Positions 1 to 39,215 of a stretch of 39,215 nt of DNA are shown here, piece after piece (position 1 is the first letter of the stretch; each line of letters begins with the position of its first letter). The position numbers were made by a program, and so were the translations under genes. Source of the stretch: Treponema sp. (GTDB lineage: Bacteria > Spirochaetota > Spirochaetia > Treponematales > Breznakiellaceae); the NCBI GenBank assembly GCA_031279205.1, contig JAITIX010000060.1, positions 1 through 39,215 on the forward strand, in the 5' to 3' direction. Below the pieces are notes generated by a model that saw only the letters and a program-made list of their open reading frames with translations, was not told the DNA's origin and made no database searches.

Positions 1-126
1 GTTCGGTAAATGGTTACGGAAGTTCGGTAAATGGTTACGGAAGTTCGGTAAATGGTTACGGAAGTTCGGTAAATGGTTACGGAAGTTCGGTAAATGGTTA
101 CGGAAGTTCGGTAAATGGCTATAGAA
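1..126. repeat. Tandem array, six 21-bp units (gttcggtaaatggttacggaa), truncated by window edge
   Basis: Units start at 1,22,43,64,85,106; the last is diverged (gttcggtaaatggctatagaa). + frame 3 encodes (SVNGYGS)n and stops at TAA 177-179. Confidence 0.95.
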
Positions 127-208
127 GTTCAGAGGCGTTTTGCGTCATTATTGGGGGGAAGTTTTATCTATATCTCTAATAGAGGGGAAAAACCCAAAGG
201 AGTAAAGA

Positions 209-898
209 ATGTCTGGTAAAGACTATGTTGATCACAGTTACGCGGGCTACGACACGCAGCTTAAGCTTGTTGCTGACGCCGTAGAAGAGAACACAAAGGC
301 GGGAGGGAGCTGGACCCATATCCCGCAGGAAGACAGGAACACGGTGAAATCGCTCTATGACGATTTTCACCCCCGCCATGTCGCGGCGGAGCGTCCGTCT
401 CGCAGCAAGATTGATGTGGAGGAGCGGCTTGAAGCCCGCAAGCGGACGGTGCCTGTTTTCCGCAACTTCTGCCAGCGCTTCTTCTATAATGTGCCTAACT
501 TTATAACGAATGCACAGCTTGAAAGCATGAACCTACGCCCCCGCGACAAAACCAGAACGTCCCACGGTAAACCGCAATGGCGGGTGGTAATTGAGATCGA
601 GCCGAGCAAGACCCGCACGCACACGATCCGCTGGCACGTTGATGAAACCAAAGACAGGGCGACGCCGGACGACTGCAACGGCTGGGTGCTGGTGTACAAG
701 GCGCTTGAGGAAGGCGAACCCGTGCCGCGAGACGGCGAAGACCTGTCCCACAGTCAGTTGGTAACGCGCAACCCCTACGTGGTTGAACACAAGAGCGAGG
801 ACGAGGGCAAGCGCATTGCCTACTGCGGCGCTTTCCAGTCGAAAAGTAGGGGTCTCATGGGTGATTGGGGAGAAGTAGTGGTAGCCGTGCTGTCGTGA
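209..898 (+). CDS. Conserved hypothetical protein, probable distant paralog of the 20151-20819 product
   Basis: ORF with SD 'aaaggag' before ATG; shares W(T/S)HIPQ, a RF..Y.P..(n)M block and the C-terminal GKR..Y.G pattern with ORF 20151-20819. Confidence 0.75.
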   Translation: MSGKDYVDHSYAGYDTQLKLVADAVEENTKAGGSWTHIPQEDRNTVKSLYDDFHPRHVAAERPSRSKIDVEERLEARKRTVPVFRNFCQRFFYNVPNFITNAQLESMNLRPRDKTRTSHGKPQWRVVIEIEPSKTRTHTIRWHVDETKDRATPDDCNGWVLVYKALEEGEPVPRDGEDLSHSQLVTRNPYVVEHKSEDEGKRIAYCGAFQSKSRGLMGDWGEVVVAVLS

Positions 899-1018
899 GC
901 AGGCTGGATGCTGTGTCCCAGGGCGGTGTCCGTTAAAGAGGACGCTGCCCTCCATTGCCCTCCCAAGCCCCTGCACATGGTTTCCGGCGTAAAGGAATAG
1001 AGAGAAGGAATAGATTAC

Positions 1019-2500
1019 GTGATGAAAAGAAGAATCTTGTCCGGGAGACTTGCTCTCGGCGTAACAGCGCTGGTTCAAGCGCTCGTCTCCTGTGCGGGAA
1101 AAGAGCAGGCGCTTCCCTATTCGGGCTTCCGTCCACTGGGAGACCTGACGATCACCGAGAACCCTTCTCTCTGGGGAGAACTGAATACCCACGATCCCGC
1201 AATCATCAAAGACAACGACTATTACTATGTGTTTTCCACTGACGCCTCTCTGGGAAACCTTCACCCTCTGGGCGTGCAGATTCGCCGCTCAAGAGACCTT
1301 ATTACCTGGGAATACCGAGGGGCGGCTTTTAAGGACTTTGAAAAAGACTGCGCCGAAGCCATCGCCTATGCGGGGCTTAAACCTCAAAACAAGGATGGAC
1401 TCTGGGCGCCGGACATCGTAAAGGTCAACGGGAAGTACCGGCTCTACTTTTCTGCCTCCACGTTTGGTTCTTCCCGGTCATGCATTGCTCTGGCAGAGGC
1501 AAACAACATCGAAGGTCCCTACCATTACCTAGGCATGGTGCTTAAAAGCAATGCCAATGCTTTACGGGAACCAAACGCCATTGATCCTGCTGTTGTTGTG
1601 GACGCTTCCGGAAACCAGTACCTGTCGTATGGCTCGTTTTTCGGCGGCATCTTCCTGGTTCCTCTTGATGAGAAGACTGGTTTTGTGGAGCTGGAGGCTG
1701 TTCCTCGTCGGATTGCTGGTCTTCGCCACGCTGCTGTGGAGGGTTCCTGCATTGTGTACCTGAAAGACAGCGGCTATTACTACCTGTTCCTGTCCTACGG
1801 TTCTCTTTCTCATGACTACAATATCCGCGTAGGCCGTTCCCGGGACGTGGATGGTCCCTACCTGGATGCTCAGGGCAACGATCTGGCTGATCTGGTTCCT
1901 GGTAACGCGGGGGACGTGGGGACGAAACTCATGGGAGGCTATACCTTTGGCGGAAATCAAACGCCGGAGCCCGCTGAGCGGTACAAGGCTCCGGGTCATA
2001 ACAGCGTCCTTGTTGACCAGCGCTCCGGCGGGGCGGCCTTTTTCATTGTTCACCATGTCCGCAGCTACGGCCTTCCCGATTATTGGTTTTACATGAACGT
2101 CCGGCGTTTTTTTCTGAACCGCTGGCACTGGCCTGTGGCGTCGCCCCTGCGCTATCAGGGAGAAGAACCCGGCGCCCTGAGCCTTCCGGAGGGAGACTAC
2201 GATCTGGTGGAACACCGCTCCGACTCCAACGGGGAAAGCCACGATTCCCGGGCATTCAGGTTCCGGGATGGCGCAATCTACGCGGCCTCGCCGGAGAATA
2301 CGGGCGAAGCCTTGGGGACGTACCGTACCTACGACGGCTTTCGCATGGAGCTTACCCTTGAAGGAAGGCCTTACGACGGCGTTGCCCTCATCCAGTACGA
2401 TGCTCATGGCCGGGAGGTTCGTACCTTTACCCTGATGAGCGAAGACGGCCTGTGTATCTGGGGGCGGCTGGGCGGGAATGGCCTTGGGTCTTCAGGCTAA
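1019..2500 (+). CDS. GH43 arabinan endo-1,5-alpha-L-arabinosidase-like lipoprotein
   Basis: HDPAIIKDNDYYYVFSTD, LWAPDIVKVNGKYRLYFSAS, AIDPAVVVDASGNQYLSYGSFFGGI motifs; N-terminal signal with LVSC lipobox. Confidence 0.88.
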   Translation: MMKRRILSGRLALGVTALVQALVSCAGKEQALPYSGFRPLGDLTITENPSLWGELNTHDPAIIKDNDYYYVFSTDASLGNLHPLGVQIRRSRDLITWEYRGAAFKDFEKDCAEAIAYAGLKPQNKDGLWAPDIVKVNGKYRLYFSASTFGSSRSCIALAEANNIEGPYHYLGMVLKSNANALREPNAIDPAVVVDASGNQYLSYGSFFGGIFLVPLDEKTGFVELEAVPRRIAGLRHAAVEGSCIVYLKDSGYYYLFLSYGSLSHDYNIRVGRSRDVDGPYLDAQGNDLADLVPGNAGDVGTKLMGGYTFGGNQTPEPAERYKAPGHNSVLVDQRSGGAAFFIVHHVRSYGLPDYWFYMNVRRFFLNRWHWPVASPLRYQGEEPGALSLPEGDYDLVEHRSDSNGESHDSRAFRFRDGAIYAASPENTGEALGTYRTYDGFRMELTLEGRPYDGVALIQYDAHGREVRTFTLMSEDGLCIWGRLGGNGLGSSG

Positions 2501-2533
2501 TCAGGGTGCATGAGGGTTGGGAGGAATATACCT

Positions 2534-2560
2534 ATATATATCATAAGTAATGATATATAT
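2534..2560. promoter_or_regulatory. Perfect inverted repeat atatatatca-N7-tgatatatat (operator or terminator)
   Basis: 10-bp perfect arms immediately upstream of a consensus promoter and followed by a T-rich tract. Confidence 0.5.
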
Positions 2561-2568
2561 TATTTTTA

Positions 2569-2597
2569 TTGACAGCTAAAAATTTGCTCCTTATACT
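2569..2597 (+). promoter_or_regulatory. Sigma70-type promoter TTGACA-17-TATACT for the arabinan transport operon
   Basis: TTGACA at 2569-2574, 17-bp spacer, TATACT at 2592-2597, upstream of the solute-binding protein gene. Confidence 0.75.
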
Positions 2598-2650
2598 ATT
2601 CCTAGAGTGTCGTAGAATACTCGAATCTTTATGGTACGGAGAAAGAAAAG

Positions 2651-3946
2651 ATGAGACTTTACAAAAGACCGTTTTTGCTTGGTATGCTGCTTTTTCTTAT
2701 GGCGGCGTTTGTTTTCGGGAGTGGTGGAAAAGATGACGCCGCAGGGAAAGGAGTTACCATTCAGTTCTGGAACCAGTGGGTGGGTTCTGATGGAGATACT
2801 CTTGTGGATATCGTAAACACCTTCAACAGAACTAATCCTTGGAACATCAAAGTTGAAATGACCATCATGAATGGGATTGCGGAAAAGTTGGCCACTTCGT
2901 TTCCTGCTGGAGAGGCTTCCACGCTTTTGTTGCTTAATACTGGTGAACGATTTATGTATCAGGAATTTCTGCATCAGATGGATGATATTTGGACAAACAC
3001 CACCCTCAAAGAATCTGATTTTCTGAAAAGCTCTTTAGAAGAATGCCGGGTTGATGGGGAACTCTATAGTATACCCTTTCAGAATTCTTCTATGTTTTTG
3101 TACTACAATAAAGACCTACTGGCCAAAGCGGGGCTGGATCCCGATAAACCGCCTATGAGTTTTGAAGAATGGACTGACATGGCACAGAAAATAACCGATC
3201 TCAATAATAATGTGTACGGCTCGGGCATTTTTAAATCGTATTGGGGGCAACAGATGCCTTTCTGGGAGATTGCCGGCGGCAAAATTATCACCGAGGTTTC
3301 TCCCGGCAAATATAAAGTCAACATCCAGGGGAATGTGGGCTATAGGAAAACTTTGGAGTGGGAGAAATACCTCTTTGATAATAATATCAACCCCTTGGAA
3401 GATGACATAGATTCTATGTTCAGGGCAAACCAGATTGGTATTATGGTTAATGGACCCTGGCTTGCGGCGGGAGCCGATGCATCGGGCATTAATTTTGAAA
3501 TGGCTAAAATTTTTGGTGTTGAACCCATTGGCCGAGTTGAGGGATTCTTTATTTCAAAGAGTTCTACTCCTGAACAAATACTGGCGGCGGAGCGGTTTAT
3601 CCAGTGGTGGTATCAGGGAAATGACGGTAAAGAACTTGCCAAGACTGGTGGTGGCAGGTGGGCATTTGAAATTGGCTTCCCCGCTTCTTATATTCCGCTT
3701 ATCAATGCGCCAGAGTATAAAGCGTCAAAACGTTTACAGACGCTGACGGTAAAGGATGCGGGTTTTGCTACTCTTATGGGCGCGCCTGCGTCCTTTATGG
3801 GTAATACCCAGGCTTTGGACGTTATTGGCAACACTGCGCAGGCTGTTATTTATGGTACTCCCATTGATGAAGCTTTAACAAATGCTCAAAAAGAAGTAGA
3901 AGCGATTGTTGTGCAATTCCACGGGCAAAGCGCGCTGGCAAGGTAG
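2651..3946 (+). CDS. ABC transporter sugar-binding protein (family 1 extracellular solute-binding)
   Basis: Signal peptide, ITIQFWNQW-type N-terminus, FEEWTDMAQKITD, MVNGPW motifs; followed by two permeases. Confidence 0.9.
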   Translation: MRLYKRPFLLGMLLFLMAAFVFGSGGKDDAAGKGVTIQFWNQWVGSDGDTLVDIVNTFNRTNPWNIKVEMTIMNGIAEKLATSFPAGEASTLLLLNTGERFMYQEFLHQMDDIWTNTTLKESDFLKSSLEECRVDGELYSIPFQNSSMFLYYNKDLLAKAGLDPDKPPMSFEEWTDMAQKITDLNNNVYGSGIFKSYWGQQMPFWEIAGGKIITEVSPGKYKVNIQGNVGYRKTLEWEKYLFDNNINPLEDDIDSMFRANQIGIMVNGPWLAAGADASGINFEMAKIFGVEPIGRVEGFFISKSSTPEQILAAERFIQWWYQGNDGKELAKTGGGRWAFEIGFPASYIPLINAPEYKASKRLQTLTVKDAGFATLMGAPASFMGNTQALDVIGNTAQAVIYGTPIDEALTNAQKEVEAIVVQFHGQSALAR

Positions 3947-4046
3947 GAGAGAATAGCAGGCGCATTGATAAATCAATGCGCCTGGTTGAAAGAATGGGTT
4001 GCAAAACAGCCAGTTCTATTACGAGTATAATTTTAGGAGGACATCC

Positions 4047-6059
4047 ATGAGTTTCAAGGAAAAAGATAGAATCCCATACACAGATATACACATGATTAAC
4101 AATGGTATTGCGGCAATGAGTTTAAGTTTTGCAGATGCTTTTGAAGAACAAGCGTTAACGTATACCCGAATTATATGTCTCAAGAATAATGATGATAATA
4201 ATGGCACTCTTATTGCTACTTGTGATCAACATTCATGGGTGAATGATGAGCAGGTTTGGCCGATTTATACTAGTACTAATGGCGGTGCGAGATGGAATCA
4301 TATCGCTGATGTAACCGATACGATATTTGGTACAAATAGAAAGGCACAGCCTATGCTTTTTGAGTTGCCCCAAGATGTTGGTTCGATAAAAAAGGGTACA
4401 ATACTCTTAGCAGGTAATTTAGTTCCATTTGACAATTCTTCTTCCCGCATTGTTATTTATCAAAGTATCGATTTAGGAAGGACATGGACATTCTTAAGTA
4501 CCGTTGATACAGGTGGACCTTTTATCTATGATCCTTCTCCCGAATCAACCACGACAACAATATGGGAACCCTTTTTATATCTTGATTCTTTTGGACATCT
4601 GGTTTGTGCATATTCTGATGAGCGTCAAAAAGACGCCGGTATTTTACAGGCGCTTTGTCTGAGGTACAGTAATGATGGGCATGTATGGAGCGACTTAATT
4701 AATATTGTCGCAATACCAAATCATAACGATAGACCAGGTATGATTACTGTAAGCAAATTGCCTAGCGGCAGGTATATTGCAAGCTATGAGGTTGTCAACC
4801 TTCCAAGCTTGCAACAAAATAGTTCCGTTGTATATTGTAAATTCTCAGATGATGGTATCACTTGGACGGCAGATGATGTTGGAGATTTGGTTAAAACGAT
4901 AAATGGCCTTGCTATGGGATCATCTCCATATATAAAATGGGTCGATGCAGGCGGTCCTAATGGTATGGTCATTATTGGATCAAAATGGGGTGTGAATCAA
5001 CATGGCGATATTATGGAAGGCGGGCAATGTTTTTTTGTGAATTATAATCTTGGCACCGGCTGCTGGGAGCGATTTCCTCAACCGCTTACTTGGAACGCTA
5101 CGGACATTGTTTATTTAGATGCTTTTAGCCAATGCCTTGAAACAAATGAGGACGATACCTTGCTTTACCAAACGGCAAACATTGTTAATATAGATCACAC
5201 GGGGATTGATCTGCGTTTTGGTTCTATACCTCTTTATCTTAGTATTTATGAAATGGAAAATGCGGTTTTAAATGATGTAACGATCGAGGATAGAAATGAT
5301 GCCTCAAATGGTAAAGAAATAGGATATTTTAATTATTCAAGGAGTAGTATTGAATTTAAAAATATTAAAGTGCCTTATGCGGGAACCTATGTTGTTTTTG
5401 TTCGATACAACAATGGAACAGATGGGGAGAGTAGGCATTTAGTTACCGTTAATAATGAAAATTCATATCGGATACTCTACCCTGTGACCGTTGATTGGAA
5501 TAGATATCAATGGGCATCCATTACATGTACGCTGAAATCCGGGAATAATAGCATTCGATTTGAATTTCTAGGGACATTTGCCGAGCTTGATTGTTTAGTT
5601 TTATTTAACAATGAAAATGATCTTTCAAGATATTTTATGATAAAAAACCGTCTGAGTGGTAAATTCTTGAGAGTTATAAAGGACTCGTTGGAAGAAAACA
5701 CCCTAATCAATCAACATGGATTTATTAATTCAAGTGGACAAATTTGGGTAGTAGAAAAGACAACAGGTACGAATTTCTTTCAATTCAGAAATAGAAACAG
5801 CAATATGTTGTGTCAAGTAATGAATGCTTCTATTGTACCGGGGGAGAAAATTGTACAGCATAGTAGTAATGGGCAAAATACCCAAAGTTGGATTTTGTCT
5901 CCTACTAGCGACGGGTATTTTTATATCATAAATAGAAATAGTGATTTATTGTTGTCCATAGCAACAGACCAAGAATCGGATGAATCTCCTGCGACACAAG
6001 AAAATAATGAACGTCAAGTATGGCAAGAGTGGACATTTGTTAAAGAAGGAGTACAATAG
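4047..6059 (+). CDS. Sialidase-fold (BNR) protein, probable GH93 exo-arabinanase-like, with CBM-like region and C-terminal ricin-type beta-trefoil
   Basis: SD aggagg before ATG 4047; propeller repeats (SIDLGRTWTF, SNDGHVWSD, SDDGITWT); C-terminal YFMIKNRLSGKFLRV...QIWVVE...QSWILSP...QEWTF. GH93 assignment rests partly on gene context. Confidence 0.7.
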   Translation: MSFKEKDRIPYTDIHMINNGIAAMSLSFADAFEEQALTYTRIICLKNNDDNNGTLIATCDQHSWVNDEQVWPIYTSTNGGARWNHIADVTDTIFGTNRKAQPMLFELPQDVGSIKKGTILLAGNLVPFDNSSSRIVIYQSIDLGRTWTFLSTVDTGGPFIYDPSPESTTTTIWEPFLYLDSFGHLVCAYSDERQKDAGILQALCLRYSNDGHVWSDLINIVAIPNHNDRPGMITVSKLPSGRYIASYEVVNLPSLQQNSSVVYCKFSDDGITWTADDVGDLVKTINGLAMGSSPYIKWVDAGGPNGMVIIGSKWGVNQHGDIMEGGQCFFVNYNLGTGCWERFPQPLTWNATDIVYLDAFSQCLETNEDDTLLYQTANIVNIDHTGIDLRFGSIPLYLSIYEMENAVLNDVTIEDRNDASNGKEIGYFNYSRSSIEFKNIKVPYAGTYVVFVRYNNGTDGESRHLVTVNNENSYRILYPVTVDWNRYQWASITCTLKSGNNSIRFEFLGTFAELDCLVLFNNENDLSRYFMIKNRLSGKFLRVIKDSLEENTLINQHGFINSSGQIWVVEKTTGTNFFQFRNRNSNMLCQVMNASIVPGEKIVQHSSNGQNTQSWILSPTSDGYFYIINRNSDLLLSIATDQESDESPATQENNERQVWQEWTFVKEGVQ

Positions 6060-6063
6060 AGAG

Positions 6064-6960
6064 ATGAAATCACCAGAAAAGCTCCATCCATTACAACAAA
6101 GGCAGTCTTTAACCCCGTATTTTTTTCTACTTCCCGCAGCGATGCTGATTCTTGTGTTCAATATCTTTCCCCTGCTCATGTCCTTTATGATTAGTACTAT
6201 GGATATGCAGATTTCATTTAGTTCTGCTCGATTCGTGGGTATAAAAAATTATATTGACGCCCTTGCGGATCGGCGGTTTATTAACAGCGTCGGGGTAACG
6301 CTGAAGTTTACGCTCCTTGAACTACCGGTCCAGACAGTACTGGGACTGTTCCTTTCCGCGATGCTTACCAAAAACACTACGGCCAATAAGATACTGCGGA
6401 GTATCTATTTTCTGCCCATCATTTGTTCCGCTACCGCCATCGGGATCATGTGGAATATGATACTCCACTCAAATATTGGGCTTATCACTTATTGGATAAG
6501 GGCGGCAGGGTCTGGCAGGGTGAATTTTTTGAATACCCCCGGTACTGCCCTTTACATAGTCCTCTTTGTTACGGTCTGGCGGACTTTTGGTATTTCAATC
6601 ATTATCATGGTAGCCTCCATGCAGAACGTTCCGGCTGATTATTATCAGGCTGCGGAGATCGATGGCGCGGGGAAAATACGGCAGTTCTTTTTCATCACCC
6701 TGCCCAGTATTATGCCGGCTTTCTGGTTCCTGTTGATGACCAGGGCCATAGGATCGCTACAGATATTTGATATTGTGTATACCCTGACCGGGGGCGGTCC
6801 AAACTTCACTACCGAAACTCTGGTTACCTATATTTATCGGAGGGCGGTCACCATGGGCGGAAACATGGGTTACGCGACGGCAATTTCAGAATTCCTATTT
6901 GTGTTTATCATGTTTATTACCTTTATCCAGTACCGAATCATGACAAAGACTGAACAATAG
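6064..6960 (+). CDS. ABC sugar permease (MalF/AraP-like)
   Basis: TM-rich; ADYYQAAEIDGAGKIRQFFFITLPSIMPAF EAA-loop motif. Confidence 0.92.
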   Translation: MKSPEKLHPLQQRQSLTPYFFLLPAAMLILVFNIFPLLMSFMISTMDMQISFSSARFVGIKNYIDALADRRFINSVGVTLKFTLLELPVQTVLGLFLSAMLTKNTTANKILRSIYFLPIICSATAIGIMWNMILHSNIGLITYWIRAAGSGRVNFLNTPGTALYIVLFVTVWRTFGISIIIMVASMQNVPADYYQAAEIDGAGKIRQFFFITLPSIMPAFWFLLMTRAIGSLQIFDIVYTLTGGGPNFTTETLVTYIYRRAVTMGGNMGYATAISEFLFVFIMFITFIQYRIMTKTEQ

Positions 6961-6975
6961 GCGAGGGAGGTAAAG

Positions 6976-7818
6976 ATGAATAGAAAGCGTCGTATCTGGA
7001 AAAATCAGTTTATTATGACCCCGATTATGATTATGCATATCATGCTTGCCATCATAATCCTACTGCCCATATTTTGGGTGTTAATGAGTTCCTTTAAACC
7101 GGAACCAAATATCATTGCATATCCGCCTACATTGCTGCCGAAATCTTTTACGACAAGTAATTTCATCAAAGTACAACAGCGTATTGATATTATCGGCTAT
7201 ATAAAAAATTCACTTATTTATGCTTTTGGCACCACCATACCGGCGATTTTTATTAATTCCCTAGCGGCATACGCCTTTGCCCGCTATAAATTCAAAGGCA
7301 AAGACATAATATTCATGGTATTTCTTGCTACCATGATGGTTCCCTTTCAGGTAATTATGGTACCTCTGTTTCTTGAAGTTCATGCCTTTGGTATGTATAA
7401 TACTTATCATGGCCTCATCATACCGCGGCTCGCCTCCGCTTATTGGATCTTTATGCTCAGGGCTGCTTTCGCAGGACTGCCGAAGGAACTTGAAGAAGCG
7501 GCCCGTATAGATGGCCTTACGGAGTTTGGAATTTACCGCAGGATCATGATGCCCCAGATTGTACCGGCTCTCATCACTATGTTGATCCTGAGTATCAATG
7601 GCAGTTGGAACGATCTTCTTTGGCCCCTCCTTATGACATCAAGTACCCAGATGAGTATGCTGGCAAATGGGCTTGCCATTTTTGTGGGTTCCCGTACTTC
7701 TGAATATGGGGCGGCTTTTGCTGGTTCTTTCCTTTCGCTTCTTCCTATGCTGGCGCTTTATATCTTTGGGCAGAAGTATTTTGTGGAGGGACAGGTGACT
7801 ACCGGACTCAAGGGCTGA
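6976..7818 (+). CDS. ABC sugar permease (MalG/AraQ-like)
   Basis: PKELEEAARIDGLTEFGIYRRIMMPQIVPAL EAA-loop motif. Confidence 0.92.
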   Translation: MNRKRRIWKNQFIMTPIMIMHIMLAIIILLPIFWVLMSSFKPEPNIIAYPPTLLPKSFTTSNFIKVQQRIDIIGYIKNSLIYAFGTTIPAIFINSLAAYAFARYKFKGKDIIFMVFLATMMVPFQVIMVPLFLEVHAFGMYNTYHGLIIPRLASAYWIFMLRAAFAGLPKELEEAARIDGLTEFGIYRRIMMPQIVPALITMLILSINGSWNDLLWPLLMTSSTQMSMLANGLAIFVGSRTSEYGAAFAGSFLSLLPMLALYIFGQKYFVEGQVTTGLKG

Positions 7819-7839
7819 TCAATACACGAGGAGTATATT

Positions 7840-9354
7840 ATGACGAAAGCAAAAGTATTGTTTGATAAAAATTATATTGTTGGCCATGTTGACCGGCGGC
7901 TTATGGGGTCATTTGTGGAGCATTTGCGAAACTGCCTTTATGAGGGCATTTATGATCCTACTCATCCTGAAGCTGATGCACAGGGCTTTAGAAATGATGT
8001 AAAGGCCTTGATAAAAGAACTGGGGATCACCGCAATTAGGTACCCCGGCGGTAATTTTGTGTCTGGCTATAACTGGAAGGATGGTATCGGCCCCAAAGAA
8101 CAGCGTCCCCGGCGGCGGGAGCTGGCATGGTACACCATTGAAACCAATCAAGTGGGAGTCAATGAATTTGCCACTTACCTTAAAGAATTGGATATAGAAC
8201 TGATCGAATCGGTGAATTTGGGTACCGGTACGCCTATGGAAGCGGGAGAATTAGTTGATTATTGTAATGGGGAAGGTGGAAGTTATTGGAGTGATTTACG
8301 CAAGCAACATGGAATAAAGGAACCCCATGGTATAGAGTACTGGTGCCTTGGAAATGAGATGGATGGTGAATGGCAGATCAATATGCTTACCGCGCAAGAA
8401 TACGCTATGAAGGCAAAGGAGACTGCCAAGATTATGAAGTGGATGGATCCCAAAATAAAGCTGATCGCTTGCGGGACCTGTACAAATGAAGTGGGGCACA
8501 AGACCTTTGGTGAATGGGATAGGATTGTTCTGGAAGAATGCTACGACTACATAGATTATCTGTCGCTCCATCGTTATTTTAATTACCGCCAGAATATACA
8601 TCTGGCTTATCCTATGCACGATGATATGAGTGATATTCCCTTTATCTTTAGGGACTTACAGAATTATCTTGATACCATCATTTCCGCCTGCGATTTTGTT
8701 AAAGGGAAAAACCGCAAGAAGAAGTCGATCCATATTTCGTTTGACGAGTGGGGGGTAATTACTCCCAATGAAGCGGTGTCCGGAACCTCCAATTTCGCAC
8801 AGTTTGAGTTTTTGGATGCAATAATCTATGGCGGTCTTCTTTGTACTTTCATTAACAATGCGGACCGGGTGAAGATAGCATGTCAATCCCTGTTGGTTAA
8901 TGTGGGCGGCATGATTTCCGCCCTGCCCGGCAAGAAAGCCTTAAGACAGGCGGTATTTTATCCCTTTAGAGATGTGTCTCGCTTTGCCAGGGGAGTTGCT
9001 CTGCGGCCTGTGGCGAAACTGCCCAAGATAAAGACTAACCACCATGATATGCAAGAATCCCTGATTATGGCTGCTACCCATGACGAGGAAAAAGGAAATT
9101 TGCACGTTTTTGTGATGAACTGTGATTTACAGGAAGACTGCGAACTGACCCTGTCATTTGGTTCCTTCGGCAAAATGGAAGGAGCGGGCTGGTCAATTCT
9201 GTACCGTGATGATATTCATCTTGTAAACAGCTTTGATAATGAGGCGGCGGTAATATCTGAAACCGCTGATTTATGGAATCCCGAACATGGCAGTATTGTA
9301 GTGAATATAAAAAAACATTCATGGAATGTTTTAAGCTTCAACGTTCAGTCTTGA
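7840..9354 (+). CDS. abfA: GH51 alpha-L-arabinofuranosidase
   Basis: [38 protein letters not shown] (acid/base), HISFDEWGV (nucleophile). Confidence 0.93.
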   Translation: MTKAKVLFDKNYIVGHVDRRLMGSFVEHLRNCLYEGIYDPTHPEADAQGFRNDVKALIKELGITAIRYPGGNFVSGYNWKDGIGPKEQRPRRRELAWYTIETNQVGVNEFATYLKELDIELIESVNLGTGTPMEAGELVDYCNGEGGSYWSDLRKQHGIKEPHGIEYWCLGNEMDGEWQINMLTAQEYAMKAKETAKIMKWMDPKIKLIACGTCTNEVGHKTFGEWDRIVLEECYDYIDYLSLHRYFNYRQNIHLAYPMHDDMSDIPFIFRDLQNYLDTIISACDFVKGKNRKKKSIHISFDEWGVITPNEAVSGTSNFAQFEFLDAIIYGGLLCTFINNADRVKIACQSLLVNVGGMISALPGKKALRQAVFYPFRDVSRFARGVALRPVAKLPKIKTNHHDMQESLIMAATHDEEKGNLHVFVMNCDLQEDCELTLSFGSFGKMEGAGWSILYRDDIHLVNSFDNEAAVISETADLWNPEHGSIVVNIKKHSWNVLSFNVQS

Positions 9355-10741
<1,387 letters not shown>

Positions 10742-10893
10742 GCGGATAAGACATTCAAAACCTTTGTTTCCAGTAAAACGCGGGGTCGCAGTGTTCGCCT
10801 GTGTCCCCCCGCTTGGGCAGCGATTTTACATTTCGCGGTAAAAGATTCCTTTGCCAGAGTCATTTGTTTTTTGCATACAACAAAATGCTAGTG

Positions 10894-11149
10894 TCATGCG
10901 TCGTGAGAATAAGAATGATCTGACAGACGTCGAGCTTCTTCAATTCTTTGATGATAAAAAGCGTCGAATTCATCAATGATGACAAATGACGGCGGATTTG
11001 TCCCATAGCGACTCCGTTCCCAGCGGTTATATGAAACTATCCTTATTCCCATCGACATATACGGTTTCATATATGACTGTATCTTTATCTATCTTTCCAT
11101 ATTGATATTCAGGGATGAAATTCTGTAATTTAGATGGTTTTTCTGACAT
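10894..11149 (-). pseudogene. AAA-family ATPase remnant
   Basis: Minus strand MSEKPSKLQNFIPEYQYGKIDKDTVIYETVYVDGNKDSFI* then, after a frameshift, RYGTNPPSFVIIDEFDAFYHQ (Walker B-like). Confidence 0.6.
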
Positions 11150-11171
11150 AAAAAGCGCTTCTTGACGGTTT

Positions 11172-12260
11172 TCAGCTCAGGATATAATCGCTGTTTATAA
11201 TCTTAAACGACCAGCAGCCGTGCATATTTTCTTCCGGCGCTGTCAAATATTGCCCGTCGCCAATAGCGCGGATAACCACTCCTTCCCGCGCGTGGCCATT
11301 CGGATAGGTTCCTCTGGAATACTCGTACAATTCATCGATGGTTTTCCAGTGGAAACGAGTTTTCTCGATGAACGGCACGGTTGGAATAGCCGCGTTTTGA
11401 GAAAACTGCTCTACCGCCTGCCATGAGCGATAGCGTTGTTCGGCGATATCAAAGAGATTAAAAATAAACAGTTCGTTATCAGCAAGCCCCATTTTGTTAC
11501 CTTGAATATCGGGGCCGGCCTGCTCGCACTGCATCACACAATTAACGAGGCCGTACGCCTCCATCTTACGCGGAATATCATACTTGCACGCCATCGCGTG
11601 AAATATACTCATGGGGCGGAAACGAAGCGTGTTATCTGGCGTAAGTTCCTCTTTTGCCTTAGTCAGTTCCTCATCATAAAGCAAGGAGTTTCGGGACGCG
11701 ATTTGAAACCTGCCGTTGTACAGGGAGAAGTTCGCGTTTTGTCCATCCACTTTTACCGTGCAATAAACCGGCAGTCCCTGCCATTGTTCATCGAACAAAA
11801 AGGGCAAGACCTCGGCACGGGTTTCATCGGTTTTAGGAATAAACGGTGGACGCGCTTTTGTGGATATAGCAACCTCGTCTTCATCCACCTTGCGTACATG
11901 AAGCAGCTCAGTTAAATCATCGCCTTCCTGATAATTCTCCCACGCCTCCGCCGGAATAAGGTCATGGATACTCTCTCTGGTAAGCAATAAACCGTAACTC
12001 ACCAGATTGAACATCTTCATGCACCCGATTTTGAAGCCCTGCCAGCGCGCGCTCCAGCATCGTTTGCGCAAGAACTCGAAAGAGGGGATTTCTGGCAATA
12101 TACTGTCATATTCGACGTATATAACCTTGTCGCCGGCTTGCAGTCTTTTTTCCCCGATAACACGCCATGCCACATTTCTGAACGAGATATAAGCGATCCG
12201 GTCTTTCCCCGGAATCGGTTCAACCGACTTGATAATCTGTACACTTGCCAGACGTCTCAT
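11172..12260 (-). CDS. RNA ligase, DraRnl/Rnl5-like (DRB0094 family)
   Basis: N-terminal OB-like LASVQII..I.PIPGKDRI; nucleotidyltransferase motifs KVDG (I), ASRN (Ia), GPDIQGNKMGL...LFIFNLFDI (III/IIIa), EGVVIRAIG (IV), WSFKIINSDYIL (V). Confidence 0.85.
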   Translation of the reverse strand: MRRLASVQIIKSVEPIPGKDRIAYISFRNVAWRVIGEKRLQAGDKVIYVEYDSILPEIPSFEFLRKRCWSARWQGFKIGCMKMFNLVSYGLLLTRESIHDLIPAEAWENYQEGDDLTELLHVRKVDEDEVAISTKARPPFIPKTDETRAEVLPFLFDEQWQGLPVYCTVKVDGQNANFSLYNGRFQIASRNSLLYDEELTKAKEELTPDNTLRFRPMSIFHAMACKYDIPRKMEAYGLVNCVMQCEQAGPDIQGNKMGLADNELFIFNLFDIAEQRYRSWQAVEQFSQNAAIPTVPFIEKTRFHWKTIDELYEYSRGTYPNGHAREGVVIRAIGDGQYLTAPEENMHGCWSFKIINSDYILS

Positions 12261-12353
12261 ATAAAACCTCCTAATTAATTGAATCTGTATTAGCTCTGTT
12301 TCGCTTTAAAGTCAAGGGCTTCTAGTCGCGTGTAAAATTACTAATCACCGCTA

Positions 12354-12640
12354 TCATTTCCCCCGTTTCCCTTGCATAACAAAATCCTCCATGACGCTTA
12401 TCACATAGGAAATAGTATCGGAAGATTCGGATATCTGTTTCATCGAGTTATCAAGAACGGTCATCGTCAGCTTGTCTGATTCTGTGAGTGTAGCAAGTCC
12501 ATTGGTAAAGGAAACCACATTTTCAATGCTTTCTGTAATCAGAACCGTTTTTGAAGACAGTTAAGTGTAAGCCACCTCAGTGCAGGAGATATGTTCGGTC
12601 TGGGCAACCAGATTACCTGTGATATCGTGGAGCGGATGCG
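12354..12640 (-). pseudogene. Possible methyl-accepting chemotaxis protein remnant
   Basis: Minus DITGNLVAQTEHIS...*LSSKTVLITESIENVV...MKQISESSDTISYVISVMEDF; in-frame TAA. Confidence 0.4.
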
Positions 12641-12895
12641 CTCGCCAGCGGGGAGCGAGGCGGAACAGACCGGACACACTTGGGGAATGCCGGAACGCGC
12701 GGGCTGGCCCTATTGGAGGCGAAGCGTGGGAAACAGCTTGTTTCATAGTTGTGTTTGGAACAGCGCCACAGGAAAAGTCCCAGGCAGAGTAAAGCGGCGC
12801 CGATAATGATGAAGGCCAATGACTGTATCACGATTTCCCCCTGCCTCACGAAGTGTACGGGTTTCAATCTATGCGCCACTGACGTACAATACGGC

Positions 12896-13588
12896 ATGGC
12901 GATTTTATACATTATCGGTACGCCTATCGGGAATCTGGGCGACCTTTCTTTTCGGGCGGTGGACATACTCAAGTCAAGCGATCTTATCGCGTGTGAGGAT
13001 ACCCGCATAACCCTGAAGTTGTTGAACCATTTCGGCATCAGCGCGCCCCTCATCTCATGCCGAGCTGGAAACGAGGATCGGGCGGCGAATAAGGTACTCG
13101 CGCTTCTGGGCGAGGGCAAGACCGTGGCCTACGCCAGCGACGCGGGTACGCCGGCTTTGAGCGACCCTGGTGCAATACTGGCGAGAATAGTGGCGGAGGC
13201 GGGGCATGATGTTATCCCTATTCCAGGCGCTTCGGCGTTTGCGTCTCTGGTGAGCGTGGCCGGGGGCATGGATAAGAGCGTGGTCTTTGAGGGCTTTCTG
13301 TCGCCTAAACCAGGGCGGCGCAAGTCGCGGCTCAAGGAACTACTGGCGCTAGACTGCGCTTTTGTGGTGTATGAATCGCCATTCAGGATTATGAAACTGA
13401 TGGAAGACCTTAGCGGGCTGGACCGGGAACGCTATGTATGTGTGGGAAGGGAGATGACTAAGTGCCATGAGGAGTACCTACGCGGGTCAGTGGCGGAGGT
13501 CTTCGCGGTTTTGGCCACAAGGAATGAGCGCCTAGGCGAATTTTCCGTGTATGTCTCTAGTAATAAACACAACAAGAAAGTAAACTAA
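12896..13588 (+). CDS. rsmI: 16S rRNA (cytidine-2'-O)-methyltransferase
   Basis: MAILYIIGTPIGNLGDLSFRAVDILK...ACEDTR...ASDAGTPALSDPG...PIPGASA.. Confidence 0.93.
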   Translation: MAILYIIGTPIGNLGDLSFRAVDILKSSDLIACEDTRITLKLLNHFGISAPLISCRAGNEDRAANKVLALLGEGKTVAYASDAGTPALSDPGAILARIVAEAGHDVIPIPGASAFASLVSVAGGMDKSVVFEGFLSPKPGRRKSRLKELLALDCAFVVYESPFRIMKLMEDLSGLDRERYVCVGREMTKCHEEYLRGSVAEVFAVLATRNERLGEFSVYVSSNKHNKKVN

Positions 13589-13639
13589 GAGTTGCTCTAT
13601 GCCGATACTCATTTTAGCAACTTAAAAAAGGATAATGTT

Positions 13640-13924
13640 ATGACGATCAATGGTATAAGTAATATCGATTCCATTTCGCCCAATAAGAATGTGAATAACG
13701 CTAGTAAGATCGGCGGGTTCTCTTGCGCCGACTCTATATCGCTCTCTGCGGACGCGGTGGAAAAGGCTGAACTGTACCACGTGGCTGAAATCGTGGCGGC
13801 AACGCCAGATGTTCGCGCGGATCGGGTCGTGGAGTTGAAAGCAAAGATCAATGATCCTTCGTATATCAATGATACGATTCTTAACGCCACTGCGGATAAG
13901 CTTATGGAAGCCTTCGGTTGGTAA
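13640..13924 (+). CDS. flgM: Anti-sigma-28 factor FlgM
   Basis: DSISLSADAVEKAELYHVAEIVAATPDVRADRVVELKAKINDPSYIND. Confidence 0.85.
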   Translation: MTINGISNIDSISPNKNVNNASKIGGFSCADSISLSADAVEKAELYHVAEIVAATPDVRADRVVELKAKINDPSYINDTILNATADKLMEAFGW

Positions 13925-13942
13925 GCCGGCAAGGATTGGCGA

Positions 13943-13983
13943 AAGTGGAACCAGTGCTTAACGTGGTGGTTCCACTTTTTTTG
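13943..13983 (+). terminator. Rho-independent terminator downstream of flgM
   Basis: aagtggaacca/tggttccactt 11-bp stem followed by T-run. Confidence 0.85.
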
Positions 13984-14026
13984 ACCCGTGCATTTTGAAA
14001 AGTGATTATTTTCCGATAATAACAAT

Positions 14027-15175
14027 ATGACCGATCTTTCATTTAGGATATATCCTGAATTCACTGTTGGCTTGAATATCCTTAACCGCGCCGGAACCAT
14101 TTGTAAAACCCATGGTACAAGGGCGCTTATCGCCACTGAACAGGACGCTGACAAGCACGCGGTTGAACGGCTGATTACGATTCTGCTGGACGCGGGGGTG
14201 GAGGCAATTCTCTTTGATGCTATAACCCCTTACACCACGGCGGATACAGCAAACGTGATGGCCGAGCTTGCCTGCGGGTCCCGTGCTTCAATGATCATTG
14301 GGTTCGGAGGACTTAAAACACAGGCCATTGCTCGTCTCACCGCTATCATTGCCCGCTCCGGTTTGGAAATCTTCGAGCTGCTGGACGGCAAAGACCCGGA
14401 AAGCGCCTATGTCTCTGGTAATAAAGAAGATTTTCTCCCATACATAGCAATCTTAGGTGAGACTGACCCGTTTGTGTTTGCGCAACACTTTATCGCCATT
14501 GATCCGCGAGACCGTTCGGTTAAACTCATCAAAACACCCAAAGGTTTGTGCGCCGCTCTCTTGCTTGACTGCGAGTGCATGAAAAACGCGGCAAACAAAC
14601 CAGTTTCCACGTTTGACGCCATGAGTATCGCGCTTGAGGCTTATTGCTCCCGAAGCGCGAACTTCTTCTCTGATGCCCTGATTGAGCGGGCGCTCAGTCA
14701 TTACTCCCGCCTAATCGTTGCTTCTGACGCCGAGACAAGCGTCGAAGACTTCATCAGCGCGTTCCTCTTTACGAGCATGGGCGCAACCTTGAGTAAACCG
14801 GGCATTGGGACCAGCTTGGCTTATGCAATATACGGTCGGTTTACGGTGGAAAAGACACAGTGCGCTGCGATATTGCTTCCCCATATCCTTGAAAAGCTCA
14901 TCAGCGTGCGCCCTGAAAAAATGGCCAAAGTCGCAACCCTGCTGGGCGCGGCGACAGACGGGCTTTCCGTGGCTGAGACCGCAAACGCGGCGCTTACGAT
15001 TATACGCACCCGTCTTGCGGAACACGGTCTGCCCTCCCATTTACAGAACCTCGATCTGGTACTGGATCGACTGATTCCAATCGCCGAAGCAGCGCGTAGT
15101 CTGGAATTCATCGCCTACTCACCGTGGACCGTTACTTCAGAAGAAGCCTTTGAACTGGTAAAACAGGCTTTTTAG
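14027..15175 (+). CDS. Iron-containing alcohol dehydrogenase family protein
   Basis: IIGFGGLKTQ, SDAETSVEDFISAFLFTSMGATLSKPGIGTSLAYAIYGRF pattern. Confidence 0.65.
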   Translation: MTDLSFRIYPEFTVGLNILNRAGTICKTHGTRALIATEQDADKHAVERLITILLDAGVEAILFDAITPYTTADTANVMAELACGSRASMIIGFGGLKTQAIARLTAIIARSGLEIFELLDGKDPESAYVSGNKEDFLPYIAILGETDPFVFAQHFIAIDPRDRSVKLIKTPKGLCAALLLDCECMKNAANKPVSTFDAMSIALEAYCSRSANFFSDALIERALSHYSRLIVASDAETSVEDFISAFLFTSMGATLSKPGIGTSLAYAIYGRFTVEKTQCAAILLPHILEKLISVRPEKMAKVATLLGAATDGLSVAETANAALTIIRTRLAEHGLPSHLQNLDLVLDRLIPIAEAARSLEFIAYSPWTVTSEEAFELVKQAF

Positions 15176-15182
15176 AAACAAA

Positions 15183-16514
15183 GTGGATATGGATATACAT
15201 CAGCGGCTTGCCATTTCAGGCATTGCTATTCCCCAACTCCTGCTTCCCAAAGCAAGTGTTGATTTACAAAAGTGGGCGACCATTGCCTGCGATCAGTTTA
15301 CGCAGGATTACGCTTATTGGGAGGCGGTTAAAAAGCTGGCCGGCGCGTCTCCCTCCACCCTGAACCTGATTCTACCGGAAATCTTTCTTGCGAAACCGCA
15401 AGGCGCGGAAACTACAGCACGAATTGCGGCAATCCATGACACAATGGCCGCATACCTCGCTCAAGGCCTGCTTGTTCCCTGTGAACGCGGCGCTGTCTAT
15501 ATTGAACGAAAAACCCCCTTTCACGAGCGGCGGCGCGGGATTGTACTGTGCGTTGACCTAGAACACTATGACTGGAAACCAGAAGCGCGCCCCCTGATTC
15601 GGAGTACTGAGGGAACCGTGGAAGAGCGGCTTCCACCCCGAATGGCGGTTCGCCGGAACGCAGCGCTTGAAACGTCCCACATTCTGCTCCTTATTGATGA
15701 CGAAGATGACGCCTTACTGCCCACACTAGGCGAGCGCGCAAAACAGGCGGAACCACTCTACACAACCGGGCTTTCAATGGACAGCGGCACGGTTTCGGGC
15801 TGGCTTTTGAAGCAAGAGGCTGACTGGGCATATCTCGCAAAAGCGCTTGAGGGACTTGCGGCGCGCTACGGCGGCGCGTCTGACGCGCCATTTCTCTTTG
15901 CCGTGGGCGACGGCAACCATTCGCTTGCTAGCGCAAAGGCGATCTGGCTGGAATACAAGGCGGCGCATAGCGGCGAAGAAGGCCTGGCAAAGCACCCCGC
16001 CCGTTACGCGCTGGTTGAAATCGAAAACCTCTATGACGCGGGCATTGCCTTTGAACCGATTCACCGCGTGATCTTTGGCGCATCGCTTGCCAGCGTCAGA
16101 GCAACCCTTGCCGCGCTGCCCGCCTTTTCAAGTCGCACTGTGGCAAGCCGCGAAGAACTGGCCCACATGGTGGAAACTGCAGCCGGTGAGCGAAACCGGC
16201 TTGGACTAGTTTCTGGTGGCTCGTATCTGTTGGTGGAATCTGAGCATCAGGGCATCGCCACCAACACGCTCCAGCCTCTGCTCGATGCCTTCATCACCAG
16301 CAATCCAGCGTATTCAATTGATTACATACACGGTGAAAACAGCCTGTTTCAGACCGCGCAGGGAGGCGCAGTGGGACTGCTCCTTCCCCCTATCGATAAG
16401 CATGACCTTTTCAAAACCGTGGCAAGACGCGGACCCCTTCCCCAAAAAAGTTTTTCAATAGGAGAAGCAAAAGAAAAACGTTTTTATCTAGAATGTCGTA
16501 AGTTGTTCCGATAA
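15183..16514 (+). CDS. DUF1015 family protein
   Basis: WATIACDQFTQDYAYWEAV, FAVGDGNHSLASAKAIW, HGENSLFQTAQGGAVGLLLPP. Confidence 0.85.
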   Translation: MDMDIHQRLAISGIAIPQLLLPKASVDLQKWATIACDQFTQDYAYWEAVKKLAGASPSTLNLILPEIFLAKPQGAETTARIAAIHDTMAAYLAQGLLVPCERGAVYIERKTPFHERRRGIVLCVDLEHYDWKPEARPLIRSTEGTVEERLPPRMAVRRNAALETSHILLLIDDEDDALLPTLGERAKQAEPLYTTGLSMDSGTVSGWLLKQEADWAYLAKALEGLAARYGGASDAPFLFAVGDGNHSLASAKAIWLEYKAAHSGEEGLAKHPARYALVEIENLYDAGIAFEPIHRVIFGASLASVRATLAALPAFSSRTVASREELAHMVETAAGERNRLGLVSGGSYLLVESEHQGIATNTLQPLLDAFITSNPAYSIDYIHGENSLFQTAQGGAVGLLLPPIDKHDLFKTVARRGPLPQKSFSIGEAKEKRFYLECRKLFR

Positions 16515-16531
16515 GATTATTGTAGGCTCCT

Positions 16532-16618
16532 TAATCACGGGCGCCACAGATAAATTAAGATAATAAGTAAACTGTAGCCGATAGGTCTCTCCGTTTAGTT
16601 GCGTGGCGCCCGTGATTA
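16532..16618. repeat. Perfect 16-bp inverted repeat with 55-nt loop between convergent genes
   Basis: taatcacgggcgccac (16532-16547) / gtggcgcccgtgatta (16603-16618). Confidence 0.9.
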
Positions 16619-16627
16619 GGGAACTTT

Positions 16628-18868
16628 TTACTTCCTTTGCCACACTTCAATTTCAGCGATGTTACAGTTACGCGAGTCTCCTTCGCCGTTTGTTGCGTAT
16701 TTTATGTACCGGTAGGTTTTCTCAGCAACGCCCTCCGCAAAATCACGGGAGTAAACTGCCGTCAGCGCCTTTGACGCAGGCGTTGAGGAAACCGTATAGA
16801 TTGCCTCCCAGTCTATCCCATCGGCCGAACCATAAAAGGAACCAGTTACTCGATACTCAAAACCCGGTCGCGGCGCATATTTCAGCGCCCCAATCTTGTA
16901 CGCACCCCCCAAATCAAGGGTAACGTAGCCATTGATGAGTCCGTCAAAGAAAGACTCCAAGTTTCCGTCAACAACTCTCTTGCAGTCGTTGGGGTTAGAC
17001 TGACCATTCCATGGAACGCTGCCAGTAATCTGTTCAGGCGCTATCTCCACTTTGCTTAAACCCCGTATATCCAGAACCGCAACGTTTACACTGTCCGTAA
17101 GCCCGAATTTTTCGCTTCGCGCCGTAACGCGTACATTTCCCTCTTTTAAAGGAGTGAGTATACCCGCCGCGCTTATCGTCGCAATCGCCTTATCGGAAAC
17201 CAACCACGCTACCGGGGAACCATCGCTACTTTGGGCAATATAGGCACTCGTTTCCCCAACAAAAGTATCCGCTGGCCCTGCCACCGCAATGTACCCAGGA
17301 ATCTCAGGCTTCTCCCCATCAATGACAAAGGTTGTAACTGAATTGGCGAGAAGCGTAAAGCTGAATTGCTTATCCTTGACTTCAATGAGCGCAACATCTT
17401 TCCAGTGTTCGCCGCCATCAAAAGCACCTCTGGTACGGATTGCCTTCGCGTATTGCGGAACACTGCTAAAGTTCGAAAGATCAAACGTGTAGTTCTTCGG
17501 ATTCGCATCGACGTTTACCGCGACAATCTTTACAGCACCGCTTTCCTTGTTGTACGCCGCCAGTATCTGCTTATCAGATGAGCCGATAATGGTATCGCCT
17601 GGGATTATGTAGCGGGTAAACTGACCGAATACATAGTATTTCTGGGTGAGGTAGATTTTTTTCTCATCATGATCCGCCATGCCGACTCCCCAGATTCCCG
17701 CGTCCTGCCGCAGCCCGACTCCAGCTTCAGGATGAGAACCGTCCGGCGCGGTGAACCTTGAATCCTTATGGAAGTCAATGATGTTCCACAAAACCCAGGC
17801 AGAAGGCCGCAGCTCATTCATATCAATAAGAATCCTGTTTGCAAGCCATAAACCCGCACCCATGTCCCCAGGATTGCTTCCCTCTGTTCCGCCGCCATCA
17901 ACCTCACTCATCCACAAGTCTTTACCCAGCTCGATTGCCTTTGCCTTTACCCCAGCTCGGTCTGAACCGCCGTAGGTATGAGTGTCGATTCTGCCCAGAG
18001 CTGCCTTTGCCTCCTCAGAGAGCCGGCTTAAATTGTCTCTAGTCTGCTCTATGATGCTCTCATCCATACCCGCAACCAGTACATCCCGCAAACCCGCGGC
18101 ATTCAAAGCTTGCCGCGTGGCGATCAGTATCTTGGATTCACTCTCGCCATGATCATAATGACAGCCTTCCTGCTTGTTACTGTATGCCTCCCAATAATTG
18201 GTGTCAGGCTCGTTTATGGGAGAGTAACTCTGAAAGGTGATGCCGAATTCATCCTTAAAATGCCGCGTAACCTGCGCTATATATTTGGCGAACTCACCAT
18301 ACTGGTCTGCCCTGAGATTATCTTTGCCAGCAGGACTATTGCCTGATGAGCAGCCCGAAACCGTCATAAACCAGGGCGGGGAATTGGAAAACCCCTCAAC
18401 ATAGAACGCAGGATTAGCCGCCAAAGCCGCCAGAGTTATGGCACGCTGGTTTTGATCCACGGTCCAGTCATAAACCAGATCGCCGTTTTCGTCAAAACCA
18501 GTCGCGTAACCCGGAATCTTTGAGTCAGAACGGCTTATGTGATTATGGGCAGGATCATCGCCGCCGCCAACGTTGTAGCGTCCAATGTCCAGCCCCAGCC
18601 CTTCTTCCGAGAAGAAAAGTTTCGCTGCCTGCTCGGTCAACGATTCATCGTAGCCCAGCCGGTTTGCCCACCAGCAGAGAGCGGTTCCCCAGCCCTCAAA
18701 GCGCCCGTTGTTAAAGGGTGAAGCGTCATCAGGGTTAAGTTTCACCCTGACACTTGGAACAGGCGCAGAATCACCGCTCGTTTCCGAAGCCGAACTTGAT
18801 TGACACGAAACGCAGGTCAATACCACAGGCATAAGCGCCAAGCCTAAAAATAATTTGTGTTCAAGCAT
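16628..18868 (-). CDS. GH30 endo-beta-1,6-galactanase-like lipoprotein with Big2-like and F5/8C (discoidin)-like domains
   Basis: FEGWGTALCWWANRLG, RYNVGGGDDP, SYSPINEPDTNYWE, LWMSEVDGGG; SDKAIATISAAGILTPLKEG (Big2); LTCVSC lipobox. Confidence 0.85.
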   Translation of the reverse strand: MLEHKLFLGLALMPVVLTCVSCQSSSASETSGDSAPVPSVRVKLNPDDASPFNNGRFEGWGTALCWWANRLGYDESLTEQAAKLFFSEEGLGLDIGRYNVGGGDDPAHNHISRSDSKIPGYATGFDENGDLVYDWTVDQNQRAITLAALAANPAFYVEGFSNSPPWFMTVSGCSSGNSPAGKDNLRADQYGEFAKYIAQVTRHFKDEFGITFQSYSPINEPDTNYWEAYSNKQEGCHYDHGESESKILIATRQALNAAGLRDVLVAGMDESIIEQTRDNLSRLSEEAKAALGRIDTHTYGGSDRAGVKAKAIELGKDLWMSEVDGGGTEGSNPGDMGAGLWLANRILIDMNELRPSAWVLWNIIDFHKDSRFTAPDGSHPEAGVGLRQDAGIWGVGMADHDEKKIYLTQKYYVFGQFTRYIIPGDTIIGSSDKQILAAYNKESGAVKIVAVNVDANPKNYTFDLSNFSSVPQYAKAIRTRGAFDGGEHWKDVALIEVKDKQFSFTLLANSVTTFVIDGEKPEIPGYIAVAGPADTFVGETSAYIAQSSDGSPVAWLVSDKAIATISAAGILTPLKEGNVRVTARSEKFGLTDSVNVAVLDIRGLSKVEIAPEQITGSVPWNGQSNPNDCKRVVDGNLESFFDGLINGYVTLDLGGAYKIGALKYAPRPGFEYRVTGSFYGSADGIDWEAIYTVSSTPASKALTAVYSRDFAEGVAEKTYRYIKYATNGEGDSRNCNIAEIEVWQRK

Positions 18869-18994
18869 AGAATTTCACTCCATATCCATAGTATATTACC
18901 TTGCCACTCATAGATAGGCATATATTAAAAATGAGGAGACTATCTAACACACCAACGTGAGCATCCATAAGAACAGCCCTCTAAGAAAAACAAG

Positions 18995-19438
18995 ATGAGT
19001 ACTTTTAAAGAAGAAATCATCCTGGCCAATGCCGCGGATATCAGCAACGCCAGAGCAGGAATTATTCCGAACACGAAAATCTGTAAAATGACAGTACAGG
19101 CAATGCCCGACACCGGAGCGTAGACACTGGTTATCAACGAGGATATCCGGCAAAAGCTGGGGCTTGCCATTGAGGAAACATCCCAATCGACCCTTGCTGA
19201 CGGCAAAACAGATACCTATGATGTAACCGAAGGAGTGAAAATCCAGTGGAAAGACCGCAGCATCATACTTCCCGCTGTTGTAGTTCCCAATACAAAGGAA
19301 ATACTCCTGGGCGCGTTGCCCCTTGAGGCTATGGACGTAATGGTTGATCCAGTACATGAACAACTGGTTGGGGTTCACGGCGATCAGCCTCTGCACGTCA
19401 TTTATTCATTTCAATCCACACGCTTCACGCACTCATAA
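18995..19438 (+). pseudogene. Retropepsin-like clan AA aspartic protease with in-frame TAG
   Basis: ORF from ATG 18995: ...KMTVQAMPDTGA*TLVINEDIRQKLGLAI...LADGKTDTYDVTEGVKIQWKDR...EILLGALPLEAMDVMVDP; TAG at 19121-19123, frame continues to 19438. Confidence 0.7.
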
Positions 19439-19471
19439 GAAGCGAGACAGCTCCCTCATAGAGGAGTTTAA

Positions 19472-19511
19472 TACCCCGCCACTCCATCACACTCTGCGGC
19501 GGGGATTTTTT
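19472..19511 (+). terminator. Rho-independent terminator
   Basis: ccccgcc...ggcgggg stem followed by attttttatta. Confidence 0.8.
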
Positions 19512-19647
19512 ATTAGAAGTCAGAAAGGAGTATCGAAAGCGTGCCGCAGGGAGCGTGCCGCGCCTCGTTTGCGAGCAACGATGATCCAGAGGGCGTTGCG
19601 GAAGCATCCCCGTTAGGGTAAAATGAAGTATGAACGAGGAGTAATCT

Positions 19648-20208
19648 ATGCCCGATTTGACCAAAGAAGAATCCAACGCATTGGACGAGTATTGGACAAA
19701 AGACACACCTAAGATTGACGCTGGCAAGTCCTGTTTTGTTAGACGGCGGCTGGAGGCGTATGTAGTGGAAGGAGACAAGTTCTCTTGCGCGGAGTCGCTC
19801 GCTTTCGGCGCGGAGTCATTCGCTTTCGGCGCGGAGTCGCTCGCCGCCGGCGCGGGGTCGCTCGCTTTCGGCGCGGGGTCGCTCGCTTTCGGCGCGGAGT
19901 CATTCGCCGCCGGCGCGGAGTCGCTCGCTTTCGGCGCGGAGTCATTCGCCGCCGGCGCGGGGTCGCTCGCCGCCGGCGCGGGGTCATTCGCCGCCGGCGC
20001 GGAGTCGCTCGCCGCCGGCGCGGAGTCATTCGCCGCCGGCGCGGGGTCGCTCGCTTTCGGCGCGGAGTCGCTGGCATCTGGGAATAAATCGTTCATTTTC
20101 CAGTTTCCCTTATCTAGGCTGGAAAAAATATATCGGTATAGGAGATTAAAATGTCTGATAATGTACCTTCAGGGGACGCAGCATTTGGCGTGTTCTTCGA
20201 GAACATAG
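19648..20208 (+). CDS. Small conserved hypothetical (antitoxin-like N-terminus) whose C-terminus is replaced by a repeat-encoded (AESLAFG/AAG)n tail
   Basis: SD 'gaggag' before ATG; MPDLTKEESNALDEYWTKDTPKIDAGKSCFVRRR then continuous 7-aa repeats. Confidence 0.5.
   Translation: MPDLTKEESNALDEYWTKDTPKIDAGKSCFVRRRLEAYVVEGDKFSCAESLAFGAESFAFGAESLAAGAGSLAFGAGSLAFGAESFAAGAESLAFGAESFAAGAGSLAAGAGSFAAGAESLAAGAESFAAGAGSLAFGAESLASGNKSFIFQFPLSRLEKIYRYRRLKCLIMYLQGTQHLACSSRT
19786..20085. repeat. 21-bp tandem array, copy 1 (~14 units)
   Basis: gcggagtcgctcgctttcggc / gcggagtcattcgccgccggc variants; minus strand encodes (SAPKASD/SAPAAND)n. Confidence 0.95.
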
Positions 20209-20819
20209 TCAATTATGTTAACCAAAAGACCAGTGGAACTCCTCCCGCGTGGAGCCACATTCCCCAGGCGGAAAGCGATAAACTGAAAGACGCAAAGAAC
20301 GCCTGGATCGCGGCTTATGAGCAGACGAAAGTTCCCCACACCCCGGTGCAGACCGCGGAAAAGAACCGTGTCCGTAAAAGTTCCGAGACTTTCCTTCGGG
20401 AATTCATCAATCGCTTCCTCCGCTACGCCCCGGTAAGCAATGAGGATCGGGATAATATGGGCATTCACAACAAGAAAGACAGACGCAGTTCTGTAACGGT
20501 TCCCACCACGAGTCCGCAGCTTACCGTTGACACCGGCACTCGTTGCCGCCTCATCATCTACTACAAAGATGAAAAAAGTACCCGCCGGGGCAAGCCTGCG
20601 GGGGTTCACGGCATTGAGGTGCGCTGGGCTATTCTTGACCATCTGCCTGAAAGCATCAAGGAACTGACTAATTCCGCCTTTGACACTAACCCACCCCTGA
20701 CGCTGGAGTTTGACGAGCAGGATCGGGGCAAGCGGGTCTATATGTCGGGTTGCTGGGAAATCGAGCGGGAAGGGGAGAAAGGGCCGCCCGGGGCGATTGT
20801 GGAGGCAGTGATTCCATAG
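20151..20819 (+). CDS. Conserved hypothetical protein (paralog of 209-898)
   Basis: SD 'aggag' before ATG; WSHIPQAESDKL, PHTPVQTAEKNRVR, FINRFLRYAPVSNEDRDNMGIH, RGKRVYMSGCWE. Confidence 0.8.
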   Translation: MSDNVPSGDAAFGVFFENIVNYVNQKTSGTPPAWSHIPQAESDKLKDAKNAWIAAYEQTKVPHTPVQTAEKNRVRKSSETFLREFINRFLRYAPVSNEDRDNMGIHNKKDRRSSVTVPTTSPQLTVDTGTRCRLIIYYKDEKSTRRGKPAGVHGIEVRWAILDHLPESIKELTNSAFDTNPPLTLEFDEQDRGKRVYMSGCWEIEREGEKGPPGAIVEAVIP

Positions 20820-21010
20820 AGAGTTAGAAGTGAGTAGGCAGAACTTGTATTGGGTATGCGTAGTCTTGACTTCTCCTACTCTTCCTTAGCCGCCTGTTCT
20901 ACCGCGAAGAGTGCGGTCAGGCGGCTGAGGGTAAGAGCTTGTTCAATAATTGGCGGTGGGGACGCGACATGCTGCGTCTCCACAGTCTTGCAGTCCCCGC
21001 CATATCGTCT

Positions 21011-22570
21011 TTACCGTGCGTTCTTGAGCGCGGTTAATTGTGCCTGTAGCTCCGCCTTAACCTTATCGTAACCAGCCCGTTGCAGAGCTGCGCGGAAATC
21101 AGCCACTGCCTTGTCAGGATCGCTGGTCTTGCCAAAGTGGATCGAGGGGATGTAGGTTGCGCAGACCTCGCCAATGGCGGACATTTCCGCAGAGACCTTA
21201 GAAGGATCAAAGGCGAATTTTCCCAAAGGATATTCTTTAGCAAAGGTGTTGAGGTTTTCTACAAACGCAGTACGCCCGCTCCACCAGGTGTCCCACACAG
21301 GCTCGAACTTATCCATCCGGCCAGCCCAGAAGTTTGTGTCCAGAGCGTCGGTGGAGGAAGTCCAGCCTTCGGGACGGCTGAAGGCGCCGTCGGCCTTGAC
21401 CAGATAATCTTTGCCCTCAATGCCGTAGTTGTAGAGCAGGTATATCTGTTTGTCGTTCCGCAGGAGATCGTAGAGCTGGAGAGCCTTTTCCACATTTCGG
21501 GAGGCGGCGTTGATCGCCATAGCTCCATGGGTCAGCAAGTCTTTGTTAATGTTGTTGAGTTCCTTTCCCCACCAGTACATCTGAATTTCTGAACCGGGCT
21601 GTTCCCGATCCATCTGTTCCCGCAGGCCAATATAGGTTTGGGTGTGGTGCTGGTCTGAACCGGAAAGTCCGGCAAGGAAGAGGTTCCGCGTCTCGCCGCG
21701 GTAGTTCAGCACGTCCTCGCGCCAGAAGCCTTTTTTAGCAAAGCGGTCTAAGATGCGTGCGGCCTCCAAAAATTCGTTTCCTTCCATGTACAAGGACACC
21801 ACTGTGTACGGATCGTTGGTGTTGTACTGGAAGATGCCGAAGTTACCCGCGTTGGCACCGATGATGGTCTGAACCGGCTGTTTTGCCATGAGATATGCAC
21901 CGATAAGCCCGAAGTCAAGGTACTCCGCGCCGTTGATATCCCAGGGAAAGGCTTCGGGATGGTTCTTTTTCACGATGTCCCAGTAGGTTTCCAAGTCCTC
22001 GAATTTCTCCACGCTGCTCAGGCCGCCTGCTGCAGCCCAGTCTTTGCGCCAATACATTCCATGGTTGGTGTACTGACTGTATTGGTCTTCGGGGATGAAC
22101 CAGATTTTGCCGTTTTCGCTGCATAGGTCCCAGTGGGATTGGGGAATGGCTGCCCAGGTCTGTGGGGCGTTTGCCTTGAGGAGTTCGGGTGTAAGAGGAT
22201 AGAAGCCGCCCTTACGGGTGATTTCCCAAGCGTAGAGCCAGTCCGTAGCTGTTACGACCAGATCGATGTTGGGGTCGCCGGATGCCAGAGCGAGCTGGTA
22301 CTGATTTTGCCAGTCTGCCCATTCGATGTACTGGGTTCGCAGTTCGACTCCGATGCGGGGGCCAACAATCTTGTTTATCTCAGCGATTGCCGCGTCAGCC
22401 CGTCCGTTTGTGGGCTTATTACCAAGCAGAAGCATGGTGATTGGGGTTACTCTTCCGCTGGAAGTGGAAGAACTGCCCGATTGACCGCTGGCGAAGAGTC
22501 CTCCACCCCCAGTAAGCAAAATAAGGATGCCGGCAAGCATTGCCTTCATCGTCCGCGTTGTCTTTTTCAT
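21011..22570 (-). CDS. ABC transporter sugar-binding protein (LplA-like)
   Basis: Signal peptide ending LFASGQ; TPITMLLLGNKPTNGRADAAIAEINK..; adjacent LplB/LplC-type permeases. Confidence 0.9.
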   Translation of the reverse strand: MKKTTRTMKAMLAGILILLTGGGGLFASGQSGSSSTSSGRVTPITMLLLGNKPTNGRADAAIAEINKIVGPRIGVELRTQYIEWADWQNQYQLALASGDPNIDLVVTATDWLYAWEITRKGGFYPLTPELLKANAPQTWAAIPQSHWDLCSENGKIWFIPEDQYSQYTNHGMYWRKDWAAAGGLSSVEKFEDLETYWDIVKKNHPEAFPWDINGAEYLDFGLIGAYLMAKQPVQTIIGANAGNFGIFQYNTNDPYTVVSLYMEGNEFLEAARILDRFAKKGFWREDVLNYRGETRNLFLAGLSGSDQHHTQTYIGLREQMDREQPGSEIQMYWWGKELNNINKDLLTHGAMAINAASRNVEKALQLYDLLRNDKQIYLLYNYGIEGKDYLVKADGAFSRPEGWTSSTDALDTNFWAGRMDKFEPVWDTWWSGRTAFVENLNTFAKEYPLGKFAFDPSKVSAEMSAIGEVCATYIPSIHFGKTSDPDKAVADFRAALQRAGYDKVKAELQAQLTALKNAR

Positions 22571-22640
22571 AAAAGACCTCCTAAAAGATATTGTTATGGG
22601 GCGCGCGGTGCGCGGTCCCGAATAACCAAAGCCGAACCCC

Positions 22641-23528
22641 CTAACCTTTCACCGCGCCAATGGTGATGCCGCTGATGAAATACTTCTGTACGAAGGGATA
22701 GAGCAGAATGATAGGCCCGGTGGCCAGCATTGCGGTGGCCATTTTTAGGGTGGTGGTTGGCAGCGCCCCGATAATAACCACTGAGCCAGCCAGAGACTGC
22801 CGCAGCGCCGCCGCCTCGTTTACAATTTTGTAGAGATAGTATTGCAGGGGCTTGTAATCAAGGTTTGGCAGGTAGAGCATGGAGTTATACCACTCGTTCC
22901 AGTAGCTGAGTGCCAGAAACAGGCCGATGGTGGCAAGGGCAGGTTTCATCATGGGGAAGATGAGGTGGATGAAGATGGTGAAATCCCCGGCGCCGTCAAT
23001 CTTCCCGGATTCGGTAATCTCAAAAGGCACGGATTTCATAAAGTTCCGCATCAGGATGATGAGCCAGGGGGACATGAGCAGAGGCAGTAGTACCGCCAGA
23101 TAGTTGTTTTTCAGGTTGAGATACCGTGTCATCCAGATGTAGGAGGGCGCCAGTCCCGCGGAGAACAGGGTGGTAAAATAGAAGAAAAAGGCGATCTTGT
23201 TCCTGATGAAGAAGTCTGGCCGGTAGAGTGCGTATCCGGTCATGGCAATGAGGAAGAGGCCGATGCTGGTGCCGGTAGTGGTCAGGACGATTGTTACCCC
23301 ATACGCGCCGAGTATGAATTTGGGGCTTTTCAGGGCGAGCTTATACGCTTCTAAGGAAAGTCCCTTTGGCAGTATGCCTATTCCTGATGTCATGACGATG
23401 TTTTCGTCGCTAAAGGACGCGGAGATCATCATCACAAAGGGGAGCAGGCAGCACAGGGCGAAAGCCGACACAAACACGACCGCGAAAATGGTAACTCCTT
23501 GGGATACCGGGTCTTTTCTTACTTTCAT
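22641..23528 (-). CDS. ABC sugar permease (LplC/YtcP-like)
   Basis: VPFEITESGKIDGAGDFTIFIHLIFPMMKPALATI; C-terminal VQKYFISGITIGAVKG. Confidence 0.92.
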   Translation of the reverse strand: MKVRKDPVSQGVTIFAVVFVSAFALCCLLPFVMMISASFSDENIVMTSGIGILPKGLSLEAYKLALKSPKFILGAYGVTIVLTTTGTSIGLFLIAMTGYALYRPDFFIRNKIAFFFYFTTLFSAGLAPSYIWMTRYLNLKNNYLAVLLPLLMSPWLIILMRNFMKSVPFEITESGKIDGAGDFTIFIHLIFPMMKPALATIGLFLALSYWNEWYNSMLYLPNLDYKPLQYYLYKIVNEAAALRQSLAGSVVIIGALPTTTLKMATAMLATGPIILLYPFVQKYFISGITIGAVKG

Positions 23529-23539
23529 TTGATTTCTCC

Positions 23540-24487
23540 TTAAAATAGCGCGTAATCTTTTTCGATCTTTTTGATGATCCAGTTGGCGGCCATGACGATG
23601 CAGAAGCCGAATACTGATTGGTAGAGTCCCACGGCAGCGGAGTAGGAAAAGTTAAACTGGTTCATGAGGCTGCGGTACACGTAGGTTTCGATGATGTCTG
23701 TATAGGGCTGCAAGGCTGCGTTGGAGGTTCCGACTAGGTTATAGAAGAGGCCGAAGTTGCCTTTGAGGATGCCTCCGATGGAAAAGAGGATGAGTATGAC
23801 TGCGGTGGGCTTGAGGCTTGGGAGAATGATGTAGCGAATTCTCTGGATTGCGTTGGCCCCATCAATCTCAGCGGCCTCGTAAATGGCGGCGTCTATGCCC
23901 ATGATGGCGGCAAAGTACACGATAGACCCATAGCCTGTGGACTGCCAAAGCTGTACCAGCACGATGATGAATGGCCAGACTGCCGGGGTTCCGTAGAAAC
24001 GCGGGACATCGCCTCCCAGCGCCTTAACCACATTAGGGATAAACCCAAAGTCGTAGTTGAGGATGCTGTAGGCCAAAAAGCCCACCAGCACTGCGGATAT
24101 GAAATAGGGTAGGAACATGATCGTCTGACTGAGCTTTTTGAACCATTTGCCGCGGATTTCGTTAAGCAGTATAGCCACGAAGATTTGGAGGAAGTTACCC
24201 AGAAGGATGAACGCTATGTTGTAGAGGACGGTGTTTCGGGTCAGCTCCCAGAGTTTGCCGGTGATAAACAGGAACCGGAAGTTCTCGAATCCCACAAACT
24301 TGCTACCGAAGATTCCCAGGTTGTACTTAAAATCGGTAAACGCGATGTAAGCGCCCGGCATGGGGATGTAGGAAAACACGACGAAAAAGAGAATAGCTGG
24401 GGTACACATAAGTATGAGGGTTTTACAGTCCCAGAGTCGTTTCCCCAGGGGCTGATGCTTGGCCTTCATCACACTCAACTCACTCAT
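23540..24487 (-). CDS. ABC sugar permease (LplB-like)
   Basis: AIYEAAEIDGANAIQRIRYIILPSLKPTAVI; SD aaaggag before ATG at 24487. Confidence 0.92.
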   Translation of the reverse strand: MSELSVMKAKHQPLGKRLWDCKTLILMCTPAILFFVVFSYIPMPGAYIAFTDFKYNLGIFGSKFVGFENFRFLFITGKLWELTRNTVLYNIAFILLGNFLQIFVAILLNEIRGKWFKKLSQTIMFLPYFISAVLVGFLAYSILNYDFGFIPNVVKALGGDVPRFYGTPAVWPFIIVLVQLWQSTGYGSIVYFAAIMGIDAAIYEAAEIDGANAIQRIRYIILPSLKPTAVILILFSIGGILKGNFGLFYNLVGTSNAALQPYTDIIETYVYRSLMNQFNFSYSAAVGLYQSVFGFCIVMAANWIIKKIEKDYALF

Positions 24488-24624
24488 AAAAGCTCCTTTA
24501 CGTTTTGAAACTGATTCCTCCATAAACAAGAAGAACAAGCCGGTAAGAAAAGAGAAACCGGTTTCGTTGATAAAAATCAATATAAGGTGCTATTTGCAGA
24601 GCTGTCAAGCATTTTAAATTTTTT

Positions 24625-25467
24625 TTAAGTCCCGATAACCCGCGCTTTACCAGCCACATCATAGTACAGGCGTGGCTGTTCGTAGCCTTCGGCGAGTAGG
24701 AGGCGCGTGATGGCGTCCATTTCGTCGGGGTCAGCCTCCATAAGCAGGACACCGCCGGGCTTAAGGCGCGGTTTTGCGTCGCTAACTATGCGCCGGATAA
24801 GGTCAAGGCCGTCGTTGCCGCCGTCCAGCGCCAGTAATGGCTCGCCGCGCACCTCTGGTGCGAGACCCGCAATCAGGGCGCTTGGCACATACGGTGGGTT
24901 TGCGGTGATAAGGTCGAATTGCCCATTAATCTTGTTAAACAGATCGCTTTCGATAAGGTGAATGGCTTCGGCGTCTCCCAGAAGTCGCGCGGCGTTTTGC
25001 CGCGCCACAACCAGCGCCGCTGGGGATATATCTGAGGCAACGATACGCGCCGTGGGACGCTCGTGTTTCAAGGCAATAGCCACTGCCCCTGAACCAGTAC
25101 ACAGGTCAAGGATTTCCTCGTTGGTGTCAGACACCTGATGCGCAGCTAGGGATAGCGCCGTCTCAACAAGGGTCTCGGTGTCAGGGCGGGGAACCAGCAC
25201 ATCAGGTGTAACTGTAAAGTCCATGCCCCAGAACTCCTTGCGTCCAATAATGTAGGCGACACACTCGCCATCAAGCCGCCGTTCCAGCGCCCGCGTGTAA
25301 GCGTCTCGCGCCTCATCGCTCACCGGCCGCTCGCCGGCGATGATGAGACCAGCGCGATCAGTGTGAAGAACCGCAGCAAGCAGAACACCCGCATCCAGCA
25401 CCGGCGTCTCAATACCCGCGTCGCGGAGCCACACACAAGCTTGGTAAAAAATTTCTCTGATAGTCAT
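24625..25467 (-). CDS. prmC: Peptide chain release factor N5-glutamine methyltransferase
   Basis: PRPDTETLVE, ILDLCTGSGAVAIALKHERP, ITANPPYV motifs; downstream of prfA. Confidence 0.94.
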   Translation of the reverse strand: MTIREIFYQACVWLRDAGIETPVLDAGVLLAAVLHTDRAGLIIAGERPVSDEARDAYTRALERRLDGECVAYIIGRKEFWGMDFTVTPDVLVPRPDTETLVETALSLAAHQVSDTNEEILDLCTGSGAVAIALKHERPTARIVASDISPAALVVARQNAARLLGDAEAIHLIESDLFNKINGQFDLITANPPYVPSALIAGLAPEVRGEPLLALDGGNDGLDLIRRIVSDAKPRLKPGGVLLMEADPDEMDAITRLLLAEGYEQPRLYYDVAGKARVIGT

Positions 25468-25631
25468 GGCAAACAAAGTCCTTATCAAAGGTTGATACTA
25501 TGGAAAGAAAACTTATCTCAAGAGCTGCGGAGGCGGCTCCGCTGAGGCTGCGGAGAACCCTCCTCTGAGGCTCCGTAGGAGACGCTGCTCTGCCTGAAAA
25601 GACAACGCCGCCAAGCCCTCCGTAGGAGACA

Positions 25632-26708
25632 TCAAGACGCTGTGGCACTGAGCAGCTCTTCCCGCGCTGACAGTTTCAGCGCGTCAAAAAGTTCAGCCAC
25701 ATCGCCCTGTATGATGAGATCGAGCTTGTACAGTGTGAGGTTGATGCGATGGTCGGTGAGCCGGTTTTGGGGGAAGTTGTAGGTGCGGATGCGCTCGGAA
25801 CGGTCGCCCGACCCGACCTGCGTCTTCCTAGCCTCAGCGCGTTCTGCCGCCGCTTTCGCCGCCTCCATCTCGTAGATGCGAGCGCGAAGAATCCGCATAG
25901 CCTTTGCCTTGTTCTTTATCTGACTCTTTTCATCCTGACAATGCACCGTGATACCAGTGGGAAGGTGGATAATACGTACCGCCGAGTCAGTGGTGTTGAC
26001 GCACTGGCCTCCCGGACCACCCGCCCTCATCACGTCAATGCGGAGGTCTTCCGGCCGTATGTCGATTTCAGTCTCGTCAGCTTCAGGAAGCACCGCAACA
26101 GTAACCGCCGAGGTATGGATGCGCCCCGAAGCCTCAGTCGCGGGAACGCGCTGCACCCGATGAACGCCGGATTCGTAGCGCAGGTTTTCATACACGTTAC
26201 TGCCACTAATCGAAAAGATGATTTCCTTTAGCCCGCCAAGCTCGGTCTCATTGGAACTCATGGTCTCGAACTTCCAGCCACGGGTTTCGGCAAAGCGGGA
26301 GTACATGCGGAACAGGTCCGCGGCAAAGAGTGCGGCTTCCTCACCCCCGGTTCCGGCGCGTATCTCCATGATAATGTTCTTCTCATCAAGCGGGTCTTTG
26401 GGTATGAGAAGAAACTTGAGCCGGTCTTCCACGTCTTGGAGACGCAGTTCCAGTTCCCGCAGTTCCTCTTTAACTAATTCCCGCATATCAGGGTCTTTTT
26501 CTTCCTGAAACAAGGTTTTCGTGTCAGTAATCTGGTTGCTCAGGGTCTCGCTTTCCCTGTCCGCTTCGGCAATGTCGCTTAAAAAGGCGTATTCTTTCAT
26601 GGTTTCCCGGTACTTCCGCTGATCCTTTACCAGTTCCGAGTCTTGAATAAGCTGAGTTAACTCCTCGTAACGGTGCAAGAGGGAAGAAAGTCTTTCATTC
26701 TTTTGCAT
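25632..26708 (-). CDS. prfA: Peptide chain release factor 1
   Basis: [54 protein letters not shown]. Confidence 0.96.
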
Positions 26709-26753
26709 GGCCTATCATAACAGCATGGAATAAACACTTTCAAGTTAGTGTTG

Positions 26754-28160
26754 CTATCTACAGCTCCGCGCAGCTGCTCGCAGTTTCTTTAGCTCAGACC
26801 CAATGAGTATCGCGGTTACAATGAACGAGAAACCGTCAGCAACCGGCGTCGCGGCAACCACGCCCCAGAGTCCCCAAATATGCCCGAAGATGAGTATGCA
26901 GGGAATCAAGGCAATGCACTGCCGCAAGAGCGACAGCACTATCGAGGTTTTGGGACGACCGGTAACGACAAACATATTGGACGACACAATCTGAAAGCCC
27001 GCCAGCGGCAGTAAGAGCATCGAAACACGTATGGTCCAGGTGGCGAAGTGCAAGAGCGCGGGACTGCCGTCAGGCGTGAAGATTTGTACCATAGACACGG
27101 TGAAGATTTGCGTTATTGCGAAGCCCAAGGTGCAGATGGCAGTTGCCGCTGCTATTGCCCGCAGATAAGCGCTTAACACGCGGTCGAAACGCTTTGCGCC
27201 ATAGTTGAAGCCGAGTATGGGTTGCGCGCCCTGGTTAATGCCAAAGATGGGCATGAGAATCACCATTAGCAGCGAGCCGCAGATGTTCATGCCTGACAAG
27301 GCCACATCCCCGCCATTGGCAACGCCCAGAGCCTCAGCACCGTAGAGACTGACACTGTAGTTGTTTAGCCAGCCAACGCCTGACATAACCAGTTGCATGA
27401 GAAATTGGGACGAACCAAAGGTCATTATGTCCAGCACGATCTTAAACGATGGTTTCAGAGACCGTATCTTGAGGTGTATCACTGCTTTCTTGCTGAAACT
27501 GAAGGTCAGTATCCAGATTGCCGACGCCAGTTGGGAGATGATCGTTGCCCACGCCGCACCTTCAACGCCCCAGCCCAGAATGAAGATGAAGATGGGATCC
27601 AAGACAATGTTCATGCCCGCGCCAATGAACATGCTGATCATAGTGATGGTAGGGAAGCCCTGGGCGCGAGTGCAGTGAGAGAAACCAAAGCCAAGCATCG
27701 AAAAAACCGCGCCGTACAGAATGATACGGAAATAGCTGCGGGTGTATTCAAGAGAAGCACTTCCCTCCTGCGCGCCCAGTATCGATAGAACCGGTTCCAG
27801 AAAGATCATGCCCAGTGCCATAATGAGGATGCCCATGACGAGGAGGAGCCAGAAGCAGTGGTTAAGGGCGTTTTCAGCCTCATCTTTGCGACCTTGACCA
27901 AGCCTCATTGAAATCATGTTTGCCGCACCAATGCCGAAGAGCATCGCAAACGCCATGAATACCGTCATCAGCGGCATGGCAAGCGATAGCCCGCCTAAGG
28001 CCGCCTCGTTCACACCGCGCCCCACGAAGATGCGATCAACTACGTTGTACAGGGCGTTTACCAACATTCCTGTTATCGCCGGCAATGAGAACCGGAGTAA
28101 CAGCTTCCCAATCGGCTCTGTTCCAAGCCTGCTTGCCGCATCACTTCTTGTTTGTGTCAA
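26754..28160 (-). CDS. MATE family efflux transporter
   Basis: 12-TM-like; PIGKLLLRFSLPAITGMLVNALYNVVDRIFVGRGVNEAALGGLSLAMPL; GINQGAQPILGFNYGAKRFDRV. Confidence 0.94.
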   Translation of the reverse strand: MTQTRSDAASRLGTEPIGKLLLRFSLPAITGMLVNALYNVVDRIFVGRGVNEAALGGLSLAMPLMTVFMAFAMLFGIGAANMISMRLGQGRKDEAENALNHCFWLLLVMGILIMALGMIFLEPVLSILGAQEGSASLEYTRSYFRIILYGAVFSMLGFGFSHCTRAQGFPTITMISMFIGAGMNIVLDPIFIFILGWGVEGAAWATIISQLASAIWILTFSFSKKAVIHLKIRSLKPSFKIVLDIMTFGSSQFLMQLVMSGVGWLNNYSVSLYGAEALGVANGGDVALSGMNICGSLLMVILMPIFGINQGAQPILGFNYGAKRFDRVLSAYLRAIAAATAICTLGFAITQIFTVSMVQIFTPDGSPALLHFATWTIRVSMLLLPLAGFQIVSSNMFVVTGRPKTSIVLSLLRQCIALIPCILIFGHIWGLWGVVAATPVADGFSFIVTAILIGSELKKLRAAARSCR

Positions 28161-28250
28161 TTTATATCCTTAATCAGGGAAAGTATGGAGTACGAGTACG
28201 ATAAGCCGTACTCGTACGATTCTCTTCTATATCTTTTCTATAAATATAGC

Positions 28251-30065
28251 CTACTTATACAAAGGTCCCAGGGCAGCGCAGGCTCGGTAGTCAGCGCCTT
28301 CCTTATCCATGCCAAAGGCGTTCCAGTACGACGGGCGATAGATGGCGTTAGGGTCAACGTTATGCATACACACCGGTATCCGCAGTATGCTTGCCAGTGT
28401 GATGAGGTCAGCGCCGATATGCCCGTAAGAGATGGCGCCGTGGTTCGCGCCCCAAGCCGCCATCACCGAATACACATCGCGGAATGCGCCTTCACCAGTA
28501 AGCCTCGGCGCAAACCAAGTCGTAGGCCAGGTTGGGTCGGTGCGCTGGTCGAGCTTGTCGTGAACATAGTCGGGGATACTCACCGTGTAGCCTTCGGCAA
28601 GCTGTAGTACCGGACCCACGCCTTTGACGAGGTTCAGCCGGCACATTGTTACCGGCATATCGCCCTCCGTGAGAAAGTCCGACGAATAGCCACCGCCACG
28701 GAAGTAGCCAAGGCTGGCGTAACGCCAGCTCACCGCATCAAGAGCCGCACCCGCCTCTTCCGGCGTGGTCTCCCAGAAGGGCTTTATCGCGGGCTTGCCG
28801 TCCTTGCGCTGTTTACCAATGCCATCGAGGGTGGTGGCGCCGGAGTTGATGAGGTGAATCAGCCCATTAGCAGCGCCGCCATCGGGTTTCCAGCCAGTAA
28901 CGCGCTCAATTGCCGCCGGACTCCAGTAGGTACGCACATCAGAGAAAAGCTGGGCAGTGCCGGTAAGCAGGTGTCCGAAGAGCATGGACACACCGTTAAG
29001 CCCATCGTTTTCAGTAGCAACAATGTAAGGAGCGCGGATGCCGTTCCAGTCAAACGACGAGTTGAGGATAACCTCAAGAAAGTCGCCATTGGGGGAATGG
29101 TCGTTCCAGTGGCGTTGTCCCTGAAAACCCGCCAGTATCGCGTTATGCCCCAGTGCTTCCTCATCAAGTTTCTTACGCTTGATATCGGAGTTGCCAACCA
29201 TGAGATCGCGGACAATGATCGCCATTTTAACGCAGGTCTTCCACACCTCATCCTTACGCTGCCGGCTATGCTGCTCCTCCGGAGGGTTATTATCAGGTCC
29301 TTCCTTACAGTTGGCCTTGACCCAGTCAAGGGCGCGGCGGTATTCAGCGTCAGAGAAAATCTTCTCCTCGATCCGCCGCGTGATTTCGGACATATCGACA
29401 TACTCATTCCGCATACCCAGATATTCCTGAAAAAAGTCTGCGTTACTAATGGAACCAGCAATGCCCATTGATACTGAGCCGATAGACAGGTAACTTTTGC
29501 CCCGCATCCACGCGGCCGCAAGGGCGGCGCGGGCAAAGCGCAGCAGCTTCTCGCTGACATCAGGCGGTATGATGCCAATGTCAGCGAGGTCTTGCACATC
29601 GCGCCCATAGATACCAAAGGCGGGAAGCCCTTTCTGACTATGCGCCGCCAGTACCGCCGCCAAATACACCGCCCCAGGACGGTCAGTGCCGTTGAAGCCC
29701 CAGACAGCCTTGATAGTAAGCGGGTCCATGTCCATTGTTTCCGAGCCATAACACCAGCACGGACTCACAGTAAGCGTAACTGCGACGTTTTCACGGCTGA
29801 ACTTATCCTGACAGGCGGCCGCTTCAGCAACACCGCCAATGGTACTATCGGCAATGACGCACTCCACTGGCATACCATTAGGGTGAAGCAGGTTTTCGCT
29901 AATCAGCTTGGCCGCCGCCTGTGCCAGCCCCACAGTTACCTCTTCAAGCGATTCCCTCACCCCGCGTCTGCGCCCATCAATCGTGGGTCTAATTCCAATC
30001 TTTGGTAATGCACCCTTGAACCGGTTCACCGGCGGATTCATCTTTAAATTACTAACATCAGCCAT
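28251..30065 (-). CDS. fucI: L-fucose isomerase
   Basis: [80 protein letters not shown]. Confidence 0.95.
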
Positions 30066-30118
30066 AAAGCCTCCATAGGCTAAACCTTACTAAACTTATT
30101 GAGTTGTGAAAACCGCCT

Positions 30119-30357
30119 TTAGGCATGGAGTTGCTGAGGATTAGGGCGTACCGTGAACCTTATCAATGCGGTTCGGGGGTAGTATGGCCGTGCCATGAGC
30201 GACACGGTGGTGCTGCTCGTTTTAAGCGCCGTTAAACCTGCCCAACGTTCCGGCATTCCCGGCAGGATGAGGCCGCCATCGAGCTTCACCGTGGCTCTGG
30301 TCATGCAGGCGGCTTCGTCTGTGGCTATATAGCGCACTAGATAGCTAACCCCGCGGG
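30119..30357 (-). repeat. Conserved ~260-bp module, copy A (inverted relative to copy B at 34991-35236)
   Basis: Manual alignment with reverse complement of 34991-35240: ~25 differences over ~262 bp; carries an 87-codon open frame MIRFWKGTPRG...QQLHA. Confidence 0.9.
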
Positions 30358-30760
30358 GTGTACCTTTCCAGAAACGAATCACTCAGCGCCGGAAGTGAGC
30401 AACTCAGCGCCGGCGGCGAATCACTCCGCGCCAAATGCCAGCAACTCAGCGCCGGCGGCGAATCACTCAGCGCCAAATGCCAGCAACTCCGCGCCAAAAG
30501 TGAGCAACTCCGCGCCGGAAGTGAGCAACTCAGCGCCAAATGCCAGCAACTCCGCGCCGGCGGCGAATCACTCCGCGCCAAATGCCAGCGACTCAGCGCC
30601 GGCGGCGAATCACTCCGCGCCAAAAGTGAGCAACTCAGCGCCGGCGGCGAATCACTCCGCGCCGGAAGTGAGCAACTCAGCGCCGGCGGTGAATCACTCA
30701 GCGCCGGAAGTGAGCAACTCAGCGCCAAATGCCAGCGACTCAGCGCCGGCGGCGGGCGAG
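30358..30760. repeat. 21-bp tandem array, copy 2 (~18 units)
   Basis: actcagcgccggcggcgaatc / actccgcgccaaatgccagca variants; + strand encodes (SAPAANH/SAPNASN)n and (ESLSAGG/QQLRAKS)n in different frames. Confidence 0.95.
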
Positions 30761-31021
30761 GCTATCGATATTCATGGGTACTGTCTCATAGCCCTGAATA
30801 CTAGGAACCTCGCCTGCGATCTCCGTAAACTCCTCAACAGCGTCCCTCCTCACCAGGCGTTCAGCATCCTTAACAGCAGTAACGTATTCTGGCGCGTCAA
30901 GGATACGCTCCCCGCCTGTGTGTGCAACAGATGCTTCCTGTGGGTTCAGCAACAGGATAACGGGAACCAGAGCGCCAATCACGCGGAGGAGAGTAATAAT
31001 GGAGATAATTTTTCTTGTCAA
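30740..31021 (-). CDS. Small putative secreted/anchored protein, 3' end runs into array 2
   Basis: Hydrophobic N-terminus MTRKIISIITLLRVIGALVPVILLL; C-terminus ...MNIDSLARRRR* lies inside the repeat. Confidence 0.4.
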   Translation of the reverse strand: MTRKIISIITLLRVIGALVPVILLLNPQEASVAHTGGERILDAPEYVTAVKDAERLVRRDAVEEFTEIAGEVPSIQGYETVPMNIDSLARRRR

Positions 31022-31064
31022 AAAAACTCCCTTGTTTCAATGATGGAGTTTCCGGAGGGAATAC

Positions 31065-32186
31065 TCATAAGCGGATAATCCTCGCCTTGGTGAGTGTTTC
31101 TACTCCGGTTTCCGTAAGTAATATGTCATTTTCAAGGCGGCAGCCACCATGCGCTGGATCATACAGCCCCGGTTCTAGGGTAAAGATCATGCCCGGCTTG
31201 AGTACCCAGTCATTATCAGCGTGGTTTCGTATGGCAGGAGCCTCATGCGCCTCAAGGCCAATGCCGTGTCCCAGGCCGTGAGGCATGGCCTTTTTCGCGT
31301 TGGCAAAGAATCGGTCAACCTCAGCCGCGATGCTTCGCACGGGAACGTTGTTGCCCACCATGTTCAGCGCCAGGTTATACGCCTTCTCCGTAAGGGTGAG
31401 CATCCGCGTCTGAGTGCGCGACAAGGGTGGATGGGCAAAGGTCAGTGTAACGTCTGAAGTATAACCTTGCCACTTCACGCCGAAGTCTAGGATCGAAAGG
31501 CCCTGAGTGGCAAAGGCTTCCGCAGTATAGGCGGGGAAGGCGTGGATGCCGAAACTACGAGTTGGCCCTGCCGCGAGGGTTTCAAAGCCCGTTCCTTCAC
31601 AGCCATATTCGCGGCATTGCGCCTCGATAAAGAGCGCTGCGTCCAACTCGGTTGTGATCACTCGCTCATGAACCATTTTTTCTAGAAGCTCAATAAGCTC
31701 ATTCGTAATGTCTGAAAGCCGCCGGTATATCCCAATCTCTGTCGGGTCCTTGACCGCGCGGAGCGCAGTAATCTCGGCGTGAATGCCGCCTTCCTCGTGG
31801 CAGATCACGTCATAGTCACTGAGCGCTTCCACGTAGCGCAGAAAAAGCGGGTAGGGCGTCTGGGGCGGGATTTCCGCCCGGGAACCAAAGGGAAGCTGAA
31901 AATAGTCAGCCACGCCCCGAATTGCCTTGAGCGAATTGCGCTCAAATTCGCTATAGGGAATTATGATCTCAGCGTCGGACATGAATATGGCAAGGTTTTT
32001 GTCCCAAGGGATAAGCATTGAGTGGTTATCTATGGTAAGCGCCATGAGCGCATCCCCAGGATGGCCTGAGAGCCAGCGAATCGAAGGGTCGCGCCGACCC
32101 TCCGTATCCTCAAATATGGCAAGGAAGACATTTTCCCGTTTCATCCAATCAAACAGCTTTGCACGTCGTTCTGCGTAAATACTCAC
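31065..32186 (-). CDS. M24 family Xaa-Pro aminopeptidase/dipeptidase
   Basis: LSILDFGVKWQGYTSDVTLTFA, PHGLGHGIGLEAHEAP, PGMIFTLEPGLY; GTG start 32186 with SD gggagg. Confidence 0.92.
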   Translation of the reverse strand: MSIYAERRAKLFDWMKRENVFLAIFEDTEGRRDPSIRWLSGHPGDALMALTIDNHSMLIPWDKNLAIFMSDAEIIIPYSEFERNSLKAIRGVADYFQLPFGSRAEIPPQTPYPLFLRYVEALSDYDVICHEEGGIHAEITALRAVKDPTEIGIYRRLSDITNELIELLEKMVHERVITTELDAALFIEAQCREYGCEGTGFETLAAGPTRSFGIHAFPAYTAEAFATQGLSILDFGVKWQGYTSDVTLTFAHPPLSRTQTRMLTLTEKAYNLALNMVGNNVPVRSIAAEVDRFFANAKKAMPHGLGHGIGLEAHEAPAIRNHADNDWVLKPGMIFTLEPGLYDPAHGGCRLENDILLTETGVETLTKARIIRL

Positions 32187-33199
32187 GTCAATACCTCCCT
32201 TGTTGCTTGGAGTATGGCTTCGATTTCCGCATCTCCAATCCAATAATGAGTAACAAAGCGGAATTCGCCGTTTTCTGGTGGGTTAATCAGGATGCCTCGT
32301 TCCTTGAACGCGGCTGTGATGCGCGTCGCGTCTGGTTCTGCTTGGAACCGAAAGAAGACCATGTTGATCTCGGTTTCGTCTGGGTTGATGACAATGCCCG
32401 GAATGGTGGCGAGTTCCTGTGCCAGACGTTTTGCCCGCACGTGATCCTCAGCCAGACAGAGCGTCTGCTCCTTCAGCGCAAGAATCCCGGCTGCGGCTAG
32501 TATTCCCGCCTGCCGCATACCACCGCCCATGATATTGCGTTTCAGGCGCGCCTTGTTCACGAAGTCTCTGGTTCCGACCAGTAAAGAGCCGACTGGCGCG
32601 CACAGACCTTTTGACAGGCAGAACATCACCGAATCAGCGCGCGCCGCGATTGTCCGCGCCTCAAGTCCGAGCGCTACTGCCGCGTTGAAGATACGCGCCC
32701 CATCTAGATGAACCGGCAGTCCCCACTCGTCTGCAATGGCGCGTGTTTCATCCATCGCGGAGAGAGGAACGACTCGGCCAGATGAATGCGCGTTTTCCAG
32801 GCAGATGAGCGCGGTGGCGGGCGTGTGCAGGCTGCGTCTTCGCAGCCTACGCCTTATTGCCTCAGCCGGCAGCCTGCCATCCGGCGCGCTCAACGTCCGC
32901 ACCTGAACTCCGGCGATAACTGCCGTCGCGCCAGCCTCATGTTGAATGATGTGGCATTCCTCGCCCAGAATCACCTCGCTTCCCCGTTCACACCAGGTAA
33001 ACAGCGCAAGCTGGTTCCCGAAAGTCCCTGACGGCACGAACAGCGCCGCTTGCTTACCCAGCGTTTCCGCTCCCAAGCGTTCCAGTTCATTAACTGAAGG
33101 ATCGTCTCCATAGACATCATCCCCAACCTCGGTCCTTGCCATAGCCTTGCGCATCGCCTCGGTGGGTTTTGTTACTGTATCACTGCGAATATCAATCAT
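32183..33199 (-). CDS. ltaE: Low-specificity L-threonine aldolase
   Basis: MIDIRSDTVTKPTEAMRKAMARTEVGDDVYGDDPSVNELE; HLDGARIFNAAVALG; FCLSKGLCAPVGS. Confidence 0.93.
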   Translation of the reverse strand: MIDIRSDTVTKPTEAMRKAMARTEVGDDVYGDDPSVNELERLGAETLGKQAALFVPSGTFGNQLALFTWCERGSEVILGEECHIIQHEAGATAVIAGVQVRTLSAPDGRLPAEAIRRRLRRRSLHTPATALICLENAHSSGRVVPLSAMDETRAIADEWGLPVHLDGARIFNAAVALGLEARTIAARADSVMFCLSKGLCAPVGSLLVGTRDFVNKARLKRNIMGGGMRQAGILAAAGILALKEQTLCLAEDHVRAKRLAQELATIPGIVINPDETEINMVFFRFQAEPDATRITAAFKERGILINPPENGEFRFVTHYWIGDAEIEAILQATREVLT

Positions 33200-33399
33200 G
33201 CGAATAGTATAGTCCTTCATTCATTGATAGTATAGGGGGCTTAGTGAATAAGCTCATGATTCCCGGTCTTGTTTAACGTATTTTGAGGAACGAGTCTTAT
33301 GAATTTATGAAACTGGTATCATTAGTTTCGGGTAAATTTTTCCTGCTGGTATGATTTGGCCTATTTTTTCATAATTTTTCAACCTTTGTAGGAGGGCTG

Positions 33400-33560
33400 G
33401 GATTTATATAGAAAATTTGTTTGTACTGCTGGAAGTGCGGGGAAAAGGTCTGGGGAAAAAGCTGCTCTTTTTTATCGCAAAAGTTGTGGTGGATATGTAC
33501 CGAATTGGAAGAGAGAATTTATCATGCACCATGAATAATGCCCCAAACCCGTTAAGATAA
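33400..33560 (+). pseudogene. GNAT acetyltransferase fragment
   Basis: IYIENLFVLLEVRGKGLGKKLLFFIAKVVVDMY matches GNAT motif A (R-G-K-G-L-G-K); no full domain. Confidence 0.6.
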
Positions 33561-33702
33561 AAAAGAGGCTCGGCTTTTTATTTTCACCGTCCTTTTTTTC
33601 GCTATAATTATGTCATACCATAGCTATTTCATTTTTAGTCCTCCTCCGAAAGTAAAAAGCTCATAAATATGCCATAATAAACAAACTCAGCGACCTCCTT
33701 TC

Positions 33703-34074
33703 CTATCGTTTCGGCAATGTCATTGAACGCATAACAAAAGCCGCGCGTCTGGCGTAGAGGATGCCGCCGTTTTGCAAGATTTTGGAAACAAACGCCGGAT
33801 AATCGGCGGCGGCTGCGGGCTGTAATTCATTCAGGATGCCTATTTCCAAACCGGAAGCGTCCACGCCCGCAGCTTGCGCCGCCTCGCGTACCTTAAAGGC
33901 GGAAATGTTACGCGAAATATAAGCCTCCGACTTTGACAGCCGTGCGGCAATTTCCTTTTGCGTAAGTCCGCTTTTACACATTTTATAACTGCGGCTTTCC
34001 CTTTCCGGCGCGGTTAAATCGCTCAGCTGGAGATTTTTAACAAGCTGTATTGTGAGCTTATCGCCAGTTATCAC
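33703..34074 (-). CDS. ParB-like protein, C-terminal (KorB-type HTH) part, separate frame
   Basis: LTIQLVKNLQLSDLTAPERE...SGLTQKEIAARLSKSEAYISRNISAFKV; GTG start overlaps upstream stop (GTGA). Confidence 0.65.
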   Translation of the reverse strand: MITGDKLTIQLVKNLQLSDLTAPERESRSYKMCKSGLTQKEIAARLSKSEAYISRNISAFKVREAAQAAGVDASGLEIGILNELQPAAAADYPAFVSKILQNGGILYARRAAFVMRSMTLPKR

Positions 34075-34325
34075 AATGGAGTCAATGTTTTAAAATTTTC
34101 GCCCGCATCAACCAGCGATTGAAGCACGTGGCAGCGGCAGTGACCATCGACAAGCTCATATTTTTCTATGCCGTCCGCGTCCGGCTCCAGCGCCTTGACT
34201 AAAACAGGCTCAAGCTGGCCATTTTTCTTTATGTTTTTTACAAGCTCCGCAATATCCGAATAATCGATACTCACGTTGCCTGTATCAACGATTTGTGATA
34301 GCGCAATTTTCCTCAAACCAGTCAT
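34071..34325 (-). CDS. ParB/Srx N-terminal nuclease-like domain protein (split from HTH part)
   Basis: LRKIALSQIVDTGNVSIDYSDIAELVKNIKKNGQLEPVLVK...YELVDGHCRCHVLQSL; frame stays open upstream through array 3. Confidence 0.7.
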   Translation of the reverse strand: MTGLRKIALSQIVDTGNVSIDYSDIAELVKNIKKNGQLEPVLVKALEPDADGIEKYELVDGHCRCHVLQSLVDAGENFKTLTPL

Positions 34326-34399
34326 GACTATACCACTATCCGCAACATACTGGTAAGTGCGGGTATCACAAGTCCCAAGTGCCGCAGCTCCAAAAAAGA

Positions 34400-34990
34400 T
34401 CGGCGCTGAGTCGCTGGCATTCGGCGCGGAGTGATTCGCCGCCGGCGCGGAGTCGCTCACTTTCGGCGCTGAGTGATTCACTTTCGGCGCGGAGCAACTC
34501 ACTTTCGGCGCGGAGTCGCTCACTTTCGGCGCGGAGCAACTCGCCGGCGGCGCGGAGTCGCTCACTTTCGGCGCGGAGTGATTCGTTTCTGGCGCTGAGT
34601 CGCTCGCTTTCGGCGTGGAGTGATTCGCCGCCGGCGCGGAGTCGCTCGCTTTCGGCGCTGAGTGATTCACTTTCGGCGCGGAGCAACTCACTTTCGGCGC
34701 GGAGTCGCTGTCATTCGGCGCGGAGTGATTCACTTTCGGCGCTGAGTCGCTCACTTTCGGCGCGGAGTGATTCGCCGCCGGCGCGGAGTCGCTCGCTTTC
34801 GGCGCGGAGTCGCTGGCATTCGGCGCGGAGCAACTCGCCGCCGGCGCGGAGTCGCTGGCATTCGGCGCGGAGTGATTCGCCGCCGGCGCTGAGTCGCTCG
34901 CTTTCGGCGCGGAGTGATTCGCCGCCGGCGCTGAGTCGCTCACTTTCGGCGCGGAGTCGCTGGCATTTGGCGCGGAGTGATTCGTTTCTG
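34400..34990. repeat. 21-bp tandem array, copy 3 (~28 units)
   Basis: Same unit family as the 19.8 and 30.4 kb arrays; minus strand (SAPKASD/SAPAANH)n in frame with ParB. Confidence 0.95.
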
Positions 34991-35236
34991 GAAAGGTACA
35001 CTCCGCGTGGTTGGCTATCTAGTGCGCTACATAGCCACAGACGAAGTCGCCTGCATGACCAGAACCACGGTGAAGCTCGACGGTGGCCTCATCCTGCCGG
35101 GAATGCCGGAACGCTTGGCAGGTTTAACGGCGCTTAAAACCAGCGGCGCCACCGTACCGCTCATGGCGCGACCATACTGCCCCCAAACCGCATTGACAAA
35201 GTTTACTGTGCGCCCTAATCGTCAGCAACTCCATGC
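34991..35236 (+). repeat. Conserved ~260-bp module, copy B
   Basis: ~90% identical by eye to reverse complement of copy A; 87-codon frame MIRFWKGTLRV...QQLHA. Confidence 0.9.
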
Positions 35237-35488
35237 CTAAAGAATGGTTCCTCACCCGCCCCGACCCAGACGGGAAGCCTTTGGCGAGTTGCTCCAAGCC
35301 GACGCCAGTCCTTACGATTGGCTGGGAACTGGCGAGACGTATCATGGGAGAGCTTGAGGTCGATATGCATCCCACGCATAGTCCATAGGCAAAAGGGCGT
35401 ATCCAGCGACTTTGGGAGACCCTGCAAAGTCGTCTGCCGATAGAGAGTTCAAGCGGCATGGTATCACGACTATTGTGGCCGCTAATAA

Positions 35489-35584
35489 ATTTCAGAAGTA
35501 ATAATATATTTATTGTCAGACGCGGCATCATTTGTAAATGGGGCTTCATTGGTTATTGATGGTGGTGTAACAATTAAAGAATAA
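35489..35584 (+). pseudogene. Short-chain dehydrogenase C-terminal fragment
   Basis: SEVIIYLLSDAASFVNGASLVIDGGVTIKE* matches the canonical SDR C-terminus. Confidence 0.7.
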
Positions 35585-35809
35585 AAAGAGTGTCATAAAT
35601 AGATTTTGGTACCACAATAACTGGTATTATAGCCGTCCGAGCAACGGCTCTGTCGTTCTGCGCCGCTGTTGTGTAGAGCATTGTTTTACCCGCGAAAGAC
35701 CTTGCCTATGCGGGTGCGCACATGAAGGACTTATAAACAATGATGGGATAGCAGTGTAAACTGAAGTTTTGCCTGAAATGGCGTAAACTGACAATGCGTT
35801 TAGCACAAC

Positions 35810-35866
35810 CCAAAGCCGGCTCGTTCCGGCAAGAATAACACCGGCTTTGGTTCCTTCTTTTCTTAT
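35810..35866 (+). terminator. Terminator-like hairpin ccaaagccgg/ccggctttgg with T-rich tail
   Basis: 10-bp perfect stem (35810-35819/35841-35850) followed by ttccttcttttctt. Confidence 0.55.
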
Positions 35867-36286
35867 TATATAAACCGCCCGTACAGGCAAGTCTCCAGTG
35901 TTAAAGCGAGAGCGGCTCTCCAAACAAAGTAAAATGATGCCTCAAAATTCTTTTGGCTTTTCATTCATGTGATTGTTTTATATTTCCAAGGCGGTGCGAG
36001 GAGGGAAACGCACAACAAGCGCATTAACTGACGTCGCAACAAGGCGCTCTGGCTCCGTACCCTTTCCACTCTTCAGCCATCTCTTCCTCCGGCGTTACTA
36101 TCCACTCTTCCACTTCCAGCGTTCAGTCCGCCTCTATACGCTCCGCCTGTTCAGTGCCTTCACTACCGGAACTACACCTTCATACCACCGCTGATGGCCT
36201 TTCCGCATCAAGGTGTTGAGAAAGAAATGTCGCCATATCCGTCTCGGATTCATGGTTCGCTTTCCACATTGACGCTGGTATATCCC

Positions 36287-36361
36287 ACACAGGTTTCGTC
36301 AATGAAACTCCGCATCGCTTCACGCCTGCTCCACGCGAAGCTTCGGCAACGAAACCTGTGT
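36287..36361. repeat. Perfect 13-bp inverted repeat acacaggtttcgt/acgaaacctgtgt
   Basis: Arms 36287-36299 and 36349-36361; a further cgcttc/gaagcg-type arm inside. Confidence 0.85.
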
Positions 36362-36373
36362 ACCAATTCTTGT

Positions 36374-37225
36374 TTAGAAACTCGTCTTATCGGGGTCTTG
36401 AGAATAGCCCACGCACCCTTTGAGTCCCGCAATGAGTGTTACATCATCTTCGGAAAGCTCAAAATCAAACACTTCGGTGTTTTCTTTGATCCGCGCTGGG
36501 GTTACGGATTTCGGCAAGGGCAAAAATCCCATTTGCAGACTCCAGCGGATACAAATCCGGGCAATAGATACGCCGTATTTCCTTGAAAGTGTCTGCAACT
36601 CCGGCACTTCAAAGATTTTGCCAATCCCCAGCGGACTATAGGCCTCTAAAACCATGCCCTGATTCCTGCAATATGCCACAACCTCATCCTGCGTATCGCC
36701 CGGACAAAGCCTGATCTGGTTAACCATAGGCGCAACCGTAGCAGTCTTTAACAGCGCTTCAATATGGCGCTGACGAAAATTACTGACACCAATAGCCCGG
36801 ATACGCTTTGCTTGATAAAGCTCCTCAAAGGCTTTCCAAGTACCGGCATTAGCTTCCTGCCAGTAACTACGGAAAGGCAAAGGATTAGGCCAATGTATTA
36901 AAAACAGGTCAAGGTAATCCATGTCCAGCTTTGACATCGTCTCCTCAAACGCAGCAAGGGTTCTTTCATAGCCATGCTCCGTGTTGGTCAACTTGGATGT
37001 GATAAATAGCTCATCCCGCCTTACCCCGCTTTCCTTGACTGCCCTGCCAACACTTGCCTCGTTGCCATAGCCCTGCGCTGTGTCAATATGCCGATATCCT
37101 GCGGCAATGGCGGCCCTTACCGAAGCTACGGCAACGTCTCCGTCTGGCGTCTGCCACGTCCCAAAACCAATACACGGAATGTGTACCCCGTTAGAAAGCT
37201 GATAGGTATCCGACAGTGAATTCAT
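36374..37225 (-). CDS. Aldo/keto reductase family protein
   Basis: GYRHIDTAQGYGNEASVGRAVKES, DLFLIHWPNPLPF, AIGVSNFRQRHIEALL; SD aaggag before ATG 37225. Confidence 0.93.
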   Translation of the reverse strand: MNSLSDTYQLSNGVHIPCIGFGTWQTPDGDVAVASVRAAIAAGYRHIDTAQGYGNEASVGRAVKESGVRRDELFITSKLTNTEHGYERTLAAFEETMSKLDMDYLDLFLIHWPNPLPFRSYWQEANAGTWKAFEELYQAKRIRAIGVSNFRQRHIEALLKTATVAPMVNQIRLCPGDTQDEVVAYCRNQGMVLEAYSPLGIGKIFEVPELQTLSRKYGVSIARICIRWSLQMGFLPLPKSVTPARIKENTEVFDFELSEDDVTLIAGLKGCVGYSQDPDKTSF

Positions 37226-37377
37226 ACTGTTTCTCCTTTTCATTGTATTATCTTTACCCAATATCTTAATGATGAAGAGTATAAAGATAATATAAAGTTT
37301 AACGTAAAGATTAAGTCAAGAGAAATCGCTACATTTTCTAACAACGCTTAAGCGATAGGCACAGGTGTACAGGGCGT

Positions 37378-38844
37378 CTACAACGGAATATTCCCGTGTT
37401 TTTTCGGTATGCCGCCGCTGATCTTCTTGCCCCGCAACACCTCAAAACCGCGCGCAATCTTCAACCTGCTCTCTTCAGGCGCAATGACTTCCGTGATATA
37501 TCCCTTTTCAGCTGCGATTCGCGGCGTCATGTATTCTTCCTGATACTGCCGTAGCAAAGCCTTACGATACTCGCCGTCATGGGCAAGCAGTTCCTTTGAA
37601 TAAAGAATCTGTATCGCCCCTTCAGCCCCCATCACCGCAATCTCCGCCTTGGGCCAAGCAAACACAAAATCAGCGCCCAGGTGCTTTGAACACATAGCAA
37701 TGTACGCACCGCCATAAGCCTTCCGCGCAATCAGCGTAATCTTCGGCACAGTCGATTCCGCGTATGCGTAAATCAGCTTCGCACCATGACGGATAATTCC
37801 CTTTTTCTCCTCATCAGGACCAGGAACAAATCCGGGAATATCCACAATAGTCAGCAGCGGAATATTAAAAGCATCGCAGTAGCGGATAAAACGCGCCGCC
37901 TTATCACTGGCGTCAGAATCAGCGATACCCCCAAGAAATATCGGGTTATTGGCGATTATGCCCGTAAGCCAGCCCTTAATATACGCAAATCCAACAAGCA
38001 TATTTGGGGCAAATTCAGCCTGCACCTCGAAAAAAGAATCATCGTCAACCAGAACATTAATAACAGAGCGAATATCATACCCTTGATTGGAACGTTCAGG
38101 CATCAGCTTGTTGAGCGTCGTCAGTTTCACCTCGCTAAACTCAAACGCCTTTTGAGACGGCTCTTCCCCGTTCCAGCGCGGAATATAATCAAGCAGACGC
38201 TGTACCATCTCGTAGCATCGTTTCTCGCTGTCAAGCCGGAAATGCGCCACCCCGCTTTTCTGCGCGTGTATGAGACTGCCGCCCAGTTCCTCATCGCTTA
38301 TATCAATCGCCATCGCCGCCTTTACCACTCTTGAGCCGGTAATAAACATCAGCCCAATGCGGTCAATAACAAAAATAAAATCAGTTATTCCTGGCGAATA
38401 TACCGCGCCGCCAGCACACGGCCCCGCAATGATGGAAATCTGCGGAATATAGCCCGAAGCACGCACATTCTGCGTAAACACATCGCCATAACCAGCAAGC
38501 GCGCTCACCCCTTCCTGAATACGCGCCCCGCCCGAATCGTTAATCCCAATGATCGGACAATGAATATCAATCGCCTGATTATACAACTCGGCAATTTTCC
38601 TGCCGTGCATATTTCCAAGGGTTCCTCCTTGCACCGTAAAATCCTGCGCATATACCGCAACTGGTTTCCCGTGTACAGTTCCAAACCCTGTTATAACCCC
38701 GTCGTAAGGAATTTCTTTCGCACCAGCCGGCTTAACCCCTGAATAGACCTCCAAAAACGAGCCTTCGTCGAGGAGCAGGTTAATCCGCTCGATAGCGTGA
38801 AGTTTCCCCTTCCGGTGTTGTTTTTCCAAATCATAATTAGCCAT
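37378..38844 (-). CDS. Acyl-CoA (propionyl/methylmalonyl-CoA) carboxyltransferase beta-type subunit
   Basis: QDFTVQGGTLGNMHGRKIAELYNQA, GINDSGGARIQEGV, PGFVPGPDEEKKGIIRHGAKLIYAYAE, RKAYGGAYIAMCSKHLGAD. Confidence 0.93.
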   Translation of the reverse strand: MANYDLEKQHRKGKLHAIERINLLLDEGSFLEVYSGVKPAGAKEIPYDGVITGFGTVHGKPVAVYAQDFTVQGGTLGNMHGRKIAELYNQAIDIHCPIIGINDSGGARIQEGVSALAGYGDVFTQNVRASGYIPQISIIAGPCAGGAVYSPGITDFIFVIDRIGLMFITGSRVVKAAMAIDISDEELGGSLIHAQKSGVAHFRLDSEKRCYEMVQRLLDYIPRWNGEEPSQKAFEFSEVKLTTLNKLMPERSNQGYDIRSVINVLVDDDSFFEVQAEFAPNMLVGFAYIKGWLTGIIANNPIFLGGIADSDASDKAARFIRYCDAFNIPLLTIVDIPGFVPGPDEEKKGIIRHGAKLIYAYAESTVPKITLIARKAYGGAYIAMCSKHLGADFVFAWPKAEIAVMGAEGAIQILYSKELLAHDGEYRKALLRQYQEEYMTPRIAAEKGYITEVIAPEESRLKIARGFEVLRGKKISGGIPKKHGNIPL

Positions 38845-39065
38845 AGCCTGAATCTATACCGCGCCATCAGCCCTGTCAAGCGAAAAGGCCGCGCACTAGA
38901 TTAAGCGGATGAAAAGGATATCACCAATTGAAACGAAGCCTTACGCTTCTTTATATTTTCTTGGTTTTTATTTTCACCCCAGATAGTTTTTATGTATATA
39001 TACTCTAATTACACTCATTACCCTATCAACAGACTTCCCAAAGATATTACTGGACACCCACGCGC

Positions 39066-39215
39066 TCACCCAGCCTGCTCATTGAAACCAACACCACGTT
39101 CCTCATTGAAACCAACACCACGTTCCTCGTTGAAACCGGACCCCAGTTCCTCATTGAAACCAACACCACGTTCCTCGTTGAAACCGGACCCCAGTTCCTC
39201 ATTGAAACCAACACC
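39066..39215 (-). CDS. C-terminal tail of an octapeptide-repeat protein (GVGFNEER/GSGFNEEL)n, partial
   Basis: Minus strand from the edge: GVGFNEELGSGFNEERGVGFNEELGSGFNEERGVGFNEERGVGFNEQAG*, stop at 39066-39068. Confidence 0.6.
   Translation of the reverse strand, partial: GVGFNEELGSGFNEERGVGFNEELGSGFNEERGVGFNEERGVGFNEQAG
39077..39215. repeat. 24-bp tandem array (cctcattgaaaccaacaccacgtt / cctcgttgaaaccggaccccagtt), runs off window
   Basis: Units at 39077, 39101, 39125, 39149, 39173, 39197. Confidence 0.95.

What the first reader, a model, noticed from the sequence alone, without database searches (positions are those of the whole stretch)
19648..20208. Array 1 captures the 3' part of a small gene (repeat-encoded C-terminal tail)
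A plausible gene (MPDLTKEESNALDEYWTKDTPKIDAGKS..., good SD) runs directly into the array after ...VEGDKFSC, gaining ~14 AESLAFG/AESLAAG-type heptapeptides. The N-terminus resembles small antitoxin-like proteins, so the normal C-terminus seems lost. With arrays 2 and 3 this gives three cases of the repeat meeting coding sequence.
Basis: partly seen in the sequence, partly recalled or inferred. Interest (0 to 1): 0.6.

Follow-up and report, generated by a model that had tools for sequence, protein, structure and literature searches.

The report
Gene family with private DNA-repeat arrays
The repeat array that seems to fuse to a small antitoxin gene is really the upstream half of a recurring gene module: dozens of copies of one uncharacterised protein gene, in four bacterial phyla, each sit just behind a stack of 21-base palindromic repeats whose sequence is almost always peculiar to that copy, a pattern I could not match to any known system.

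Summary
Residues 1-47 of ORF 19648-20208 match RHH-type antitoxins of 76-88 aa, whose DNA-binding helices are missing here; 14 heptads (21-bp units) follow in frame. The fusion looks accidental: all three sense frames of this array are open, units show no coding signal, the toxin is absent, and no displaced C-terminus lies nearby.

The array belongs to the next gene (20151-20819), a 222-aa protein (helical bundle plus fibronectin-III domain, no database family). This gene is multicopy (about 20 in this genome) and occurs in Treponema, Oscillospiraceae, Bacteroidales and Planctomycetes MAGs. Of 97 copies with enough flank, 90 have a 21-bp tandem array within 400 bp upstream; 4 have one downstream. 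In this genome it is 19/20 family genes versus 16/382 other genes (p=5e-22). Units are palindromic (z about 9), yet their sequence is private: genes 90-95% identical, or with both flanks conserved, have unrelated units. Orphan 21-bp arrays elsewhere in the genome, including arrays 2 and 3, mostly copy one gene-linked array. Coding, RNA-antitoxin and cognate-binding readings fit poorly. Best reading: a DNA-level cis element, period-locked and rapidly renewed. The mechanism is inferred; the anatomy is shown.

The parts
19648..19788 (+). 5' remnant of an RHH-type (BrnA-like) antitoxin gene, residues 1-47
   Evidence: homologs in 36/98 relatives, alignment; RHH_1 match, sub-threshold E 0.0025, on the part that is missing here
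19648..20208 (+). chimeric ORF of the finding: antitoxin remnant, 14 heptads, out-of-frame end in the next gene; judged accidental
19787..20080 (+). array 1: 13-14 units of 21 bp, upstream element of the gene at 20151 (degenerate units run to about 20110)
   Evidence: orthologous array end seen in G004
20151..20819 (+). 222-aa helical-bundle plus FnIII protein gene, member of the array-linked multigene family
   Evidence: no Pfam, NCBIfam or PHROG hit
1..130 (+). 21-bp array (GTTCGGTAAATGGTTACGGAA, at contig end) of a second module copy
209..898 (+). second family gene in the window, 229 aa, 78 bp after its array
30381..30754 (-). orphan array 2, same unit family as array 1
34400..34990 (+). 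orphan array 3, same unit family as array 1

Best explanation
Array 1 is the upstream half of a two-part module: a tandem array of about 4-24 palindromic 21-bp units, then a gene for a helical-bundle/FnIII protein of about 220 aa. SHOWN: the near-fixed position and period, dyad symmetry, copy-private unit sequence, turnover faster than flanking DNA, genome-specific orphan arrays, and purifying selection on the gene. INFERRED: the array acts as double-stranded DNA. Dyads spaced at two helical turns (21 bp) all face one side of the helix, forming a platform for a dimeric DNA-binding factor or for DNA shape next to the gene's promoter. The period and dyad are what is read, so the sequence is free to change and is renewed by slippage or exchange between arrays; orphan arrays are copies thrown off in the same genome. 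In this window the module happens to abut a truncated antitoxin gene, and the open frame runs through by chance.
For: 21-bp array within 400 bp upstream in 90/97 copies over four phyla against 4/97 downstream. Own genome 19/20 against 16/382 other ORFs, p=5e-22. Only period 21 chosen when 15-30 was allowed, 51/51. Dyad arms 4.35 against 3.49 shuffled, z 9.3. No RNA strand bias and no coding bias. Unit similarity at chance for protein pairs of 30-70% identity, slightly raised above 70%. Flanks 72-90% identical on both sides with unalignable arrays. dN/dS 0.06-0.37. In treponemes a sigma70-like promoter lies between array and gene. About 14/21 orphan arrays match a gene-linked unit at 17-21/21. 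Background is low in complete genome G032 and in G168.
Against: No binding factor is identified, and the protein has no recognised DNA-binding domain (N-terminal fold: no Foldseek hit below E=1). In Bacteroidota the recognisable promoters lie upstream of the array (14 sites in 36 loci, 0.19 expected) and none between array and gene, so there the array may be transcribed. Some close pairs keep their unit (20/21 and 18/21), which a cognate model would also predict. One array in G032 has period about 22. Stem changes of GU type slightly exceed AC type (301 against 234).
Confidence: 0.5

Rival explanations
1. Type III toxin-antitoxin-like: the array is transcribed as a repeat RNA that binds and inhibits the protein encoded next to it.
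For: Tandem array directly upstream of a gene of about 200 aa, as in ToxIN (PMC8860590). In Bacteroidota promoters lie upstream of the array.
Against: In treponemes the promoter-like sites lie between array and gene. No RNA strand asymmetry. Proteins 95% identical have unrelated units. The fold is FnIII plus helices; the Foldseek hits listed contain no ToxN. PADLOC gave only weak hits to unrelated models.
Confidence: 0.12
2. REP/RAYT-like: selfish palindromic repeats mobilised by the linked gene, with orphan arrays as non-autonomous copies.
For: One gene per private palindromic repeat and genome-specific dispersed copies; RAYT genes are described as obligately linked to REPs (PMC2817692).
Against: No transposase family hit and no such fold. 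Arrays lie on one side only. No co-variation of protein and repeat over most of the identity range, whereas RAYT and REP coevolve.
Confidence: 0.15
3. Cognate binding: each protein binds its own array specifically (autoregulation or filament), with specificity set by few residues.
For: Palindromic units suit a dimer; some close pairs share units.
Against: Four Oscillospiraceae paralogs of 90-95% identity have unit similarity at chance, and their differences are scattered.
Confidence: 0.15
4. One reading: a mobile or expanding repeat invaded an antitoxin gene and encodes its new C-terminal tail.
For: The fusion is in frame and exact at residue 47.
Against: All sense frames are open; no tail-coding signal; same array position in other copies without an antitoxin.
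Confidence: 0.04

Closest known systems
REP/BIME elements with RAYT genes
   Same: private palindromic repeats tied to one gene and dispersed, genome-specific copies
   Different: protein matches no transposase family; strictly tandem 21-bp array on the 5' side only; about 20 different repeats per genome; repeat and protein mostly not coupled
Type III toxin-antitoxin loci (ToxIN, CptIN, TenpIN)
   Same: tandem repeat array directly upstream of a single gene
   Different: 21-bp palindromic units, FnIII protein, no RNA strand signature, promoter after the array in treponemes
Prokaryotic satellites (Subirana and Messeguer 2019, PMC6749651)
   Same: non-coding tandem arrays, some dispersed
   Different: locked to one gene family and one period; 73 arrays in 583 kb here, where that survey calls more than 4 per Mb exceptional (detection criteria differ)
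BrnA-like RHH antitoxins
   Same: N-terminal 47 residues of the chimeric ORF
   Different: RHH helices and the partner toxin gene are missing

Membership tests
RHH (BrnA-like) antitoxin | homologous N-terminus | tested here: met
   homologs in 36/98 relatives, alignment
RHH (BrnA-like) antitoxin | ribbon-helix-helix domain present | tested here: not met
   homolog region 39-72 (sub-threshold RHH_1) is replaced by the array
RHH (BrnA-like) antitoxin | adjacent toxin gene | tested here: not met
   upstream frames of the window show no such ORF, while many homologs have it overlapping upstream
Type III toxin-antitoxin | array transcribed: promoter upstream of array | tested here: inconclusive
   Bacteroidota consistent, treponemes opposite
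Type III toxin-antitoxin | ToxN-family endoribonuclease | tested here: not met
   FnIII fold and no related family hit
Type III toxin-antitoxin | toxicity of the protein neutralised by repeat RNA | not testable with these tools
   needs expression assays
RAYT/REP | gene encodes a Y1/HUH transposase | tested here: not met
   no Pfam, NCBIfam or PHROG hit and no such fold
RAYT/REP | dispersed copies of the private repeat in the same genome | tested here: met
   about 14/21 orphan arrays match a gene-linked unit
Fibronectin type III domain protein | FnIII beta-sandwich fold | tested here: met
   AF2 pLDDT 94.5; Foldseek best E 1.4e-5, many FnIII hits; no sequence-level Pfam hit
YadA head repeat adhesin | coding head repeats in a secreted trimeric adhesin | tested here: not met
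   profile hit E 2e-6, but the array shows no coding signal

The most novel reading that the evidence does not exclude
A dedicated process keeps each gene copy's array at 21 bp and palindromic while replacing its sequence, giving each copy in the genome a private DNA tag that is also planted elsewhere as orphan arrays: an identity or addressing system not described in the literature I could search. In one planctomycete, unrelated genes carry an analogous array with a 22-bp period.
Probability: 0.25. Interest if true: 0.92.

Novelty: categorically new. Interest (0 to 1): 0.78.

Why it matters
A gene family seen in four phyla is tied to a tandem array whose period is nearly fixed but whose sequence is almost always private to each copy, and which changes faster than the DNA around it. 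I know of no described bacterial system that combines these. If the array is functional, it is a cis element read by period and symmetry rather than by sequence; if it is made by an enzyme, that enzyme builds 21-bp palindromic arrays. Either can be tested directly, because a complete single-contig genome (G032) carries two intact copies. It also explains a large part of the tandem arrays that fill this MAG, and it corrects a misleading gene call.

Tried and rejected
Coding array: open frames equal on both strands, synonymous fraction not special. RNA hairpins: no sense/antisense energy difference. Cognate protein-array specificity: no coupling for protein pairs of 30-70% identity, slight rise above 70%. 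Simple insertion into the antitoxin: C-terminus not found after the array or after the next gene; the only other antitoxin match in the genome is a separate decayed copy on contig C85. Phage or plasmid origin: no hits in phages, plasmids or viral contigs. 22-24-bp arrays of this genome: no common neighbouring gene family found. N-terminal domain fold search: nothing significant. Known defence family: only weak hits. Literature searches found no description; the library is open-access papers only, and only a few term combinations were tried.

Full report
OBSERVATION. ORF 19648-20208 is as described. Its first 47 residues match proteins of 76-88 aa in 36 of 98 related genomes. The homologs continue with two helices of a ribbon-helix-helix domain (RHH_1, sub-threshold E 0.0025, residues 39-72 of a homolog), and many have a small ORF overlapping upstream that I take for the BrnT-like toxin (by pattern; it had no Pfam hit). 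In the window both are missing: the array begins at residue 47, the C-terminus is not found in 20060-20160 or after the next gene, and no toxin ORF lies upstream. The same 21-bp repeat is found in five arrays of this genome and in none of 58 others, including four of the same genus.

THE ARRAY BELONGS TO THE NEXT GENE. Gene 20151-20819 has 21 matches in this genome, and 16, 30 and 21 in congeners G001, G003 and G004. Copies in this genome with sequence upstream have a 21-bp array ending 27-257 bp before the start codon, each with its own unit or a near relative's. Counted formally, 19/20 family genes have a 21-bp array within 300 bp upstream against 16/382 other ORFs, Fisher p=5e-22. A scan of named genomes found the family in Treponema, Oscillospiraceae, Prevotellaceae, Tannerella, other Bacteroidales and Planctomycetaceae MAGs; I believe these MAG sets to be mostly from termite guts (own knowledge). 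Eight such genomes hold 6-15 matches each, 3/199 planctomycete genomes and 39/200 of the Prevotellaceae-like family hold it. In all groups the array recurs: 38/41 treponeme, 3/3 Oscillospiraceae, 35/38 Bacteroidota and 14/15 planctomycete copies have a 21-bp array within 400 bp upstream, against 4/97 downstream (lists). When periods of 15-30 were allowed, 51/51 best arrays had period 21. It is not only a MAG artefact: the single-contig genome G032 has two full copies, one with a clear 21-bp array and one with a degenerate array of about 22 bp, while 260 kb of its other sequence held no comparable non-coding 21-bp array (one 21-bp stretch looks like coiled-coil coding sequence, my reading). In planctomycete G168 the only 21-bp array in 140 kb sampled is the one before a family gene.

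THE ARRAY. Ninety-seven gene-linked arrays gave 865 units. The longest perfect inverted arm averages 4.35 bp against 3.49 in shuffles (z 9.3) and 3.49 in random genomic 21-mers. Sense and antisense folding energies do not differ (p=0.62). Open frames are equal on the two strands, 1.78 and 1.77. So the dyad looks like a property of DNA rather than of RNA or peptide; a mild excess of GU over AC variants (301 to 234) is the one sign the other way.

PRIVATE AND FAST-CHANGING SEQUENCE. Protein identity does not predict unit similarity between 30 and 70% identity (9.7-9.9 matches of 21, shuffled background 9.7); above 70% the mean is 11.95, because a few pairs keep their unit (20/21, 18/21). Four Oscillospiraceae paralogs of 90-95% protein identity have units at chance level. 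In pairs such as L127/L155 (upstream 83%, gene 81%, downstream 90%), L164/L172, L069/L071 and L220/L221, the available flanks align and the arrays do not. The genes are under purifying selection, dN/dS 0.06-0.37 in eight pairs. Similarity between paralogs often stops near the array on one side and the stop codon on the other. The window gene and its G004 counterpart (73% identical) share sequence only from 20067 to 20815, the end of the array to the end of the gene.

ORPHAN ARRAYS. Of 41 21-bp arrays in 583 kb sampled, 20 are gene-linked and 21 are orphans; about 14 orphans match a gene-linked unit at 17-21 of 21 positions (null 12-16). Arrays 2 and 3 of the window, C16 and C76 match array 1. 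Their flanks carry no trace of the family gene.

PROMOTERS. In treponemes near-consensus sigma70 sites lie between array and gene (mean score 10.2 against 8.8 shuffled; 33% of loci at p<=0.05 against 5% upstream of the array). In Bacteroidota, TTTG/TAnnTTTG promoters occur upstream of the array (14 sites in 36 loci, 0.19 expected from shuffles, 3 on the opposite strand) and none between array and gene in 45 loci. The array's place relative to the promoter is thus not conserved, which argues against a single RNA role.

PROTEIN. AlphaFold2 gives four helices and a C-terminal beta-sandwich (pLDDT 94.5, pTM 0.65). Foldseek matches FnIII domains for the C-terminal part (best E 1.4e-5) and viral FnIII-like proteins. 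The helical domain alone (pLDDT 89) has no hit below E=1. Pfam, PHROG and NCBIfam give nothing meaningful and PADLOC only weak unrelated hits.

READING. The fusion in the finding is a side effect: an antitoxin remnant happens to adjoin the upstream end of a module array in which every sense frame is open. The module is the discovery. I favour a DNA-level cis element read by period and symmetry, with fast renewal, at about 0.5; the physical reader and the renewal process are unknown. Limits: most genomes are fragmented MAGs, some contigs may be misbinned, and relatives were sampled, not exhausted. A partly parallel case, a planctomycete family with 22-bp arrays after the gene in 4/4 copies, suggests the principle may be wider.

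Noticed in passing
L266, L267, L268, L269 (genome G168): A second, unrelated family (about 130 aa, MSYKxFKGKW...) has 22-bp tandem arrays 43-134 bp after its stop codon in all four copies, each with a different unit; in L263/L267 and L269 a second conserved gene of about 285 aa follows the array.
   Followed up: partly
window 1-130 and 39078-39215: Both ends of this contig lie in tandem arrays (21 and 24 bp); several other contigs of this genome also end in arrays, so assembly probably breaks there.
   Followed up: partly
window 30128-30380 and 34990-35241: Orphan arrays 2 and 3 share a 252-bp, 90% identical inverted flank that reads like the C-terminal end of a short-chain dehydrogenase (KLDGGLILPGMPE; my reading), a trace of duplication or recombination at arrays.
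   Followed up: partly
window 34071-34400 (-): ParB_N-like ORF (E 5e-4, below cut-off) read into orphan array 3 on the minus strand.
   Followed up: no
L245 (genome C85:381-575, -): A second, decayed antitoxin copy near what looks like another 21-bp array at a contig start.
   Followed up: partly
L045 (genome C16), about 4730 and 5013: The C16 orphan array is flanked by a direct repeat GAGGTTTATT on both sides, possibly a target duplication.
   Followed up: no
L062 5460-5546: 22-bp repeats between ORFs that look like dnaN and dnaA (my reading of the N-termini), with DnaA-box-like TATGCACA: probable origin region.
   Followed up: no
window array 1 and orphan arrays 2, 3: Units differ by multi-base alternatives at the same positions (CGCTC/CATTC/GATTC; TTTC/CGCC) that assort independently, giving higher-order periods of 42-147 bp.
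   Followed up: no
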